Assembly (NCBI GenBank): GCA_018268395.1
Contig: JAFDWQ010000005.1
Location: 186,001-250,000, forward strand
Reading direction: 5' to 3'
DNA length: 64,000 nt
Source of the DNA: Armatimonadota bacterium
GTDB taxonomy: Bacteria > Armatimonadota > Fimbriimonadia > Fimbriimonadales > Fimbriimonadaceae
In this document: positions 1 through 64,000 of the stretch, piece after piece
How positions within the stretch are numbered: the first letter of the stretch is position 1
How the letters are laid out: every line of letters begins with the position of its first letter
The notes under the pieces: generated by a model
The model's database searches: none
The model's input: the letters and a program-made list of their open reading frames with translations, nothing else
What the model was told of the DNA's origin: nothing
Made by a program: the position numbers and the translations under genes

Positions 1-611
1 CGCTCGCGGGCGGCATGCCGGGCTGGAGCCAGGTCCGCCCCTTCGGCATGAACAACAAGGGCCAGGTCGTCGGGCAGGGCATCTTCGAATACCAGCCGGG
101 CAAGACGCGCTGGACCGCCTTTAAGCTGACCCCGGTCGACGCCACGGTCGCACCGGGCACGGCGACGGTGCTGCTCGGCAAGAAAGCGGCGGGGGACGCA
201 TCGAGCCTGGCCGCCCTCGACGGCGACGCGCTCAAGGTCTGCAGGTTCCTCGTGCCGAACCAGGACGCGGCCCCCGTCACGGTCCAGCTCGACGGGACGC
301 TGCCGTCCTTCCCCATGAACCTCTGGCTCTCGGTGACGGCGCGGAGCGCGAACGCCGGCGCCTACACGCTGCGGCTCGACTTTTGGGACCGGGACGCGCT
401 CGCCTATGACCCCCGCGACCTTTCGACGGGCACGCTCGGCACGGGCTTCGCCTTACAGGAGTGCGTGGCCAAGGGCGACCTGGCGCGGTACGTCGGCCCG
501 TTCGGGGAGGTGCGGTCCAGGGTCCGGGTCTCGACGGTCGGCCCCGCCGCATCGGCCGGTTGGTGCGCCGAGTTCGACCAGGCCGTCTGGCACGCCGTTC
601 CGGAAGAGTGA
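1..611 (+). CDS. Secreted HAF-repeat-type protein, C-terminal part (5' truncated by window)
   Basis: The frame is open to the first bases of the window (codons start at base 3), so only about the last 200 residues are present. Counting from the Met at base 15, residues 11-20 (GMNNKGQVVG) look like a HAF extracellular-repeat unit. From about residue 75 the protein becomes the same domain that ends the proteins at 38871, 40408 and 46361: VCRFLV at 75-80, SVTARS at 106-111, RYVGPFG at 158-164, SRVRV at 168-172 and a late Cys at 184. The domain is therefore shared with otherwise different secreted proteins. Its function is unknown; a surface or export role is inferred. Confidence 0.75.
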   Translation, partial: LAGGMPGWSQVRPFGMNNKGQVVGQGIFEYQPGKTRWTAFKLTPVDATVAPGTATVLLGKKAAGDASSLAALDGDALKVCRFLVPNQDAAPVTVQLDGTLPSFPMNLWLSVTARSANAGAYTLRLDFWDRDALAYDPRDLSTGTLGTGFALQECVAKGDLARYVGPFGEVRSRVRVSTVGPAASAGWCAEFDQAVWHAVPEE

Positions 612-719
612 CCGCGAAGAAATTGCAGGGAAAGGTGGCCTTTGCCCTTTTGTCCATGGCCAGACGTGCCGATCTCCCTATTGAGGAAGGAGCGGTCCGA
701 CGCTCTTGGACGAACAACG

Positions 720-1364
720 ATGGCAAGCAACGATTTCCAGGGAAAAAGCGATTCTTCGCTCAGTCAAACGGCTCACCAAGCCGCGACAGTGATCCAGGCT
801 AACCTTGCCGCATATGGCGTCAGTTTGCCGCAGATCACGTCGGTCACGTTAGCCGTTAACGCCCTTGACGCGGACGTGACCGAGGTCACGGCTAAGACGG
901 CCGCGCTCAAGGCCGCTTACGAGGGCAAGCGCGCCGACCGGGCGAACCTCATCAACGTACTCAGCGTCGTCGGGGCTGTGATCTACAACAACCCGAACGT
1001 CACCGACGAGATGATCGCGGCGGCAGGTTTCGCCGTCCATGACACGGGCGGGACCCCGGTCGTGCCGCAACAGCCGCTCGACCTCTTGGCGGCCCCGTTC
1101 GCGGACGGCTCCGTCAATCTGAAGTGGAAGCGGAACGGGAACCCGACGGGCGTCTCGTTCCTCGTCGAGTCCCGCGGCGCGACGGGCGGATGGGACTTCG
1201 TCACGAGCACGAACAAGGCGCGGACCACGGTCAACGGCTTTGCGCCGGGTGTGACGACGTGGTTCAGAGTGACGGCGACGAAGAACGACCTGACGTCGCT
1301 CCCTTCCAACGAGGCACCGATCTATGCCTCTGGCGGCGAAGGCGCCCTGAGCCTGGCGGCCTAG
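720..1364 (+). CDS. Hypothetical protein with C-terminal fibronectin type III-like domain
   Basis: 214 residues. The N-terminal ~95 residues are Ala-rich and probably helical; after a Pro-rich linker near residue 115 comes a beta-rich FN3-like module (SVNLKWKRNG, GWDFVTSTN, TWFRVTATK). No signal peptide or membrane segment is visible. The ATG at 720 was chosen because upstream residues in this frame look non-coding. The nearest Shine-Dalgarno-like run (684-692) is too far upstream to use for this ATG. Proteins of this layout are common in Armatimonadota and Planctomycetes as general-purpose binding proteins; no specific function can be given. Confidence 0.65.
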   Translation: MASNDFQGKSDSSLSQTAHQAATVIQANLAAYGVSLPQITSVTLAVNALDADVTEVTAKTAALKAAYEGKRADRANLINVLSVVGAVIYNNPNVTDEMIAAAGFAVHDTGGTPVVPQQPLDLLAAPFADGSVNLKWKRNGNPTGVSFLVESRGATGGWDFVTSTNKARTTVNGFAPGVTTWFRVTATKNDLTSLPSNEAPIYASGGEGALSLAA

Positions 1365-1407
1365 GGGGGACCGGGGGGTCGCGGACCGGGTAGGCACGGC
1401 CAGGCCA

Positions 1408-1450
1408 CCTACTCCTACCCCTACCCCTGACCCCCGAACCCTGAACCCTT
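1408..1450 (-). repeat. C-rich low-complexity tract with G-quadruplex potential on the minus strand
   Basis: Five C-tracts of 3-5 bases (1418-1421, 1424-1427, 1431-1435, 1439-1441, 1446-1448) are separated by TA, TGA, GAA and TGAA. On the minus strand this is a run of five G-tracts with 2-4 base loops, satisfying the usual four-tract quadruplex rule. It lies in the 121-base gap before the TrkA-like gene. Confidence 0.6.
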
Positions 1451-1485
1451 GGCCCGGTCCGCTGGTATCCTGCCCGTCGGTCTTC

Positions 1486-1944
1486 ATGAACGTTTTGATA
1501 TTGGGGTGCGGCCGGAGCGGGGCGATGCTGGCTTTGCACCTTTCCGCCGACGGCCATAACGTCACCCTTGTCGAGAGGGACCCCGAGGCGCTCCGCCGCT
1601 TGGGCACCAGCTATCCGTGCCGGATCGTGGTCGGAGACGGTTTGGACGAAGACGTGCTCCTGAAGGCGGGCGTCGCCGAAGCCGACGCGTTCATGGCGAT
1701 GACGCGGGGGGACAACACGAACCTGATGGCCGCACAGATCGTCCAGCGCAAGTATAAGGTCGCACGGATCGCGGTCAAGGTGGCCGATCCGATGCGGGCG
1801 GAGGCGTACCGAAAGTTGGGGCTGTTCTGCATCAACGCGAGCGCCCTCATCGCGGGGATGTGCCGCGACTTCCTCTCCGAGAACGATTACAAGTCGATCG
1901 ACCAGTACAACGTCATGATCACGCCGCCGACGGGGGGGAACTGA
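1486..1944 (+). CDS. TrkA-N (RCK) domain protein, potassium-channel regulator-like
   Basis: 152 residues with an N-terminal Rossmann dinucleotide-binding motif (GCGRSG at 7-12, acidic residue ending strand 2 in VERD) typical of the RCK-N/TrkA-N domain. There is no C-terminal TrkA-C domain. Its stop TGA overlaps the ATG of the next gene, a second RCK-N protein, by one base, so the two are co-translated. RCK-N proteins bind NAD(H) or nucleotides and gate K+ transporters (Trk/Ktr). No TrkH/KtrB membrane subunit is seen next to them in this window, so the channel partner must be elsewhere. Confidence 0.85.
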   Translation: MNVLILGCGRSGAMLALHLSADGHNVTLVERDPEALRRLGTSYPCRIVVGDGLDEDVLLKAGVAEADAFMAMTRGDNTNLMAAQIVQRKYKVARIAVKVADPMRAEAYRKLGLFCINASALIAGMCRDFLSENDYKSIDQYNVMITPPTGGN

Positions 1945-2606
1945 TGTACCTAGTCTTGGTCGGAGGCGGCAACGTCGGGATGCAACTGGCCAAGCGGCTG
2001 ATCGCTCGCGGCCACGAGGTGCTGATCCTCGAAAAGGACTCGCGCTCGGCCCAACGGCTTTCGAACGTGCTCGGGGACGAGCACGTCATGCACGGGGACG
2101 GCTGCGAGATCCACACGCAGAAGTCGGCCGGGTTCAACCGTGCGGACGTCGTCGTCGCGGTGACGGGCGAGGACGAAGACAACCTCGTCGTCTGCCAGCT
2201 CGCCAAAGAACAGTGGAGCGTCAAGCGTGTCTTGGCGAGGGTCAACGACCCCGACCACGAGGAGATCTTCCGCGAGATCGGGATCGACCACACGGTCAGC
2301 GCGACGGGCATTATTTTCTCGCTCCTGGAGCAACAGTTGCAGGGTGACGACATCGTGCCGATCGGGGCGCTGCACCGGGGGAACGTCGAGGTGGTGGAGA
2401 CCAGTCTGAGCAGCCGCTCTCCGCTCGTCGGAAAGAAAGTGCGCGACCTGAGCCTGCCACAAGGGGCGTTCATCGTCTGGATGCTGCGCGACGGGCAGGG
2501 TGTGACCGTGGACGGCGACACCGAGTTCCGCATCGGCGACATGCTCGTGACGCTCGTCCCGACCGTGAGCGCCGAAGACTTCCGGTCGGTCCTGACCGCG
2601 CATTGA
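1944..2606 (+). CDS. trkA: TrkA family potassium uptake regulatory protein (RCK-N plus RCK-C)
   Basis: 220 residues: RCK-N Rossmann domain (GGGNVG at 6-11, LEKD at the end of strand 2, HGDG binding loop) followed by a TrkA-C-like domain (SPLVGKKVRDLSLP, then IVWMLRDG and a TEFRIGD turn near the end). This is the KtrA-like architecture that senses NAD(H)/ATP and opens Trk/Ktr channels. The ATG at 1944 overlaps the preceding RCK gene's stop by one base, and the next gene starts inside its stop, giving a three-gene unit. The preceding protein may form a heteromer with this one. Confidence 0.88.
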   Translation: MYLVLVGGGNVGMQLAKRLIARGHEVLILEKDSRSAQRLSNVLGDEHVMHGDGCEIHTQKSAGFNRADVVVAVTGEDEDNLVVCQLAKEQWSVKRVLARVNDPDHEEIFREIGIDHTVSATGIIFSLLEQQLQGDDIVPIGALHRGNVEVVETSLSSRSPLVGKKVRDLSLPQGAFIVWMLRDGQGVTVDGDTEFRIGDMLVTLVPTVSAEDFRSVLTAH

Positions 2607-3382
2607 TCCGCAAAGCCGTCGCGCTCTTCCGGTTGTACGCGGCGGACGTCTTCGCCTATAAGGCAGCGGCCGTGATCTGGGTGCTCGCCGACATGCAGAC
2701 GGCTTTGCTCATGCCCTTCGTCTGGAGCGCGGTGGGCGGCGTCGCAGGCATGGGGCCGGGGCAGACGGTCGCGTACTACGTCGCGGCGATGTGCGTCAGC
2801 CAGTTCGTGACGTGCCACTTGTTGTGGGACATCGCGGTCGACATCCGCGAAGGTGCGTTTTCGAGCCAACTGCTGCGCCCGGTCTCCTACCTGTTCGCGA
2901 GCTTCGTGCGCAACGTCGCCTGGAGGCTTGCGAAGGCGGTGCTGTTCGTGCCTGTCGTCCTCGTCCTGCTCCCGCTTTACGGTCGTCCGGACTGGACGGG
3001 CCTCCGCTTCGGGCCCGAGTTCGTCCTCTCCGCGGTCCTCGGCCAGGTCCTGGCCTTCGCGGCGGCGTACTGCATGGCCCTCGTGACGCTTTGGACGACC
3101 GAGTTCATCTCGATCTTCCAGGTCTACTACTTTCCCGAGCTGTTGCTCTCAGGGCGCGTGGTGCCGCTCGGAGCGTTCCCGCCGGCCGTCCAGGGACTGG
3201 CGGGATGCACGCACTTCCGGTATACGGTGGCGTTCCCCGTCGAGGTGCTGTTCGGCAAGGCTTCGGGGGGCGTGTTCTGGGCAGGGATCGGGGCGCAGGT
3301 GGCCTGGACCCTTGTTTTCTTGTGGCTGGGGCGGGTCCTCTTCCGGGCAGGAGTCCGGCGTTATGCCGGGTTCGGAGCCTAG
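2603..3382 (+). CDS. ABC-2 family transporter permease
   Basis: 259 residues with about six hydrophobic segments, starting MIRKAVALFRLYAAD and containing REGAFSSQLLRPVSYLF, a loop typical of the ABC-2 (PF06182-like) permeases of drug or lipid exporters. The TTG start at 2603 overlaps the TGA of the RCK gene (2604-2606). Such permeases normally lie beside a second permease and an ATPase; neither is present here, so the partner subunits are elsewhere or the gene is an orphan. Substrate unknown. Confidence 0.75.
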   Translation: MIRKAVALFRLYAADVFAYKAAAVIWVLADMQTALLMPFVWSAVGGVAGMGPGQTVAYYVAAMCVSQFVTCHLLWDIAVDIREGAFSSQLLRPVSYLFASFVRNVAWRLAKAVLFVPVVLVLLPLYGRPDWTGLRFGPEFVLSAVLGQVLAFAAAYCMALVTLWTTEFISIFQVYYFPELLLSGRVVPLGAFPPAVQGLAGCTHFRYTVAFPVEVLFGKASGGVFWAGIGAQVAWTLVFLWLGRVLFRAGVRRYAGFGA

Positions 3383-3440
3383 CGGGGCGGTCCGGCGTCC
3401 GAGCGGGAACTCTCCACCGTGCCAAAATAGTGAGACGAAC

Positions 3441-4178
3441 ATGCTCAAGCGTCGCAGTGTCCTGGGTCTAGCGTTCGGTCTGACCGTCGTTTTGGCCGTC
3501 GCAGGGTGCAGCCCTTCGACGAAAGTGTTGCGGTTGAACCTGAAAAAGGGCGACACCTGGTCTTACGACTATAAGGTCGACACCTGGATCGACCCGAGTA
3601 AGGTCGACCCGAACGACAAGGCGATGCGCGAATACGCGCCAGGTAAGGGCTCGGCCGTCATCGAGGGCGTGGTCTCGATGAACGTCGTCGACGTGAAAGA
3701 CGGCAAGACCACGATCCGCAAGTACACGACGTTCGACAAAGTGACGGGAAGCGGGATCTGGAAGCAGCAGGCGGAAGTCGAGACGAAGGGCAAGAAGCCT
3801 GAGACGCACACGATCGTCTGGGACTCGCGCATGGTCGACCAGGTCAAGCGGCCGGAGGAACTCGATCCGATGACGAACACCTTGAACGGGTTCTTGCCGG
3901 AGAAAGCGATCGGCGTCGGCTCGTCGTGGGAGTACTACCCGTACCCGGGCGGAAAGATCCCCGCCAAGGCGAACGTCGAGGCCGAAGAGAAGATCCGCGG
4001 TTTTGACACCTATAAGATCGCGGTCGTCCTCCCCGCCAGTATGGAAGAGGAGAAGGTCACGTTGACGGTCTGGATCGAGAAGACGACGGCCCGCCCGATT
4101 TCGGTCGAGCTCATCGCCCATTCGAACCAACGGGGCTGCATCACCGAGAACAAATACACCCAGGTCATTAAGGAGTGA
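3441..4178 (+). CDS. Putative lipoprotein of unknown function
   Basis: 245 residues. The N-terminus MLKRRSVLGLAFG followed by LAVAGC (Cys at residue 23) is a clear signal peptidase II lipobox after a Lys/Arg-rich n-region. The mature part is mostly hydrophilic beta-strand-like sequence (LKKGDTWSYDYKVDTW, KTTIRKYTTFDKVTG) without a recognised catalytic motif. A CAAAAT hexamer at 3423-3428 ends 12 bases before the ATG and could be its -10 box. The stop overlaps the next gene's GTG, so it is cotranscribed with the SDR and trpA. Confidence 0.8.
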   Translation: MLKRRSVLGLAFGLTVVLAVAGCSPSTKVLRLNLKKGDTWSYDYKVDTWIDPSKVDPNDKAMREYAPGKGSAVIEGVVSMNVVDVKDGKTTIRKYTTFDKVTGSGIWKQQAEVETKGKKPETHTIVWDSRMVDQVKRPEELDPMTNTLNGFLPEKAIGVGSSWEYYPYPGGKIPAKANVEAEEKIRGFDTYKIAVVLPASMEEEKVTLTVWIEKTTARPISVELIAHSNQRGCITENKYTQVIKE

Positions 4179-5164
4179 GGGTCTTCATCATCGGGGGGAC
4201 GCGGTTCATGGGACTGCGCCTCGCTCAGAGCTATTCCGCCGACCTGCACGACGTGACGACGTTCACGCGGACGGGCGGCTCCGGTGCCGGTCATATCCAG
4301 GGCGACAGGCGCGAGGCCGGGGCCTTGAAGCGTGCGGTCAGCGAGTCCAAGCCGGATCTGATCGTCGACATGATGTGCATGACGGCGCAGGACGCGGTCG
4401 ACCTCGTCGACGCTTCGGCCTGCCCGTTCGTCGTCGCGAGCAGTTGCGACGTCTATCGCAACTTCGGCTGCGCGATCGGGACGGATTCGGCCGATCCCGA
4501 CCCGGTGCCGCTGGACGAAGACGCGCACCTCCGCGATTCCCGTTATCCCTATCGAGGGACGGAGAGGGCCAAGCGCGACCCGTGGATCGACGACTACGAC
4601 AAGATCCTGGTCGAGGAGAAAGTCCTCGCAGCGGGAGGGACGGTCGTACGGCTGCCGATGGTCTTCGGACCCAACGACTACCAGCACCGTTTGTTCGAAT
4701 ACCTGCGGCGGATGGACGACGGCCGCCCTGCCATCCTCTTGGGCCGGCAGCAGGCCCGTTGGACCTCGTGCCGGGGCTACGTCGACGACATGGCCCATGC
4801 GATCGCCTTGGCGGGTAAAGGCGCCGGACAAGGGCCCAAGCTTTACAACGCCGCCTACGAGACGCTCATGACCGAGGCGGAGTGGGTGGCCGCGATCGGA
4901 CGGGCCGTCGGTTGGACAGGAGTGGTCAAGACCGTCGAGGATGCGGCTCTGCCCGAACACTTGAAGTCGCCGACGGACTTCAGCTACGACGTGGCCGTGT
5001 CCTCCGAACGCATCCGTCGGGAACTGGGCTATGCGGAGACCAAACCGTTGAGCGAGGCTTTGCGCATCACGGTCGCCTGGGAGAGGGAAAACCCGCCGAC
5101 CCAGGCGACGGCCCCCGACTATGCCGCCGAGGACGAAGCCCTGGCCGCAGCCGGGGCAGGTTAG
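4175..5164 (+). CDS. Atypical SDR-family NAD-dependent epimerase/dehydratase
   Basis: 329 residues with GGTRFMG at 8-14, the nucleotide-binding motif of atypical extended SDRs resembling CSP41-type proteins. The canonical YxxxK catalytic pair is not evident: the region has DDYDKILVEEK, which lacks Lys at +4 from a Tyr. VRLPMVFGPNDY and RGYVDDMAHAI are typical extended-SDR motifs for substrate-binding regions. It may bind RNA or nucleotide sugar rather than epimerise. The GTG start at 4175 overlaps the lipoprotein stop (4176-4178) and the next gene, trpA, begins 4 bases downstream. Confidence 0.8.
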   Translation: MRVFIIGGTRFMGLRLAQSYSADLHDVTTFTRTGGSGAGHIQGDRREAGALKRAVSESKPDLIVDMMCMTAQDAVDLVDASACPFVVASSCDVYRNFGCAIGTDSADPDPVPLDEDAHLRDSRYPYRGTERAKRDPWIDDYDKILVEEKVLAAGGTVVRLPMVFGPNDYQHRLFEYLRRMDDGRPAILLGRQQARWTSCRGYVDDMAHAIALAGKGAGQGPKLYNAAYETLMTEAEWVAAIGRAVGWTGVVKTVEDAALPEHLKSPTDFSYDVAVSSERIRRELGYAETKPLSEALRITVAWERENPPTQATAPDYAAEDEALAAAGAG

Positions 5165-5167
5165 CCG

Positions 5168-5953
5168 ATGAGCCGGCTTTCGAGGACGTTCGCCGACCTT
5201 TCGACCCGGGGCGAGAAGGCCTTGATCCTGTACGTCACGGCCGGCGATCCGTCGCTCGACGACCTTCCGGGAATCCTTGAGGCCCTCGTCGAAGGCGGCG
5301 CGGACGTGATCGAGGTCGGCCTCCCCTTTAGCGACCCGATCGCCGACGGTCCCGTCATCCAAGCCGCGTCCCAACGGGCTTTGGAACGTGGTGTGACGAC
5401 GTCCCAAGTGTTCCGAGCCTTAGAACGGAGGCCGGACGTTCCGCTCGTCCTCATGGGCTATATGAACCCGATCCTGCGCCGCGGGTTCGACGTTTTCGCC
5501 AGGGAGGCCGTGGGCGCCGGTGCCGACGGCGTCATCGTTTGCGACCTGACGCCTGACGAAGCGGGCTCTTGGGTCACGGCCGCCCATGCCGTTGGGCTCG
5601 ATACCGTCTTCTTGACCGCTCCGACTTCGACCCCTGATCGGCTCGCGCTCGTCTGCGAGAACGCGACCGGGTTCGTCTACGCCGTTTCGAGGACAGGCGT
5701 CACGGGATCGTCGGACTCGGGCTGGGACGAAGCCGAAGACCTTGTCGGAAGGATCCGCTCCCGAACGGGCTCGCCCGTCTGCGTCGGCTTCGGGATCAGC
5801 ACGCCCGACGACGTCCGGGCCGTCTGCGCTTTCGCCGACGGGGCGATCGTCGGTTCCTGGTTGGTCGGCCTGTTGGCCAAGGAATGGGACGGCGGGCGGG
5901 GAAGGGACAAGGTCGTCGAGGCGGTCCGTCGCTTGAAAGACGCGACCTGCTGA
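5168..5953 (+). CDS. trpA: Tryptophan synthase alpha subunit
   Basis: 261 residues, normal length. It converts indole-3-glycerol phosphate to indole and glyceraldehyde 3-phosphate in complex with TrpB. The catalytic Glu lies in VIEVGLPFSDP and the catalytic Asp in the adjacent SDPIADGP; the phosphate-binding loops VSRTGVTG and GFGIS are present. It sits last in a unit with a lipoprotein and an SDR; trpB and other trp genes are absent from the window, so the pathway is dispersed. The hairpin at 5972-6003 probably ends the transcript. Confidence 0.95.
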   Translation: MSRLSRTFADLSTRGEKALILYVTAGDPSLDDLPGILEALVEGGADVIEVGLPFSDPIADGPVIQAASQRALERGVTTSQVFRALERRPDVPLVLMGYMNPILRRGFDVFAREAVGAGADGVIVCDLTPDEAGSWVTAAHAVGLDTVFLTAPTSTPDRLALVCENATGFVYAVSRTGVTGSSDSGWDEAEDLVGRIRSRTGSPVCVGFGISTPDDVRAVCAFADGAIVGSWLVGLLAKEWDGGRGRDKVVEAVRRLKDATC

Positions 5954-5971
5954 ACCGGCCGCGCATAAAAG

Positions 5972-6003
5972 GGCCCTCTCCGGAGGCCAGTCCGAAGAGG
6001 GCC
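5972..6003. terminator. Bidirectional hairpin between trpA and rpsD
   Basis: GGCCCTCT at 5972-5979 pairs with AGAGGGCC at 5996-6003 (8 bp) between convergent trpA and rpsD stops. On the minus strand the stem is followed by TTTTATGCG, the better U-tract, so it should terminate rpsD best. Confidence 0.7.
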
Positions 6004-6014
6004 GACAGGGTTCC

Positions 6015-6623
6015 TTAGCGGGCGTAGAACTCGACGACGCTCTGCTCGTTGAAGAACTTCGGGAAGTCCTCGCGCTCGGGCAGCGTGACGATCTTACCGG
6101 CCATGTTGGCCACGTCCGGTTCGATGTAGACAGGAACGGCGGCGCCTTCGTACTGGCTCCGGCGGGCGATCCCCTTGCTGCTCTCGCGGTCGCGGACGCT
6201 GACGACGTCTCCGACGCGGCAAGTGTAGCTGGGGATGTCGACCAGCTTGCCGTTCACGAAGATGTGCTGGTGGCTGACGAGTTGGCGCGCCTGCTCCATT
6301 GTCTTGGCGTAGCCGAGGCGGTAGACCTGGGTCTGCAACCGCATCTCCAGAAGCCGGAGGAAGTTCAAGCCGGTGTTGCCGTGCATCTTGCTGGCCTTTT
6401 CGAACGTGTTCCGGAACTGCTTTTCAAGCATCCCGTAGTAGCGCCGGATGACCTGTTTGGCCAAGAGTTGCTCGCCGTATTCGGACATGCGCCGTTCGCG
6501 CATGTTCGGGCCGTGCTGTCCGGGCGGGTAGGGCCGCTTGGACGACGGGCACTTGGCCTGTCCCCAGATGTTAAAGCCGACCTTGCGGCAAATGTCGCTT
6601 CGTCTTCCTCGATAAGTCGCCAT
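6015..6623 (-). CDS. rpsD: 30S ribosomal protein S4
   Basis: 202 residues. Primary 16S rRNA binder and 30S assembly nucleator. The RNA-binding S4 domain is visible as RLGYAKTMEQARQLVSHQHIFVNGK and the N-terminal domain as MATYRGRRSDICRK. The four-Cys zinc site of C+ S4 proteins is not present (only two Cys near residues 12 and 25). The ATG at 6623 gives the standard N-terminus. It is monocistronic here, away from the usual rpsM-rpsK-rpsD-rpoA cluster. A CATAAT box on the minus strand at 6783-6778 suggests a ~150-base leader that could hold an S4 autoregulatory site. Confidence 0.96.
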   Translation of the reverse strand: MATYRGRRSDICRKVGFNIWGQAKCPSSKRPYPPGQHGPNMRERRMSEYGEQLLAKQVIRRYYGMLEKQFRNTFEKASKMHGNTGLNFLRLLEMRLQTQVYRLGYAKTMEQARQLVSHQHIFVNGKLVDIPSYTCRVGDVVSVRDRESSKGIARRSQYEGAAVPVYIEPDVANMAGKIVTLPEREDFPKFFNEQSVVEFYAR

Positions 6624-6953
6624 GCTTCGTTTCTCGTTTTCGCAGGGCGGACGGGCGCGGCAAGGAGCCGCTCTCGGCACGATCGGCCGATGTCCCGTTC
6701 GCCATGCTTGTTCATCAAGCCGTTCCAATGGGTTTCGCACCGGGGCCGAAAACGGCTCCGGGCGGGCGATGGACGGTCATTATGGCACAACCCTCCGGTT
6801 CTGTCGTACCGGCCCTACCGGTCCCTGGCGGGCAAAGCCGGTCCGTCTCAGCCACAGGGTGCGGCGCCTCCGGCCAAGGCAGCCGACACCGAATGCAGGG
6901 ACAGGCGCATCGTCGACCGTGATGCCTATGAGCCTGGACAGGTCCCTAGAGGT
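6624..6953. other. Intergenic region upstream of rpsD / downstream of DinB-like gene
   Basis: 330 bases with no convincing gene. It holds a minus-strand CATAAT box (rc of 6778-6783) likely serving rpsD, and part of a short stem (GTCC-CTAG near 6942-6949 with CTA-GGAC at 6954-6960) that spans the stop codon of the DinB-like gene and may be its terminator. Nothing else recognised. Confidence 0.5.
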
Positions 6954-7376
6954 CTAGGACTTGTAGATCGAATACGCGTCCCAAGAGGGATCGAGGGAGA
7001 GCCGAAGGGAACAGAGCTGTCCCACGTGGTAGAAGTCGTGGCTGGATCCGTACGTGAAGGCCGTTTTGACCGCGTCCTCGGTCGGGTTCTGCGAGACCAG
7101 ATCGCAAAAGCGGTCGCGGTGGGCGAACGTCTCGCTCCGGAGGGCGTCGAAATCCGTGGCCTTCGGCTTGAACGTGCCCCATTCGTGCTGACCGCCTTCC
7201 AGATGCGCCGTCCCGGCGACGTAGCATTCGGCAAGGTGCGCCAAGGTTTCTCTGGCCGACATCGTATGGGCACCCGGTTTGGCGTCTGCGGAACTCTCGT
7301 CTAGCCCTTCCAAAGACTTTTCCAGTTGATAGCGGGCATCGTCGGAGACCGTTCGGAAAAGGGCGGTGGTTTCCAT
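6954..7376 (-). CDS. DinB-like (DUF664/YfiT type) four-helix protein
   Basis: 140 residues, mostly helical. A DinB-like signature is visible: METTALFRTVSDD start, His in MSARETLAHLAEC, and the C-terminal SSHDFYHVGQL with HxxxH metal-binding spacing. Family members are putative metal-dependent hydrolases or bacillithiol/mycothiol transferases; the natural substrate is unknown. The ATG at 7376 has a CAGAAT hexamer 7 bases upstream, fitting a leaderless transcript, and is divergent from the methyltransferase gene across 58 bases. Confidence 0.75.
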   Translation of the reverse strand: METTALFRTVSDDARYQLEKSLEGLDESSADAKPGAHTMSARETLAHLAECYVAGTAHLEGGQHEWGTFKPKATDFDALRSETFAHRDRFCDLVSQNPTEDAVKTAFTYGSSHDFYHVGQLCSLRLSLDPSWDAYSIYKS

Positions 7377-7434
7377 TTTGAGGATTCTGACCGGACCGGG
7401 CCTACGGCCCGCCGGACGGGTAGAACCGACCGTT

Positions 7435-8157
7435 ATGACCCGATCGGGCGACCACTGGCAGTCCTCGGCCCAAGCCTGGATCGACAGGGTGGAATCGGGC
7501 GACCCGAACCGCGACCTCCTGCTCGATCCGGTCATGCTCGGCCTTGTCGAAAGGGCGGGGGGACGCAGAGTCCTTGACGTCGGATGCGGAGAAGGCCGCT
7601 TCTGCCGGATGCTGGGCCCTCGAGGCTTCGCGTGCACGGGGATCGATCCGACACCGGCTTTGGTCGCAAGGGCCGCTGCCCTGGACCCGGACGGCCGCTA
7701 CCTGATGGCTTCGGCAGAGCGTTTGCCATTCGCTGACTCGAGCTTCGAGACGGTCGTGAGCTACCTCACGTTGTGCGACATCGACGACTATCGGGCCGCG
7801 ATCAAGGAAGCCGCGCGCGTCTTGACGCCAGGCGGACGTTTCATCGCCGCGAACGTCAACACGGCCCTGGGCCCGGCGACCGGATGGGTCAAAGACGACC
7901 GGGGGCGAAAGCTCCACTGGCCTCTCGACCACTATGCCGCAGAGTCGGGCTTCATCGCCGAATGGTGCGGCATCCGGATCGTCAACTACCATCGCCCGCT
8001 TTCGGACTACTTTGGCGCCCTCTTAGGTGCAGGCCTGGACCTCAAGGGGTTTTGGGAGCCGGTGCCAGAGCCCGAAGCGGTCCGGCGGCACGCCGGGTTA
8101 ACGGACTGTCTGCGCGTCCCGAACTTCTGGGTCACGTCCTGGCGGAAGCCCGTTTAG
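7435..8157 (+). CDS. Class I SAM-dependent methyltransferase
   Basis: 240 residues. SAM-binding motif I is VLDVGCGEGRF near residue 43, the acidic residue after strand 2 is in GIDPTPALV, and motif III-like LTPGGRFIAANV follows; this is the UbiE/Methyltransf_11 type. The substrate is not predictable. The ATG at 7435 is in-frame with the conserved N-terminal helix. The 3' end shares four bases (TTAG) with the convergent lepB gene at 8154. Confidence 0.87.
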   Translation: MTRSGDHWQSSAQAWIDRVESGDPNRDLLLDPVMLGLVERAGGRRVLDVGCGEGRFCRMLGPRGFACTGIDPTPALVARAAALDPDGRYLMASAERLPFADSSFETVVSYLTLCDIDDYRAAIKEAARVLTPGGRFIAANVNTALGPATGWVKDDRGRKLHWPLDHYAAESGFIAEWCGIRIVNYHRPLSDYFGALLGAGLDLKGFWEPVPEPEAVRRHAGLTDCLRVPNFWVTSWRKPV

Positions 8158-9074
8158 CGCGTCCAGCGCCAACGGTTGAGCGGGAAGAAGATGGCTTCGC
8201 TCTTGCCGATGACGCTCGCCCGGGGGACAAGGCCCCATCCGCGGCAATCGTACGAGCCGTTGCGGTTGTCGCCCATGAAGAGCAGATAGCCCGGGGGCAC
8301 GGCGACAGCCGGGGCGTCCCGCCATGCTTTGGCCTGCCGAAGGTCGTTGGGGATGTACTCCGGGGCGCAGGTCGTGAGACCGTCGATGACCTGGTCGTCG
8401 AGAGGGAACATGTTCACCGTCGATGGGGAGTACTGGACCGGGACGACGCGGTCTCCGTCCAAGACGAGCTTAAAGTCGGCCTGCATGACGGTTTCCCACT
8501 CGTCCTTCGGCGCGACGGGCCCGTTCGGATCGACGGTGTAGTCGACGTAGGGTTCGTCGACCACGCGCCCGTTCCGGACCAACTTCTTGCCCTTCCACTC
8601 GATGACGTCGCCGGGAAGGCCGATCAGGCGTTTGATGAAGTCGGTGTCCTCTTGGTCGTGGCCCAACGCCCGCTTCGGCGGTTTGAACACGACGATGTCC
8701 CCGTGTCGAGGCTCTTGCACCCGGTAGACGAGCTTGTTCGCGACGATGTAGTCGTAGAGGTTCAGGGTGTCGATCATCGACCCTGACGGGATGAAGAACG
8801 TCTGGATCCCGAACGGTCGGACGAGCATGAAGACGACGACTCCCGCATAGCAGACCGCGTCGCAGACCTCGTTCACGATCCGGGCGAACGAGTAGAGGCT
8901 GCCCCGGTCGTCAGGCTCGACGGACTTGAGGTAGGGGTAAACCGCGACCCGGACGAGGGTCAGCGACAGCACGAACAGGAGGACGATGCTGAGGGGAGCC
9001 CTTGCCAGCCGGTCGATCCAAAGGACGAAGCCCCCTGGTTCGCTTTGGGCGAGCAAAGCTCCGAAGGGCGGCAC
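8154..9074 (-). CDS. lepB: Signal peptidase I (second copy, distal)
   Basis: 306 residues. Cleaves Sec/Tat signal peptides at the outer face of the inner membrane. Two N-terminal membrane segments precede box B FIPSGSMIDTL with the catalytic Ser, box D DFIKRLIGLPGD with the general-base Lys, and box E FMGDNRNGS. It starts 3 bases after the rplS stop and is the last gene of trmD-lepB-rplS-lepB. It is a paralog of the protein at 9497, sharing the NRNGSxDxRxWGLVPR region. Two LepBs may split substrate classes; this is inference. Confidence 0.94.
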   Translation of the reverse strand: MPPFGALLAQSEPGGFVLWIDRLARAPLSIVLLFVLSLTLVRVAVYPYLKSVEPDDRGSLYSFARIVNEVCDAVCYAGVVVFMLVRPFGIQTFFIPSGSMIDTLNLYDYIVANKLVYRVQEPRHGDIVVFKPPKRALGHDQEDTDFIKRLIGLPGDVIEWKGKKLVRNGRVVDEPYVDYTVDPNGPVAPKDEWETVMQADFKLVLDGDRVVPVQYSPSTVNMFPLDDQVIDGLTTCAPEYIPNDLRQAKAWRDAPAVAVPPGYLLFMGDNRNGSYDCRGWGLVPRASVIGKSEAIFFPLNRWRWTR

Positions 9075-9077
9075 GGC

Positions 9078-9428
9078 CTAGCGCTTTTCCTCGATCCTCG
9101 CCGCTTTGCCGACCTTGTCGCGCAGATAGTAGAGCTTGGCCCTGCGCACTTTGCCACGCCGCGTGATCTCGAACTTCGCGACGTTGGGCGAATGGACGGG
9201 GAACGTCCGTTCCACGCCGATGCCTCCGCTGATCTTCCGGACGGTGACGTTTTTGGCGATGCCGCCGTGGCGGACGGCGATCACGATGCCTTCGAAGACC
9301 TGGATGCGCTCTTTGCCGGCTTCACGGACTTTGACGTGGGCCCGCACGGTATCGCCAGGCTTGATGTCGGGCACGTCGTCCTTCTGATACGTTTTGGCAA
9401 CGCTGTCCAGTATCGCCTGCTTGTTCAT
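9078..9428 (-). CDS. rplS: 50S ribosomal protein L19
   Basis: 116 residues of normal L19 length, with the typical [28 protein letters not shown] core and [13 protein letters not shown]19 lies at the 30S-50S interface. It sits between two signal peptidase genes in the trmD operon; trmD-rplS-lepB is a common bacterial order, here with an extra lepB inserted before rplS. A minus-strand CATAAT box (rc of 9461-9466) in the 68-base gap may give it a separate promoter. Confidence 0.97.
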
Positions 9429-9460
9429 GGTCGTCTCCGTCTACGGGGTGCGGACGGAAA

Positions 9461-9466
9461 TTATGA
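9461..9466 (-). promoter_or_regulatory. Possible -10 box of rplS-lepB
   Basis: CATAAT on the minus strand in the 68-base gap between the first lepB and rplS, leaving about 30 bases of leader. No matching -35 element could be assigned. Confidence 0.35.
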
Positions 9467-9496
9467 CCCAGGCGGGCGTGGCGGTGTTGGGCCTCG

Positions 9497-10420
9497 TCAG
9501 TCGAGCTTCCGCCACCGGGCGACGGGCAGCCAAATGAAGTCGGCGCGGCCGACGATGCTCTCCCTCGGGACGAGCCCCCAGAAACGTCCGTCGGACGACC
9601 CGTTCCGGTTGTCGCCCATGAACAGGAAATAGCCAGCGGGCACCTTGGCGGGAGGGGCGTCCTTCCACTTCATCGCTTGGGACTTGTCCTTCGGCCAGTA
9701 CGGCTGTTTCGTCCCGATCGAATTGGGCTGCAGCATGTCGAGGGAGATCGAGTAGTTGTTGACATAGTCGCCGAGGACCTGGACAGGGACCGTCTGACCG
9801 CCGTCTTCGACGAGCTTGAAGTCCGGCTGAGGGATCATCGGCCACATGCTTTCCGGGGCCCGCGGGCCCTCCGGATAGCCGGGCTTGGTGTAGCCCGCGT
9901 GCTTCTCTTCGACGAGTCGACCGTTCCGGTACATCTTCTTGTCCTTCCACTCGATCGTGTCGCCGGGCGAGCCGATCAGGCGCTTGATGAAGAACGTGCC
10001 GGGGTCTTGACCCGGTTCCAATGCGACGACCGGCGGCTTGAAGACGATGATGTCGCCGTCTTTCGGTTCGCCGCCTCGGTACACCCACTTGTTCACGAAC
10101 ACGAAATCGCCGATCAAGAGCGTGTCGATCATCGAACCCGAGGGGATCGTGAACGCTTGGAACCAGAACGGACGGACGAGCATGAAGACGACGATCGACG
10201 CGTAGACGATCGCGTCGGCGATGCCGTCGACCGTCTTCGCCACGCCGTACGTCCCATAGCGCTTATGCTGCGGTGTCTTCTTGAAATAGGGGTAGAGGAC
10301 CACGCGGACGACGGTCAGGACGAGGCCCAAAACGAAGATCTGGCTCAGGGGCGTGCGGCCCAACTTGTCGACGATCGTCATCATCTGGTTCTGGGCGAGA
10401 AGGTCCGTGAGGTTGAACAT
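9497..10420 (-). CDS. lepB: Signal peptidase I (first copy, proximal to trmD)
   Basis: 307 residues. Same layout as the second copy: two membrane anchors, FTIPSGSMIDTL with the catalytic Ser, FFIKRLIGSPGD with the catalytic Lys and FMGDNRNGSSD (box E). It begins 3 bases after the trmD stop, so the two are cotranscribed. The paralogs diverge most between box D and box E, where this copy has a longer Pro/Tyr-rich insert (KPGYPEGPRAPESMW), the region that shapes substrate access in LepB. Whether substrates differ cannot be told from sequence. Confidence 0.94.
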   Translation of the reverse strand: MFNLTDLLAQNQMMTIVDKLGRTPLSQIFVLGLVLTVVRVVLYPYFKKTPQHKRYGTYGVAKTVDGIADAIVYASIVVFMLVRPFWFQAFTIPSGSMIDTLLIGDFVFVNKWVYRGGEPKDGDIIVFKPPVVALEPGQDPGTFFIKRLIGSPGDTIEWKDKKMYRNGRLVEEKHAGYTKPGYPEGPRAPESMWPMIPQPDFKLVEDGGQTVPVQVLGDYVNNYSISLDMLQPNSIGTKQPYWPKDKSQAMKWKDAPPAKVPAGYFLFMGDNRNGSSDGRFWGLVPRESIVGRADFIWLPVARWRKLD

Positions 10421-10423
10421 GGG

Positions 10424-11146
10424 TTATTCGAGAAGCGAAACGTCCTGGCGGTGGAGTATTGACGCGGCGAAAAGGTCGGGCCGGGACTCCCTGGTCCTCT
10501 TCAGGGCCTGGGCGCGGCGCCAAGACCGGATCCGGCCGTGGTCGCCGCTGAGAAGCACGTCCGGAACGCGCTCTCCGAGGAACTCGTTCGGACGGGTGTA
10601 AAGCGGATGCCCGAGCAGGCCCCCTTCGAAGGAATCGTCTTCGTGGCTTTCAGGGTCGCCGAGGACGCCCGGGAGGAGCCGGACGACGGAGTCGGCGACC
10701 ATCAGCGCCGGGAGTTCGCCTCCCGTGACGACAAAGTCGGCGACGGAGAAGGCGTCGGTACAAAGCCGGGTCCGAACCCGTTCGTCCAGTCCCTCGTAGT
10801 GTCCGCACACGAGGACGAGCCGGGGGCAGGACGCGAGGTCGCGTGCGTGCCTTTGGCGGAAGGGGACGCCTGCGGGATCCATCAGGACGACCCGGGCGTC
10901 GCCTCTCGTGTCCGGACAGGCTCCGATGGATTTCAAGGCTTCGTGCACCGGCGGCGCCATCATGACCATGCCTGGACCGCCTCCCGTCGGGGAATCGTCG
11001 ACCGAACGGTGCTTGTCGGTCGCGAACGTCCTCGGGTCGACCGTTTCGAAGGTGACGGCGCCGGACGACCGGGCTCGGGCCATGATGCTGAACGACACCG
11101 ATCGTTGGACCATCTCTGGAAAGAGCGTCACGAAGTCGATGCGCAC
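10424..11146 (-). CDS. trmD: tRNA (guanine-N1)-methyltransferase
   Basis: 240 residues, normal length. Methylates G37 of tRNAs reading CNN codons, preventing +1 frameshifting. SPOUT trefoil-knot motifs are visible: VDDSPTGGGPGMVM, LVCGHYEGLDERV and DFVVTGGELPALMVADSVVRLLPGVLG; the catalytic Asp lies in the VLLSGDHGRI loop. First gene of the trmD-lepB-rplS-lepB unit. rimM and rpsP, which often precede trmD, are not upstream; ppk lies there instead. Confidence 0.96.
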   Translation of the reverse strand: MRIDFVTLFPEMVQRSVSFSIMARARSSGAVTFETVDPRTFATDKHRSVDDSPTGGGPGMVMMAPPVHEALKSIGACPDTRGDARVVLMDPAGVPFRQRHARDLASCPRLVLVCGHYEGLDERVRTRLCTDAFSVADFVVTGGELPALMVADSVVRLLPGVLGDPESHEDDSFEGGLLGHPLYTRPNEFLGERVPDVLLSGDHGRIRSWRRAQALKRTRESRPDLFAASILHRQDVSLLE

Positions 11147-11162
11147 AGGAGAATGCTACCGT

Positions 11163-13241
11163 CTACTCTGGCTCCCGTACGGCCAGGTTCGATGCGGGTC
11201 CATGCGTCAAGAACTCCTGGAGTTCGAAGCGGGGTCCCTTGCGGTCCGTGCGCTCGTACGTGCCTTCCTGCGTCATCGTCCATGCCTTGACGTTGTCCTG
11301 GAAGTGCCGAAGCAGGACGTCGTCGCGGAGGTATCGGACCTGGTCTTTGTCGGTGACGGGGACGAGGACTTCGATCCTTCTGTCCAGGTTGCGGCGCATC
11401 ATGTCTGCACTTCCGATCCAGACGTCGGGGTCGCCGCCGTTCTCGAAAAGATAGATCCGCGAGTGTTCCAAAAACCGGCCCACGATGCTGACGACTTCGA
11501 CGTTCTCGCTCAGGCCCTTGACGCCGGGCCTTAAACAGCAGATCCCTCGGACGGCGAGCTTGACCTCGACCCCCGCCGCGCTCGCTTCGTACAAGGCGTC
11601 GATCACTTCAGGGTCGACCAGAGAATTGAGCTTGAAAAGGATGCGGCCGCCCCCTTGGGCGACGTGCAGCTTGATTTCACGCTCGATCCGGTCGATGACC
11701 TCTTCCCGCAGGTTGTAGGGCGCGACGAGCAACTTGCGGTAGGCCGACTGCTTCGAGAAGCCGGTCAAGGTGTTGAAGAGTTCGACGACGTCCTGGCAGA
11801 CCTCTTCGTCGCAGGTGAAGAGGCCCAAGTCGGTGTACGTTCGGGCCGTGTCAGGATTGTAGTTGCCCGTTCCGATGTGGGCGTACGTCCGGACACCGTC
11901 CGGGTCTTGCCTGACGATCAGACAGAGCTTGCAATGGACCTTTTTGTCGCGGAACCCGTATGTGACGTGCACCCCGGCTTGTTCCAGAGCGCGCGACCAG
12001 ACCAGGTTGTTGCTCTCGTCGAACCGAGCTTTCAGTTCGACCATCGCTGCGACCTGCTTGCCTTGCTGGGCCGCGTCGAGAAGACTGTCGACGATCGGCG
12101 ACTTGGCCCCGACGCGGTAAAGGGTCATTTTGAGTCCCGCGACCTTGTCGTCCAACGAGGCGGACTCTACGAACTTTTCGACGGGAAGAAAGCTGTCGTA
12201 TGGGTGGTGGAGCAAGACGTCTCCGGACCTTACGGCCTCAAAGATCGAGTCCGGCTCGCTCAGATCGTGCCTGAGAGTAGGGACGTGCTGGGGATACTTG
12301 AGGTCCTTCCGATCGATACCGTGCAGTTCCCACAGGGCGTCGAATCCCAAATGTCCAGGCACGGCCCAGCAATCCAGCTCGTCGAGTTCGAGCCGCTGCC
12401 GGACATGGTCGGCCCAAGCCGTGTCGCCATCGTCCTCGTATTCGAGCAGGACGGGGTCTCCGAACCGCCTCAGGTTCAAAGATTGTTCGACGGCCGTGAT
12501 CAGGTCGGCCGCCTCGATCTCCCGGACCTCGACGTCGGCGTCCCGGACGACCCGGAAGCGGTGGACGGCCCGGACGTGGACGCCGGGGAAGAAGGCCTCC
12601 GAATTGCGCGCGATCACGTGTTCGAGGAAGGTATAGACGCCTGTTCGGGGATCGACGGGCACAAGGCGAGGCAAGATCGTGGGGACTTTGATCCGAGCCA
12701 GCTTGTAACCCTCTTCGTCTTCGAGTTCAAAAGCGAGGTTCAGACTGCGGTTCGAGATAAACGGGAACCGGCTGACGGGCTCCATCTGCAAGGGCGTGCA
12801 GAGGCTGAAAACGTTCCTTTCGAAGTGCTCTTTGACCGCGTCGGCGTCCAGCCGGGCGTCGTGGGGCCCGATGACTTCGATCCCCTCGGCAGACAGTGCG
12901 GGAAGCAGCTCTTTGGCCCACAACCGGCCGCCTTCGAGCCGCATGGGGAGCGCCCGGTCTGCAATGAGCCTTAGTTGTTCGGTCGGGGTCAGGCCGTCGG
13001 GCGTCGTCTCGGTGATGCCGCCCGACTCTTGCTCGATGAGGCCGCTCACACGGACCATGAAGAACTCGTCCAGGTTCGATTCGAAGATGGCGAGGAACTT
13101 CAGGCGTTCCAGCAACGGGTTGTCAAGGTTCGCCGCCTCCTTCAAGACCCTCTCGTTGAACGCGAGCCAACTGAGCTCCCGGTTGACATAACGTTCCGAG
13201 CGTGGGTCGCGCCGCCCAGACGGTCCCTTCATGGTCTGCAC
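11163..13241 (-). CDS. ppk1: Polyphosphate kinase 1
   Basis: 692 residues, full length for PPK1. Reversibly transfers the gamma-phosphate of ATP to polyphosphate. The N-terminal NRELSWLAFNERVLKEA and SNLDEFFMVRVSGL, the catalytic-His regions KVHCKLCLI and YAHIGTGNYNPDTARTYTDLGLFT (histidine phosphorylated in E. coli PPK), and the C-terminal DPDVWIGSADMMRRNLDRRIEVLVPV are all visible. A start at Met4 is equally possible. The 5' end overlaps the upstream ppx stop by 13 bases, so synthesis and breakdown of polyphosphate are translationally linked. Confidence 0.97.
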   Translation of the reverse strand: MQTMKGPSGRRDPRSERYVNRELSWLAFNERVLKEAANLDNPLLERLKFLAIFESNLDEFFMVRVSGLIEQESGGITETTPDGLTPTEQLRLIADRALPMRLEGGRLWAKELLPALSAEGIEVIGPHDARLDADAVKEHFERNVFSLCTPLQMEPVSRFPFISNRSLNLAFELEDEEGYKLARIKVPTILPRLVPVDPRTGVYTFLEHVIARNSEAFFPGVHVRAVHRFRVVRDADVEVREIEAADLITAVEQSLNLRRFGDPVLLEYEDDGDTAWADHVRQRLELDELDCWAVPGHLGFDALWELHGIDRKDLKYPQHVPTLRHDLSEPDSIFEAVRSGDVLLHHPYDSFLPVEKFVESASLDDKVAGLKMTLYRVGAKSPIVDSLLDAAQQGKQVAAMVELKARFDESNNLVWSRALEQAGVHVTYGFRDKKVHCKLCLIVRQDPDGVRTYAHIGTGNYNPDTARTYTDLGLFTCDEEVCQDVVELFNTLTGFSKQSAYRKLLVAPYNLREEVIDRIEREIKLHVAQGGGRILFKLNSLVDPEVIDALYEASAAGVEVKLAVRGICCLRPGVKGLSENVEVVSIVGRFLEHSRIYLFENGGDPDVWIGSADMMRRNLDRRIEVLVPVTDKDQVRYLRDDVLLRHFQDNVKAWTMTQEGTYERTDRKGPRFELQEFLTHGPASNLAVREPE

Positions 13242-14137
13242 GTCACGACCTTGCCTTGGGAGATTTCAAGGACGGCCCCCTCTCGGACGCCGAACGCGCT
13301 CACGGTCACTTCCTCGAAACCGAACCGTTCCATCAACGCGAGATAGACCAGGGAGCCAGGGACCAGGGTCGCCGCACGTTTCGGCTTGACAGAGAACCGT
13401 CGTGCGATCGCCGCGATGCCCAACCGTGAGGCCGACCAGGCCAAGTACTCGAGTTCCTTTCGGTGGAGGACGGGCGAGAGATCCGGATGGAGGGCGCGCC
13501 ACAGACCGCGCGCGACCCCGCCGCACGCGACCATGGCTTTGGCGTCCGAGAACGCGGGCAACCCGGTCAAGACCTTATCGATCACGGTTTTCAAGCGAAC
13601 GGACTGGGCGGGTCGGAGCGGTTGGCTCAACCCCGCCTTGTCGATCAGAACGCCCGTTCCCAGGGGCAGGGAAGCATCCTGCAGGAGGTCGGCGTCTTGG
13701 CAATGGGCGACTTGGACGCTGCCCCCTCCGGCTTCGACCAGGACGAAGCGGCCCGTCATCGACGCGTCGGCTTGCACGCCTTTCAATCCTAGCTCGGCCT
13801 CACGTTGTGGGGAGATTAAATCGATGGTGACTCCCGTCTCCTTGCGGACGGCGGTCAAGACGGCGCGGTGGTTCCGGGCCCGGCGCACGGCTTCCGTGGC
13901 GAAGACATAGAAGTGCCCGGCGTCCAGGTCGTGGGCCGTCTCGCGGAACCGCCTCATCACAGCGGCCAGGTTCGCGGCGTCGGATCTCGGGATCACGCCT
14001 TCGTGGCTGACGACCTGTCCCAGTGAAAGCCATTCGCTGACGTTGGCGAGGCGTTCCAAGCCCCTTGGCCCGATCCGGGCGACCAAAAGGTGCGCGGTGT
14101 TGCTGCCGATGTCGGCCGCCGCGATCACCTCTCGCAT
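13229..14137 (-). CDS. ppx: Exopolyphosphatase / guanosine pentaphosphate phosphatase family protein
   Basis: 302 residues, the short two-domain Ppx-GppA type without the C-terminal HD extension. The phosphate-1 loop DIGSNTAHLLVA, the FYVFATEAVRRARN helix and the glycine-rich VLVEAGGGSVQVAH motif are present; the Glu of ATEA is the expected catalytic residue. It removes terminal phosphates from polyphosphate or converts pppGpp to ppGpp. A TACAAT hexamer ends 6 bases before the ATG, consistent with a leaderless transcript. It is followed by ppk1 in the same operon. Confidence 0.93.
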   Translation of the reverse strand: MREVIAAADIGSNTAHLLVARIGPRGLERLANVSEWLSLGQVVSHEGVIPRSDAANLAAVMRRFRETAHDLDAGHFYVFATEAVRRARNHRAVLTAVRKETGVTIDLISPQREAELGLKGVQADASMTGRFVLVEAGGGSVQVAHCQDADLLQDASLPLGTGVLIDKAGLSQPLRPAQSVRLKTVIDKVLTGLPAFSDAKAMVACGGVARGLWRALHPDLSPVLHRKELEYLAWSASRLGIAAIARRFSVKPKRAATLVPGSLVYLALMERFGFEEVTVSAFGVREGAVLEISQGKVVTCRP

Positions 14138-14189
14138 GCCGGCATTGTACTGGCTGTGCCATGCTGGACTCGTGGCGGAAGGCGGACTC

Positions 14190-14759
14190 ATGGAAGCGGT
14201 CGAATGGGCCGAAGAGCTTCACAGGGGTCAGTGGCGCGACGGGGACGTGCCCGTTCCCTATCTCTGCCACCCGCTGGAAGTGTTGTCCCTCGTGCGTTAT
14301 GTCGGCAAAGTCGAGGACCAAGACCTCCTTTGCGCGGCCGTGCTGCACGACGTCGTCGAGGAGACGTCGGCGACCGTGGGCGACGTCCGGTCTCGGTTCG
14401 GCGAGAAAACGGCCTCGCTCGTCGAAGAGCTGACGCGGACCGAGCCCGGTCCCGACGTGACCGACGGATTGACCGCCGACGCCGTTTGGGCTTTGCGTTC
14501 GGCGATGCTCCTCTCGGAGATCGCCGGCATGAGCCCCGAAGCGGCGACGGTCAAGTTGGCCGACCGGATCTCGAACCTGAAGGAAGCGCGGTCGACCAAG
14601 CGGGGCAAAAAACTCGCCCGTTATGCCGACCAAACTTGGCGCATCCTGAAGATCGTCCCAAAGACGGTCAACCCCCGGTTATGGGCCCGGCTCAAAGAGG
14701 AAGCGGAGCAGACCGTAAAACCAAAGGACAAGAAGGCTCGCCGTGCTGTACGAAAGTGA
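14190..14759 (+). CDS. Small HD-domain protein, (p)ppGpp hydrolase-like (MESH1/Rel HD type)
   Basis: 189 residues consisting only of an HD domain. The metal-binding residues of the Rel/SpoT/MESH1 hydrolase are visible: His in YLCHPLEVLSLV, the HD pair in AAVLHDVVEETSATV and Asp in VKLADRISNLKEA. There is no synthetase, TGS or ACT domain. By homology it may hydrolyse (p)ppGpp or NADPH-like substrates. Start chosen at ATG 14190 with GGAAGG 8 bases upstream; GTG 14172 is an alternative. It is divergent from ppx, and the KARI-like gene overlaps its 3' end by 17 bases. Confidence 0.82.
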   Translation: MEAVEWAEELHRGQWRDGDVPVPYLCHPLEVLSLVRYVGKVEDQDLLCAAVLHDVVEETSATVGDVRSRFGEKTASLVEELTRTEPGPDVTDGLTADAVWALRSAMLLSEIAGMSPEAATVKLADRISNLKEARSTKRGKKLARYADQTWRILKIVPKTVNPRLWARLKEEAEQTVKPKDKKARRAVRK

Positions 14760-15699
14760 CGTCGACCCCTCGCCGATCCTCGGCCGAAGGATCGCCGTCG
14801 TCGGATATGGGAACCAAGGCCGGGCCCACGCCCTGAACCTGCGGGACCGTGGATTGGACGTCAGTGTCGGCACCCGGCCGGGCGACAGCCGCACCCAGGC
14901 CGAATCGGACGGCTTTCCGGCCCTGGACGTCGAAACGGTCGTGGCCGGAGCGGACACGGTCGTGCTCACGGTCCCGGACGAATCCATGGGCCAGGTGTTC
15001 GAAAGCTCGGTCAGGCCCGCATTGGCGGCAGAAGCGGCCCTCGTCTTCGCCCACGGGTTCGCACTGACGTACGGCCTTGTGAAGCCGGAAGGCCGGACGT
15101 GCGTCCTCGTGTCACCGTCGGGTCCAGGGACCGCCCTTCGGGAGTCGTTCGTAGGCGGGAGCGGCCTTCCGGCGTTCATCGCGTCGGACCCTATGGACGG
15201 TTTGACCCTGGCCGCAGCTTATGCCTGGGCGATCGGTTGCGCCCGCGCCGGCCTGATCCCGACCGACTTCCGCGAGGAGACCGAGGCGGACCTTTTCGGC
15301 GAGCAGGCCGTCCTGTGCGGCGGCATGCCGGAGTTGGCCACGGCCGCCTTCGAAACCTTGGTCGGGGCCGGATTTTCGCCCGAAGTCGCCTACATCGAGT
15401 GCGTCCATCAGGTCCGGCTCCTGGCCGATCTGATCGCGCGGCACGGCGTGGCGGGCATGAAACGACGGATCAGCGACACGGCCGAATGGGGCAGCTACCA
15501 GGTAGGGCCGGTCGTCGTCGGTGACGAAGTCCGGGCGGCGATGGCCAGATCATTGGCCCGGATCCGGTCTGGAGAGTTCGCCCAGGAATGGCTGATCGAG
15601 GCTTCGAGCGGGAAGCCCCGACTCAAACAGAAGCGCGAAGCCGAAGGAGCGAGCCTTCTTGAACAGACCCGTCGGGGACTCTTTCCGGACGGCGACTAA
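14743..15699 (+). CDS. Ketol-acid reductoisomerase-like protein with altered active-site residues
   Basis: 318 residues, class I KARI length. The Rossmann motif GYGNQGRAHA (21-30), His104 in VFAHGFALTY, ETEADLFGEQAVLCGG (Asp183, Glu187) and Ser244 in RRISDTAEWG match the fold of IlvC. However, the catalytic-loop PKGPGH of authentic KARIs reads SPSGPGT (Ser126 for Lys, Thr130 for His), and the metal-site Glu in the ECxHE motif is Gln223. Either KARI activity is impaired or the substrate has changed. No ilvB/ilvD genes are near; it overlaps the HD gene by 17 bases. Confidence 0.8.
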   Translation: MLYESDVDPSPILGRRIAVVGYGNQGRAHALNLRDRGLDVSVGTRPGDSRTQAESDGFPALDVETVVAGADTVVLTVPDESMGQVFESSVRPALAAEAALVFAHGFALTYGLVKPEGRTCVLVSPSGPGTALRESFVGGSGLPAFIASDPMDGLTLAAAYAWAIGCARAGLIPTDFREETEADLFGEQAVLCGGMPELATAAFETLVGAGFSPEVAYIECVHQVRLLADLIARHGVAGMKRRISDTAEWGSYQVGPVVVGDEVRAAMARSLARIRSGEFAQEWLIEASSGKPRLKQKREAEGASLLEQTRRGLFPDGD

Positions 15700-16184
15700 G
15701 ACGACCGTTCCCGGGTGTCGAATTCGATCCGAACGGACCGGCCCTCGTCCTGGGTCAGTTCCCGGACGCTCCGGAACCCGGACTTGGTCAGAAAAGACCG
15801 CCAGAACTTGAGCGCCGGACGGTTGTCCGCCGAAAACTCGGCCGTCCAGGGCCCTTCCCGGCCTTCCAGGACGGTCTCGACGGCAAGCGAGCCGATTCCG
15901 AGGCGGCGGTAGCAACGAAGGACGAAGACGTCGAGGACGGTGCTGTGGCGGGGGCCGTCGGCGACGCTGCAGACGATGAAGCCCGCCGGCTTACCTTTGA
16001 TGGAGATGATCTGGACGTCGGCCGAACCGTCGGAGTAAGCCTTGGCGCGGGCACCGTCGCAGAAGCTCCCGTCGAAGTCCGGCTCGTGCTCTTCGAACTC
16101 GCTCAGGTCGTGACCGTAAAACTGCAGCAAACGCTCAAAGAGCGTACGGTTCGAATCGTCGATGCGCTGTAGTCGGACGGGCAC
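15696..16184 (-). CDS. GNAT family N-acetyltransferase
   Basis: 162 residues. GNAT motif A is visible as VLDVFVLRCYRRLGIGSLAVETVL (acetyl-CoA pyrophosphate loop RxxGIG), followed by FSADNRPALKFWRSFLTKSGF, the usual motif B region. GTG start at 16184. It most resembles small-molecule or protein acetyltransferases of the RimI group; substrate unknown. Its stop shares four bases (CTAA) with the convergent KARI-like gene. Confidence 0.82.
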   Translation of the reverse strand: MPVRLQRIDDSNRTLFERLLQFYGHDLSEFEEHEPDFDGSFCDGARAKAYSDGSADVQIISIKGKPAGFIVCSVADGPRHSTVLDVFVLRCYRRLGIGSLAVETVLEGREGPWTAEFSADNRPALKFWRSFLTKSGFRSVRELTQDEGRSVRIEFDTRERSS

Positions 16185-16279
16185 AGGTCGGGCACTTCTC
16201 CAAAAAGAAACGGTGCAAACAGATCATGGGACAATACAGCCTTGGGGAGCCCGCAGGTTTCCCCTAAGGAAAAGAAGGA

Positions 16280-16549
16280 TTACTGGGAGAGGGCTTTGTT
16301 CGCGGCCTTCGCGACCCGGCTCTTGCGCCTTGCCGCCTGGTTCTTGTGGACGACGCCCTTCTGGACAGCCTTGTCCAGGAACTTGTTGACCGTTGCGACC
16401 GCTCCTGCCGTGGCCTTCTGGTCCTTGTCCTGGGCCGCCTTGCGCGCCTTCTTGATGTAGGTCTTCAACGCCGATTTCGCGGCGGTGTTCTTGTCCCGCG
16501 CCCGCTCGCTCCGGCGGATGTCCTTCTTGGACGCTTTCAGATTGGCCAT
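16280..16549 (-). CDS. rpsT: 30S ribosomal protein S20
   Basis: 89 residues of the usual S20 composition: MANLKASKKDIRRSERARDKN start, Lys/Arg/Ala-rich three-helix bundle, KGVVHKNQAARRKSRVAKAANKA end. S20 binds 16S rRNA early in assembly. Monocistronic with its own promoter (see 16563). Its 5' leader is C-rich and contains CCTCC rather than a Shine-Dalgarno, noteworthy because S20 autoregulates translation in E. coli. Confidence 0.96.
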   Translation of the reverse strand: MANLKASKKDIRRSERARDKNTAAKSALKTYIKKARKAAQDKDQKATAGAVATVNKFLDKAVQKGVVHKNQAARRKSRVAKAANKALSQ

Positions 16550-16562
16550 AGGTGGAGGAAGG

Positions 16563-16568
16563 AGTATA
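16563..16568 (-). promoter_or_regulatory. Extended -10 promoter of rpsT
   Basis: Minus-strand TGCTATACT (hexamer TATACT = rc of 16563-16568) is an extended -10 element ending 13 bases before the rpsT ATG. The predicted leader is only about six bases long and contains no purine-rich Shine-Dalgarno. Confidence 0.6.
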
Positions 16569-16657
16569 GCACGCCGGGAGGCCGGATGGGCCCGAACCTG
16601 GTCCCGTCCTGCGGCGTCTAGCGTAACAAGGCGCGGTCACGACCGTCAAACGAGTGT

Positions 16658-17311
16658 ATGATGGCCGCGAGGAACGCACTGGGGTTGAACCTTCAGATGC
16701 CGGCAAAAAGCGCATCGATGGAGACGCGGCACGATCGCGACAGTGACGAGTCGCTCGTCGCCAGGGCCCGTGAAGGGGACTACAGCGCGTTCGAAGCCCT
16801 TTTCGAGCGCCACCGCGACCTCGTCTACCGCTTCGTCTATCAGATGACGAACCGGCGGGACGACGCCGAAGACTTGACCCAAGAGGTCTTCGTCAGGGCT
16901 CACCAGAACCTTCAGCGCTATCGGGACGAGGCCAAGTTCACGACGTGGCTCCTCCGCATCGCCACGAACCTGAGCACCGACCGTGCGCGGATGGTGCAAC
17001 GCCGGGCGGCCCTCGAGGCCCAGGAGTCCGGCTCACAAGGTGCGCTGGCCTGGATGACCGTCGGGAACGTCGACGATCCGGTGGAAAACCTCGAATCGGA
17101 CCGCAGGATCGCGGTGCTCCGACAGGCGCTGGCGGAGCTTCCGGACCATCACCGCAACATGATCGTGTTGCGCGACATCGAAGAAATGGACTACAAAGAC
17201 ATGGCCAGCCTTTTGAACTGCACCGTAGGCGGGGCCAAGCTCAGGGTGTTGAGGGCCCGCCGTGCCCTCCGCGACAAGGTGCTGAACCGGTCGAAGGAGC
17301 AGTCGCTGTGA
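16658..17311 (+). CDS. ECF-type RNA polymerase sigma factor (SigE/RpoE-like)
   Basis: 217 residues. Sigma region 2 runs from SALEALFERHRDLVYRFVYQM-like sequence through DDAEDLTQEVFVRAHQNLQRYRDEAKFTTWLLRIATNLSTDRAR; region 4 is LAELPDHHRNMIVLRDIEEMDYKDMASLLNCTVGGAKLRVLRARRAL, whose helix-turn-helix reads the -35 element. The start may be at 16658, 16697 or 16718; conserved sequence begins only after 16740. The next two genes, a single-pass protein and a PDZ protein, form an RpoE/RseA/DegS-like operon for envelope stress. Confidence 0.93.
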   Translation: MMAARNALGLNLQMPAKSASMETRHDRDSDESLVARAREGDYSAFEALFERHRDLVYRFVYQMTNRRDDAEDLTQEVFVRAHQNLQRYRDEAKFTTWLLRIATNLSTDRARMVQRRAALEAQESGSQGALAWMTVGNVDDPVENLESDRRIAVLRQALAELPDHHRNMIVLRDIEEMDYKDMASLLNCTVGGAKLRVLRARRALRDKVLNRSKEQSL

Positions 17312-18054
17312 AGGACAAGGACCGATTGATCGATGCGGCGTTCGACGGCGCCGTCCAAGACTTGCCGGCCCTCGGCCCGTCCGAAAACCGTGAACTCGAC
17401 CTGCTGAAAGGCCTGAAGAGGGATCTGGCGGCGTTGAAGGAGGTCCCGGAGTGCCAATTGACGGCCGACAGGGTCAAGAACGCCATCCTGGCGAGCCGCG
17501 CCGTCCCGGCCCGTTCGCCTGCCCGCTGGTTCTGGATCCCGACGGCAGCGGCCGCTGCGCTCGCCGTGATCGCGGTCACCCGCATGAACGGACTCCCCGA
17601 CGCCGTTCCTCAGGCCGGTCCGCCTCGCGCTACGTCTCCCGACGCCGGAACAGTGGCGTCCCGGGGGTCCGACCGTTCGAGCGCGCCGACCGGAGAAGCC
17701 GTCGCGATGACCTCGCCGGAACCCGTCATGGCCGACTTGCGGTCAGAAGGCTTCTCGCCGAAACTGGAAGACGTATCGTCGACGAGGCGCATCCGAATTC
17801 GGAGTTCGGCCCCTAAGCCGGCCGGTGCCGGCGAGGAAAGGACCGTGGTCGACGCCGTGAACCGTGTCGCGATGGCAGCGACGGGGACCACCCTCCGATC
17901 GACCGAACCGACCAGGCCGGAAGCGACGCCCGTTTCGGCCGACAAGCCGGAACCGGAGCCGGTCGTGGTCGTCTCTCCCGACTTGAACCCGGAGACCGGC
18001 GTCAGCGACGCCAAAGAGGTGAGCAGGCCCAAAGATGTTCTGTTCGGCGGTTAG
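17308..18054 (+). CDS. Putative anti-sigma factor, single-pass membrane protein
   Basis: 248 residues. GTG start at 17308 overlaps the sigma-factor TGA by four bases (GTGA), strong evidence of translational coupling. The cytoplasmic N-terminus (~75 residues, acidic helical) is followed by one membrane segment near 76-93 (WFWIPTAAAAALAVIAV) and a long Ser/Pro/Arg-rich periplasmic part. No zinc (ZAS) motif is visible. By position and topology it is probably the anti-sigma factor for the preceding sigma; sequence alone does not prove this. It overlaps the next gene by 20 bases. Confidence 0.75.
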   Translation: MKDKDRLIDAAFDGAVQDLPALGPSENRELDLLKGLKRDLAALKEVPECQLTADRVKNAILASRAVPARSPARWFWIPTAAAAALAVIAVTRMNGLPDAVPQAGPPRATSPDAGTVASRGSDRSSAPTGEAVAMTSPEPVMADLRSEGFSPKLEDVSSTRRIRIRSSAPKPAGAGEERTVVDAVNRVAMAATGTTLRSTEPTRPEATPVSADKPEPEPVVVVSPDLNPETGVSDAKEVSRPKDVLFGG

Positions 18055-19018
18055 TCTTTTCGTCGTCGCCCACGCGGTCGCGGCCGGCCAGCAGCAGGCG
18101 GCCCTTCAAGACCCGGTGTGGGAGAAGGTCAAGCCCGTCTTGGCCCGGATCGACGGGATCGGTCAACCGGCCGGCCTGGCCGTTTTGATCGACGCCCGCG
18201 GCTTCTTTCTGGCCCACCGGAGCGCCGTCCAGCTCGACGCGGTCGTGGGAACGATCAACGGACGTCTGGTCCCGATGACGCTGACGGCGGTCGACGAACA
18301 GACCCAACTCGCGCTCTTGCGGGCCGAAAACTGGCCGATTACAGGGCCAGAGCCTGTCAAGGTCACCGGCAAGCTCGCCCTCGGGAGCAAGGTCGTCGCC
18401 GCGACCCCGACCGGCCCGTTGCGGGGCGAACTCGTCCGAGACAACCGTATCGGGCAGATCAAACCGTCCCTCCGGTACGCCCCCCTCTCCGAGATCCGCC
18501 TCGAGTCCAATATCGCGCCCATCGGCGGCGCCCTTGTTTTCGATTCTTCGGCCCGGCTGGTGGGCGTCCTCGGAGCGACCCTCGTGTCCCCGGCGAACGT
18601 CGGCCAGAACACCCTGACCAAGACTTTCGACAGGGACGCCAAGCAGTCCAATTACGGTCCACAAGGAATGACCGTCGCTTACGCCCTAAGCCCGGCCGTC
18701 CTCGAGCGGGTGGTCCAGGGACTCTTGAGCCCGTCGCACAAAGTCCTTCATCCGAGCATCGGGGTGTTCTTCCGCTCCGGCCCGGAACCGGGCGCCCTCC
18801 TCGAAGAGGTCGTGGCGGGTTCGTCCGCGGACAAGGCAGGATTGAAAGTCGGCGACCTGGTCGTCGCTGTCGACGGAAAGCCTGTCCAAAGCCACGTGGA
18901 CTTCGCGATCGCCGTGTTCCAGTCGAACGTCGGTGACACGATGGAGCTGAAGGTCCGGCGCGCCGGCGTGGACTTGACCGTCAGGGTGCCCGTCGTGTCT
19001 CAGCAGTCGCTGTCTTGA
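18035..19018 (+). CDS. PDZ-domain protein with degenerate trypsin-like domain (HtrA/DegS-like, probably non-catalytic)
   Basis: 327 residues. N-terminal signal peptide (cleavage after about AHAVAAG), then a trypsin-like domain in which His (LAHRSAV) and Asp (VDEQTQLALLR) equivalents can be recognised, but the serine motif GNSGGP is replaced by APIGGALVF. The C-terminal PDZ domain (HPSIGVFF, GSSADKAGLKVGDLVVAVDGKPV) is intact. Third gene of the sigma/anti-sigma operon, so it may be a signal-sensing partner of the anti-sigma factor rather than a protease. It ends within the convergent recJ gene (19-base overlap). Confidence 0.83.
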   Translation: MFCSAVSLFVVAHAVAAGQQQAALQDPVWEKVKPVLARIDGIGQPAGLAVLIDARGFFLAHRSAVQLDAVVGTINGRLVPMTLTAVDEQTQLALLRAENWPITGPEPVKVTGKLALGSKVVAATPTGPLRGELVRDNRIGQIKPSLRYAPLSEIRLESNIAPIGGALVFDSSARLVGVLGATLVSPANVGQNTLTKTFDRDAKQSNYGPQGMTVAYALSPAVLERVVQGLLSPSHKVLHPSIGVFFRSGPEPGALLEEVVAGSSADKAGLKVGDLVVAVDGKPVQSHVDFAIAVFQSNVGDTMELKVRRAGVDLTVRVPVVSQQSLS

Positions 19019-20724
19019 ACGTCGATCAACGTCCAACGGACGGTCGACTTACCGTTGAACACGTTCTCTTCGATCGAGAAGACGGCGTCGACCTTGCAAC
19101 CGGGCTCGCGGGCTGAAAGCTCCTGACCGAAGCCGAAGGCCATGGCGTGCCGGATCCCCGAGTCCGTCCCCATGGTGACGCGGACGTGTTCGGGTTTCGA
19201 GGTCGGGACGACCGTCGACAACGTGACGCCGCGGCAGACGAACACTGGATCGGGGTTGCCGGTGCCGAACGGTTGCAGTCGGGACAGCTCTTCGTAACAC
19301 TCGGGACCGCATTCGTCGTGACTGAGTTCCGCATCGGCCTGGATCCGCCTCACGAAGTCTTCGGGCCGCAAATGCGCTCCGGCGTAAGTCTCTAGAGCCT
19401 CTTCGAGCTCGGTCAATCGGTCCGGAACGACGGAAAGGCCCGCTGCCATCGCGTGGCCCCCACCGCCAAGGACGATGCCGGACATGGCTCGGACGGCTTC
19501 GCCAAGATCGAATCCGGGGATCGAACGCGCCGAACCCCTCGCGACGCCGTCCTGCACCGAAAGGACGAACGCAGGTCGGCGGAACCGTTCGACAAGTCGA
19601 CCGGCGATGAGCCCGATGACACCGGGGTGCCAGGTCGCGTCGGAGACGAACACCGTGTTCCCAAGGGGCCGTTCCCGTCCCTCGACCATGGCGACGGCTT
19701 CGTCGACGCACCGGAGTTGTTCGGCGCGTCGGAGTTCGTTCACCCTGTCCAGCTCCTTCGCAAGGTCTTCGGCCTCGGTCGTGTCTTCGGTCAAGAGGAG
19801 GTCGAGCGCCGTGCTCGAGTCTTCGATCCGACCGACGGCGTTGATCCGGGGGCCGAGTTGGAACCCGACGTGTCTCGGTGTGAGCTTCGGCTTCGAGGTC
19901 AGGTCGCTGATCCGGAGCAACGCCTGGACCCCCTTTTTGTTGCTTTCTTTGAGGGACCGAAGGCCGTGAAAAGCGATCACGCGGTTCTCGCCCAGGAGCG
20001 GCATAACGTCTGCGACCGTCCCGAGGACGGCCAAGTCGAGGTACGCCCGGTAAAACGCTTCGGACTTATGGCCGAGTTCTTCGGTCAGTCCTGCACAAAG
20101 TTTGAGCGCGACCCCGACGCCCGAAAGTTCCGGCCATGGGTAGCGGGAGTCGGAACGGTGGGGGTTGACGACGGCGACGGCTTCGGGCAGGTCCTCTCCG
20201 ATTTGGTGATGGTCGGTCACGACGACCGTCATGCCCGCCTCGTTGGCGGCGCGGACTTGCTCATGGGCGCTGCTTCCGCAGTCGCAGGTCAAGAAGAGCT
20301 TGCAACCTTGCTCCGCGGCCCATCGCACGGCGTCCAGATGGATGCCGTACCCCTCTCGCATCCGGTGGGGCACGTGGGGGACGACGGTGCACCCGACGCG
20401 CTTCAGGAACCGTGTGAACAACGCCGCGCTCGTCACGCCGTCGACGTCGTAGTCGCCGTGGACATAGATCGTTTCGCCCCTCTCCTTGGCACCGAGGACG
20501 GCCCTGACGGCCGCTTCATAGTCGGGGAGCAGCGACGGCGGGTGCAGTTGATCGAGCGTCGGATCGAGGAACTTCTCGGCCGCGGCCGGATCGGTCAGAC
20601 CGCGTGCGACGAGGACGGCGGCGACGACCGGCAACAGGCCCAGTTCGTCCCTGAGTTTGCGTTCGGCGACAGGATCCCGTGCCGGAACCGCCCAGACCGC
20701 CCGCTCGGGCACCGTCGCGACCAT
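19000..20724 (-). CDS. recJ: Single-stranded-DNA-specific exonuclease RecJ
   Basis: 574 residues, normal length. 5'-3' ssDNA exonuclease for recombination and mismatch repair. DHH motifs are present: YVHGDYDVDGVTSAAL, FLTCDCGSSAHEQV, VVVTDHHQIGEDLPEAVAVVNPH, LAVLGTVADVMPL; DHHA1-type GGGGHAMAAGLSV and the C-terminal OB domain (LQPFGTGNPDPVF) follow. ATG at 20724 was chosen; TATCAT lies 6 bases upstream. Confidence 0.95.
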   Translation of the reverse strand: MVATVPERAVWAVPARDPVAERKLRDELGLLPVVAAVLVARGLTDPAAAEKFLDPTLDQLHPPSLLPDYEAAVRAVLGAKERGETIYVHGDYDVDGVTSAALFTRFLKRVGCTVVPHVPHRMREGYGIHLDAVRWAAEQGCKLFLTCDCGSSAHEQVRAANEAGMTVVVTDHHQIGEDLPEAVAVVNPHRSDSRYPWPELSGVGVALKLCAGLTEELGHKSEAFYRAYLDLAVLGTVADVMPLLGENRVIAFHGLRSLKESNKKGVQALLRISDLTSKPKLTPRHVGFQLGPRINAVGRIEDSSTALDLLLTEDTTEAEDLAKELDRVNELRRAEQLRCVDEAVAMVEGRERPLGNTVFVSDATWHPGVIGLIAGRLVERFRRPAFVLSVQDGVARGSARSIPGFDLGEAVRAMSGIVLGGGGHAMAAGLSVVPDRLTELEEALETYAGAHLRPEDFVRRIQADAELSHDECGPECYEELSRLQPFGTGNPDPVFVCRGVTLSTVVPTSKPEHVRVTMGTDSGIRHAMAFGFGQELSAREPGCKVDAVFSIEENVFNGKSTVRWTLIDVQDSDC

Positions 20725-20765
20725 CCCAAGATGATAGACGATTGTCGAGGGGTCTTTGTCCTGGG

Positions 20766-22658
20766 TCAGGGTCGGGCGGTCCGGTACACGCACGTGCCCG
20801 GTATCCCGGCGGCGGCCCTTTCTTGGACCGATCCCTTGAGGACGACCCAGAGGACCGCGCTTTCGCGGAGCGGAACCACGCCCTGCAGCCTTTCCAGCTT
20901 GGGTTTGACGAACTTCGCCCTGTCGACGTGGAAGCCTGCCGGCGAAAACGCGACGACGACGAGGTCGGCTTGTCGGTTCCGGACCGGGTGGGTGCGGCGC
21001 ACGGTGTAAACGGCCGTGACCTCAGGGTCTTCCTTGAGAACGGCGACAAGGGCGGCCCTTTGCTCTGGAGGGAGGTCGGCGGCAACGGAATGACCGTCGT
21101 TCTTCAAGTCCGAGAGCCACGCTTCGATCTCGTTCTCGGTCGCCATGCTGGCGCGGTAACGGTCGTACGCTTGAGCTTCCGCCTCCCAGTCGCCGGTCGA
21201 AGCGTAGTAACGGCAAAGGTTTTCCCATGCGGCCGCCTCGTGATCCGGGTCGTTGCTTGCTGCTTCGAGCAGGTCGATGCACCGGGGGTCGTCCACCGTC
21301 GCATAGAGGCCTCCGAGCCAGAGCTTCTGTTCGCAACCTTGGCTTCCAGCCCGGTAGGCGGCCATCGCCCAAGGCAGCGCGGCTCCGTTGCCATGGATCC
21401 GCCTCACGGCCCGTGCCTTGTCCCAAAGTTCGCTTTCTGGGGCGTCGGCATCAGGATGCTCGACGTCACTGTCGGAAAGCCGGGCCAAGTCTTCGCGCCA
21501 TTGGCGGACTTTCTCGGGCCACGTCGGTCCGATTTCTTCCGCGATCTTACGGTCGAACGCATGAAGACAGGCCACTTTGACGTCGGGCCTGAGCCAGGCG
21601 TCCAGGGCTGTTCCTTCGGACCGGGCCGTACACAAGGGGACCAGGTCGTGCCGCCCACTTTCGGCCCTGGGATCCAGACCAGGCTCGATCCGGGCGATCC
21701 GGTCGGCAGTGGACGGATGGGAGTCGTAGGGGCCCGTCTCTTTGTGCGCGATCCGCGTCACGGCACGATCGAAGGCCTCTGGTGTCGGCAGGGGCCATTC
21801 CGCGAGCCTCTGGAGAAAGTCCTCGGGAGGAGAATCGCGTGACGCCGCCTCGGGCCAGTACGTCTCTTGGAACGGCTCCAGCCAGAGGTCCGAGCCCGCT
21901 CTGATCCGGGTCAGGGCGCGGACGGTCGTTTCGTTTCCGGTCACTTGGGCGGCCAAAAGGTCTGCCTCGTGCTCGTTTTCGCGCCTCAATACGACCGTCA
22001 TGGCTTCCAAGCGGGGCAGATACCATCGCAAGAACGGCCGCATCGGAGCCCCGGAATAGCCCGTCTGGTCCGGCTGCATCAGGTTCCTCCACATCTGCAC
22101 GAGACGGTCGTTCGCGGCTCCGAACACGACGTCCCGACGGCAGTGGTGGGCGATCTCGTGGGCGAGGACGCTACGGGCTTCCTCTGGTGACAGGTAGAGA
22201 AGGAGCTCGACACCGAAGTGGAGCCGGATCTCCGCTCCAAACGTCGCGAACCTGAACGAAGCCGAAGCTCCGGCATTGAACGTCGTGTCCAAGTAGACCG
22301 CGTCCGGCGCCTTCGCCTTGAGGGCCAGCGCCGTGGCCCGAACGTCTTCATAGAGCCCAGGTGCGTCCTCTTCACTGAGTCTCTGGCCCTCAGTCGGGGG
22401 TTGGCGGACCGACATCGAGCGGACGACGACCACGGTCGCCAGCAGGATCGGCACGAGCAGGAACAAGGCCGGGCCGCGAACGATGACCGTCGCGACGGTC
22501 ATGAGGCAAAGGCAGGACAATAGGAGGATCAGATGGCCCGAATACGCCCAATATCCCAAGCGCACGAACCGGCGGACGCGGGCACGATAGGCGCGGGGAT
22601 CGCTCCTGTTCAGCTCGGACATCCGGTCGATCAAGGCCAGGTAGTCGCTCTGGGTCAA
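20766..22658 (-). CDS. M48-family membrane-anchored metallopeptidase
   Basis: 630 residues. Two membrane segments near residues 40-85 are followed by the zinc site HEIAHH (LAHEIAHHCRRD) with the third ligand in ENEHEADLLA, as in HtpX/Oma1-type peptidases. The remaining ~350 residues are helical, with TPR-like AWENLCRYYASTGDWEAEAQAYDRY. TTG start at 22658. Possible role in inner-membrane quality control (M48 family); substrates unknown. Confidence 0.85.
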   Translation of the reverse strand: MTQSDYLALIDRMSELNRSDPRAYRARVRRFVRLGYWAYSGHLILLLSCLCLMTVATVIVRGPALFLLVPILLATVVVVRSMSVRQPPTEGQRLSEEDAPGLYEDVRATALALKAKAPDAVYLDTTFNAGASASFRFATFGAEIRLHFGVELLLYLSPEEARSVLAHEIAHHCRRDVVFGAANDRLVQMWRNLMQPDQTGYSGAPMRPFLRWYLPRLEAMTVVLRRENEHEADLLAAQVTGNETTVRALTRIRAGSDLWLEPFQETYWPEAASRDSPPEDFLQRLAEWPLPTPEAFDRAVTRIAHKETGPYDSHPSTADRIARIEPGLDPRAESGRHDLVPLCTARSEGTALDAWLRPDVKVACLHAFDRKIAEEIGPTWPEKVRQWREDLARLSDSDVEHPDADAPESELWDKARAVRRIHGNGAALPWAMAAYRAGSQGCEQKLWLGGLYATVDDPRCIDLLEAASNDPDHEAAAWENLCRYYASTGDWEAEAQAYDRYRASMATENEIEAWLSDLKNDGHSVAADLPPEQRAALVAVLKEDPEVTAVYTVRRTHPVRNRQADLVVVAFSPAGFHVDRAKFVKPKLERLQGVVPLRESAVLWVVLKGSVQERAAAGIPGTCVYRTARP

Positions 22659-22687
22659 CGTCGGATTATGCGCCTCGGCCAGGTGCC

Positions 22688-22715
22688 GTGACCCCTCGAA
22701 GACCGTTGGTATACT
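22688..22715 (+). promoter_or_regulatory. Promoter of secDF
   Basis: GTGACC at 22688-22693 (4/6 to TTGACA), 16-base spacer, TATACT at 22710-22715. The predicted start leaves a ~33-base leader with GGAG at 22744-22747 before the TTG of secDF. Confidence 0.5.
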
Positions 22716-22754
22716 CGTTGCCCGGCCTTAACCTGCCTGACCTGGAGCCCCCAC

Positions 22755-25295
22755 TTGCAGTCACGAAGCATCCTGTTCCTCGTACTCGTCGTCGTCCTCG
22801 CCGGTCTCTCGGCATGGCGCGTCGCAAAGTGGCCGTTCACGTACGGTCTGGACGTCCAGGGCGGCCTCCGCCTCGTGTACCGGATGGACACGGAGCACAT
22901 GTCCAAGGAGGACCTCGGCCGCCAGGCGATGATCCAGAGCGATCTCGTCAAGATCCTGGACGGCCGCGCCCGCGGCACGCTGGGCGCCTCGGAACCCTCG
23001 GTGATGAGGAAAGGCGAGGACAGCTTCGTCGTCGAACTGCCGGGCATGACCGACATCGCCCGTGCGACCGAGATCATGAGCACGACCGCCAAGATCGAGG
23101 TCAAGTGGGCCAAGACGGTCGGAACGGACCTCTATCCCAACCGGCGGTACAAGCACGTCCCGAACCAGCGGGAGTCGGACAAGGTCAAGTACGAGACGTA
23201 CGTCAAGAGCAGCGACCCGTCCAAGGTGCTCGAACCTGGCGATCCCGATTACAAGGCGATGATCGCGAGTTGGGAGACGATCCTCGAGGGCAAGGACGTC
23301 GCAGGCGCGAGTCCGGAAGTGAGCGGCAACGGCAGCCATCCCAAATTCTTCTTCTCACCGTCCGGTGCGGCGAAGATGGAGCAATGGAGCCGGAAGTACA
23401 TGAACAAGCGCGAGAACATCGCGTTCGTCTTGGACGACCGGGTCCTCAACATGGCTTACGTCAAGGACGGCACCGTCCTCAGCGACGAGGCGTTCTTGGA
23501 CGGAACGTTCCCGGCCGGGTATGTCAACGATCTTTGCAACCTGGTCCGGTCCGGTTCGTTGCCTGTCGCCCTCGTACCGCTGAGTACCGAGAAGGTCGAC
23601 CCGACCATCGGCAAGCAAGCCCTGAACGAGATGGAGAAAGCGGGCGCGATCTCCTTCGCGATCGTCGGAGTCCTGCTCGTCATCTATTACGGCTTCCCCG
23701 GTGTCATCGCGTTCCTTGCGATGCTGCTGTACACCGTCTTCACGCTGGCCTTTTTGAACCTGATCAGCGCGACGATGAGCCTAGCCGCCATCGCCGCGTT
23801 CATCCTCTCGGTCGGCATGGCGGTCGATGCGAACATCCTCGTCTTCGAACGCCTTAAAGAGGAACTTCGGGAGGGGAAGGATCTGGCAAGGGCGACGAGC
23901 ATCGCCTTCAAACGGGCTTTGACCGCGATCATCGACTCGAACGCCTGTACGGTCCTGACGTGTGCGGTCCTGTACTTCTACGGGACGGGGCCGGTCAAAG
24001 GCTTTGCCTCGACGCTCGGCCTCGGCGTCTTCATCTCGTTCTTCACGGCGTTCGTCGTGACCCGCGTCCTGGTCCAAGGTTCGCAGGCGCTCGGAATCGG
24101 CCGGAACCCGAAGTGGTACGGCATGGGCAAGGGCTGGTTCTTGGAGCAGCAGAAGGACGACGCCACCCACCACCTTTTGAACATCATCGGGCGGACGAAG
24201 TTCTACTTCATCGTCTCCGCCGCCTTGATCATCCCGGGCCTGGTCTTCATCGGCTTGGGCGGGATCAAGCTCAACGTGGAGTTCCTGGGCGGCTATGAAG
24301 GCATGTACAAGCTGCCGGCCGGCCTGACGACCGACCAGATCCGCAAGAACCTTTCGTCTAAGGGGATCGAAGGCGTCAACATCAAGGGTGCCGATACGGA
24401 GAAGGGCAAAGTCGTCTACCTGACCGTCCCGCCGTTGAAGGACATGGCCGTCGGGGACAACTCCGCGAACGAGAGGATCGCGTCGGCGGCGGGACTGTCG
24501 ACGGAAGGATCGAGCTTCTCTGCGATCGGGCCCACTGTCCAGAAAGAGACGGTCAACAACGCGGTGATGGGCGTCGGGATCAGCTCGCTGTTGATCGCCG
24601 TCTACCTCGCGTTCCGGTTCGGCATCTCTGTCGGTGGCATCAGGAACGGCTTCAAGTTCGGCGCCTCGGCCGTCATCGCCCTGGTCCACGACGTCCTGTT
24701 CGTCATCGGCACCGCCGCGATCGTCGGTTACTTCCTGCACTGGGAGATCAGCGCGCTGTTCATCACGGCGATGCTGACCGTCATCGGCTTCTCCGTCCAT
24801 GACACGATCATCATCTTCGACCGCATCCGCGAGAACCTCAACCGCCAGCACAAGGGCGAGTCGTTCGAGCACCTGTGCGACAAATCGGTCACCCAGTCCG
24901 TCGCACGGTCGATCAACACGTCGATGTCGGCCGTCATCCCGCTTGCGGTCTTGATCGCGATCGGCACGCCGACCCCCGACCTGAAGTTCATGTGCCTTTC
25001 GATGCTCCTCGGGATCTCGATCGGTGCGTACAGCTCGATCTTCAACGCGACCCCGATCCTTTACATCTGGGACAAGATCGTCATGAAGAAGCGTGGCGAA
25101 GGCGCAGGCCTGATGGCCGAGGCGGCCCGCGAGATCAAGGTCAGGGCCCAAGCGGCGGCTACGGCCGCTGGCGCGATGCCGGCCGCCGCCACGGCGACCG
25201 GGGCGGCCACGGGAGCGGGGAGCGCCTACGGCCAGATCAAGCGCCGCTCGAGCGCGGTCGAGCAGTCCAAACGCGAGATCGACGACGAAGACTGA
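22755..25295 (+). CDS. secDF: Protein translocase subunit SecDF (fused)
   Basis: 846 residues: SecD and SecF joined in one polypeptide. SecD half: N-terminal TM, D1 motif GLDVQGGLRLVY, P1 periplasmic domain, then TM 2-6 from ISFAIVGVLLVIYYGFPG including MAVDANILVFERLKEELREG. SecF half starts near residue 470 (KFYFIVSAALIIPGLVFIGLGGIKLNVEFLGG) and has HDTIIIFDRIRENL. It uses the proton motive force to pull secreted proteins across the membrane. TTG start. The Ala/Thr-rich C-terminal tail is cytoplasmic. yajC is not adjacent; yajQ follows. Confidence 0.97.
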   Translation: MQSRSILFLVLVVVLAGLSAWRVAKWPFTYGLDVQGGLRLVYRMDTEHMSKEDLGRQAMIQSDLVKILDGRARGTLGASEPSVMRKGEDSFVVELPGMTDIARATEIMSTTAKIEVKWAKTVGTDLYPNRRYKHVPNQRESDKVKYETYVKSSDPSKVLEPGDPDYKAMIASWETILEGKDVAGASPEVSGNGSHPKFFFSPSGAAKMEQWSRKYMNKRENIAFVLDDRVLNMAYVKDGTVLSDEAFLDGTFPAGYVNDLCNLVRSGSLPVALVPLSTEKVDPTIGKQALNEMEKAGAISFAIVGVLLVIYYGFPGVIAFLAMLLYTVFTLAFLNLISATMSLAAIAAFILSVGMAVDANILVFERLKEELREGKDLARATSIAFKRALTAIIDSNACTVLTCAVLYFYGTGPVKGFASTLGLGVFISFFTAFVVTRVLVQGSQALGIGRNPKWYGMGKGWFLEQQKDDATHHLLNIIGRTKFYFIVSAALIIPGLVFIGLGGIKLNVEFLGGYEGMYKLPAGLTTDQIRKNLSSKGIEGVNIKGADTEKGKVVYLTVPPLKDMAVGDNSANERIASAAGLSTEGSSFSAIGPTVQKETVNNAVMGVGISSLLIAVYLAFRFGISVGGIRNGFKFGASAVIALVHDVLFVIGTAAIVGYFLHWEISALFITAMLTVIGFSVHDTIIIFDRIRENLNRQHKGESFEHLCDKSVTQSVARSINTSMSAVIPLAVLIAIGTPTPDLKFMCLSMLLGISIGAYSSIFNATPILYIWDKIVMKKRGEGAGLMAEAAREIKVRAQAAATAAGAMPAAATATGAATGAGSAYGQIKRRSSAVEQSKREIDDED

Positions 25296-25303
25296 ACGGT
25301 CAC

Positions 25304-25336
25304 CCGTGGCCCGCGACCGTCGGACGCGGGCCACGG
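25304..25336 (+). terminator. Strong hairpin after secDF
   Basis: A perfect 12-bp stem (CCGTGGCCCGCG at 25304-25315 with CGCGGGCCACGG at 25325-25336) and a 9-base loop, 8 bases after the secDF stop. There is no U-tract after it, so termination may be partial or factor-dependent. Confidence 0.6.
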
Positions 25337-25387
25337 CTTGTCCGGCCCTTGGTAGGGCCAGGATCCGACGAACAAGGTCAATCCCGT

Positions 25388-25882
25388 ATGGCAACCCAGG
25401 AATTCAGCTTCGACATCGTCTCCAAAGTCGACTTGGCCGAGGTCAAGAACGCCGTCAACCAGGCGCAAAAGGAACTGGAGAACCGCTATGACTTCCGGGG
25501 CACGGCGGCCAAGATCGACTTCGACGAAAAGGAAGTGTCGCTGACCGCCGACGACGAGTTCCGGATGGACCAGCTCAAGGACATCGTGTTCAGTAAGTTG
25601 ATCAAGCGTAACGTCGACGCCCGGAGCATCGAGTACGGCAAGCTCGAACCGGGGCCCGGAATCAGCGTCAAACAGAAGGTCACCTTCAAACAGGGTATCG
25701 AGCAGGACAAGGCGAAGTCGTTGGTCAAACAGATCAAGGACAAGGGGCTGAAGGTGAACGCCCAGATCCAGGGCGAGCAGCTCCGAGTCAGCGGAAAGTC
25801 CAAAGACGACCTTCAGAAGGCGATCACGTTCGTCAAGTCGCTCGACCTGGAGTTTCCGGTCGACTTCATCAACTATCGCTAA
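25388..25882 (+). CDS. yajQ: YajQ family nucleotide-binding protein (DUF520)
   Basis: 164 residues, standard length. MATQEFSFDIVSKVDLAEVKNA is the conserved start; FRGTAAKIDFDEKEVSLTADDEFRMDQLKDIV and the ending DLEFPVDFINYR match the two-ferredoxin-like-domain fold. Homologs bind cyclic di-GMP, tRNA or phage-associated nucleic acid; in Xanthomonas a c-di-GMP-responsive transcription regulator. Which ligand applies here is unknown. Confidence 0.95.
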   Translation: MATQEFSFDIVSKVDLAEVKNAVNQAQKELENRYDFRGTAAKIDFDEKEVSLTADDEFRMDQLKDIVFSKLIKRNVDARSIEYGKLEPGPGISVKQKVTFKQGIEQDKAKSLVKQIKDKGLKVNAQIQGEQLRVSGKSKDDLQKAITFVKSLDLEFPVDFINYR

Positions 25883-25925
25883 GGGCCGTCCGGTCGGAAG
25901 CGCCTTCGGTTAAAATGCGTGCGTC

Positions 25926-27539
25926 ATGCGGAAGACCGGTCTTGCGCTCCTCGCCGTCGCCCTTCTGATCCCCCTCGGTTGCGGGCCCGGAAAATTCGCC
26001 GCTCAAGCCGACAAGGGCAAGCCGGGCGTCTTCCGTTATCCGATCGTCACGAACCCGACGACGATGGACCCGCACAAAGTCCAGGACGGCGACACGATCG
26101 ACTTGCTCCAACAGGTCTACGAGGGACTGGTAGGGTGGAGTCCGGAGAACAAGCCCGTCGGTTACCTTGCCCAGAGTTGGGAAGTGTCGACCGACGGAAA
26201 GACGTACACGTTCAAGCTTCGGGACAACGCTAAGTTCCACAACGGACGGCAAGTCACGGCCGATGACGTGAAGTGGAGCCTGGAGCGGTCGGCGAGTTCC
26301 AAACTGGCCTCGCCCGTGTCGGACAGCTATCTCGGAGGCATTCAAGGCTTCAGCGACAAGTTCGCGGGTCGGGCTCAAGAGGTGAGCGGTGTCAAAGTCG
26401 TCGACCCGTCGCACGTCGCGATCACGCTGACAAAGCCGGACCGAAACTTCCTCGGCAAGCTGACGTACCTGGTCGCGTCCGTCGTCCCGAAAGAGTCGTT
26501 TCCGCCGGAAAAGGAACTGAGCGACGTCAGCCAGGCGATCGGCAGCGGGCCGTTCAAGCTGAAGTCGTACCAGCCGAACCAACTGGTCGTACTGGAAGCC
26601 TTTAAGGAGTACCACGCCGGAGCGCCGAAGATCGACACGATCGAGCGGTTGGTGCTCGAAGACCCGACGACCCGGCTCAATAAGTTCCGCGGAGGAGAAC
26701 TCGACCTGGTCATGCTCGAGCGGGCCGACGTCGCCAGCTTGGAGAAGGATCCGGCCCTGAAGCCGATGATCCAGTTCTTCCCCCGTCCCTCCATTTTCTA
26801 CGTGGGCATGAATCAGCTCATGTACCCGCCGTTCAAGGACATCAAGGTCCGACAGGCGTTCGCGATGGCGATCGACAAGGAGAAGATCGTCAAGGAGTTG
26901 TTGAGCGGCGTGAATTCCGTGGCCTATTCGATCGTCCCGCCGAACATCCCCGGCGGCGACCGCAAAGACGCCAAATCGTTCAAATACGATCCCGAAGCGG
27001 CCAAGAAGCTTCTCGCCGACGCCGGTCATCCGGGTGGGAAGGGCCTGCCGCCGTTGGTCATGACCTTCCGCGACAACCGACCGGACATCAAGCTCGTCGC
27101 CGAAGCGGTGGCCGGCCAGATCAAGACCAACCTCGGCGTGGACGTCAAGCTTCAACAGATGGAGTGGCTCGCGTACTTGGACAAGTTCAATAAGAAGCAG
27201 CAGACGTTCTATCACATGCGTTGGGCGGCCGACTATGCCGATCCGCAGAACTTCTTGAGCCACATGCTCGCGACCTGGGGCCCCGAGAACAAGCTCGGAT
27301 ACAACAGTCCCGTTTTCGACGGCTTCTGTCGCGAAGCCGATGCGAGCCCAGAAGTGGAGAAGGTGCTCCCGCTTTACGCCCAGGCTGAGGACACCGTGCT
27401 TCAAGACGCCGTCTGGGTCCCGATCTACTTCCAGCGGGACGCCGAGCTGATCCGGCCGTGGGTCAAGGGGATCCGCGAGTCCGTGTTCGGCCACCTTCCG
27501 CACACGACGGTCTCTATCGAAGGCTCGACAGGGCCTTAG
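25926..27539 (+). CDS. Solute-binding lipoprotein of a peptide/nickel-type ABC transporter (SBP family 5)
   Basis: 537 residues. MRKTGLALLAVALLIPLGC (Cys at 19) is a lipobox. Typical SBP_bac_5 sequence follows: YPIVTNPTTMDPHKVQD, LAQSWEVSTDGKTYTFKLRDNAKFHNGRQVTADDVKWSLER and YVGMNQLMYPPFKDIKVRQAFAMAIDKEKI. It captures oligopeptides or related compounds for import. Permease genes are not adjacent; a DppF-like ATPase lies at 33382. TAAAAT at 25911-25916 ends 9 bases before the ATG, suggesting a leaderless mRNA. Confidence 0.93.
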   Translation: MRKTGLALLAVALLIPLGCGPGKFAAQADKGKPGVFRYPIVTNPTTMDPHKVQDGDTIDLLQQVYEGLVGWSPENKPVGYLAQSWEVSTDGKTYTFKLRDNAKFHNGRQVTADDVKWSLERSASSKLASPVSDSYLGGIQGFSDKFAGRAQEVSGVKVVDPSHVAITLTKPDRNFLGKLTYLVASVVPKESFPPEKELSDVSQAIGSGPFKLKSYQPNQLVVLEAFKEYHAGAPKIDTIERLVLEDPTTRLNKFRGGELDLVMLERADVASLEKDPALKPMIQFFPRPSIFYVGMNQLMYPPFKDIKVRQAFAMAIDKEKIVKELLSGVNSVAYSIVPPNIPGGDRKDAKSFKYDPEAAKKLLADAGHPGGKGLPPLVMTFRDNRPDIKLVAEAVAGQIKTNLGVDVKLQQMEWLAYLDKFNKKQQTFYHMRWAADYADPQNFLSHMLATWGPENKLGYNSPVFDGFCREADASPEVEKVLPLYAQAEDTVLQDAVWVPIYFQRDAELIRPWVKGIRESVFGHLPHTTVSIEGSTGP

Positions 27540-27617
27540 AGCACCGTTTCAGGTAGATTTGCCCGGCTCAAACCTGGCAGTTTCCCGGTCTATCGGAACA
27601 GGGACGTTGCTCCAATA

Positions 27618-27803
27618 ATGATGAGCGTGCTAGTGGCCGTGGTGATTCTCGGTTACGTGACCTGCGCGACGGCGTTCTATTGCCTGTCCGCAAAGTCGGC
27701 GCCATGGATCGAAGAAACAGGGTCCTCGGTGCCGGGTCAGCCCGTGCTCCTCGTCGTAGAAGGCGGGAGCGGCGCGACGCCTGACGTCAGAAGTGCGGCA
27801 TAA
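27618..27803 (+). CDS. Small hypothetical protein with one membrane segment
   Basis: 61 residues: a hydrophobic N-terminal helix (VLVAVVILGYVTCATAFYCL) and a Gly/Ser/Pro-rich tail. No Shine-Dalgarno and no homology recognised. It is followed by paired hairpins (27802-27835), which supports a transcribed unit, but it could be spurious. Confidence 0.4.
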   Translation: MMSVLVAVVILGYVTCATAFYCLSAKSAPWIEETGSSVPGQPVLLVVEGGSGATPDVRSAA

Positions 27804-27835
27804 GGCTCACCGAGCCTTGAGCGCCCGAGGGGCGC
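27802..27835 (+). terminator. Paired hairpins after the small ORF
   Basis: AAGGCTC/GAGCCTT (27802-27808/27812-27818) and GCGCCC/GGGCGC (27821-27826/27830-27835). No U-run; weak terminator at most. Confidence 0.4.
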
Positions 27836-27852
27836 ACTGCCTCTACAAGACA

Positions 27853-27880
27853 GACCGGATCCCGATTTCGGGGTCCGGTC
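27853..27880. terminator. 11-bp hairpin at the end of the lipoprotein gene
   Basis: GACCGGATCCC pairs with GGGGTCCGGTC around loop GATTTC, including one G-T pair. It includes part of the stop codon of the minus-strand lipoprotein gene and separates it from the plus-strand small ORF. Confidence 0.6.
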
Positions 27881-28274
27881 ACTCTTTGGGCCGCCGGGTC
27901 AGGACGACAGGCGGGTCGCCCTCGCGGACGAACACCACCGTCCCGTCCTTGTTCAAGGCGAGCTTCCTGCTCCCGGTCATGTCGCGCGTCTCAGAGGGCC
28001 GGAGCCCGTCGACTTCCCTGACGTTCAGTGTCGCGGTGTCGGAACCGTAGGAACCGCTCCCGGTCTTCGCGAAGCCCTCCTCCGTCAGCCTGAAGGTGCC
28101 GTCCGGTCGGACCGTCAAGCGGACGAGGGCGAGCGTTTCGGCCACCGACCTGTCTTCACCTGGAGGCAGGTTCAGAGGGCGCCGGCCGATCCACTCCCCG
28201 GTCCAGTCCCCTCGGTCCGAACACCCCGCCGGCACCAGTGCGCCGAGCAAGGTGACGCCTATAATCCACCTCAT
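27879..28274 (-). CDS. Putative lipoprotein of unknown function
   Basis: 131 residues starting [18 protein letters not shown], lipobox Cys at residue 18. The mature domain is a compact beta-rich module ([29 protein letters not shown]), reminiscent of small copper-resistance or NlpE-type lipoproteins, but not recognised with confidence. Its start codon lies back-to-back with that of purL: ATG (minus) is 28274-28272, and purL ATG is 28273-28275, so the two share a CATG. No room remains for a promoter between them. Confidence 0.7.
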
Positions 28275-30534
28275 GACCGCCATTTCTCCGGACGTATACC
28301 TTTCCCTTGGTCTGACGCCGGAGGAGTTCCAAGAGATCCGAAAATTGTTGGGCCGGGACCCTTCGGAGACGGAACTCGGCATGTTCTCGGTGCAATGGAG
28401 CGAGCACTGCTCCTACAAGTGCTCCAAGCGCGTCCTTTCTTACTTCAAACGGTACAAAGAGGCGGTCGATGGCGAGGGGCTGGAAAACGCCGGGGTGGTC
28501 CCGATCGGAGACGGCCTCGGCGTCGTGATGAAGGTCGAATCGCACAACCACCCGTCAGCGGTCGAGCCTTATCAAGGCGCGGCGACCGGCGTCGGCGGGA
28601 TCATCCGCGACATCTTCACGATGGGCGCCCGCCCGATCGCGTCGCTGAATTCGCTCCGGTTCGGGCCGATCCGGGACGGCGACACGGAGCCGGCGACGGT
28701 CCGCCGCAACCGATACCTGTTCGAACGCGTCGTCGCCGGAATCGCCGGATATGGGAACTGCGTGGGCGTGCCCACGGTCGCGGGGGAAGTGTCGTTCCAC
28801 CGCCGGTACAGCGGAAACCCGCTCGTCAACGCCATGGCGGTCGGGCTCCTTAAGACCGACGCCGTCGCGACGGCGGGCGCGCAAGGCGAGGGCAACCCTG
28901 TGATCTATCTCGGGTCGGCCACGGGCAAGGACGGCATCCACGGGGCCAGCTTTGCAAGCGAGGTCTTAGGCGAAGACAGCGAATCCAAGCGGCCCAACGT
29001 CCAGATCGGCGATCCCTTCGCGGAAAAACTCCTGATCGAGGCGACGCTCGAGGCGTTACAGACCGGTGCCGTCCAGTCGATCCAGGACATGGGTGCGGCC
29101 GGATTGACCTGCTCGACCACTGAGATGTCGTCCAAGGGCAGGGTGGGAATGGAGATCGACCTCGACCTCGTCCCGATGCGCGAGTCCGACATGACCGCGT
29201 ACGAGCTGATGCTGAGCGAAAGTCAGGAACGGATGCTCTGCGTGGCCCACCGGGGCCGCGAACGCGAGGTCATCGACGTTTTCGCCAAGTGGGGCCTTGC
29301 CGCTGTCGTGATCGGTCGGGTGACGGACGACGGACGGGTCAAGGTCTGGCGCCATGGAAAGCTCGAGGTCGACGCGCCGAGCCTGGCTTTCACCGACGGG
29401 TGCCCGTCCTTGGCCTTGCCGACGCATGAACCGGCCCGGTATGCGGAGTCCGCGACGTTCGATCCGGCCGGACTGGCGGAGACCGACCCGCTCCAGGCCC
29501 TGGAGACCCTCGTATCGTCGCCGGATCTGGCCTCGAAACGTTGGGTGTACCGCCAGTACGACCAGTCCGTGCAGACCCAGACGGCGCTTCTGCCGGGCGA
29601 CGGGGACGCGGCCGTCCTCTGCCCGCGAGGGACGCGGAAAGGTCTGGCCCTCAAGATCGACGGGAACTCCCGATGGGTCGCCCAAGACCCTTACGTGGGC
29701 GGCTTGCTCGCGGTCGTCGAAGCCGCCCGCAACGTAGCGTGTACGGGCGCCATGCCCGTGGCGGTAACGGACGGCCTCAACTACGGGAATCCGAAAGATC
29801 CAGAAGTCTATTGGGAGTTCGAGCGCAGCGTCCGCGGCTTGGCCGACGCCGCCGAAGCCCTGGAGACGCCCGTCGTCAGCGGCAACGTCAGTTTCTACAA
29901 CGAGAGCGAACTGGGCGAAGTCCCGCCGACACCCCTGATCGGCATGTTGGGGGTGATGGACGACGCATCGAAACGGGTCGGCGGGACGCTGCGCCCAGAT
30001 CAAGACGTGTACGCTTTGACGTGCGGCGTAGACAGCGGTCCGCAACAGGGACTCGGCGCCAGTTCCTACCTTGCCGAAGTGCACGGGATCGAGGACGGTC
30101 GTCCCGTCGCCCCCGACTTGATGCTTGAAAGGGCCTTGCACGCCACGCTCGTCAGGATGGCGTCCGAAGGCGCTGTATCGGGTTGCCACGACTCGAGCGA
30201 AGGAGGGGCCGCGTTCGCCCTGGCCGAAATGGTCATCAGATCTGGCGCGGGCCTCAAGGCCGACGTTGCCGGTTTGCCCGGATTGGGGAGCCGGACGGAC
30301 GCCCGCTTGTTCGGCGAAGTTCCAGGAACGGTGTTCCTCGGCGCCGACCCTGGTCAAGAGGAGCGGCTGTCCGGGCTCGTCGAACCCGGTCTTCAGCTTG
30401 TACGCATCGGACGGACGGACGGTTCGGGAACGTTCGAACTGAGCGGGAACGGTCGCGTCCTTCTTTCCGTCCAAACCTGTAGGCTTGAGGGATTGTACGA
30501 ATCGGGCATACCGGCATCATTGGGGGATTCCTGA
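28273..30534 (+). CDS. purL: Phosphoribosylformylglycinamidine synthase subunit PurL (small type)
   Basis: 753 residues, the PurL of the PurLQS type. Makes FGAM from FGAR, ATP and glutamine-derived ammonia in purine synthesis. [12 protein letters not shown] with the catalytic-site His, [28 protein letters not shown] (ATP/Mg loop), [14 protein letters not shown], and the second half repeat [16 protein letters not shown] are visible. ATG at 28273 gives the normal N-terminus and overlaps the divergent lipoprotein start codon. purQ and purS are not adjacent. Confidence 0.96.
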
Positions 30535-30553
30535 CCGGAGATTTGCCGGATTG

Positions 30554-30569
30554 ACGGGCAGAGGCCCGT
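30554..30569 (+). terminator. Small hairpin after purL
   Basis: ACGGGC/GCCCGT 6-bp stem with AGAG loop, 19 bases after the purL stop, without U-tract. Confidence 0.35.
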
Positions 30570-30645
30570 GTCTCGGGCAGGGGCGGCACGCCTCGTGCTT
30601 TAATGAGACCAAGGCCCTTAGGTTCTATTCGCGGGGATTGAGACA

Positions 30646-32544
30646 ATGAAGAAGATTGTTGCGGCCATTTGTGCCTGTGCGTTGCTGACCGTGGCGCAAT
30701 CGGCGTTCGCACAGGAGCAGCCCAAGCAGCCGAAACCGTCGCGGGCGTTCCTCGCAGGCGTCGTGTCGGCCGTCAAGCTTTATACCGAGAAGAGCGATGC
30801 TCCAGCGGCGGTCAAGGCGCTCGGCGAACTGGAGAAGAAGGAGCCGGGCAACTTCTACGTCAATTCTTGGCTCGGCTACATCCACATGCAGGAGGGCCGG
30901 TACGAGGACGCCGTCGCTCCGTATCGGGCCGCCCAGAAAGCCGATCCGAGCGACACCGTCACGATGACCAACCTTGCGGTGTGCTTGGACAAAGCGGGCC
31001 GGAAGGACGAAGCGTACGAGGCTTATCGTGCGCTGAACGCGGCGAAACCGGGGAACGCGACGGTCCTTAACAAACTCGGCCTTTTGAGCCTGGACCGGAA
31101 CGACGCTGCCGGCGCGGTCGCTTACCTCGAAGAGGCGGACAAGGCGTCCCCGAACGACAAGGTCATCGTGGGCAACCTGGCTTCGGCCTACATGAAGGCG
31201 AAGGAGACCGACAAAGGGATCGCGACCTACGACCGCCTCGTGGCCCTCGAACCGGACCGGGAGACGCTGGTCGCCGCGCTGTCGTGGCTCGGATTCGCCG
31301 CCGTCCAGAACAAGCAGTACGACAAGTCGATCGGTTACCTGGAACGGGCCCGCGAACTGAGGGAGAACGACCTCGAGGTCCTCAACAACCTCGCGAACGC
31401 CTATGCGAACGTGACCCCGCCCCAGACCGAAAAAGCGGCCGCCGCCTATCGCCAAATGGTGGCGTCCGATCCGAACCTCTACGAGCCTTGGTACAACTTG
31501 GGCGTCCTCTATCTCAAGCAAGAAGACGCCGACCGGGCGATCGAAGCGAACCAGCAGGCCTTGAAGCGCAAGCCGGGCGAGCCGTTCGCTTCGAACAACC
31601 TGGGCCGTGCGTACGAAATGAAGGGGCAGACGCAATTGGCGGCCGAAAGCTATGCCGCCGCGTCGAACGCCGATCCGAAGTCCGTGCTGTTCGCCCACAA
31701 CGCCGGCGTCGCGTTCGCGGCGGCCAAAGACGATCTGAAGGCGATCAAGTACTTGGAGCGGGCCGTCGCATTGGGCGACGAGGACCCGGACGTGGTGTTC
31801 GTCTTGGGAGAGCTCTATGGACGCAACGGTCGGACGGAAGAGGCCGCAGAACTCTTGGTCAAGGCGACCGACCGGATCCAGAACAGGGCCGACCTGTGGT
31901 TCAACCTGGGCGTCGCCAAGCAGAAGAAGGGGGACACCGAAGGGGCTGCGGAGTGCTACCGCAAAGCCCTTGAGATCAAGCCCGACGACATCGATGCGAA
32001 CCAGAACCTCGCTCTGATCCTGTGGAAGAAGGGCGACGTCGCTGGAGCGACGACCCTGTTCGCAAAGGTCGCGGGCATGAACCCGTCGAGCATCGACGCG
32101 AAACTCAACTTGGCCGCCGCGTATTACAAGGGCGGACGGGTCGAAGACGCTGTCGACCTGTGGAAGCAGGTGCTGCAAGCACAACCGAAACGCACCGACG
32201 TCCGTCTGAACCTGGCTTCGACCTTGTGGTCCCAAGGCGATTATGAAGGCGCCCACGTCCATTACAAAGCGGCACTGGCCGAGCGGCCGAAAGACGCGAT
32301 GGCGTTGAACGGCGTCGGCCTGTGGCAGTTGCGCGAAAGCAAGACGTCGGACGCTGTCGCCAGCTTCCGGGCCGCCGTGGAATCGAACCCGAAATACCTG
32401 CCTGCCTACAACAACCTGGCCGTGGCGCTAGAGCGTTTGAACAAGCGCGCCGAAGCGATCGCCGTCCTGGAAAGGGCCGTGAAGATCGATCCGAGATACG
32501 AAGACGCGCAGAGGAACCTGAAACGCCTGAAGTCCGCCGGGTAA
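30646..32544 (+). CDS. Exported TPR-repeat protein
   Basis: 632 residues. Signal peptide (MKKIVAAICACALLTVAQSAFAQE; cleavage probably after AFA). The rest is at least a dozen TPR motifs, for example NSWLGYIHMQEGRYEDAVAPYRAAQ, LWFNLGVAKQKKGDTEGAAECYRKALEIKP and YNNLAVALERLNKRAEAIAVLERAVKIDP. A super-helical protein-interaction scaffold in the periplasm; partners unknown. The next gene, nadK, begins 10 bases downstream. Confidence 0.88.
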   Translation: MKKIVAAICACALLTVAQSAFAQEQPKQPKPSRAFLAGVVSAVKLYTEKSDAPAAVKALGELEKKEPGNFYVNSWLGYIHMQEGRYEDAVAPYRAAQKADPSDTVTMTNLAVCLDKAGRKDEAYEAYRALNAAKPGNATVLNKLGLLSLDRNDAAGAVAYLEEADKASPNDKVIVGNLASAYMKAKETDKGIATYDRLVALEPDRETLVAALSWLGFAAVQNKQYDKSIGYLERARELRENDLEVLNNLANAYANVTPPQTEKAAAAYRQMVASDPNLYEPWYNLGVLYLKQEDADRAIEANQQALKRKPGEPFASNNLGRAYEMKGQTQLAAESYAAASNADPKSVLFAHNAGVAFAAAKDDLKAIKYLERAVALGDEDPDVVFVLGELYGRNGRTEEAAELLVKATDRIQNRADLWFNLGVAKQKKGDTEGAAECYRKALEIKPDDIDANQNLALILWKKGDVAGATTLFAKVAGMNPSSIDAKLNLAAAYYKGGRVEDAVDLWKQVLQAQPKRTDVRLNLASTLWSQGDYEGAHVHYKAALAERPKDAMALNGVGLWQLRESKTSDAVASFRAAVESNPKYLPAYNNLAVALERLNKRAEAIAVLERAVKIDPRYEDAQRNLKRLKSAG

Positions 32545-32554
32545 GACTCTCGGC

Positions 32555-33415
32555 GTGAGGGTCAACCTTCTCGTCAACCTTTACCGACCGGACGCCATAC
32601 GGGCCGCCAAGTCGACGGCCGAATGGCTCCGGTCGCGCGGCGTCACGGTCGGCTCCGACCGCGAAGGCGCCGCCAGCCTGGGGGTCGAATCCTTGGCTCC
32701 GGACGAACTGGCGCACGCCGACCTCATGATCACGTTCGGCGGTGACGGCACCTTGATCCATGCCGCCCACATCTGTGCGGCTGAAGGGACGCCCGTCCTG
32801 GGCGTGTACTACGGACAGTTCGGTTTTGTGACCCAGGTCGAACCTGAGGAGACCGGCGCGGCGCTCAGCCAGTTCATGGACGGCCAGGCTTCGATCGACG
32901 AACGGATGATGATCCAGACCGACCTCATACGGGAGGACAAAGTCGTCGCCACGCTCCACTCCCTGAACGAGTCGGCGGTCCAAAGATCGGCCACGACCCG
33001 GATGCTCACGTTCGACACCCGGGTGAACGGCCGACTCCTCGCCCGTTATCCGGCCGACGGCGTCATGGTGTCGACCCCGACGGGGTCGACGGCCTATGCT
33101 CTGTCCGCAGGCGGGCCTGTGGTGGACCCGTCGATGGAAGCTATCCTCATCACGGCCATCATGCCGCACACCCTCTCCGCCCGTCCCCTCGTCCTCCGCT
33201 CGGACTCTCTGATCGAGATCCGCGTGGAGACGCGCGGCGATGCGGTGCTCTCCTGCGACGGTCAAAGCCGCTTGCACCTTCTGAGCGGAGACTTGGTCAG
33301 GGTGACGAAGTCGCCCCGGAAGACCCGCCTGGTCTCGGTCGACGAGCAGGACTTCCTCGAAAAGCTCTCGGACCGGTTACGGTGGAGCCAGGGCCGCCGG
33401 GAGGACGACTTCTGA
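32555..33415 (+). CDS. nadK: NAD kinase
   Basis: 286 residues. ATP-dependent phosphorylation of NAD to NADP. The GGDGT loop (ITFGGDGTLIHA) with the catalytic Asp, LNESAVQRSA, and the diagnostic YPADGVMVSTPTGSTAYALSAGGPVVDP are present. GTG start at 32555. The canonical GINxGxLGF reads GVYYGQFGF, a variation at the adenine-loop Asn. The downstream ABC ATPase overlaps its 3' end by 34 bases. Confidence 0.94.
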   Translation: MRVNLLVNLYRPDAIRAAKSTAEWLRSRGVTVGSDREGAASLGVESLAPDELAHADLMITFGGDGTLIHAAHICAAEGTPVLGVYYGQFGFVTQVEPEETGAALSQFMDGQASIDERMMIQTDLIREDKVVATLHSLNESAVQRSATTRMLTFDTRVNGRLLARYPADGVMVSTPTGSTAYALSAGGPVVDPSMEAILITAIMPHTLSARPLVLRSDSLIEIRVETRGDAVLSCDGQSRLHLLSGDLVRVTKSPRKTRLVSVDEQDFLEKLSDRLRWSQGRREDDF

Positions 33416-34335
33416 GCCTTCTCGAAGTCGACGGGGCCCAGGTCTCCTTCCGCGTCCGAGGAGGCGAGGTCAGGGCCTTGGACGGCGTCAGCCTGTGCGT
33501 CGAGCCGGGAGAGACCGTCGCCGTCGTCGGCGAGTCCGGATGCGGCAAGACGACGCTCGCCAGGGCCGTCCTCGGGCTCCAACCGTTGAGCGGCGGTTCG
33601 ATCACGGTCGCAGGTCGGGCCGTGAAAGGTGTCGAGCGTGGACAAGCTTCGACGGTCGGTATGGTCTGGCAAGACCCGTACGCCAGTTTGGACCCTCGCT
33701 GGAAGATCCAGGACGTCATCGCTGAACCGCTGAAGCTCGCGGACAAAGACGGCGACGTGTCTTCGGTCTTGACCGAGGTCGGATTGGACGCGACGTTCGC
33801 CGAGCGCTATCCGCACCAGCTCAGCGGCGGTCAACGGCAACGGGTGGCCATCGGACGGGCCCTGGCCCTCCGTCCGCCGCTCGTCATTTGTGACGAACCG
33901 ACGGCGGCGCTCGACCTCAGCATGCAGGCCCAGATCCTGAACCTGCTTCGAGACCTGCAGAAGTCGCTCGACTGTGCCTTCCTTTATATCTCGCACGATC
34001 TGACGACGGTGCGCTTCCTTGCCGACCGGGTCGCCGTGATGTACCTGGGCCGGATCGTCGAAGAAGGGCCGACGGACAAAGTGTTCGGCCGTCCCGAGCA
34101 TCCGTACACGGCTGCCTTGATGGCGTCGGCGCCGACGCTGGAGACGTTAGGGACTTTGCCCGAAACGGCGAAAGGGGAAGTGCCTGATCCGCGTAGAATC
34201 GGCGCAGGTTGCCGGTTCGCGTCCCGGTGCCCTCGCGTCGATGACGAGTGTCGCCTCGCGGCTCCGGCCCTCGTCGGGAACGACGGGCACCGGGTGGCGT
34301 GTTTCCACCCATTGGTCGAAACGTCCGCCGAGTGA
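33382..34335 (+). CDS. Oligopeptide/dipeptide ABC transporter ATP-binding protein (DppF/OppF type)
   Basis: 317 residues. Walker A GESGCGKTT, Q-loop MVWQDPYASLDPR, signature LSGGQRQRVAIGRALA, Walker B LVICDEPTAALD, H-loop ISHDLTTVRF, then the oligo_HPY C-terminal domain (HPYTAALMASAPTLE) with a Cys pattern CRFASRCPRVDDEC typical of OppF/DppF. GTG start at 33382, inside the nadK 3' end. No OppB/C permeases or OppD sister nearby. It may serve the SBP at 25926; unproven. Confidence 0.92.
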   Translation: MEPGPPGGRLLSLLEVDGAQVSFRVRGGEVRALDGVSLCVEPGETVAVVGESGCGKTTLARAVLGLQPLSGGSITVAGRAVKGVERGQASTVGMVWQDPYASLDPRWKIQDVIAEPLKLADKDGDVSSVLTEVGLDATFAERYPHQLSGGQRQRVAIGRALALRPPLVICDEPTAALDLSMQAQILNLLRDLQKSLDCAFLYISHDLTTVRFLADRVAVMYLGRIVEEGPTDKVFGRPEHPYTAALMASAPTLETLGTLPETAKGEVPDPRRIGAGCRFASRCPRVDDECRLAAPALVGNDGHRVACFHPLVETSAE

Positions 34336-34388
34336 ATCGTTCTCGGCACGTCTACCGTCTGATAGACGCCTTAACCTGTTATTAAGAA

Positions 34389-35060
34389 ATGGAACAGACC
34401 CCGGCCCAGCGACCCGCGTATAACCGAGAGATCGGCGAGTTGGAACAGAGCGTCATCGAAATGGCGAGCGGCGCTGAGTCGATGGTGACGCGTGCCGTCG
34501 ACGCCCTCCAGAGGTTGGACGTCTCCTTGGCCCGGGAAGTCTTGAACGACGACGATGACATCGACGTCATGGAGATCGAACTGGAGCAGCGGTGCCTTCG
34601 CCTGCTGGCCCTCCAGCAACCGATGGCGCGGGACCTGCGCGAGATCGGGACGGTCATCAAGATCGTCACCGATATCGAGAGGATCGGCGACCTCGCCGTC
34701 GACATCGCCAAGATCTGTATGAAAGTCGAGCACGAGCTCGGTGCGACGAACTACGTCGACGTGCCGTTGATGGCCAACGTCGCGAGGCAAATGATCCGCC
34801 AATCCATCCAGATGTTCGTCCGGAAGGAAACCGAGCCGTTCGACGATCTGCAGAAGTTGGAAGACCGTGTCGACGAGTTGTACCGGACCCTGCGCAGCCA
34901 GATCTTCGACTACATGATCAAGAACCCCGACCAGGTCGTCGCCGCCGGCTGGCTCCTTTTGGCGATCCATCACATCGAACGGATCGCCGACCATGCCCTC
35001 AACATCGGCGAGCGGACGTACTTCATGGTCACCGGACAGGCGTCGAAGAAGGTCGGTTGA
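34389..35060 (+). CDS. phoU: Phosphate transport regulator PhoU
   Basis: 223 residues forming two PhoU three-helix repeats: LEQSVIEMASGAESMVTRAVDAL and later MIRQSIQMFVRKETEPFDD. The metal-binding motifs IVTDIERIGDLAVDIAK and IHHIERIADHALNIGE are intact. PhoU restrains the Pst transporter and the PhoR kinase; neither is in the window. A CTTAA-N7-TTAAG palindrome (34370-34386) lies just upstream. FKBP follows by one base. Confidence 0.95.
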   Translation: MEQTPAQRPAYNREIGELEQSVIEMASGAESMVTRAVDALQRLDVSLAREVLNDDDDIDVMEIELEQRCLRLLALQQPMARDLREIGTVIKIVTDIERIGDLAVDIAKICMKVEHELGATNYVDVPLMANVARQMIRQSIQMFVRKETEPFDDLQKLEDRVDELYRTLRSQIFDYMIKNPDQVVAAGWLLLAIHHIERIADHALNIGERTYFMVTGQASKKVG

Positions 35061-35061
35061 C

Positions 35062-35442
35062 GTGGTCGGGGCCCTCGTCCTCACGTTCCTTTACGTTCAA
35101 GACCCGGTCCAGACACCCTTCCCGTTCACGGACGTCAAGGTCGGCTCGGGAAAAGCCGCCGGGCTTGGCGACCGCGTGACCGTCCACCTTCATGTCCGAA
35201 CGGAAGACGGCAAAGTCATCGTCGATTCGGTCAAACGGAGACAGACCTACACGTTCCTATTGAAAGCCCGACCGGACCAGAAGTGGACCGAAGCGGTCGT
35301 CGGAATGAAGCCGGGCGGCGTGCGCAGGATCCGGTTGACGCCGGAACAAGGATGGGGCAAGACGGGCAATCCGCCCGTGGTCCCTCCTGACGCCACGCTT
35401 GTCGTCACCGTCACGGTCAAGGCCGTCACCCCCTCGGAGTAG
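35062..35442 (+). CDS. FKBP-type peptidyl-prolyl cis-trans isomerase
   Basis: 126 residues. Starts with a hydrophobic segment (VGALVLTFLYVQ), probably a signal or anchor, then one FKBP domain: GKAAGLGDRVTVHLHVRTEDGKVIVDS, WTEAVVGMKPGGVRRIRLTPEQGWG, and the final PDATLVVTVTVKAV strand. FKBP Phe/Trp core residues are partly substituted, so activity could be weak. GTG start at 35062 right after phoU. Confidence 0.87.
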   Translation: MVGALVLTFLYVQDPVQTPFPFTDVKVGSGKAAGLGDRVTVHLHVRTEDGKVIVDSVKRRQTYTFLLKARPDQKWTEAVVGMKPGGVRRIRLTPEQGWGKTGNPPVVPPDATLVVTVTVKAVTPSE

Positions 35443-35453
35443 ACTCCCGCCCG

Positions 35454-36317
35454 ATGCGAGAAGACCTTCGAGAGCTCTGGCGTTTCCGCGAGTTGCTCTG
35501 GGCGATGGTCGAACGCGAACTCCGGATCCGCTATAAGAACAGCTTTCTCGGATTCTTCTGGTCGCTCCTCAACCCGCTCTTGACCGTGAGCGTGATGTGG
35601 CTCGTGTTCCGGGTCTTCCTCCACAATGCGACCCCGAACTTCACCCCGTACGTCCTCTCGGCGTACCTCCCGTTCCTCTTCATCAATCTGGCGGTGATGG
35701 ACTCGGCCCAATCGGTCATCACGTCGCTACCGGTCGTGAAGAAGGTCTACTTCCCGCGAGAGATCCTGCCTTTGGCCTCCGTCCTTGCGAACTTCTTCCA
35801 CTTTCTCTTGGCGATGGGAGTCTTTTTCGCGTTCTTGTTCACGGTGTGGGCGACGACAGGTTTTCACGATTCTCCGTTCACGTGGCGCATCGGCTTCCTT
35901 CCCGTCCTTCTCGTCGTGACGTTCGCACTGACGGCGGGCCTTTCGTTGATGATCTCGGCCCTTAACGTCTTTTACGAAGACGTGAAGTACGTGGTGGGCG
36001 TGCTGCTGTACTTGACCTTCTTCCTGACACCGATCATGTATTTCAGCGAGAACGTCTATTACTCGTTGAAAGAGAAGGGGCTCGTCCAACTCTATTACCT
36101 CTATCACTTGAACCCGATCGCGACGCTGGCGACCGCTTACAAAAAGGCGCTCGTCCCTCCTGGTCAGGTCGACGCCGGCGGTGGGATCGGACTGATACCG
36201 GCGTTTCCCATGCATTGGGGCCTGTTCGCGGTCGCGACCGTGGTCTCCTTCGGGGTCTTGATCGCCGGATACGCCTTGTTCAACCGCTTGAAGTGGAGGT
36301 TCGTCGAACGGCCATGA
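35454..36317 (+). CDS. wzm: Polysaccharide ABC transporter permease (Wzm-like)
   Basis: 287 residues, six predicted membrane segments. N-terminal LWRFRELLWAMVERELRIRYKNSFLGFFWSLLNPLLT is the classic ABC-2 Wzm/TagG start. Exports undecaprenyl-linked polysaccharide (O-antigen or similar). Paired with the following ATPase by an ATGA overlap. TAGACT at 35440-35445 ends 8 bases before its ATG, but overlaps the FKBP stop. Confidence 0.93.
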   Translation: MREDLRELWRFRELLWAMVERELRIRYKNSFLGFFWSLLNPLLTVSVMWLVFRVFLHNATPNFTPYVLSAYLPFLFINLAVMDSAQSVITSLPVVKKVYFPREILPLASVLANFFHFLLAMGVFFAFLFTVWATTGFHDSPFTWRIGFLPVLLVVTFALTAGLSLMISALNVFYEDVKYVVGVLLYLTFFLTPIMYFSENVYYSLKEKGLVQLYYLYHLNPIATLATAYKKALVPPGQVDAGGGIGLIPAFPMHWGLFAVATVVSFGVLIAGYALFNRLKWRFVERP

Positions 36318-37060
36318 GCGAGACCGCGATCTCCGTCCAAGGGCTCCACAAGGAGTTCGCTTTGTCCCACAGCGGTGTCGGGTCGCTGAAGACGCTGGCC
36401 CTTTGGTGGAGGCCCCGTAAGCTCGAACGGCTTCACGTGCTCAAGGGGCTGGACTTTGACGTGCGGCGCGGCCAGTGCGTCGCCGTCGTCGGCCGGAACG
36501 GGGCAGGGAAGAGCACGCTCCTTTCGCTCCTTGCGCGAGTCTACAAACCGACGTCGGGCACGATCGAGGTCAAGGGTCGGATCGCACCGCTCCTCGAACT
36601 GGGCGCCGGGTTCCATCAGGACTTGACCGGACTTGAGAACATCCTGTTCAACGGCATGATCCTCGGATTGACGAGGAAGCAGGCGTTGGAGAGGACTCCC
36701 GCGATCGTCGAGTTCGCGGAACTCGGGAGCCACATCGATGCGCCCGTCCGGACGTACTCCAGCGGAATGCAGGCGAGGCTGGGCTTCTCGGTCGCGGTCC
36801 ACGTGGACGCGGAGGTCCTCATCGTCGACGAGGTGCTCGCCGTGGGAGACCAGGCCTTTCAGGAGAAGTGTTACGCTCGGATCGCGGAGTTCCAGGCCGG
36901 CGGCGGAACCGTCCTCTTCGTGTCCCACGACATGGACGCGGTTCGGCGCGTCGCGCACCGCGTGGTCTGGCTCAAAGGCGGGCAGGTCGTGCTCGACGGC
37001 CCTCCGGAACCGGTCATCGCCGAATACCTTTCCCACGGTTCTGAACCGGACGGGCTATGA
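36314..37060 (+). CDS. wzt: Polysaccharide ABC transporter ATP-binding protein (Wzt-like)
   Basis: 248 residues. Walker A GRNGAGKST, the family-typical RIAPLLELGAGFHQDLTGLENI, signature YSSGMQARLGFSVAV, Walker B VLIVDEVLAVGDQAF and H-loop FVSHDMDAV. The C-terminal carbohydrate-binding domain of many Wzt proteins is absent, so substrate recognition must be by the permease pair or chain end alone. Overlaps wzm by four bases (ATGA). The convergent glycosyltransferase overlaps its end by six bases. Confidence 0.94.
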   Translation: MSETAISVQGLHKEFALSHSGVGSLKTLALWWRPRKLERLHVLKGLDFDVRRGQCVAVVGRNGAGKSTLLSLLARVYKPTSGTIEVKGRIAPLLELGAGFHQDLTGLENILFNGMILGLTRKQALERTPAIVEFAELGSHIDAPVRTYSSGMQARLGFSVAVHVDAEVLIVDEVLAVGDQAFQEKCYARIAEFQAGGGTVLFVSHDMDAVRRVAHRVVWLKGGQVVLDGPPEPVIAEYLSHGSEPDGL

Positions 37061-38095
37061 ACCCTCTCGCGACGTGCCCCGCGGATCGGGCGGCCCTTCG
37101 AACGGTGCGAAGAGGACGCGCGCGAACAACGCGACGCGTCGGCGGAAGCCCGCGACCGAGCCTAAAGTGACCACCGTCGCGACCGTCCAGACGGCCAATC
37201 GGAACAAGGCGCCGAAGCGGTCGAACGCCCAACAGACGTCGGCCGCGAACGCCCCGGAGTGGATCTTGAAGAACCGCTCCTTGCCGCTGTTGTAGCGGGC
37301 GACCGAAGCCCAGCGTGCAGACGCGCTGGACGCCCCGAGTTCGTGCCCGAAGACGGCGTCGGGGACATAGACGATCCGACCCTGACGGAGGAGCCGGTGG
37401 CAAAGCTCCGTATCTTCACAGTACAGGAAGAACCGTTCGTCGAACCGTAGACCCGGCCGCATCATCAGACAGGCCCCCATGACTTGGGCGACATCGTAAA
37501 CGCGGTACATCGGATTCGGATAGAAGTCCTGGAATTCGAGGAGCGACCTGGTCAGCCAGTAGGGTGTCGTGGTGCTCGCGGCCTCGAGGAGCTTCTCGAG
37601 CCAGGTCTGTTCACAGAAGACCGCCCACAAAGTCAGGCCCTTCGCACAAGAGTTCTGGGTCGCGTCGGCTTGCGCTTGGAACAGCTCACGGTAACCGCTC
37701 GACCGCTCGACGAAGAGGCGGGCGGTCTCGGATCGGAACAAACCGATCTTCGCAGGGGCGACGAGGCGCCCTCCGCAGGCGACGATGGATTCGTCGGCCA
37801 TCGTCTTCGCGAGCAGGCCGATGGCTCCCGGCTCGGCAAAGGCGTCGCTGTTCAAGAGCAGGGCCAGATCGCCCGTCAGGAGGTCGAGCCCTTGGTTGTT
37901 GGCCGACCCGAAGCCGACATTGACCGCGTTGCGCACGAGCCGGACGTGAGGATAGAACACGGAGACCGCATCGGCCGAACCGTCGGTCGAAGCGTTGTCC
38001 ACGACGATGACTTCGTCCGCCTCCTCAAGGGAGTCGAGACAGCGACAGAGCAGGTCGCGCGTGTTGAAGCTGACGACGATGACGCTGACCCGCAA
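37055..38095 (-). CDS. Glycosyltransferase family 2 (rhamnosyltransferase-like)
   Basis: 346 residues. GT-A fold motifs: VIVVSFNTRDLLCRCLDSL start, VVDNASTDGSADAV and LNSDAFAEPGAIG (DxD equivalent), plus FDERFFLYCEDTELCHRLLRQG. Resembles WbbL-type rhamnosyl transferases. TTG start with GGAGG 5 bases upstream on the minus strand. Near Wzm/Wzt, so likely in surface-polysaccharide synthesis. Confidence 0.9.
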   Translation of the reverse strand: MRVSVIVVSFNTRDLLCRCLDSLEEADEVIVVDNASTDGSADAVSVFYPHVRLVRNAVNVGFGSANNQGLDLLTGDLALLLNSDAFAEPGAIGLLAKTMADESIVACGGRLVAPAKIGLFRSETARLFVERSSGYRELFQAQADATQNSCAKGLTLWAVFCEQTWLEKLLEAASTTTPYWLTRSLLEFQDFYPNPMYRVYDVAQVMGACLMMRPGLRFDERFFLYCEDTELCHRLLRQGRIVYVPDAVFGHELGASSASARWASVARYNSGKERFFKIHSGAFAADVCWAFDRFGALFRLAVWTVATVVTLGSVAGFRRRVALFARVLFAPFEGPPDPRGTSREGS

Positions 38096-38140
38096 GTTGT
38101 CCTCCAGTTAACCCAAAGGGCTGTGCCAAAATCCTGCCTT

Positions 38141-38608
38141 ATGTTGCTGTCCCGCGAAGGGTACGACAAGCTGAAGACCGAACTTGACCAACTCAAGTCG
38201 GTCGAGCGGCAGCGTATCGCTGACAATATCCGCGAAGCGAAGTCTCATGGAGACTTGCGGGAGAACGCGATGTACCACGAGGCGCGGTTGAACCAGAGAC
38301 GGCTCGAAAGCCGGATCTCGGAGCTCGAACGCGTGATCTTGACCGCGCAGATCGTCGACAAGGAAGACCGGGAGGAAGGGACCGCCCATCTCGGCACGAA
38401 GGTCACGGTGAAGGACCTCGAGTGGGGCGACGAGCTCGCTCTGACGTTGGTCGGGGCGTTCGAAGCGGACCCGACGAACGACATGATCTCCATCACGTCC
38501 CCTCTTGGGGAGGCCTTGGTCGGAAAGACGGTCGGGGCGGAAGTCGAAGTCGTGGCCCCTGGCGGTACGCAGAAGTACGAGATCCTTTCGATCGAAGCGG
38601 TCGAGTGA
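38141..38608 (+). CDS. greA: Transcription elongation factor GreA
   Basis: 155 residues. Coiled-coil N-domain (LSREGYDKLKTELDQLK, with the acidic tip GDLRENAMYHEAR) and C-terminal FKBP-like domain (ISITSPLGEALVGKTVGAEVEV). Rescues backtracked RNA polymerase by stimulating cleavage. CAAAAT at 38127-38132 ends 8 bases before the ATG (leaderless candidate). The next plus-strand structure is the RNA candidate at 38693. Confidence 0.96.
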   Translation: MLLSREGYDKLKTELDQLKSVERQRIADNIREAKSHGDLRENAMYHEARLNQRRLESRISELERVILTAQIVDKEDREEGTAHLGTKVTVKDLEWGDELALTLVGAFEADPTNDMISITSPLGEALVGKTVGAEVEVVAPGGTQKYEILSIEAVE

Positions 38609-38714
38609 CCCTCCTCCAGAAACTTTTCAGCGGCCCGGACCGTTGTTAAGAATGGCGCGGTCCCGTTCCCAGGGGCCGTGTACTTTTCACCAAAACAGGA
38701 GGTGGTGCACGGGA

Positions 38715-38756
38715 ATGACAGATCAACAACGTAACCAGAGAGGTGCGGGGTTTTAG
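38715..38756 (+). CDS. 13-residue leader-type peptide ORF
   Basis: ATG at 38715, TAG at 38754-38756, encoding MTDQQRNQRGAGF. A full-consensus Shine-Dalgarno AGGAGGTG (38697-38704) is placed 10 bases upstream, the best one seen in the window. Both pairing segments A and B of the RNA structure are inside the ORF, so a translating ribosome would prevent both helices. It may be a leader peptide; too short for homology. Confidence 0.45.
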   Translation: MTDQQRNQRGAGF

Positions 38757-38817
38757 CGACCCTGGACACGAGACTAGGGTTCGTCATGAACCGCGGTCTC
38801 TCTGGTAAAAACCAAAA

Positions 38818-38846
38818 CCCCGGCCGCCAGGCCGGGGTCTTTTCTT
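38818..38846. terminator. Bidirectional intrinsic terminator
   Basis: CCCCGGCC (38818-38825), loop GCCA, GGCCGGGG (38830-38837), then TCTTTTCTT on the plus strand; on the minus strand the stem is followed by TTTTGGTTTTT. It can stop plus-strand transcripts after greA and minus-strand transcripts of the gene at 38871. Confidence 0.9.
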
Positions 38847-38870
38847 GTATCCGGACGCTTTCTGGAGGCG

Positions 38871-40244
38871 TCAGCCCCCGACCTTGAGCACGGCCGCATC
38901 GATCAGGACGCACGGCGCCGCGACGCTCGAAAAGCCGGTCTGGCGGATCTCCGTCCGCGCCGACATCCGTCCGTCGGTCCCGACGTATTGCGACAGCGGA
39001 GCTTGAACAGCGACCCCGTTCGACGTCTGATAGCCCGTTCCGATCGGGGCCCCGTCGAGCAACGTGTCGTAGCTCTCGGAACCGTGGACGTCCGGATCAT
39101 GGCTCAGCGAGAGCCTCAGGGCGAACTGGCCGAACGTCGCCATGCGTGCCGTGACCGAGACCACGATCGACGTCGGTTGTGGCTTCGTCGTGTGGTACGT
39201 CGTCCGGATCCGGACGATCGGCGACTGGGCGTTCGGAGCGACGAACTTACACACGCGTTCGGCGACGCCGTCGACGACTCCCAAGTCCTGGAACGAGCCG
39301 GACGCATTTTTGCCGAGTTCGACGACGGCCTCTTCCGGCGCTAGGGTCTCGACCGCGCTGCTGGGCGTGTACAACATGGCCAACATCGCACCCAGCGGAT
39401 CGGGGCACAAGCCATAGGTGTAGTCGTAGAATTCGTCCGGGTCGAGGAAGCCGTCCCCGGGATAGAAGTCGTCGTCCCAGATCGCTCCCTGCCCCGGGCC
39501 ACTGGGGTTGCCGGACTTGCCGGGCCCCCACATCATGTTCTGACCGACGCCGAGGAACAGGTCGATACCGTTGTAGTCGCCGTGGGCGACCAAGAACCCT
39601 CCCGCACCGTCTTGCGGCAGGCGGAGCGGTGCACCGAGTCCGGCGAGGTCGACGTCGGCGAAGTAGTAGCCCGTGTCGCCCAGGATCCCGCCGAACGACA
39701 CCATGACGGCGTCGATGTCGCTGCGGCCCGTGTTCGGATCCAGTCCGTTGCCATGGGAACCGGTCGCGAAGTCGTCGCACGTGACGACCAGTGTCGTCGA
39801 ATTGTTGACGTTGGCCGTTTGGTACCACGCGAACTGGATCCGGTCGACGTTCTGACCTTCGGCTCCGGGAGCGACCTTCAGGTCTTCGTACCGTAGACCG
39901 TGCTTATACGTGGCCCCGAACCAGTACCGATAGTCTGCTTTACCGCAGTCCGGTCCATAGAGCCCGTCCGTGACGAACGTGTCTTGCGGGTTCGGAGTCG
40001 TGAAGAACTCGCATCCGTCATAGGCGAAGGTCGTCGAGGCGGCCGGTTTTTGCATCCCGGAGATATAGGGCTTCCACGGGCCCGTCTTGACGCGGACCAC
40101 TTTGCCTTTCACCGAAACGATCTTCGCAGAGGCGACGGCGACGGGCTCGACCCGAATGCCGGGCCCGAACAGCGACGGGCGCTTTTGGGCCGGTGCATCC
40201 AAGGCGAACGCTAAAAGGGACAGTGCGGCAAGCAACCTCATCAT
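38871..40244 (-). CDS. Secreted protein of a lineage-specific paralogous family (copy A)
   Basis: 457 residues. Signal peptide (MMRLLAALSLLAFALDAPAQ). Close relative of 40408-41811: MQKPAASTTFAYDGCEF, DGLYGPDCG, GYYFADVDLA, AHGDYNGIDLFLGVGQNMMWGPG, NPSGPGQGAIWDDD, CPDPLGAMLAMLYTPSS and VCKFVAPNAQSPIVR are shared. The Asp/Gly-rich segments around DYNG and PDEFYDYTYG could bind Ca2+; unproven. The last ~130 residues (VCKF to end) are the shared C-terminal domain. Start codons at 40244 and 40241 are both possible. Confidence 0.85.
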   Translation of the reverse strand: MMRLLAALSLLAFALDAPAQKRPSLFGPGIRVEPVAVASAKIVSVKGKVVRVKTGPWKPYISGMQKPAASTTFAYDGCEFFTTPNPQDTFVTDGLYGPDCGKADYRYWFGATYKHGLRYEDLKVAPGAEGQNVDRIQFAWYQTANVNNSTTLVVTCDDFATGSHGNGLDPNTGRSDIDAVMVSFGGILGDTGYYFADVDLAGLGAPLRLPQDGAGGFLVAHGDYNGIDLFLGVGQNMMWGPGKSGNPSGPGQGAIWDDDFYPGDGFLDPDEFYDYTYGLCPDPLGAMLAMLYTPSSAVETLAPEEAVVELGKNASGSFQDLGVVDGVAERVCKFVAPNAQSPIVRIRTTYHTTKPQPTSIVVSVTARMATFGQFALRLSLSHDPDVHGSESYDTLLDGAPIGTGYQTSNGVAVQAPLSQYVGTDGRMSARTEIRQTGFSSVAAPCVLIDAAVLKVGG

Positions 40245-40262
40245 GGACGTGAGACCAGGCTC

Positions 40263-40275
40263 TATCCTATCACGA
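40263..40275 (-). promoter_or_regulatory. Extended -10 promoter motif of copy A (13-mer shared with copy B)
   Basis: Minus strand TCGTGATAGGATA, identical to 41820-41832. TG-A-TAGGAT is an extended -10 element; it ends 19 bases before the ATG. No -35 seen. Confidence 0.6.
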
Positions 40276-40337
40276 TCCGTTCCGAAGATGTGCCGGATCG
40301 CGCCTGAGGCCCGATTCCTGGCAAGGACACGGGGAAG

Positions 40338-40370
40338 ACAAAAAAGGCCCCTGGGTCGATCCCAGGGGCC
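40338..40370 (-). terminator. Intrinsic terminator of copy B gene
   Basis: GGCCCCTGGG/CCCAGGGGCC 10-bp stem (40346-40355 / 40361-40370), followed on the minus strand by TTTTTTGT (rc of 40338-40345). Lies 38 bases after the stop of the gene at 40408. Confidence 0.92.
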
Positions 40371-40407
40371 GTGCAGACCTGACGGTCTGACTCTTGAGGT
40401 CTCAGCC

Positions 40408-41811
40408 TTAGCCGGTGACCTTCATCAGCGCAGCGTCGATGTCGACGCACGGGGCGGCGACAGCGCTGAAGCTGCGGTAGATCTCGACGCGGCCGGCCAT
40501 CTGGCCACCGGTGCCGACGTACTGGGTCAGCGGGGTGTTGACCGCGCTACCCGTGTAGGTCGCCATCGTCGTGTTGATCGCCGTCTGCGGCAGGACCACG
40601 TCGTAACCCGCGTTGTTGTTCGGGTTGTTCGGGTCCTTGCTGAGCAGGAGCTGGATCTTGAACGTGCCACTGTGGACCATCTTGGCCGTGACGACGTAGT
40701 CGATCGCGGTCGGGGTGGTCTTGGTGGTGGTGTAGAGGAAGGTCGCGCGGACGATCGGGCTGGTGGCCGAGGTCACGACGAACTTACAGATGCGCCAGGA
40801 CACGCCGTCAGCCGCGCCGGTGTCGCCGAAGCCGCCCGTGTTGGACTTACCGATGTTGACCGAACCCGTCGTCGGGGCGAGGGTCTCGGTGGTGGCGCCG
40901 CCACCCGTGTAGAGCAGCGAGAGCATGCCGCCGATCGGATCGGGGCAGATGCCGAACGTGTAGTCGAACAGCTCGTCAGGATCCGTGAAAGCGGCGTCCA
41001 GAGGAGTGTCGTCGTCCCAGATCAGGCCGTTGCCCGGGCCGGACGGGTTGGTCGGCTGGCCGGGGCCCCACAGCATGTTCTGGCACATGCCGACGATGAG
41101 GTTGGTGCCGTCATAGTCGCCGTGGGCGATCAGGTACGCACCGTCGCCGTCCATCGGCAACTGGATGTCGATCGCGAACGGGACCATGTCGATGTCGGCG
41201 AAGTAGTAGCCGCCGGCACCCAAGGCGCCGAAGGTGAACAGGACGCCGTCAAGGGCGTTGGCCGTCTCGGTGTTCGGGTCGATGCCGTTTCCGCCGGCGC
41301 CCGTCGGGAAGTTCTCCAGCGACAGGACGAGCGTACCGTTATCGTTGGTCGCCGCGGCGTTGTACCAGGCGAACATCATGCGGTCGGCTTTCTTGCCGGC
41401 CGCGCCCGGGGCGAGCTTCATGTCGTCGAGTCGACCGCCGTTGACGTAAGTCGTACCGAAGAACCAGCGGCTGCCGTAAGCAAGGCCGAGGCCGAGCGTC
41501 GAGCAGTCGCGGCCGTACAGACCGTCCGCCGGAGCCGTGTTGTTGGGGTCGGCGTCAAACGTGAACTCGCAGCCGTCGAACGCGATCGTCGTCGAGGCGG
41601 CCGGGCGCTGCATGTTCTCGTTGTACTTGTGCCACTGGCCGAGGCTCAGACCGATCACGTTTCCGTTGCGGACCGTGACTTTGGCCTTCGCCGCCGCGAT
41701 CGGCTTGACAAGCTGACCGGGCCCAGTAAGCTGCAGGTGCTTCTGCGCATTGGCGGCAAGAGCGAGGCCTGCAATCGCCAAGGCGGATAAGATCTTCAAG
41801 CTACTCTTCAT
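40408..41811 (-). CDS. Secreted protein of a lineage-specific paralogous family (copy B)
   Basis: 467 residues. Signal peptide MKSSLKILSALAIAGLALAANAQ (cleavage after ANA). Same architecture as copy A with higher Asn/Thr content: MQRPAASTTIAFDGCEF, DGLYGRDCS, GYYFADIDM, AHGDYDGTNLIVGMCQNMLWGPG, NPSGPGNGLIWDDD, YTFGICPDPIGGMLSLLYTGGG, then the C-terminal domain ICKFVV...QYVGTGGQMAGRVEI...CVDIDAALMKVTG. Separate terminator and promoter, so independently transcribed. Role unknown; cell-surface or matrix function is inference. Confidence 0.87.
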   Translation of the reverse strand: MKSSLKILSALAIAGLALAANAQKHLQLTGPGQLVKPIAAAKAKVTVRNGNVIGLSLGQWHKYNENMQRPAASTTIAFDGCEFTFDADPNNTAPADGLYGRDCSTLGLGLAYGSRWFFGTTYVNGGRLDDMKLAPGAAGKKADRMMFAWYNAAATNDNGTLVLSLENFPTGAGGNGIDPNTETANALDGVLFTFGALGAGGYYFADIDMVPFAIDIQLPMDGDGAYLIAHGDYDGTNLIVGMCQNMLWGPGQPTNPSGPGNGLIWDDDTPLDAAFTDPDELFDYTFGICPDPIGGMLSLLYTGGGATTETLAPTTGSVNIGKSNTGGFGDTGAADGVSWRICKFVVTSATSPIVRATFLYTTTKTTPTAIDYVVTAKMVHSGTFKIQLLLSKDPNNPNNNAGYDVVLPQTAINTTMATYTGSAVNTPLTQYVGTGGQMAGRVEIYRSFSAVAAPCVDIDAALMKVTG

Positions 41812-41819
41812 AGCGCGTA

Positions 41820-41832
41820 TATCCTATCACGA
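41820..41832 (-). promoter_or_regulatory. Extended -10 promoter motif of copy B
   Basis: Minus strand TCGTGATAGGATA; TAGGAT ends 9 bases before the ATG at 41811, so transcription would begin at about the start codon. Same 13-mer as 40263-40275. Confidence 0.65.
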
Positions 41833-41942
41833 GAACCCCTCTCAAGGGGCGGGTGCGCCACCCGCAATTCGGTCTTTCCCGGCAATTTCAGCAATGTTTC
41901 AGGCAAAATTGCCAGGCTCGGTCTCCGGTAGGATGGCACTTG

Positions 41943-42680
41943 ATGAAGAGCGTCGTCGTCATCCCCGCACGGATGGGCAGCACCCGTTTCCCGGGTAAGC
42001 CCTTGGCCGACCTCTGCGGACGCCCGATGGTGCAGTGGGTGTACGAAGCCGCGCTGGCCTCGGGAGCCGCCGACGACGTCGTCGTGGCGACGCCGGACGA
42101 AGAGATCGTCGCGGCCTGCGCGTCCTTCGGTGCCAGGGCCGTCTTGACGTCCGACGCCCATGTGACGGGGACGGACCGAATGGCCGAAGTCGCATCGATG
42201 ACCGAGGCCGACGTCTACATCAACGTGCAGGGCGACGAACCCCTCATGGACCCTGCGTCCATCTCGGCCTGTGTCGCCCCGATGCTCTCCGATCCGTCGA
42301 TCGAAATGGCGAGCGTCTATTGCACGTGCGAGGAGTCGGAACTCGACGATCCGGCCGTCGTCAAGGTCGTGACCGACCTCCGGGGGTTCGCCCTGTACTT
42401 CTCGCGTTATGCCGTGCCGTACCCCCGGAACCCGCGGGCCGAAGCGGTGAAGAAGCACATCGGGCTCTACGCGTGCCGGCGGGACGCCTTGACCCGGTTC
42501 TCGACGTGGCCCATGGGGACGTTGGAACGTGCGGAGAGCCTGGAGCAGCTCCGGTTCATGGAGAACGGGGTCAGGATCAAGATGAGCCCGGCCGCCGGGA
42601 CCGAACTGGCCGTCGACACGCCCGAACAGGCCGAGCAGGTCCGGCAGATTTTAAGCCGACGGGCCCGCCCTATCGTCTAA
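41943..42680 (+). CDS. kdsB: 3-deoxy-manno-octulosonate cytidylyltransferase
   Basis: 245 residues. Activates Kdo to CMP-Kdo for LPS inner core. VIPARMGSTRFPGKPLADLCGRPMVQWV is the CTP-binding start; DRMAEVA, YINVQGDEPLMDP and KKHIGLYACRRDAL are characteristic. Its presence argues for a Kdo-containing outer membrane. Other kds/lpx genes are not in the window. TAGGAT at 41929-41934 ends 8 bases before the ATG, suggesting a leaderless mRNA. Confidence 0.96.
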   Translation: MKSVVVIPARMGSTRFPGKPLADLCGRPMVQWVYEAALASGAADDVVVATPDEEIVAACASFGARAVLTSDAHVTGTDRMAEVASMTEADVYINVQGDEPLMDPASISACVAPMLSDPSIEMASVYCTCEESELDDPAVVKVVTDLRGFALYFSRYAVPYPRNPRAEAVKKHIGLYACRRDALTRFSTWPMGTLERAESLEQLRFMENGVRIKMSPAAGTELAVDTPEQAEQVRQILSRRARPIV

Positions 42681-42733
42681 ACTAGGGCCGGTGTCGGGCC
42701 GATCGGTCCGAAGCCGTTGGGGAACGACCGCGC

Positions 42734-44941
42734 GTGGCACTGCCTGATTCGAAGACCGGCTCGGACGGACCGACAGGCGAAGCCTGGCCTTCGTTCTTGG
42801 CGTCGGTCCGCGAACGGCGTCCCGAAGCCGACGTGGCCAAGATCGAGTCGGCCTTCCGCCTTGCCGAATCCGCGCACAAAGGCCAAGAACGGATCAGCGG
42901 GGAACCGTACATCGCGCACCCCCTCGAAGTCGCCAGGATCGTGGCCGAACTCCGCATGGACGACGACACGATCGTCGCCGCCTTGCTCCACGACGTCCTT
43001 GAAGACACCAAAGTCACGATCGAACAAGTCTCTTCGAAGTTTGGGCCGGAGGTCGCGCACCTGGTGAACGGTGTCACGAAGCTCCGGACGAACATCGGCA
43101 GCGACGCGACCGAGCGTCAGAAGGCGGCCGCAGAGTCGAACTGGGCCGCCGAAAGCCTCCGCAAGATGCTCCTCGCGATGGCGCAGGACGTCCGGGTGAT
43201 GGTCATCAAGCTCGCCGACCGGCTTCACAACATGAGGACGATCGGTGCCCTCAAACCTGAAAAGCAGACCCGGATCGCCAACGAGACCTTGGACATCTAT
43301 GCGCCGCTCGCGGCCCGTCTCGGCATCTGGCAGATCAAATGGCAGCTCGAGGACCTGGCGTTCAAAGTCCTCCATCCCAAGGAGTTCCAGGAGATCAGCG
43401 AAAAGGTCGCGAAATCCAGGACGCAACGGGAGTCCGAACTCGTCGAGGCGACCCGCGTCCTCCGCCGTGCCCTCGACGCCCGCGGGCTCCAGAACACCCA
43501 GATCGCGAGCCGTCCGAAGCACTTGTTCAGCATCTTTAACAAGATCGTCAAGCAGGGCGTGCCGTTCGAGGAGATCTACGATCTTCAAGCGATGCGCGTG
43601 ATCGTCGAGGAGCATTCGGAGTGCTACCTCGTCCTCGGCATCGTCCATGAGCTCTGGCTCCCGATGCCTGGCCTGTTCTACGACTACATCGCCATGCCGA
43701 AGCCGAACGGCTACCAGTCGTTGCACACGAAGGTCATCGGTCCGGGGGGCGACCCGCTCGAAATCCAGATCCGGACTCAACCGATGCACGAAGTGGCCGA
43801 GTTCGGCGTCGCCGCGCACTATTCTTATAAGGAAGGTCAGGCGTCGGCCGATCCCGGCGGTTTCGAGACGCTCCGTCGCCGGCTCTTCGACTGGACGACG
43901 GACACGCGCACGTCCAGCGAGTTTCTGCGTACGGTCTCGACCGACCTCTTCAGCGAGCAGGTCTTCGTTTTCACTCCAAAGGGCGACGTCATCGACCTGC
44001 CCAAAGACTCGACGACGGTCGACTTCGCCTTCCGGGTCCATACCGACCTTGGACTGAAAACGGTCGGAGCCCGGGTCAACGGCGTGATGGTTCCGCTTTC
44101 GACCCGCCTTCAGAACGGCGACGTTGTCGAACTCGTGACAAGGTCCAACGCCCAACCGAGCCTGGACTGGCTCGAGTTCTTGAAGAGCGCCGACGCCCGG
44201 TCCAAGTTGCGGACCTACTTCCGCAAGCGGAACAAGGCCGACAGCACGGCTCGTGGAAAGGAAGCGATGGAGCGGGGCCTCCGGCAGGCGGGGATCGAGC
44301 CGAAGCAGATCTTGGGCGACGAGCGGATGAACGAACTGGCGAAAGAGTTCAAGAACTGTGAGAGCGGTCAGGACGTCTTCGCAAGGATCGGCGAGGGCCT
44401 TTTGAGCCTTCAAGGCGTCATCGAGAAAGTCAAGACCGTCCTCAAGATCCAGCAGCCCGAAGCGTTGTTCAAAGCGCGGACGCCGGCGAAGGAGGCGACG
44501 GTCGTCGAGGGCGGGATCGACAACGTCATGTTCCGCAGGGCGAAGTGCTGCGGCGCGATCCCGGGCGAGGACGTGATCGGTTTCGTCACAAGGGGCAGGG
44601 GCATCATCATCCACGGTCGAAGCTGCTCGAACGCGCTCAGGCTCATGGAGACGGAGTCCGAACGGCTCGTCCCCCTCCAATGGCCGTCGGACGGGAAGAC
44701 GTACGCGGTCGACCTGAAGATCTTGACGTTGAACCGCACGGGGCTCCTCATGGAGGTGTCGACGATCTTGGGCGAGTCCAAGGTCGACATCCTCGGAATG
44801 AACGTCCGGACGTTGCCCAACCAGACGGCGGAGATCGACGCCACGGTCGCCGTACGGGACGTCGCCCAACTCCAGTCGGTCATGAACAAGATCGGCAACG
44901 TCCACGACGTCATTTCCATCCTGAGGAAGTACGGCGGCTGA
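42734..44941 (+). CDS. rel: Bifunctional (p)ppGpp synthetase/hydrolase
   Basis: 735 residues, full Rel architecture. HD hydrolase with the metal-binding HDxxED (LLHDVLEDTKV) intact; synthetase domain RPKHLFSIFNKIVKQGVPFEEIYDLQAMRVIVEE and AMPKPNGYQSLHTKV; TGS domain from about residue 400 (VFTPKGDVIDLPKDSTTVDFAFRVHTDLG); RIS/zinc-finger-like RAKCCGAIPGEDVIGFVTRGRG with Cys-Cys and IIIHGRSC; C-terminal ACT. Makes and degrades the stringent alarmone. GTG start. Overlaps dtd by one base. A separate HD-only protein is at 14190. Confidence 0.96.
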   Translation: MALPDSKTGSDGPTGEAWPSFLASVRERRPEADVAKIESAFRLAESAHKGQERISGEPYIAHPLEVARIVAELRMDDDTIVAALLHDVLEDTKVTIEQVSSKFGPEVAHLVNGVTKLRTNIGSDATERQKAAAESNWAAESLRKMLLAMAQDVRVMVIKLADRLHNMRTIGALKPEKQTRIANETLDIYAPLAARLGIWQIKWQLEDLAFKVLHPKEFQEISEKVAKSRTQRESELVEATRVLRRALDARGLQNTQIASRPKHLFSIFNKIVKQGVPFEEIYDLQAMRVIVEEHSECYLVLGIVHELWLPMPGLFYDYIAMPKPNGYQSLHTKVIGPGGDPLEIQIRTQPMHEVAEFGVAAHYSYKEGQASADPGGFETLRRRLFDWTTDTRTSSEFLRTVSTDLFSEQVFVFTPKGDVIDLPKDSTTVDFAFRVHTDLGLKTVGARVNGVMVPLSTRLQNGDVVELVTRSNAQPSLDWLEFLKSADARSKLRTYFRKRNKADSTARGKEAMERGLRQAGIEPKQILGDERMNELAKEFKNCESGQDVFARIGEGLLSLQGVIEKVKTVLKIQQPEALFKARTPAKEATVVEGGIDNVMFRRAKCCGAIPGEDVIGFVTRGRGIIIHGRSCSNALRLMETESERLVPLQWPSDGKTYAVDLKILTLNRTGLLMEVSTILGESKVDILGMNVRTLPNQTAEIDATVAVRDVAQLQSVMNKIGNVHDVISILRKYGG

Positions 44942-45402
44942 TGCGGGCGGTCGTGCAAAGAGTGACGTCGGGCCGGGTGACCGTCGACGGCCGGGTCGTC
45001 GGTTCGTGCGGACCGGGGTTCGTCCTGCTGGTCGCGGCGGGCCGCGACGACACGGTCGCCGAAGCCAAGAAGCTGGCCGACAGAGTGTGGGGAATGAGGG
45101 TCTTCGCCGATGCTGAGGGCAAGATCAACCTGAACCTTCGCGACCGTGAGGCGCTCGTCGGAGCAGACCTGGAACGAGCCAACGTCTTGGCCGTCCCGAA
45201 CTTCACCGTCTATGGAGACGCGACCCAAAGGCGGCCGAGCTTCGGGGCGTCGGCACCGTTCGAACAAGGCAAGGGCCTGTTCGATGCTTTCGTCACCGGA
45301 CTGGTGGAGCTTGGCGCGCGCGTGCAGACGGGAGAGTTCGGGGCCGACATGCTCGTGGACATCGTTAACGACGGTCCGGTCACCGTCATCGCCGAGTCTT
45401 AG
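44941..45402 (+). CDS. dtd: D-aminoacyl-tRNA deacylase
   Basis: 153 residues. Recycles D-aminoacyl-tRNAs and Gly-tRNA(Ala). MRAVVQRVTSGRVTVDG start, GFVLLVAAGRDDT and C-terminal VNDGPVTV (NxGPVT motif supplying the cis-Pro) are present. The SQFTL motif reads PNFTV, with Ser and Gln replaced by Pro and Asn, unusual for the family. ATG overlaps the rel stop by one base; the rel-dtd pair is conserved in many bacteria. 3' end shares TTAG with the convergent dapA-like gene. Confidence 0.92.
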   Translation: MRAVVQRVTSGRVTVDGRVVGSCGPGFVLLVAAGRDDTVAEAKKLADRVWGMRVFADAEGKINLNLRDREALVGADLERANVLAVPNFTVYGDATQRRPSFGASAPFEQGKGLFDAFVTGLVELGARVQTGEFGADMLVDIVNDGPVTVIAES

Positions 45403-46295
45403 GCAGGTGACAGCCCGAGTTCGCCGGGCCTGACGCCGAGCCGTCGCTCGAGGACCGCCAGGCACTCCGCGGGATCGACCGTCGTCAACGGAAGCCGGGG
45501 GGCAGCGTCGTCGATCACACCGAGGGCGGCCAGAACGGCCTTGTTCAAGGCCGGCTGGGGACCAGCCCGCACCACCTGGACGACGGGCGCGACAAGATCG
45601 ATCAGAGACCCGCGTTGCGTCGCGTCTTCGTCGACGAGCCGGGCGAGCCAACGGGGAACGACGTTCGCCGCGCCGCTGATCGTGCCTGTCCAGCCTGAAT
45701 CGAGCGCGTCGGGCAGAAGGGTCTCGTCCCCGACGAAGAGGACATGCCGGTCACTGAGGACCGATCGGTACGCGGCCAGGTTGGCGGACTCGCCGCTACT
45801 GTCCTTGACGCCGGCCAGGTTCGGGTGCCCGGCGAGACGGGACAACAACCCCGGTGTGAGCGTGATTCCCGTCATCTTGGGATAGTTGTAGGCGATGACC
45901 GGGATCGGCGAGGCGTCAAGCAGTCGTTCGAACCAGGCCGCGACGCCGTCCTCGGTCGCTTGTCGGAAATAGCCCGGCGGCATGACGAGCACGGCGTCGG
46001 CCCCGTCTTTGTGCGCTTGGACCGACAGCCATTCCGCTTCCGGAAGGCTCGGGGTCGCGATGCCAAGGATCAACCGGAGCCGTCCCTTGGACGTCGCCGC
46101 CGTCCGGATCAGATCGCGCTTCTCGTAGTTGGAAAGGGACGGGCCTTCTCCGTTGGTGCCGGCCAGGACGACTCCGCGACAGCCTGCGGCGTCGAAGTAT
46201 GCCAAGAGCTTGGTCAGAGAAGCGGTATCGACACGGCCTTGCCCGTCGAAGGGCGTGACCGCCGCGGGATAGCAGCCTGCAGGGAGGACCGGCAC
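45399..46295 (-). CDS. DapA/N-acetylneuraminate-lyase family aldolase
   Basis: 298 residues. Schiff-base Lys lies in LAGVKDSSGE and the Tyr in VIAYNYPKMTG; phosphate/carboxylate loop GTNGEGPSL instead of the GTTGE of authentic DapA. This points to a DHDPS-like NAL-superfamily aldolase with uncertain substrate (2-keto-acid). GTG start. No lysine genes nearby. Confidence 0.88.
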   Translation of the reverse strand: MPVLPAGCYPAAVTPFDGQGRVDTASLTKLLAYFDAAGCRGVVLAGTNGEGPSLSNYEKRDLIRTAATSKGRLRLILGIATPSLPEAEWLSVQAHKDGADAVLVMPPGYFRQATEDGVAAWFERLLDASPIPVIAYNYPKMTGITLTPGLLSRLAGHPNLAGVKDSSGESANLAAYRSVLSDRHVLFVGDETLLPDALDSGWTGTISGAANVVPRWLARLVDEDATQRGSLIDLVAPVVQVVRAGPQPALNKAVLAALGVIDDAAPRLPLTTVDPAECLAVLERRLGVRPGELGLSPA

Positions 46296-46325
46296 CCGTC
46301 AAGTAAACCCGGAGCACCGTAAGAG

Positions 46326-46353
46326 TTGCGGCTCCAGAGCCCGCCGCTATACT
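46326..46353 (+). promoter_or_regulatory. Promoter of the secreted paralog C
   Basis: TTGCGG (46326-46331), 16-base spacer, TATACT (46348-46353). The -10 ends 7 bases before the ATG at 46361, so transcription should start at or next to the start codon. Confidence 0.55.
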
Positions 46354-46360
46354 CAATAGT

Positions 46361-47710
46361 ATGGGGACCGCTTACATTCCCGTCGTCTTGACGGCATTGT
46401 CGTGCGTCGCAGGTCCGGTATTCGCGCAATCCGGAACCGGATTCGAGACCTTCACGAAGAAGGAACCGATCGCGGTGTCGCGCGCCAGACTGTCCGGTTC
46501 GAACAACGGCCGCTTGCAGTTGAGCTGTGGGCCCAGAAAGCCTTATATCCAAGACATGGTCCATGTCGCGAGGTCGACCGAGATCGCGTTCGACGCTTAC
46601 GAGTTCCTTTTCGACCCGGTCACGGGAAACATGAAGCCTACGGACGGCCTTTACGGCACAGATTGCGGGAAGGGATCGTCAAGGGCCCTGCACAACGGCG
46701 GGCTTCCGGCCGGTTTCACGTACAACGACATGAGGACGGTGCCTGGCCTCGACGGCGGACGGGCCGACAGGGTCGGAGTCTGCTGGTACGAGGGACAGGA
46801 CTCCGTCAACCTGGCCCTTCTCTTGGTGACGACTGAGAACTGGGTGCAGTTGACCCGGGGAAACCCGAACATCGATCGACAGGACATCGACGGCATCGTG
46901 GCGGAATTCGGCCCGATACCTGCGAAGACCGGCTATTACCTTGGGGACATCGATCTGGCTTCAGTCGGTCTTGGGATCGATCTGCCGAGCTCGAGGAACG
47001 GCGGCTACATGATCGCGTTCGGCGACTACGATCCGGTGACTCAGACGTTCGCGCTCGGATACGGAAAGCCCTTGAACTGGGGGCGAAAGGCCGGAAACCC
47101 TTGCGCACCAGAGCTGAGGCCCTATTGGAGCGACGAAAACCCCGTCGACGGGCAGTTCACGTCCGATGAGTACATTTCGTACAGTACGAACTGTCCGGAT
47201 CCTCAGGGGCCGATGCTCGCCCTCCTGTACGACCCTGAAAGTCCCCGCGACGAAATCGTGCGACCGACGTCACAGCGCGTCGAATTCGGAAAAGTGACGT
47301 CGGGCAGCTTTTCGAGCCTGTTGGAGGTCGACGGTACCATCGAGCGCGTCTGCCGGTTCGTCGTCCCGGCCCGCTCGGGCGTTTTTGCCCGTATCGAGCT
47401 CGACTTCCGTCCCGTTTCGACCGACGTCGGACCCATGAAGCTCGTCGCGTATGCCGCGGGAAGCCAAGCGGGGAACTGCTACCTGGCTCTGGAACTGTGG
47501 AAACCAGGTGTGGGCTACGTGACCGTCCGCGAGCCGCGCTTCCTTTACACGGACCTACAGGCGGTCTCAGGCGAAGTCGCGGACGGACGTTCCTTCATCG
47601 ACGGCTCGGGGAACGTGCGGGCAAGGCTCATCGCCTCCCGGTTAGGCAACACGGTCCAGACGCCTTGCGTCAGTTTGGACGGCGTCCTTCTCAGGATCGA
47701 AAGGGAGTGA
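46361..47710 (+). CDS. Secreted protein of a lineage-specific paralogous family (copy C, divergent)
   Basis: 449 residues with a signal peptide (TALSCVAGPVFAQ). Shares with copies A and B: KPYIQDM, STEIAFDAYEF, DGLYGTDCG, GYYLGDIDLASVG, MIAFGDYDPVTQTF, NCPDPQGPMLALLYDPES and the C-terminal VCRFVVPARSG-...-VRARLIASRLGN-...-CVSLDGVLLRIERE. The WGPG and NPSGPG loops are degraded to LNWGRKAGNP. Diverged paralog, or a relative with another binding specificity. No Shine-Dalgarno. Confidence 0.82.
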   Translation: MGTAYIPVVLTALSCVAGPVFAQSGTGFETFTKKEPIAVSRARLSGSNNGRLQLSCGPRKPYIQDMVHVARSTEIAFDAYEFLFDPVTGNMKPTDGLYGTDCGKGSSRALHNGGLPAGFTYNDMRTVPGLDGGRADRVGVCWYEGQDSVNLALLLVTTENWVQLTRGNPNIDRQDIDGIVAEFGPIPAKTGYYLGDIDLASVGLGIDLPSSRNGGYMIAFGDYDPVTQTFALGYGKPLNWGRKAGNPCAPELRPYWSDENPVDGQFTSDEYISYSTNCPDPQGPMLALLYDPESPRDEIVRPTSQRVEFGKVTSGSFSSLLEVDGTIERVCRFVVPARSGVFARIELDFRPVSTDVGPMKLVAYAAGSQAGNCYLALELWKPGVGYVTVREPRFLYTDLQAVSGEVADGRSFIDGSGNVRARLIASRLGNTVQTPCVSLDGVLLRIERE

Positions 47711-47718
47711 CCCTGAGG

Positions 47719-48297
47719 TCACTTCTTGCTGACTTTCCGCTTGCCGCCCGGGCCGAGTTCGACCGCGACCGCGCCCTCGTCGAACACGGGGCGGAACTTG
47801 ACGCGCCTCTTGAGCTCGCCGCCAGAAATCGTGCTCCAGTTGACGCGTTCGAGCGTCCAGTGCCAACCGATGTCGGTCGGGGAGAACAGGAATTCGACGC
47901 CTTCCTCCAAGATGTCGGCCAGGAGGGTCTTCAAGTCTTCTCGGTCGCCTACGAACTTCGCGCCCGCCAACTGGGACGGTTTAAGGTGGACCTGGAGCGT
48001 CACGGCTTCCTCGACTTCGGCCGCCGTCGCCTTTTTGGGCTTTTCGACCGGGCCGCCTTCTTGAAGCTGGGCGACTTCGGCGAACAGCGACTTGGTCAGA
48101 CCGGCATGGTCCTCGGTCGTCCATTCGTACTCGATCCCGTCGTGACAGGCCTTCGCGAACTTGCCGGACTCGATCAGGGCGGTCGCCACAAGGGCGACGT
48201 CCGTCGGCTTTAAGTTCTTGTAGGCCTTTCTAATGGCGTCGAACGTCAGTTCAGGCTTGGTAAGGTTACAGGTGATCAACGTCTGGGATGACCTCAA
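47719..48297 (-). CDS. Hypothetical protein
   Basis: 192 residues, alpha/beta composition, no signal peptide or membrane segment. Features: an N-terminal DAIRKAYKNLKPTDVALVATALIESGKFAKACHDG helix pair, a central Lys/Glu-rich linker (EKPKKATAAEVEE) and a beta-rich C-terminus ending in KRKVSKK. No family recognised. TTG starts at 48297 or 48279 are both possible; neither has a Shine-Dalgarno. Convergent with copy C (8 bases between stops) and divergent from the BMP gene. Confidence 0.6.
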   Translation of the reverse strand: MRSSQTLITCNLTKPELTFDAIRKAYKNLKPTDVALVATALIESGKFAKACHDGIEYEWTTEDHAGLTKSLFAEVAQLQEGGPVEKPKKATAAEVEEAVTLQVHLKPSQLAGAKFVGDREDLKTLLADILEEGVEFLFSPTDIGWHWTLERVNWSTISGGELKRRVKFRPVFDEGAVAVELGPGGKRKVSKK

Positions 48298-48359
48298 GGC
48301 CGCAGGCCGGGTGCCCGGGCCATAATGCGTTGCATTTTACCGTATCCGGGTTCAGAGTC

Positions 48360-49433
48360 ATGAGACGCACAGCACAATGGGTATTCGCCGCGGCGTTGGC
48401 CGCCTTCGTCATCGGTTGCAGCCCCCAACCGGCCGACAGTTCGGGAAGCACGTCCGGGCCCTCCTCTGACGGTCGACCGTCCGACGGATCGAAGCCCGTC
48501 AAGGTCGGGATCGTCTTCGACACGGGCGGCCTGGGCGACAAGTCGTTCAACGACAGCGCCTGGAGGGGCATGCAGCAGGCCGAGAAGGAACTCGGGGTCA
48601 CCGTCATGAAGGTCGAGAGTTCCAAGGTCAGCGACTACACGCAGAACTTGCAGAAGATGGCCGACGAAGGCGCCGGCATCGTCATCGGGGTCGGGATCAC
48701 GATGCGGACGGCGCTCGAACAGGCCGCGGCCAACAGTCCGCAGACGAAATTCGTCAGCATCGACGGGGAGCCGTTGCCCGGTCTCGAGAACGTCCGGACG
48801 ATCCAGTTCAAGGAGGAAGAGGGCAGTTTCCTCGTGGGCTACGTCGCCGGCCTTGTCAGCAAGACCGGGAAGTGCGGGTTCGTCGGCGGCATGGAGCTAC
48901 CTCTCATCAAGAAGTTCCAGTACGGGTACTTGGCGGGCTTCATGACGGCCCGGAAAGACGGCACGGCGCTTCCGGCGAAATACGTCGGCGACTGGGTCAA
49001 CCAAGACAAGGCCAAAGTCGCGGCGGAACTTCTGTACGGTCAAGGCGCGGACGTCGTCTACCATGCGGCCGGAAAAGCCGGGCTGGGCGTCATCGCCGCC
49101 GCCAAGGACAAAAACCTGTGGGCCATCGGTGTCGACAGCGACCAGGACGACGTCGAGCCGGGTCGGGTCCTGACCTCGATGATCAAGCACGTCGACCTTG
49201 GCGTTTTCGAGGCTGTCCGTGATTTCAAAGAGGGAAAATTCACGGGCGGCGCCAAAGTCTATGACCTGAAGTCGGGGGGCGTGAGCACGTCCGACTTCAA
49301 GAACACCAAGGACGCGGTCGGGGCCGAAAACCTCAAGAAGCTGGACGACATCAAAGCCAAGGTCGCGTCGGGCGAGATTTCGGTCCCTTCCGACGAAGCG
49401 TCCTACACCTCGTTCTTGGCGACGCTGAAGTAA
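48360..49433 (+). CDS. BMP family solute-binding lipoprotein (basic membrane protein / nucleoside-binding)
   Basis: 357 residues. Lipobox FVIGC with Cys at residue 20 and a Ser/Gly-rich linker. BMP core: VKVGIVFDTGGLGDKSFNDSAWRGMQQAEKELG, GVGITMRTALEQAA, EEEGSFLVGYVAGLVSKTGKCGFVGGMELPLIKKFQYGYLAGF and AIGVDSDQDDVEPGRVLTSMIKHVD. Binds purine nucleosides in characterised homologs (PnrA, BmpA). ATPase and permease genes are not adjacent. CATAAT at 48321-48326 may be its -10. Confidence 0.93.
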   Translation: MRRTAQWVFAAALAAFVIGCSPQPADSSGSTSGPSSDGRPSDGSKPVKVGIVFDTGGLGDKSFNDSAWRGMQQAEKELGVTVMKVESSKVSDYTQNLQKMADEGAGIVIGVGITMRTALEQAAANSPQTKFVSIDGEPLPGLENVRTIQFKEEEGSFLVGYVAGLVSKTGKCGFVGGMELPLIKKFQYGYLAGFMTARKDGTALPAKYVGDWVNQDKAKVAAELLYGQGADVVYHAAGKAGLGVIAAAKDKNLWAIGVDSDQDDVEPGRVLTSMIKHVDLGVFEAVRDFKEGKFTGGAKVYDLKSGGVSTSDFKNTKDAVGAENLKKLDDIKAKVASGEISVPSDEASYTSFLATLK

Positions 49434-49438
49434 TCCGG

Positions 49439-49729
49439 TCAGGGGCCGGACTCAGGGGCGCACGGGCATGACGGGCCGCAAGGTCCGGACGCCGGTGCGT
49501 CCTTTTTCGTGTCGTCCGCCTTTTTGGCCTCGGCTTTCGGAGCGGAAGAGCCGGAATAGTCGTTGATATGGAAGCCCGAGCCCCTGAACATGACGGCCGT
49601 CGGCTGGATCAGCCTTTTGACGGTGCCTTTGGCGCCGCAGCCGCAGTCTTTCAACGGGTCTTCGGTAATGCGTTGGTCGACCTCGAAGGTCTTGTCACAA
49701 GCGGAGCATTCGTACACGTAGGTCGGCAT
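49439..49729 (-). CDS. FmdB-type zinc-ribbon protein
   Basis: 96 residues. MPTYVYECSACDKTFEVDQ ... DCGCGAKGTVKRL is the FmdB/PF09723 zinc ribbon (CxxC...CxC). It continues with GSGFHINDYS, then an Ala/Lys linker and a Cys-rich tail PCGPSCPCAPESGP that may bind metal. Named as a putative regulator of methylamine and formamide metabolism in other bacteria; real role unknown. Convergent with the BMP gene. Confidence 0.85.
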   Translation of the reverse strand: MPTYVYECSACDKTFEVDQRITEDPLKDCGCGAKGTVKRLIQPTAVMFRGSGFHINDYSGSSAPKAEAKKADDTKKDAPASGPCGPSCPCAPESGP

Positions 49730-49764
49730 GGTCGCTGTTCTCTAAGGGAATGCTAATAGGACGA

Positions 49765-49781
49765 CCGTCCGCATCGGACGG
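49765..49781 (+). promoter_or_regulatory. Hairpin upstream of TerC-like gene
   Basis: CCGTCCG/CGGACGG 7-bp stem with CAT loop in the 76-base gap upstream of the TerC-like gene. Role unknown. Confidence 0.3.
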
Positions 49782-49805
49782 CCACTGAGCGGCCATTGTG
49801 ACAGA

Positions 49806-50573
49806 ATGAGCCCAGCCCGGCTCGGACCGCCGGGCGTTTCTGCTTCCATGTACGGCCAGACTTTCGCTTGGGGCGACCTCCCCGTCATCGGTCTCCTTTT
49901 CATCTTGGAAGGTTTGCTCTCGGCCGACAACGCGCTCGTGTTGGCGATCATGGTCCGGCACCTGGACGGGTCGAAACAGAAGAAGGCCCTCAATCTCGGT
50001 CTGGGGATGTCGTTCGCGTTCCGGGTGATCGCGATCTTGTTGGCGACGTGGGTCATCCGGTTGTGGTGGCTCCAATTGATCGGCGCGGCTTACCTCCTGT
50101 TCTTGCCCGTCAAGCACTTTTTGCACAGGGGGCCGGAGGGGAAGGAGCGTCCGCGTTCGAAGGCGGGATTTGCGGCGACGGTCGTGGCTCTAGGCGTGAC
50201 CGACGTCGCCTTTGCCGTCGACAGCGTCCTCGCCGCGGTCGCGACCGTGCCCCAGCACGACAAGCTCTGGATCGTCATCGTCGGGGCTTTGCTCGGCGTC
50301 GTCTCCCTCCGGTTCGCGTCGAAGGCGTTCCTCGTCCTCTTGGCCAAGTATCCTGCCCTCGACCATGTCGCCTATCTGCTCGTCGGATGGGCGGGCGTCA
50401 AGCTCTTGTTCCTTTCAGGGCACACCTTCGAGGAAGCGGTCCCTGGCGTGATCCCCTTCGTGATCCCGGAACTGCCCGCGCTCGTCTTTTGGGGCGGCCT
50501 TGGTCTGATCGCTGCGGTCGGTGCCCTGGTCGCGTTCAAGAACCCCGAGAAACCCATGGAGTCCCGCGACTAG
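49806..50573 (+). CDS. TerC family integral membrane protein
   Basis: 255 residues, seven or so membrane segments. LEGLLSADNALVLAIMV with the conserved acidic pair (SADN) and ALGVTDVAFAVDSVLAAVA are the TerC signature (metal-binding Asp residues). Family members (MeeY/Alx) export manganese and support secreted enzyme metalation. Start at 49806 or Met15 at 49848; the hydrophobic core begins after the latter. Confidence 0.88.
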   Translation: MSPARLGPPGVSASMYGQTFAWGDLPVIGLLFILEGLLSADNALVLAIMVRHLDGSKQKKALNLGLGMSFAFRVIAILLATWVIRLWWLQLIGAAYLLFLPVKHFLHRGPEGKERPRSKAGFAATVVALGVTDVAFAVDSVLAAVATVPQHDKLWIVIVGALLGVVSLRFASKAFLVLLAKYPALDHVAYLLVGWAGVKLLFLSGHTFEEAVPGVIPFVIPELPALVFWGGLGLIAAVGALVAFKNPEKPMESRD

Positions 50574-50592
50574 GGACGGTATCCTCGGCCCG

Positions 50593-51663
50593 ATGTCCAA
50601 GCTTAAAGTCGGTGTGATCGGCACCGGCATGATCGGCCGCCTCTGCCACATTCCGGGATACAACTCCCTTCCCGACGACTGCGAGATCGCCTGGCTGTGC
50701 GATATCAAGCCCGAGGCCTTGGCGAAGGGCAAAGAACTTGCACCCGGCGCGAAGACGACGGCCGACTACAAGGACCTTCTGAACGATCCGGAGGTCGTCG
50801 CGGTGTCGGTCGCGACGCCGAACATCCACCACCGGCGGCACACGATCGACGCCCTGGAAGCCGGAAAGCACGTCATCTGCGAGAAACCGCTGGCGATGAA
50901 CGCGTCCGAAGCGAAGGACATGTGCCGCGCGGCAAAGGCGAGCGGCAAGATCCTTCAGGTCGCGCTCCAAATGCGTTTCGGTGGCGGCGCGGCGTTCATG
51001 AAGCGCTATATCGACAAGGGACACATGGGCGAGGTCTATTACGCCCGCGCCCAGGCCCTTCGACGGCGCGGCGTTCCGCACTGGGGCGTGTTCATCGATA
51101 AGGCACAACAGGGCGGAGGCCCCTTGATCGACATCGGCGTCCATATCCTCGACTTGACGCTGTTCCTCATGGGCTATCCCAGGCCGGTAGCTGCGAGCGG
51201 AAAGACGTGGAACATGCTCGGTACAGACCCGAAGATCGTCAATCCTTGGGGCGATTACGACCGTTCGAAGTTCACGGTCGAGGACATGGCCGTCGGCCTG
51301 ATCCGCTTCGAAAACGGGGCCATGGTCACCTTGGAGAGCTCCTTTATGGCGAACATCAAGGACGAGCTGTTCCGGACCGAGCTGTTCGGGACGAAGTCAG
51401 GAGCCCTCGTCAAGGGTCTGGGCGACGATCCGATCGAGATCTACACGGAGGTCGACCAGATGCTTTTCGACATGACGCCCAAGAACGTCGCCGACGTGCC
51501 CTCGTCGCACGTCGCCGAGGTTCAGGAGTTCGTCCGTACGATCGCGGCAGGCAAACCCTCTGTCGTCCCGGGCGAGCAAGGATTGATCTTGAACGCGGTG
51601 TTCGACGCGCTGTACAAATCGAGCGAGACCGGTAAAGAGGAACCTGTCGACCTGTCCTATTAA
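50593..51663 (+). CDS. Gfo/Idh/MocA family NAD(P)-dependent oxidoreductase
   Basis: 356 residues. Rossmann GVIGTGMIGR, ATPNIHHRRHTIDALEAGKHVICEKPLAMN (EKP motif with the catalytic Lys) and GGGPLIDIGVHILDLTLFLMG (DxGxHxxD with the catalytic His). Acts on sugars or cyclitols; substrate unknown. ATG at 50593 with TATCCT ending 7 bases before it, so possibly leaderless. Confidence 0.93.
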   Translation: MSKLKVGVIGTGMIGRLCHIPGYNSLPDDCEIAWLCDIKPEALAKGKELAPGAKTTADYKDLLNDPEVVAVSVATPNIHHRRHTIDALEAGKHVICEKPLAMNASEAKDMCRAAKASGKILQVALQMRFGGGAAFMKRYIDKGHMGEVYYARAQALRRRGVPHWGVFIDKAQQGGGPLIDIGVHILDLTLFLMGYPRPVAASGKTWNMLGTDPKIVNPWGDYDRSKFTVEDMAVGLIRFENGAMVTLESSFMANIKDELFRTELFGTKSGALVKGLGDDPIEIYTEVDQMLFDMTPKNVADVPSSHVAEVQEFVRTIAAGKPSVVPGEQGLILNAVFDALYKSSETGKEEPVDLSY

Positions 51664-51694
51664 GGACACAGGCGTCCGGTGGCGCGTACCGACA

Positions 51695-52792
51695 ATGACA
51701 AGGATGGCCGTCCGCCCGATCAGCCTGTTCCTCGTCGCCCTCGGACTGACCGTTGGGTGCAAGTCGAAGCTGGCGAACGGAGCCGAGGCCTTGGAACTTC
51801 CTGTGACGCCTGACGCGACCGAGCGCGAGATCGAGTTCGAAGGCGCGGGCGGGGTCAAGCTGGTCGGGACCCTGATGGTCCCGGCCGGCGCCCTTGACCG
51901 CAGCTACCCGTGCGTCCTGCTGCTCTCCGGCAGCGGGCCGACGGACCGGGACGGCAACCAGCCGATGCTCAAGACGGACACGTTGAGGCAAACGGCCGTC
52001 TGCATGGCGGCGGCCGAAATCGCGACCTTCCGGTTCGATAAACGGGCGGTCGCGACCTATGCGTCTCAATGGCCTCACGATGCCTCCAAGTACGGACCGT
52101 TCTTCTCGTGGTCCAACCATGTCGCCGACGCCGTTGCGGCCTGGAACGCGATGCGGAAGAACGGCCTTGTCGACAGGGCCCATTGCGGCCTTCTCGGCCA
52201 TAGCGAAGGAGGCGTGGTCGCTCTCGCGATGGCGGAAAGGGTGAGGCCGCTGGCCATCGTCCTCGCGGCGACTCCTGGACGGCGTCTGGACGAGGTCGTA
52301 CGCGACCAACTTTTGGAGCGGTTACCCGGCCAGGTCGGGCCAGACCGTGCCAAGGCCCTGCTTGCCGAAAGCGACCGGATCAATGCCCGCATCCAAGCGA
52401 CGGGAAGAGTGCCTTCCGATGTCCCGCCCGAACTGCGGGGCCTGTACAACGCGAGCGTCGGGACGTATTGGAAGCAACTTTCACGGCTGGACCCCAAGGG
52501 GCTCCTCCGGCTCTATCGCGGCCCCGTCTTGATCGTGAACGGCGAGACGGACGTACAGGTCGATCCGGTACGGGACGCCAAAGCCCTCTACACGGCCGCC
52601 CAAGACCGGCCCTCCGGAACGAGCGACATCAAAGTCCTTCCTCTCAGCAGCCACAACTTTAAACCCGTCAAGTCGGACAAGGATCCCGGGTTCGAAGGCG
52701 AGATCGTGCCCGACTTCGTGGAGTCCGTACAAGAGTTCTTCGTGCAGCGGTTGGGAGGCAAAGTCCCCGACACCCAGACCGAAGTGGACTGA
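51695..52792 (+). CDS. Alpha/beta hydrolase, lipoprotein-anchored
   Basis: 365 residues. Lipobox LGLTVGC with Cys at 22. Dienelactone-hydrolase-like fold: LLLSGSGPTDRDGNQPML (oxyanion loop), FRFDKRAVATYAS, nucleophile elbow GLLGHSEGGVVAL, acid in IVNGETDVQV and His in LPLSSHNFKP. A periplasmic esterase or peptidase-like enzyme. No operon partner. Confidence 0.88.
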   Translation: MTRMAVRPISLFLVALGLTVGCKSKLANGAEALELPVTPDATEREIEFEGAGGVKLVGTLMVPAGALDRSYPCVLLLSGSGPTDRDGNQPMLKTDTLRQTAVCMAAAEIATFRFDKRAVATYASQWPHDASKYGPFFSWSNHVADAVAAWNAMRKNGLVDRAHCGLLGHSEGGVVALAMAERVRPLAIVLAATPGRRLDEVVRDQLLERLPGQVGPDRAKALLAESDRINARIQATGRVPSDVPPELRGLYNASVGTYWKQLSRLDPKGLLRLYRGPVLIVNGETDVQVDPVRDAKALYTAAQDRPSGTSDIKVLPLSSHNFKPVKSDKDPGFEGEIVPDFVESVQEFFVQRLGGKVPDTQTEVD

Positions 52793-52827
52793 CCGTCCGG
52801 AAGTCCCGTCCCGCGCGTCGCGTGCCT

Positions 52828-52852
52828 TATAATTTGATGAACGTCTAATTAG
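52828..52852 (+). promoter_or_regulatory. Promoter/operator of sdpR-sdpI-like operon
   Basis: TATAAT at 52828-52833 is a perfect -10; CTAATTAG (52845-52852) is an 8-base palindrome directly before the ATG and falls in the expected site for an autoregulating ArsR-type repressor. Confidence 0.55.
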
Positions 52853-53131
52853 ATGGCTGACAAAGTATTCAAGGCCTTGGCCGATCCGACGCGGAGGAAG
52901 ATCCTCCGGATCTTGAACGAGGGCGACAAGTCGGCGGGCGAGATCTCGGACAGGTTCGAGGTGACCGCCGCGACGATGTCGCACCACTTCAACGTCCTCA
53001 AAGACGCGGGTCTCGTCCAGGCCAAGAAGAACGGGACGTCGGTCATCTACAGTCTGGACACGACCGTCATCCAGGACGTGATGTCGGTGTTGTTCGAAGT
53101 GTTCGGACAGAAGACGGAGGTTCAAGAATGA
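52853..53131 (+). CDS. sdpR: ArsR/SmtB-family repressor, SdpR-like
   Basis: 92 residues. Winged helix: VFKALADPTRRKILRILNEGDKSAGEISDRFEVTAATMSHHFNVLKDAGLVQAKKNGTSVIYSL. The TMSHHFNVLKDAGLV helix with the ArsR-typical HLxxLxxAGLV reading is intact. No metal-binding ELCVCDL motif, which fits SdpR-type rather than metal sensors. ATGA overlap with the next gene, as in Bacillus sdpRI. Confidence 0.9.
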   Translation: MADKVFKALADPTRRKILRILNEGDKSAGEISDRFEVTAATMSHHFNVLKDAGLVQAKKNGTSVIYSLDTTVIQDVMSVLFEVFGQKTEVQE

Positions 53132-53775
53132 GACTGCGGACCCTGTTCCTCGGCGGTACCGGCATCGTCCTGCTGACGGTGCTCTATACGGCCCTAATGT
53201 ACGCCCGTTTGCCCGAAAGCATCGCCACCCATTGGGACATCCACGGGCGAGCGGACCAGTTTTCGCCACGGTTCTGGGGGGTCGTCTTCGGCCCGATCGT
53301 CCAAACGGGGATGCTCCTCCTGTTCCTCGTGCTGCCCTCATTGTCCCCGGAAAGGGCCAGATTGGAGGCGTCCGGTGACGTGTACGGAAAGGTCTGTCTG
53401 ACAGTCGTCGCGTTCATGGGCTTCGTCCAGGTCCTTATCGTCCAATCGGCGCTCGGCATGACGGACACGGCGAAGTGGATCGTTTGTAGCGTCTTAGTGT
53501 TGTTCGGTTACATCGGCAACATCATCACGAAGGCGAGGCGGAACTACTTTATGGGGATCAGGACGCCCTGGACCCTGGAGAGCGAGGACGTTTGGAACAG
53601 GACGCACCGCCTTGGGGGAAGGCTCATGGTCGCCGGCTCGATCGTCGGGCTCGTCCTGGTCTTCACCAACGCCCCGCTGTGGTCGGTCTTCGCCGTCATT
53701 CTCGTCGCGAGCCTGTGGCCTGTCGTCTATTCGTACCTGATCTATCGTCGGTCGAGCCGTCCTTACGGACTCTGA
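53128..53775 (+). CDS. sdpI: SdpI family protein (immunity/DUF1648-like)
   Basis: 215 residues, six membrane segments. DUF1648 domain YARLPESIATHWDIHGRADQF, and the SdpI-like YFMGIRTPWTLESEDVWNRTHRLGGRLMVAG in its second half. In Bacillus, SdpI gives immunity to the toxin SdpC and sequesters SdpR. No sdpC or sdpAB gene here, so it may be an orphan immunity or a signalling receptor for another organism's toxin. Confidence 0.9.
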   Translation: MRLRTLFLGGTGIVLLTVLYTALMYARLPESIATHWDIHGRADQFSPRFWGVVFGPIVQTGMLLLFLVLPSLSPERARLEASGDVYGKVCLTVVAFMGFVQVLIVQSALGMTDTAKWIVCSVLVLFGYIGNIITKARRNYFMGIRTPWTLESEDVWNRTHRLGGRLMVAGSIVGLVLVFTNAPLWSVFAVILVASLWPVVYSYLIYRRSSRPYGL

Positions 53776-54078
53776 TCACCGTCCCGCAGGCCCGAACCGA
53801 GACAGGAGCCGGGCGGGGAGCCCGGGATCGAGGACGAGCCAGAGGGACAGCGTTCCGACGACGGCCCAGAACGCGGCGACCACCAGCGGCGGTCCGAGGA
53901 CGCAACGAGTCCCTCTTTCGCCTTTGATGGTGGCAAGGACGTAGAAGACGGTCGCGGCAAAGGCCGCCACCGGCAGCGCGAACCTGCCGCAAACGAGAGC
54001 GACCGTCGCGCACTTGCAGAAGGTGAACGCGATCCCTTCGTAGACTTGGCCGGGAGTCTTGGTCGGGCCAGTCGTCAC
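53776..54078 (-). CDS. Small membrane protein (last gene of radical-SAM operon)
   Basis: 100 residues with three hydrophobic segments after a Cys motif FCKCATVALVC near the N-terminus. GTG start overlaps the preceding gene's TGA by four bases (GTGA), the strongest evidence that it is a real gene. No homology recognised. It is the fifth and last gene of the operon; its Cys motif could be part of metal binding with the two zinc-ribbon partners, but that is speculation. 3' end meets the convergent sdpI with no gap. Confidence 0.65.
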   Translation of the reverse strand: MTTGPTKTPGQVYEGIAFTFCKCATVALVCGRFALPVAAFAATVFYVLATIKGERGTRCVLGPPLVVAAFWAVVGTLSLWLVLDPGLPARLLSRFGPAGR

Positions 54079-54377
54079 TTCTTTCCGGACCTCACGATCA
54101 TCACGATAAAGAATACGGGAAGGAGGATGCCGAGCAGGCTGAGGACGGTCCAGACCGCATCGGTCCGCGTTGGCGACGTTCCGGCACTGAGGCCGGCCAA
54201 CAAGAGGAAGCAACCTCCCATCAAACCTGCGGGCAGTCCGACAAGGACGAGCAGGACGACCCACAAGGCGACCAAACCGCCTGTCGTCCGCCCCCAGCCG
54301 CAAACGGAGCACGAGGCATTGCCGATCGGGATGGAGTTGCCGCATTTCGGGCAGACGCGGTCGGGCGGGGGGATCAT
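54075..54377 (-). CDS. Zinc-ribbon membrane protein
   Basis: 100 residues. N-terminal zinc ribbon VCPKCGNSIPIGNASCSVCGWG (CxxC...CxxC), then two membrane segments (ALWVVLLVLVGLPAGLMGG and LLGILLPVFFIVMIV). Overlaps both neighbours by four bases. Function unknown; zinc-ribbon-TM proteins are often assembly or regulatory partners of a membrane enzyme. Confidence 0.75.
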   Translation of the reverse strand: MIPPPDRVCPKCGNSIPIGNASCSVCGWGRTTGGLVALWVVLLVLVGLPAGLMGGCFLLLAGLSAGTSPTRTDAVWTVLSLLGILLPVFFIVMIVRSGKK

Positions 54378-54583
54378 GGCTTCACCTGTCGTCTTTCAAC
54401 CTGTCGCGAACGAACCGCCATTTTGAACCTTACGACTTTCTGGCCCTGTTCCAGGACCGTCGCCGTACCGAGCGACATGGTCCGAAAAGTACGCCTGGGG
54501 TTTCGGCTACAGAAGGGGCATCCGTCCTCCTGAGGGACAAGGGTGCTTCCGCACCGGTGGCAGCGTTCATTCGACCGGCTCAA
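54374..54583 (-). CDS. Small zinc-ribbon protein
   Basis: 69 residues: CHRCGSTLVPQEDGCPFC at residues 8-25 is a four-Cys zinc ribbon; the remainder is Arg/Lys/Val-rich. TTG start overlaps the Lgt-like gene by 17 bases and its end overlaps the next gene by four. Role unknown. Confidence 0.7.
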   Translation of the reverse strand: MSRSNERCHRCGSTLVPQEDGCPFCSRNPRRTFRTMSLGTATVLEQGQKVVRFKMAVRSRQVERRQVKP

Positions 54584-55262
54584 GGGAACGCCTCCTTCGG
54601 ACGGTATGGACGATCAAGAACGCAGCGCCGGCCAGCGCCGTCTGAAGGGAGGCGAGCTGCATGGCACCGAACGGTCCGAGGAGGTGGTCGCGATCGCGGA
54701 AAAACTCCTGGCCGAAGCGTCCGAGTCCCCAAACGGCCAAGTACACATGAAACGACGCTCCCGGATAGGGCGTCCGGTTACGGACAGCGAGGAGCCCGAT
54801 CGTCAGGGCCGCCGCGAACGCCGCCGAATACAGCTGGGCGGGATGACGGTCACATCCGCCTTGGTGAACGCTCCAAGGGCCGTCGAACGGGCCTCCCAGG
54901 CAACACGGGTTCAGGAAGCATCCGATCCGACCGACCGCCTCGCCAGCCGCCAACGCGGGCGCGACGGCGTCGCCTAACGACGACTTTAAACCAAGCTTCG
55001 CCTTGACCGCTTCGAAGCCGATCCAGCCTGCCAAGATCCCTCCGAGAAGGGCACGCCCACCGGCGGAGGGGTCGAGCGCCGTCGGGGCCGCGCCCTGGAC
55101 GAAAGCCTGGGTGACCTTGGCTCCGACGATGCCGCAGACGAACGTGACCACGGCGAGCAAGACCGTGTGGTCGGCCCGAAGGCCCCGGCGACGGGCAAGG
55201 AGCCAGAAGACGATGGCCCCGGTCGCATAGCCCAGTCCCGTGAACACCGCGCCGGCCGTCAT
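54567..55262 (-). CDS. Lgt-like prolipoprotein diacylglyceryl transferase family protein
   Basis: 231 residues, shorter than E. coli Lgt (291). Lgt-type motifs: GRIGCFLNPCCLGGPFDG (GRIGxFxNGxxxG signature, Arg of the transfer site), RHPAQLYSA and YLAVWGLGRFGQEFFRD. Authentic Lgt attaches diacylglycerol from phosphatidylglycerol to the lipobox Cys. The first ~40 residues of the classic enzyme are missing and the gene sits in an operon with a radical SAM protein, so the substrate may differ. ATG overlaps the upstream stop by four bases. Confidence 0.85.
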   Translation of the reverse strand: MTAGAVFTGLGYATGAIVFWLLARRRGLRADHTVLLAVVTFVCGIVGAKVTQAFVQGAAPTALDPSAGGRALLGGILAGWIGFEAVKAKLGLKSSLGDAVAPALAAGEAVGRIGCFLNPCCLGGPFDGPWSVHQGGCDRHPAQLYSAAFAAALTIGLLAVRNRTPYPGASFHVYLAVWGLGRFGQEFFRDRDHLLGPFGAMQLASLQTALAGAAFLIVHTVRRRRSLEPVE

Positions 55263-56806
55263 GTCACGGTCCTGAGCGGCGTGAGCCCGTCCCGGTCCGG
55301 AAAGTCGGTCGATTCCGGGAAGAGCCACCTCCAGCAGAAGGGTGTCCGACGGGGGTCTTCTTCGAACGAACCCGTGTGGACGCAGCACTGCCGGATGCGG
55401 GCTTCATGGAACGTGTGCGCGTCCATGAACATCTTGACCGTCATGCGGAACGTTCGCCGAGCGAGATCGGCGATCATCGCTTCGGCTTTTTTGGCCTGTG
55501 CCAAGCCGAGGAGTTCGACGACTCCCGGGACACACCCGCACAGGCGGAACAGGTCTCCCGCTAAGGCCAGCGACCCCGTCTTTTGCGATTCGGAGAACAC
55601 CCGGGCCAAGGCTCCGTCCCGAACGAGCGCTTTGACGGCGTCGGACGCGTCTTCGAAACTGATCGTATTGGCGGCAAGATGGATCCAGCTCTTCAGCTCG
55701 TCGCGTCCGATCGTGTCCGGTAAAGACTTCCAAGCCCCCTGTTTGTCCTTCAAGTAGTAGGCGATATCGCAACAGTCGCGATGCGAACAGGGAAGCGGGA
55801 CGAAATCGACCGCCTTGACGGCCCCTTCGGTCTGGCGTTCCAGTCGTTTGAGGACGCCCGTCGGCGTCGCTCGGTCCATGGGGTCGATCTCGTCACTGCG
55901 ACCAGACCCGAAAACCGGCTGGAAGGCAAGGCCGACACAGGACGGCGTCGACATCGCCAGACGGGCGACTTCGCCCACCTCGTCTTCGTTCACGCCCCGT
56001 TTGACCGTCATGACCAAGGTCGTCGGGACGCCGGTTTCGCTCAGCCGCGCCAGGGCCGCGAGCTTTTCGGAAGCCAAGTCCTGACCTCGGAGCGCCAGAT
56101 AGGTGGAGGGCCGCAGGCCGTCGAACTGCAGATAGGCTTCGACCCGGTCTTTGAACCGGGCGAGCTGGACGGCGAAGCCATCGTCTCGGGCGATCCTGCG
56201 GCCGTTGGTGTTGAGAAGGATCCGGGTCACGGGCTTTGAGGCGGTCGATTCGAGGATTTCTCCTAGGTCGCGCCGGACGGTGGGCTCTCCACCGCTCAAC
56301 ATGAGGACGCCCAGCCGTCCGGCCTCTCGGTCGGTCACGGTATCGATCGTCCGGCAGATCTCGTCGATCGACGGCGTCTCGATCGGTGGCGCCGCCGATC
56401 CAGGGGGCAGGGCCGAGGCGTAGCACGTCGGGCAATTCAGGTTGCAGTGTTCCGTGACGTTGAGCAAGAGGATGCACGTGTGCTGGCCGTGTCCGGAGGG
56501 AAGTCCGTCCTGGTAGCCCTCGGGAAAGGCTCGGTCGTTTCCCGGTCGGTCGGGAACGACCGTCGACGTCGGGGCCGACCAACCGTGACGGGCCTTCCAG
56601 AGTGCCGAGTCCTCCTCGTACAGGCTTTCGGTCTCTCCGTGCTCGCTGCAAAAGCGACGCATCCACACGGAGCCGTCTCGGCTGACCAACATCCCGTCCT
56701 TCCATGTCCTCGGGTCGTCGGGACGCAGGATCCTGGCGGCTGCGCACGCCGGGCACACGGTCTTCGTGTACTCTTCGATCACGTACGGGCGGAGGGGAAG
56801 GGGCAT
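55259..56806 (-). CDS. Radical SAM protein of the tetraether-lipid-synthase (Tes/MJ0619, COG1964) family
   Basis: 515 residues. N-terminal rubredoxin-like Cys set KTVCPAC (18,21) and FCSEHGE (53) as in archaeal Tes, then QHTCILLLNVTEHCNLNCPTCYA with the radical SAM Cys 121, 125 and 128. GGEPT lies in MLSGGEPTVRRD. Further Cys clusters: CSHRDCC near 340, LCGC near 425, QCC and FCW near the C-terminus (auxiliary clusters). The DCGLC-type linker that precedes QHTC in Tes lacks its Cys residues here. Tes joins phytanyl chains in archaeal membranes; bacterial homologs act on fatty chains. First gene of a five-gene operon with an Lgt-like enzyme. Confidence 0.85.
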   Translation of the reverse strand: MPLPLRPYVIEEYTKTVCPACAAARILRPDDPRTWKDGMLVSRDGSVWMRRFCSEHGETESLYEEDSALWKARHGWSAPTSTVVPDRPGNDRAFPEGYQDGLPSGHGQHTCILLLNVTEHCNLNCPTCYASALPPGSAAPPIETPSIDEICRTIDTVTDREAGRLGVLMLSGGEPTVRRDLGEILESTASKPVTRILLNTNGRRIARDDGFAVQLARFKDRVEAYLQFDGLRPSTYLALRGQDLASEKLAALARLSETGVPTTLVMTVKRGVNEDEVGEVARLAMSTPSCVGLAFQPVFGSGRSDEIDPMDRATPTGVLKRLERQTEGAVKAVDFVPLPCSHRDCCDIAYYLKDKQGAWKSLPDTIGRDELKSWIHLAANTISFEDASDAVKALVRDGALARVFSESQKTGSLALAGDLFRLCGCVPGVVELLGLAQAKKAEAMIADLARRTFRMTVKMFMDAHTFHEARIRQCCVHTGSFEEDPRRTPFCWRWLFPESTDFPDRDGLTPLRTVT

Positions 56807-56950
56807 GTCGGTTCGGTCGCCGTGCGTCTTAACGGATCAACGCCGTCCGGTCGTCCAGACCGGGACCGGTCCGATGCTTCGGGTCGGTCCCCTCCGGAGC
56901 GCCACGCATTATGGACAGGCCTTCCCCCTGAAAAACGACAGAAATCCGCC

Positions 56951-56956
56951 TATAAT
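56951..56956 (+). promoter_or_regulatory. -10 box of the L,D-transpeptidase gene
   Basis: Perfect TATAAT at 56951-56956, ending 9 bases before the ATG at 56966. No Shine-Dalgarno; the transcript would start within about 3 bases of the ATG. Confidence 0.6.
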
Positions 56957-56965
56957 TGCCCCATC

Positions 56966-57703
56966 ATGCAACGTTTCAGGTCGCTTCTGGTGTTCGTCGG
57001 CGCTTTCGCCGCGACGGCCGCGTGGTCCCAGAACATCGAGGGCGTCACGTTCGCCAACAAGCCCGGCCAGGTCTTCGCCCCGTTACGACAGACGTGCCAG
57101 AGCCTCGGCCTCGTCGTCGAGTGGGACGATACGACGAGCGAAGTCGTCGTCGGGGAAAAGCGCTTCAAAGAGCGCGATTTCCGGACGTTGTTCGATGGGA
57201 CGAAGCTGGTGCCGTTACGCGACCTCGAGAAGTTCGGCGTCACCGTCCACTATGACGACGGCTCCGATTCGGCCGTCTTGTCCTACCAGGACAAAGAAAC
57301 GACCGTCAGTTTGGGCCAGAAGCGGGTCGAGATCAGCATCGACGATCAGACCCTGCGGGCGTGGCAAGGCCAGATCTTGGTCATGGAGACGAACGTCAGC
57401 ACCGGCCGACGAGGGCACACGACGCCGAAGGGCAGCTTTAAAGCCGGTCCTGTCAAGACGCGCATGCACTATTCGCGCCTCTACGACAACGCTCCGATGC
57501 CGTACAGCGTCCAGGTCAACGGCGACGTCTTCATCCATGGCTATCACAGCGTGCCGAAATATCCGGCTTCGCACGGATGCATCCGGATGCCGCTGTACGG
57601 TCGGAACGCCGCCCGGTACTTCTTCGACTGGGTCGACAAAGGAACCCCGGTCGATATCCTGGGGGACTTTGCCGAGGTCTCGGCCAAGTCCGGTAACCAC
57701 TGA
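56966..57703 (+). CDS. L,D-transpeptidase with N-terminal copper-amine-oxidase-N-like domain
   Basis: 245 residues. Signal peptide (MQRFRSLLVFVGAFAATAAWSQ). Residues 28-105: VFAPLRQTCQSLGLVVEWDDTTSEVVV and LVPLRDLEKFGVTVHYD, the Cu_amine_oxidN1 repeat that often binds cell wall. YkuD catalytic domain from about 120: VFIHGYHSVPKYPASHGCIRMP holds the catalytic Cys with its His. Makes 3-3 cross-links in peptidoglycan or anchors proteins to it. Confidence 0.93.
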   Translation: MQRFRSLLVFVGAFAATAAWSQNIEGVTFANKPGQVFAPLRQTCQSLGLVVEWDDTTSEVVVGEKRFKERDFRTLFDGTKLVPLRDLEKFGVTVHYDDGSDSAVLSYQDKETTVSLGQKRVEISIDDQTLRAWQGQILVMETNVSTGRRGHTTPKGSFKAGPVKTRMHYSRLYDNAPMPYSVQVNGDVFIHGYHSVPKYPASHGCIRMPLYGRNAARYFFDWVDKGTPVDILGDFAEVSAKSGNH

Positions 57704-57750
57704 TAGGCCCGAGGCCCGTACGGCACCAAGTTGGCCCATAATGGGGGGTC

Positions 57751-58206
57751 ATGCTGTGGAGCAGGCTCCGATGGCCTTTGTTGCCCGTCGCGGTATGGGC
57801 GTGCGGGTGTGACACCGGCCCAGAAGCGGTCAAGCCCGAACAGGCCCGCGCCTATATCCAAAGCAAAGACCGTCCTGCGTTTCCGGTGCCCAAGACCACC
57901 GCTGACGCCGAGAAGATCGGCATCCCAGTCTATCCGGGCTCCGTATTGGGCGAAGGCGAGAACTCGAGGGTCGACGACCGCTCGTTCCACCGCACGTACT
58001 TCGTCAAGATGTACGCCCCGGCCGTTCCTTCCGAAGTCGCCTCGTTCTACTTCAAGGGCCTCAAGCAGTCTAAGAAACTCGGGGGGTCCGAAGAGCAGCA
58101 GATCGTCGGGCGGAGCGCGGGCGGGGACGAGATCGACGTCCGGATCGGGCCGGCTGCCGACAAGACCAAGTCCCTCGTCATGGTCTGGATGTCTCAGAGC
58201 AAGTAG
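57751..58206 (+). CDS. Putative lipoprotein of unknown function
   Basis: 151 residues. Hydrophobic N-terminus PLLPVAVWACGC gives a lipobox-like Cys near 18-20. The mature domain (IGIPVYPGSVLGEG ... YFVKMYAPAVPSEVASFYFKGLKQS) resembles small hypothetical secreted proteins that carry an 'IPVYPGA' motif. CATAAT at 57737-57742 ends 8 bases before the ATG. Overlaps the convergent nitrilase gene by 29 bases. Confidence 0.7.
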   Translation: MLWSRLRWPLLPVAVWACGCDTGPEAVKPEQARAYIQSKDRPAFPVPKTTADAEKIGIPVYPGSVLGEGENSRVDDRSFHRTYFVKMYAPAVPSEVASFYFKGLKQSKKLGGSEEQQIVGRSAGGDEIDVRIGPAADKTKSLVMVWMSQSK

Positions 58207-59044
58207 CCGGACGCACGCTCCAGTCCCCACGGTCCCTGTCGTGCCAGTTCCGGACGTCGCCGGACTCCCGTGAGGCTAGAAGCACTTCGAAATCTAAATC
58301 GGCGACCGTCACCGCCTCGACGCCGTGAGGCGTCTCGGCCAAGACGGCGTCGTCCGGGAAGGGCCCGACGGGAGGCGTCAGGACGGCGGAAGATCCGACC
58401 GCGCTCACGACCGGTTCACGGCCGAGCGATCCGACCAACGACGCATGGACGACGAACACCTGGTTTTCGACGGCTCGTGCCCGGCAGGACGTCCGGACGC
58501 GTCGGAACCCGTGAGCCGTTTCCGTGTAGGCCGGAACGGCTTGGACGAGGACGCCGGATTCGGCCAAAGCCCTTCCCGAGGCAGGGAACTCAGAGTCATA
58601 ACAGACCGTGACGCCGAGCCTGGGGTCCGGCAACGTGCGGAGGCCGCGACCAGGCACCAGGCCCCAATCGTCGTCTTCGAACCGGGTCAGGACGACCTTC
58701 GGCAGGTCCCAAGTGACCGACCCGTCCGGGAAGGCCACGATCGCGCGGTTTTCGATGCCTTCTGGTGTCCTCACGAACAGCGTCCCTCCGACGATGGTGC
58801 AGTGTCGGTCGGCTGCAAGGGCACCGAAGAACCGGACCGTCTCAGGCGCGAAGTCGGCGAGGTATCCAGCGATGTCCTTCTGCTCCAAGTCCGGCCGGCC
58901 GCCCAGCAGTTCGAGACAGGGTAGTTCCGGCAGGACGATCAGGTCGGCACCGGCGCACCGGTCGACCAGGCGTTCGGCATGGGCATGGAACTTGGCCAAG
59001 TCGCCGGTCGGCTCGACGCTCCAAGTGACGGCCGCGACCCTCAC
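58178..59044 (-). CDS. Carbon-nitrogen hydrolase (nitrilase superfamily)
   Basis: 288 residues. Catalytic triad: Glu in LIVLPELPCLELL, Lys in WDLPKVVLTRFED and Cys in GVTVCYDSEFP. Hydrolyses nitriles, amides or carbamoyl groups; the closest characterised relatives are amidases, substrate unknown. GTG start at 59044 overlaps the GNAT stop by four bases (GTGA), so the two are coupled. Confidence 0.88.
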   Translation of the reverse strand: MRVAAVTWSVEPTGDLAKFHAHAERLVDRCAGADLIVLPELPCLELLGGRPDLEQKDIAGYLADFAPETVRFFGALAADRHCTIVGGTLFVRTPEGIENRAIVAFPDGSVTWDLPKVVLTRFEDDDWGLVPGRGLRTLPDPRLGVTVCYDSEFPASGRALAESGVLVQAVPAYTETAHGFRRVRTSCRARAVENQVFVVHASLVGSLGREPVVSAVGSSAVLTPPVGPFPDDAVLAETPHGVEAVTVADLDFEVLLASRESGDVRNWHDRDRGDWSVRPATCSETSRP

Positions 59045-59655
59045 GGCCGCCACTCCAGCACGGCCGCCGCGTCCCCGGACTCCTCGTCGTCCATGTGCCC
59101 CTCGACGACCTTGACGAACGACAGCCCGTACCGTAGGAGCGGCGTCATCGTGCGGTCCTTCGTCCGCCCTTTGGCCACGGCCCGGGCGTACAGGACCTTG
59201 TCGCTGTTCTTGTTCGCCACCGACCACTCCCGCCAGTCCGGTAATCGGCACGCGGTCCCGAACCGGGTCAACCCCAGCCGTCGCACGAGGTCGAACCGGG
59301 CTTCGTACAAGGCCCGGCCGATGCCTCGCGCCCGAAAGTCCGGATGGACGCTGATGTCCGCCCCGAACAGGGTCGATCCCGCAGGGTCGTGGGCTGTGAA
59401 CAGCCGCCCGCCGGTCGTCGACTCCCAATCGCCGTGCCGCTGCCAGGCCTCCTCTAGGACGATCAGGCTGCTCGCGCTCCCGACCACTCGACCGTCTTCC
59501 AAGGCTACGAACTGGCCCTCTGGGAACACCTCCAGGTGCCGTCCGATGTCTTCAGCCGTCCACAGAAGCGAGGCGGGGAAGGGGTGCGGAAAGCACGATC
59601 GCTGTAGGCCGACCACCCCGCCCACGTCGCCCGTCTCCAAGGTGCGGACTTCCAC
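59041..59655 (-). CDS. GNAT family N-acetyltransferase
   Basis: 204 residues. Motif A is DISVHPDFRARGIGRALYEARFDLVRRLG; the region upstream contains GQFVALEDGRVVGSASSLIV (strand beta4). The VEWRP-like end is typical of acetyltransferases of this length. GTG start at 59655. Coupled to the nitrilase, so the pair may act on one N-acylated or amide-containing compound. Confidence 0.85.
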   Translation of the reverse strand: MEVRTLETGDVGGVVGLQRSCFPHPFPASLLWTAEDIGRHLEVFPEGQFVALEDGRVVGSASSLIVLEEAWQRHGDWESTTGGRLFTAHDPAGSTLFGADISVHPDFRARGIGRALYEARFDLVRRLGLTRFGTACRLPDWREWSVANKNSDKVLYARAVAKGRTKDRTMTPLLRYGLSFVKVVEGHMDDEESGDAAAVLEWRP

Positions 59656-59710
59656 GGCCTGAATTCTGACTGGAACCTGCAGGCGCCTTTGTGACGTACA
59701 CTGGATCACG

Positions 59711-60592
59711 ATGCCCTCCGCAGTCGTCGAACTCCTGAAAGGCCACAACGCCCCCGTCCGGCTCGTCCGGCCAGGCCCCCAAGGCTTGACCGTCACCGGC
59801 GACACCGAAATGGGACTTTGCCTCTGGCAGGGCCGGGAACTCGTTGATCGACGCGACTTGCGGTCCATCGATCCCAGGCGTAGGCCGATCGACCGCATCC
59901 GGTCCGCCGCCTTCTCGCACGACGGGCGCCACCTTTACCTCGCCTGTGGTTCCCGCCTCGTCGCGACCAAGACCGCTACCGGCGAGGAACTCTGGGACTA
60001 CAAAGCGCCGGAGTTCATCCCCTTCCAGCTGTCCTCGCCGATGGACGTCGTCGTCGAACCGTCCGGAACCCTCGTCGTCCCCTTCGACAACGGCACGTTC
60101 GAGCGCATCTCGCCCGAAGGAAAAAGACTCTTGCGTAAGCGCGACAACGACAGTCCGAACTGGATCGCCTCGATGGGGACGGACGCCATGATCGGCTGCG
60201 ACGGCTATCACGTCTGCCGATGGCGACTCCAGGACGGCGTCAAGATCGCAAAGTCGCGCCCGTTCGACCACGCCTTCGACTTCGCTTACTCGGACTCTTC
60301 CGGAGCCGCTATCGTCCGTGACGCCAGCGAGGTCGTCCTCTTCGAGCCCGACGGCCCCAGCCTGCCTTACAGGATCGGCGTCCGACCTGGGGCGCCCCAC
60401 GTCGCCGCGTCGCCGGACACGCCACGGCTTGCGTTCGTCGACGGCAACGAAGCCGTCGTCGTCTCGACCCGGGACGAGGCCACGGCTCGGGTCGCCGCCG
60501 ACGAACCGCCGCTCGTCAGCTTGGCTTTCGGCAGCCGAGGAGACTTTTACACGGGCCACGCCGACGGCGGCGTCCGAGTCTGGGAAGTGTAA
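59711..60592 (+). CDS. WD40-repeat-like beta-propeller protein
   Basis: 293 residues with repeated beta-blade sequences: LKGHNAPVRLVRPGPQGLTVTGDTEMGLCLW, RSAAFSHDGRHLYLACGSRLVATKTATGEELWDY and VSLAFGSRGDFYTGHADGGVRVWEV. No signal peptide. TACACT at 59697-59702 ends 8 bases before the ATG. Function unknown; propeller surfaces usually mediate protein interactions. Confidence 0.8.
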   Translation: MPSAVVELLKGHNAPVRLVRPGPQGLTVTGDTEMGLCLWQGRELVDRRDLRSIDPRRRPIDRIRSAAFSHDGRHLYLACGSRLVATKTATGEELWDYKAPEFIPFQLSSPMDVVVEPSGTLVVPFDNGTFERISPEGKRLLRKRDNDSPNWIASMGTDAMIGCDGYHVCRWRLQDGVKIAKSRPFDHAFDFAYSDSSGAAIVRDASEVVLFEPDGPSLPYRIGVRPGAPHVAASPDTPRLAFVDGNEAVVVSTRDEATARVAADEPPLVSLAFGSRGDFYTGHADGGVRVWEV

Positions 60593-60640
60593 AACCTCCA
60601 CGGCCGGCGCGCCGTAGAACCGGACTAGACTGGAGACGGC

Positions 60641-62104
60641 ATGACAGAACGGGACAAAGTCGCCCATCTGCTCCGAAGGTTCGGGCTCGGCGCGGGCCGT
60701 TACGAACTGCGGAACACCGAAGCGCTCGGCACCGAAGGCACGCTCGACCGTCTGCTCGATTTCGAGAAGACCGACGAGAAGTTCCCCTATAGCCCGTGGT
60801 CGTTCGCCGTGCAGGCCGACGGGAAGCTCTACACCGACGCCTACCAGATCGCAGCCTGGTGGGGGCTGCGGTTGCTGATGACGCGCCGCCCGCTCCAAGA
60901 GCGGCTCGCCCTTTTCTGGCACGACCACTTCGCCGTCAGCGGCGACAAGGTCTTCGAAGGGCCTACGATGCTGGCTTACCTCGAAATCTTGCGGCAGAAG
61001 GGCGCTGGGAGGTTCGACGACCTTCTCCGCGCCGTCTCCAAGCACGGCGCCCTCGTCACGTATCTCGACGCGGGCACGAGCACCCGCCACCGTCCGAACG
61101 AGAACTACGCCCGCGAGATGTTCGAACTCTTCACGATGGGCATCGGCACCTACACCGAGGCCGACGTCCGGGAAGCGGCCCGCGCGTTCACGGGCTGGTC
61201 GGTCCACTACAGCGGCATCGGCGACGAGACGCCGTACGAAAAACTGGCCGAACGAGCCGCCCGCCAGGGCATGGCGATGTTCAACTTCTGCGACGTCCCC
61301 GCCCACCACGACTCCGGCCCGAAGACCATCCTCGGTCGCAAAGGTGATTTTGGCGGCGATGACGTCCTCGACATGCTCGCCGCCCGACCCGAGACCGCCC
61401 GCCACCTTTGCGGCAAGCTCTGGCGCTTCTTCGCCGGCACCGAGCCCGACGCGAAAACGCTCGACGGCCTCGCCACCGTGTGGGCCGCTTCCCAAGGCGA
61501 CGTCAAGGCCGTCCTCCGAGCCATCGCGAGGGCCCCCGCCTTCTGGAGCGGCGAGGTCGTCCGTCAGATGCCGAAGAGTCCCGTCGACTGGACCGTTTCG
61601 CTCTTCCGTGCGTTCGGGCTGTCCGACACCTTCCTGCTCCTCGGCGGCGTACCGACCGACCCCTATGCGCCCGTCAAGGAGGACCTCCGCAAGATCGGCG
61701 CGGGCGTGTTCTATCTGATGGCCCAGCAAGGATTGACCCTCTTGTTCCCGCCGAGCGTCGGCGGTTGGGAGTGGGGCCCGGCATGGATCACGGCGAACAA
61801 CACCGTCTCGCGCGTCAACCACGCTCAGCTCCTTTTCGTCGGCGACGACCCGAACCGCTATCTCTCCGTGACCCTCGCGGCGAAGTTCAAGACGGAGGAC
61901 AAGGTTTCGACGTCGGAGCAGATCGTCGACGCGTTGGCCGACGTCCTCGACGTCCCGCTCGGGCCCGAAGACCGCACCGTCCTGTCCGAAGCCTGCACGA
62001 AGGCGGGCGGGGTCAAGGCGCTCGACGACAAGGAATCGGCGTCGCTGCTCTTCGCACAGTTGGGCCGGCTCCTCTTCGCGTTGCCTAAAGCGCAGTTGTG
62101 CTAG
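60641..62104 (+). CDS. DUF1800 family protein
   Basis: 487 residues. KVAHLLRRFGLGAG start, RPLQERLALFWHDHFAVSG, PNENYAREMFELFTMGIGTYTEADVREAARAFTGW and GWEWGPAWITANNTVSRVN are the DUF1800 hallmarks. Usually paired with a DUF1501 protein in planctomycetes and relatives; none follows here. GGAG at 60632-60635 is a usable Shine-Dalgarno. Function unknown. Confidence 0.9.
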   Translation: MTERDKVAHLLRRFGLGAGRYELRNTEALGTEGTLDRLLDFEKTDEKFPYSPWSFAVQADGKLYTDAYQIAAWWGLRLLMTRRPLQERLALFWHDHFAVSGDKVFEGPTMLAYLEILRQKGAGRFDDLLRAVSKHGALVTYLDAGTSTRHRPNENYAREMFELFTMGIGTYTEADVREAARAFTGWSVHYSGIGDETPYEKLAERAARQGMAMFNFCDVPAHHDSGPKTILGRKGDFGGDDVLDMLAARPETARHLCGKLWRFFAGTEPDAKTLDGLATVWAASQGDVKAVLRAIARAPAFWSGEVVRQMPKSPVDWTVSLFRAFGLSDTFLLLGGVPTDPYAPVKEDLRKIGAGVFYLMAQQGLTLLFPPSVGGWEWGPAWITANNTVSRVNHAQLLFVGDDPNRYLSVTLAAKFKTEDKVSTSEQIVDALADVLDVPLGPEDRTVLSEACTKAGGVKALDDKESASLLFAQLGRLLFALPKAQLC

Positions 62105-62160
62105 GTCGGTCTTCCGTGTCCGGGCGGTTCCAGGCGCCGTCTTCGGGGGACCTGTGTTAA

Positions 62161-62340
62161 GTCGGTGTTCACCGACCCGTTGTCCGTGTTAGAAAGACAC
62201 ACGCACTCGCTTTGGGGGCTCGCGCACAGAGTGTCGAGCCGCAAAGCCCGCTTTAGCGGTTCGCCATCGCGGCTAAGAGTGCGTGGCTTCTTTCAAAGAT
62301 AATGTCTAACGTCGTCAGGGCCATGAACCCGACGACGTTC
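62161..62340 (+). promoter_or_regulatory. Highly structured leader upstream of the unknown gene at 62351
   Basis: Several perfect helices: GTCGGT/ACCGAC (62161/62171); CACGCACTC (62200-62208) with GAGTGCGTG (62277-62285), extended by GAAAG/CTTTC (62192-62196/62290-62294); inside it GCTTTG/CAAAGC (62209/62242) with GGCTCG/CGAGCC (62217/62235) as one hairpin, and CCGC-TTTA-GCGG (62248-62259) as another; then AACGTCGTC/GACGACGTT (62308/62331) just before the GAGGGTG Shine-Dalgarno. The order suggests a multibranched RNA plus a ribosome-site-proximal stem. No known class recognised. Confidence 0.6.
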
Positions 62341-62350
62341 GAGGGTGAAT

Positions 62351-63169
62351 ATGGCTGACAATCCAATTTTCGTCGACGGGCCGTTCAATATGGTCAAATG
62401 GTATTACAGGGCGCCGATCTCGGAGCTCAGGCACTTCCTTTGTGGTCCAGAGCACTGGATCGTGTCGAAGATCATGCCGAAGTCTCCTAAGTGCACGGCG
62501 GGTGTCGACCGTCCTCGGATCACGTTTAGGGCCCAGCCGGACACGTGGAACGAGATCACGATTTCGGGCACCTGTGGTCTCCCGGCGATCGACATTATGG
62601 GCCGGAAGTCCACAGATTCTGGTCTTCCCGTCTATGACGCTGCGACGGCGGCAGAGTTCTGGAGGGACTTCGAGGACGTCCTGGCGTTCGTCTCGCCGAA
62701 AGGTGAGATCAACATCGACTTCATAGAGGGAGAAGCGGCCGATATACACATGCAGGTCGGATCGGACAAGGCGATCCATGCGGGCCTGATGTTCGCGGTC
62801 GCCGTGGACCAGAAGGGCTTTATCGACTGGCTCTTAAGGCCCAAGAAGCTCCTGGTGAAGCGGTCGGCCAGATACTTCAGGCCCGCTGAAAGGTTTGTGG
62901 ACGTGGCCTGGCAGAACATCGAGATCGTTCCGAAAGTGTCTTCGAGGGCAGGGGTCGACGAGCTCTCGATGACTTACGACCATAAAACGTCCGGCGGGTG
63001 CACCTATCCTTGCGTCGAGGTCGCTTGTAACGGTTTCAAAGCAGGATTCACTGTCACTGGCACAGGAACGGAAGCCGACCCGTTCAAGTTCCGTTGTGAG
63101 CTGTTATCGATGTTGGGCAAGCCCTATTGCGTCAATCCGGTCAATCCTCAAGTGGAGTGCCCTGCCTAG
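62351..63169 (+). CDS. Hypothetical protein, possibly acquired
   Basis: 272 residues, no signal peptide or membrane segment, 8 Cys spread through the sequence. Regions such as PFNMVKWYYRAPISELRHFLCG, YDAATAAEFWRDFEDVLAFVSPKGEINIDFIEG and CTYPCVEVACNGFKAGFTVTGTG are not recognised. Uses codons (ATA, TTA) that are rare in the rest of the window, and the flanking DNA is less GC-rich. A weak parallel with the next protein (ISxxELxxFLxxPxxW) hints at a shared fold. GTG at 62345 is an alternative start; GAGGGTG serves the ATG. Confidence 0.75.
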   Translation: MADNPIFVDGPFNMVKWYYRAPISELRHFLCGPEHWIVSKIMPKSPKCTAGVDRPRITFRAQPDTWNEITISGTCGLPAIDIMGRKSTDSGLPVYDAATAAEFWRDFEDVLAFVSPKGEINIDFIEGEAADIHMQVGSDKAIHAGLMFAVAVDQKGFIDWLLRPKKLLVKRSARYFRPAERFVDVAWQNIEIVPKVSSRAGVDELSMTYDHKTSGGCTYPCVEVACNGFKAGFTVTGTGTEADPFKFRCELLSMLGKPYCVNPVNPQVECPA

Positions 63170-63191
63170 AACACGTCACAAGACTTCAGAA

Positions 63192-63212
63192 CAAAGAGCA
63201 AAGAGCAAAGAG
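63192..63212 (+). repeat. Tandem heptamer (CAAAGAG)x3
   Basis: Three exact tandem copies of CAAAGAG ending 4 bases before the ATG at 63217. Its AGAG parts are also the only Shine-Dalgarno-like purines for that gene. Confidence 0.85.
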
Positions 63213-63216
63213 AACC

Positions 63217-63969
63217 ATGCCGAACAACGTTTTTAAAGTGACACTACACCCGGACGAGACCGTTTGGGGCGCGACGATCAGCCTGGAAGAGCTGGGGCCA
63301 TTCTTGGCCGACCCGAAGAGGTGGCTCGGAACGGTCATCTCCGAGCGGGCGGGCCGAGACGCTCCTCTCTTGGTCCACACGACCGGAGCCGACGACAGCG
63401 ACGAGATCAAATTGTCGGGCATGGAGGAGACGTCGAACGTGTGCCTGAAAATCGGGGGCCGGGCCCTCGCGGTGGGAGGAACCGGGTTCCTCGAAGACCT
63501 GCGCACCACGTCTTCGACGAGCGCTTTGGACGAGGAGATCGCGCGGGCCAGCGACAAGGCGTCCGTCGTCACGTATGCCATCCCTAGCTACGGCGAAGTC
63601 TGCGTCATGGTCCCTCTGGGGCCTGATTCGTTCCTGACGTTCCAACTCGTCGAGACGCTCCGGCGCGAAGCGGTCCTTGTCCAATGGTTTAACGAGACCG
63701 CCTTGCCGAAGTCGTCGCTCCTGGTCGCGGACGACGGCTCGCGACACGAGACCGCACCGGATTCGGTCAAGCTTGTTTCCAGTGAAGGTCAGTCGTCCGC
63801 AGTTGACCTTCCCGCCAGAGTCGAACCCTTGACCGACGACCATAGGCTAGCCGGGTTCGATCAGACGGTCCTCACGGTCCAGGCGACGATCGTGGGGAAG
63901 GACGACGGCTCAGGCGCCGTCCTGTGCCAGCCCTATGCCTTGAACCTCGAACCGGCCCAATCGTCATAG
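63217..63969 (+). CDS. Hypothetical protein, possible distant paralog of the preceding gene
   Basis: 250 residues, acidic, beta-rich, no signal peptide. MPNNVFKVTLHPDETVWGATISLEELGPFLADPKRWLG resembles the start region of the preceding protein (ISELRHFLCGPEHWI) and both then have an alternating beta pattern of similar length; this is the only hint. No family recognised. The gene is 48 bases downstream of the previous one, so they may be cotranscribed. The window ends 31 bases after the stop. Confidence 0.75.
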   Translation: MPNNVFKVTLHPDETVWGATISLEELGPFLADPKRWLGTVISERAGRDAPLLVHTTGADDSDEIKLSGMEETSNVCLKIGGRALAVGGTGFLEDLRTTSSTSALDEEIARASDKASVVTYAIPSYGEVCVMVPLGPDSFLTFQLVETLRREAVLVQWFNETALPKSSLLVADDGSRHETAPDSVKLVSSEGQSSAVDLPARVEPLTDDHRLAGFDQTVLTVQATIVGKDDGSGAVLCQPYALNLEPAQSS

Positions 63970-64000
63970 GCCGTTCGTCCGCACCCCGCGTGCCTGCAGA

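Follow-up and report, generated by a model that had tools for sequence, protein, structure and literature searches.

What does a relative of the tetraether synthases do beside a relative of the lipoprotein diacylglyceryl transferase Lgt? The question is raised by a locus in a 64,000-nucleotide stretch of Armatimonadota DNA (the window), where five overlapping ORFs run along the minus strand from 56806 to 53776 with consecutive overlaps of 4, 17, 4 and 4 bases. An earlier note, made from the letters of the window, had read them as a single operon, and its coordinates and overlaps were reproduced here. The pairing of a Tes-like radical SAM gene with an Lgt-like gene, which was the core of that note, is confirmed, and the cassette looks like an undescribed membrane-modification system carried by many relatives in two phyla. 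In the open-licence literature, our coverage of which was incomplete, no Tes-Lgt or radical SAM-Lgt link was found.

The first gene (56806-55259, minus strand) encodes a protein of 515 aa that matches PF04055 with 69 bits. The cluster motif by which it had been recognized, C121-x3-C125-x2-C128 (56423..56446, minus strand), is present and is invariant in 35 aligned homologues. When a profile of 35 relatives was compared with the solved GDGT (tetraether) synthase 7TOL, the match covered nearly the whole chain (7.5e-113). Domain order, a rubredoxin-type N-terminus, the radical SAM motif and auxiliary cysteines on the C-terminal side (C345, C474, C475 and C491) are all shared with the Tes/GDGT-MAS family (MJ0619, 7TOL, NF045702). 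The N-terminus, rightly described as rubredoxin-like, carries C18-x2-C21 ... C53-x2-H56 and is assigned by Pfam to the HMPTM zinc ribbon (33.5 bits, cut-off 27). The equivalents of 7TOL Gln268 and Arg275 are kept; adenosine-contact positions retained in the 515-aa protein are R240, Q296 and R303. Structure models of this protein and of the Lgt-like protein, built from shallow alignments, were of low confidence (pLDDT 48 and 53).

Set against these likenesses are several differences from Tes. Using ligand positions taken from PMC9433317, we found that the N-terminal auxiliary cluster cysteines of 7TOL (C73, C77 and C80) correspond to E, D and P in the 515-aa protein, and that Cys occurs at these positions in 0% of its whole subclade; the linker before the core is Cys-less, as had been proposed. 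An additional C423-x-C425 pair (55532..55540, minus strand) is 89-100% conserved in the clade, in Armatimonadota and Chloroflexota alike, and occurs in 0% of Tes and of TrsS-grade proteins. The clade has thus shed the cysteines of the N-terminal cluster while acquiring a C-x-C of its own. Met439 and Tyr459 of 7TOL, which are invariant in archaeal Tes (PMC9433317), are replaced by Lys and Thr, respectively. Since the archaeal enzyme mutated at either position retains activity (PMC9433317), these replacements do not exclude Tes chemistry.

The score against the Tes model NF045702 was 200.5 bits, below the equivalog cut-off of 450, and the TrsS (seleno)protein model NF045646 gave a comparable 245 bits, half of its cut-off of 490. 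In a tree of 72 rows, which has an arbitrary root and contains some long rows, the 515-aa protein and its orthologues form a 42-row clade (support 100/98) nested in a 50-row clade (95/94), most of whose members are linked to Lgt where enough flanking sequence exists. Both the Methanocaldococcus jannaschii Tes (MJ0619) and an above-cut-off Chloroflexota Tes (L165) lie outside these two clades, so the comparison with MJ0619 proposed in the earlier note separates the protein from archaeal Tes. The description "Tes-like" therefore holds at the level of the superfamily; the protein falls below the Tes cut-off, lacks Met439 and Tyr459, and is not a Tes. It belongs to the Tes/TrsS superfamily as a member of a separate bacterial clade.

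TrsS itself, with its DVU_1556-type methyltransferase, belongs to the same superfamily, and its relatives bring in a different reading of the enzyme: a methylase or other non-coupling type of TrsS/MJ0619 relative whose substrate is a small molecule or a lipid head, with the Lgt link reflecting a different final acceptor. The higher score with the TrsS model and the pairing of a related clade with a DVU_1556-type methyltransferase would agree with this. We had considered classification by the top NCBIfam match, which puts TrsS first, and rejected it: the TrsS model also gives a true Tes 345 bits and beats the Tes model in a number of further groups, which leaves the ranking without diagnostic value. 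The 515-aa protein also differs from TrsS in having no methyltransferase partner and no N-terminal cluster cysteines. The TrsS-like clade linked to the methyltransferase stands apart in the tree, lacks Lgt neighbours and has as its sister a smaller group of Lgt-linked Chloroflexota sequences; DVU_1556-type methyltransferases are absent from the Lgt-linked loci. On balance we regard this reading of the enzyme as improbable.

The second gene (55262-54567, minus strand, ATG start) encodes a membrane protein of 231 aa, and its assignment as an Lgt-like transferase was borne out by a PF01790 score of 113.7 bits (gathering cut-off 24.9). A profile of its family aligns over the full length of Escherichia coli Lgt (5AZB, 4.9e-32). 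R143, R239, E243 and R246 of the E. coli enzyme are kept as R112, R182, E186 and R189, together with the HPxQLY motif. The protein differs from known prolipoprotein Lgt in missing the equivalog threshold of TIGR00544 (53.4 bits, cut-off 118.9), in carrying a GC...NPCCLG signature, of which the housekeeping copy has a similar one, and in being a cassette-specific second paralogue, the housekeeping gene lying elsewhere in the same genome. His103, which is essential in E. coli Lgt (PMC4728403), is Leu here. We rejected a loss of Lgt activity as the meaning of this change: because the genome's own housekeeping copy also lacks His103, its absence says nothing about the activity of the Lgt-like protein.

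The gene order had been suggested as something to look for in relatives, and it recurs in other Fimbriimonadia and beyond. Radical SAM proteins of this type (E below 1e-40) occur in 48 of 291 Armatimonadota genomes, and all 22 Armatimonadota loci of the subclade with usable flank carry an Lgt-like gene beside or close to the radical SAM gene. The same is true of most loci in sister groups from Armatimonadota and Chloroflexota; L187 and L162 are exceptions despite intact flanks. The pairing spans several Armatimonadota families and Chloroflexota, where it is found both in a group of the same type as the 515-aa protein and in one of Tes grade, whose scores reach 359 bits. As a control, we inspected 30 Desulfobacterota loci, of which ten exceed the Tes cut-off and the majority of the others adjoin a DVU_1556-type methyltransferase; where flank exists, 0 Lgt genes were found within about 1.4 kb.

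The fifth gene, P0005 (54078-53776, minus strand, GTG start), encodes the small membrane protein of 100 aa that had been predicted at this position. It belongs to a family of membrane proteins of about 90 residues with two cysteines, C21 (F-C-K) and C59 (R-C), that are invariant in an alignment of 21 sequences. Its profile resembles DUF4395 only weakly (7.8% probability). P0005 was detected in 37 of 291 Armatimonadota genomes, 33 of which also hold the radical SAM gene (Fisher p = 1.6e-27, with genomes counted regardless of kinship). The remaining four have a contig end nearby or a cut-off cassette, one of them with a radical SAM fragment. The same set of genes is found in dozens of genomes, and with its first and fifth genes co-occurring at this level, the association is beyond chance.

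Between the Lgt-like gene and P0005 lie two ORFs that had been described as zinc-ribbon helpers. Both are present, and the helper role needs revision. The third ORF (54583-54374, minus strand, 69 aa, TTG start) has two CxxC pairs by reading and no transmembrane segment; it matched no family above cut-off, and had no homologue in any of the other cassettes examined. As a gene it is doubtful, and we leave it out of the conserved cassette. The fourth gene, P0004 (54377-54075, minus strand), encodes 100 aa in which a zinc ribbon precedes a two-helix membrane hairpin (residues 35-53 and 77-95 are hydrophobic). The first helix carries, at its outer end, a P-x4-G-G-C motif (residues 49-56; 54210..54233, minus strand) resembling a divergent lipobox, in which P49, G54 and C56 are at least 90% conserved among 14 homologues. 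By the positive-inside rule, the flanking charges predict that C56 faces outward, on the side of the membrane where Lgt works. Given the lipobox-like transmembrane Cys and the tandem multiplication described below, these zinc-ribbon proteins look less like helpers and more like variable candidate substrates for lipidation.

Zinc-ribbon hairpin proteins are present in 0-8 tandem copies per cassette, located between the Lgt-like gene and P0005, and the family is mostly confined to cassettes, with weak matches (37 bits or less) elsewhere in eight genomes. A Pro-x4-Gly-small-Cys pattern on the first helix was found in 17 of 49 homologues, compared with a mean of 0.26 in shuffled sequences, and a PS51257-like match with G, A or S at -1 in 19 of 49 (shuffles, mean 3.7); of the two positions, G at -2 gives the stronger signal. 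In place of the zinc ribbon, members from Chloroflexota and other groups have a helical domain, HEAT-like repeats or no domain at all, and their last helix again ends in G-x-Cys or similar. Counting all cassette small membrane proteins, 72 of 84 have a lipobox-like Cys on a hydrophobic helix, as opposed to 24 of 71 control membrane ORFs; this enrichment is suggestive only, since the control set is crude and P0004 members were gathered by homology. Like lipoboxes, these sites have a Cys that closes a positively flanked hydrophobic helix on its outer side. They differ in that Gly is favoured at -2 (42 of the 72) rather than at -1, about half lacking G, A or S at -1 and so not being canonical lipoboxes, and in that the helix is internal, following a cytosolic zinc ribbon or other domain. 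The motif Cys is missing in some paralogues, where it is replaced by Leu.

Tandem, fast-diverging small ORFs next to a radical SAM gene would also be expected if the enzyme matured these proteins as in the biosynthesis of ribosomal peptide natural products. No SPASM or precursor-recognition family was matched at cut-off, however, and the full-length relative of the enzyme is a lipid enzyme. The small proteins are membrane hairpins, not leader-core peptides, and those of Chloroflexota have unrelated N-termini. We consider peptide maturation very unlikely.

The reading we favour, tentatively and at somewhat less than even odds, is that the operon is a dedicated cassette for lipid transfer and lipid-tail modification that acts on small membrane proteins. 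For its donor, acceptor, reactions and order of steps we infer the following. First, on the outward side of the membrane, the Lgt paralogue would transfer diacylglyceryl from phosphatidylglycerol to small partner proteins, using the conserved Cys where a transmembrane helix ends on that side; these partners would be the zinc-ribbon hairpin here and proteins with other N-terminal domains in Chloroflexota. Second, the Tes-like enzyme, working from the cytosolic side, would abstract hydrogen from acyl-chain termini and couple or otherwise modify tails within the same pool of lipids, which would leave a protein whose lipid anchor is altered and possibly membrane-spanning. Third, the two-Cys P0005 would serve as a near-constant accessory, perhaps in redox or assembly. 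The observations that speak for such a cassette are the match to 7TOL with its radical SAM and C-terminal auxiliary cysteines and the adenosine-contact positions kept, the linkage, conserved residues and second copy of Lgt, the recurrent G-x-Cys and the co-occurrence of P0005; those that speak against it are the non-canonical lipoboxes, the Cys-to-Leu paralogues, the loss of His103 and the replacement of Met439 and Tyr459. In some cassettes there are also genes for a DUF4395 protein and for an ICMT/PEMT-like membrane methyltransferase. Lipidated cysteines are the targets of ICMT-type enzymes and phospholipids those of PEMT-type enzymes, and these additional genes would fit substrates of either kind.

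Ranking close behind is a free-lipid pathway, which we hold to be a lesser but real possibility. Here the Tes-like enzyme would couple the acyl tails of phospholipids to give membrane-spanning lipids, the Lgt paralogue would move diacylglyceryl to a non-protein acceptor in a head-group exchange, and the small proteins would only recruit or regulate. Full-length kinship with a GDGT synthase is what such a pathway predicts, and in Chloroflexota the Lgt partner also accompanies the Tes-grade group. Correlation has, in addition, led to the suggestion that overly branched GDGTs come from Armatimonadota and Chloroflexi (PMC11868695). What this pathway leaves unexplained is why otherwise dissimilar small proteins should share G-x-Cys and why they should be multiplied in tandem; moreover, the true Tes genes of Desulfobacterota need no Lgt neighbour. 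To the bacterial membrane-spanning lipid synthase Mss, the 515-aa protein may be compared in its possible job alone, the coupling of bacterial acyl tails (PMC13274423).

If the lipidation cassette is the right reading, it might, more speculatively, add a third functional class to the Tes/TrsS superfamily, one in which an Lgt paralogue lipidates small membrane proteins at an internal G-x-Cys and a Tes-like enzyme joins or remodels the attached tails, yielding unusual or membrane-spanning anchors. Palaeoclimate proxies in wide use depend on membrane-spanning lipids from bacteria, and what the many Tes relatives of bacteria do is unproven; that they make branched tetraethers has been put forward without proof (PMC8941075, PMC11868695). 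The cassette splits one large, Lgt-partnered group of these relatives from true Tes and TrsS, and predicts for it a specific partner enzyme along with candidates for its substrates. The genome of Fimbriimonas ginsengisoli Gsoil 348, a type strain in culture, also contains the cassette, and the question of what it makes is therefore open to bench work.

The five-gene operon is flanked on its 5′ side by a divergent gene (window about 56966-57703, + strand) which, from the sequence HGYHSVPKYPASHGCIRMP, reads like an L,D-transpeptidase. A 160-base gap is common to the operon and this candidate L,D-transpeptidase gene, and contains a good sigma-70-like site. On the 3′ side, convergent to the operon, lies an SdpR-SdpI-like pair (52853-53775, + strand), in which an ArsR-type regulator gene is directly followed by a gene for an SdpI/DUF1648 membrane protein, with a 4-base overlap.

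The composition of the homologous cassettes varies. In one Armatimonadota subgroup, the cassettes at loci L113 and L188 include two additional genes (at L113:7749-8844 and L188:7310-8399): one encodes an ICMT/PEMT-like methyltransferase of the membrane, the other a DUF4395 protein whose C-terminus is rich in Cys. Chloroflexota cassettes (L155, L160, L034-L036) encode one or more membrane proteins that carry a helical repeat-like domain at the N-terminus, characterized by the motif IRENRxxYTREAIRxQLxxAGH, for which no Pfam family was found; the longer of these proteins carry an outer C-terminal domain past the G-x-Cys helix.

A single locus in genome G573, L174, encodes two divergent radical SAM proteins of the Tes/TrsS superfamily, of 699 and 847 aa, and the one included in our tree has a very long branch. 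In a sister group (L112, L113, L114, L116 and L188), the N-terminal cluster cysteines are retained, but only one of the four cysteines of the C-terminal auxiliary cluster remains, a pattern that is the reverse of that in the window's group.
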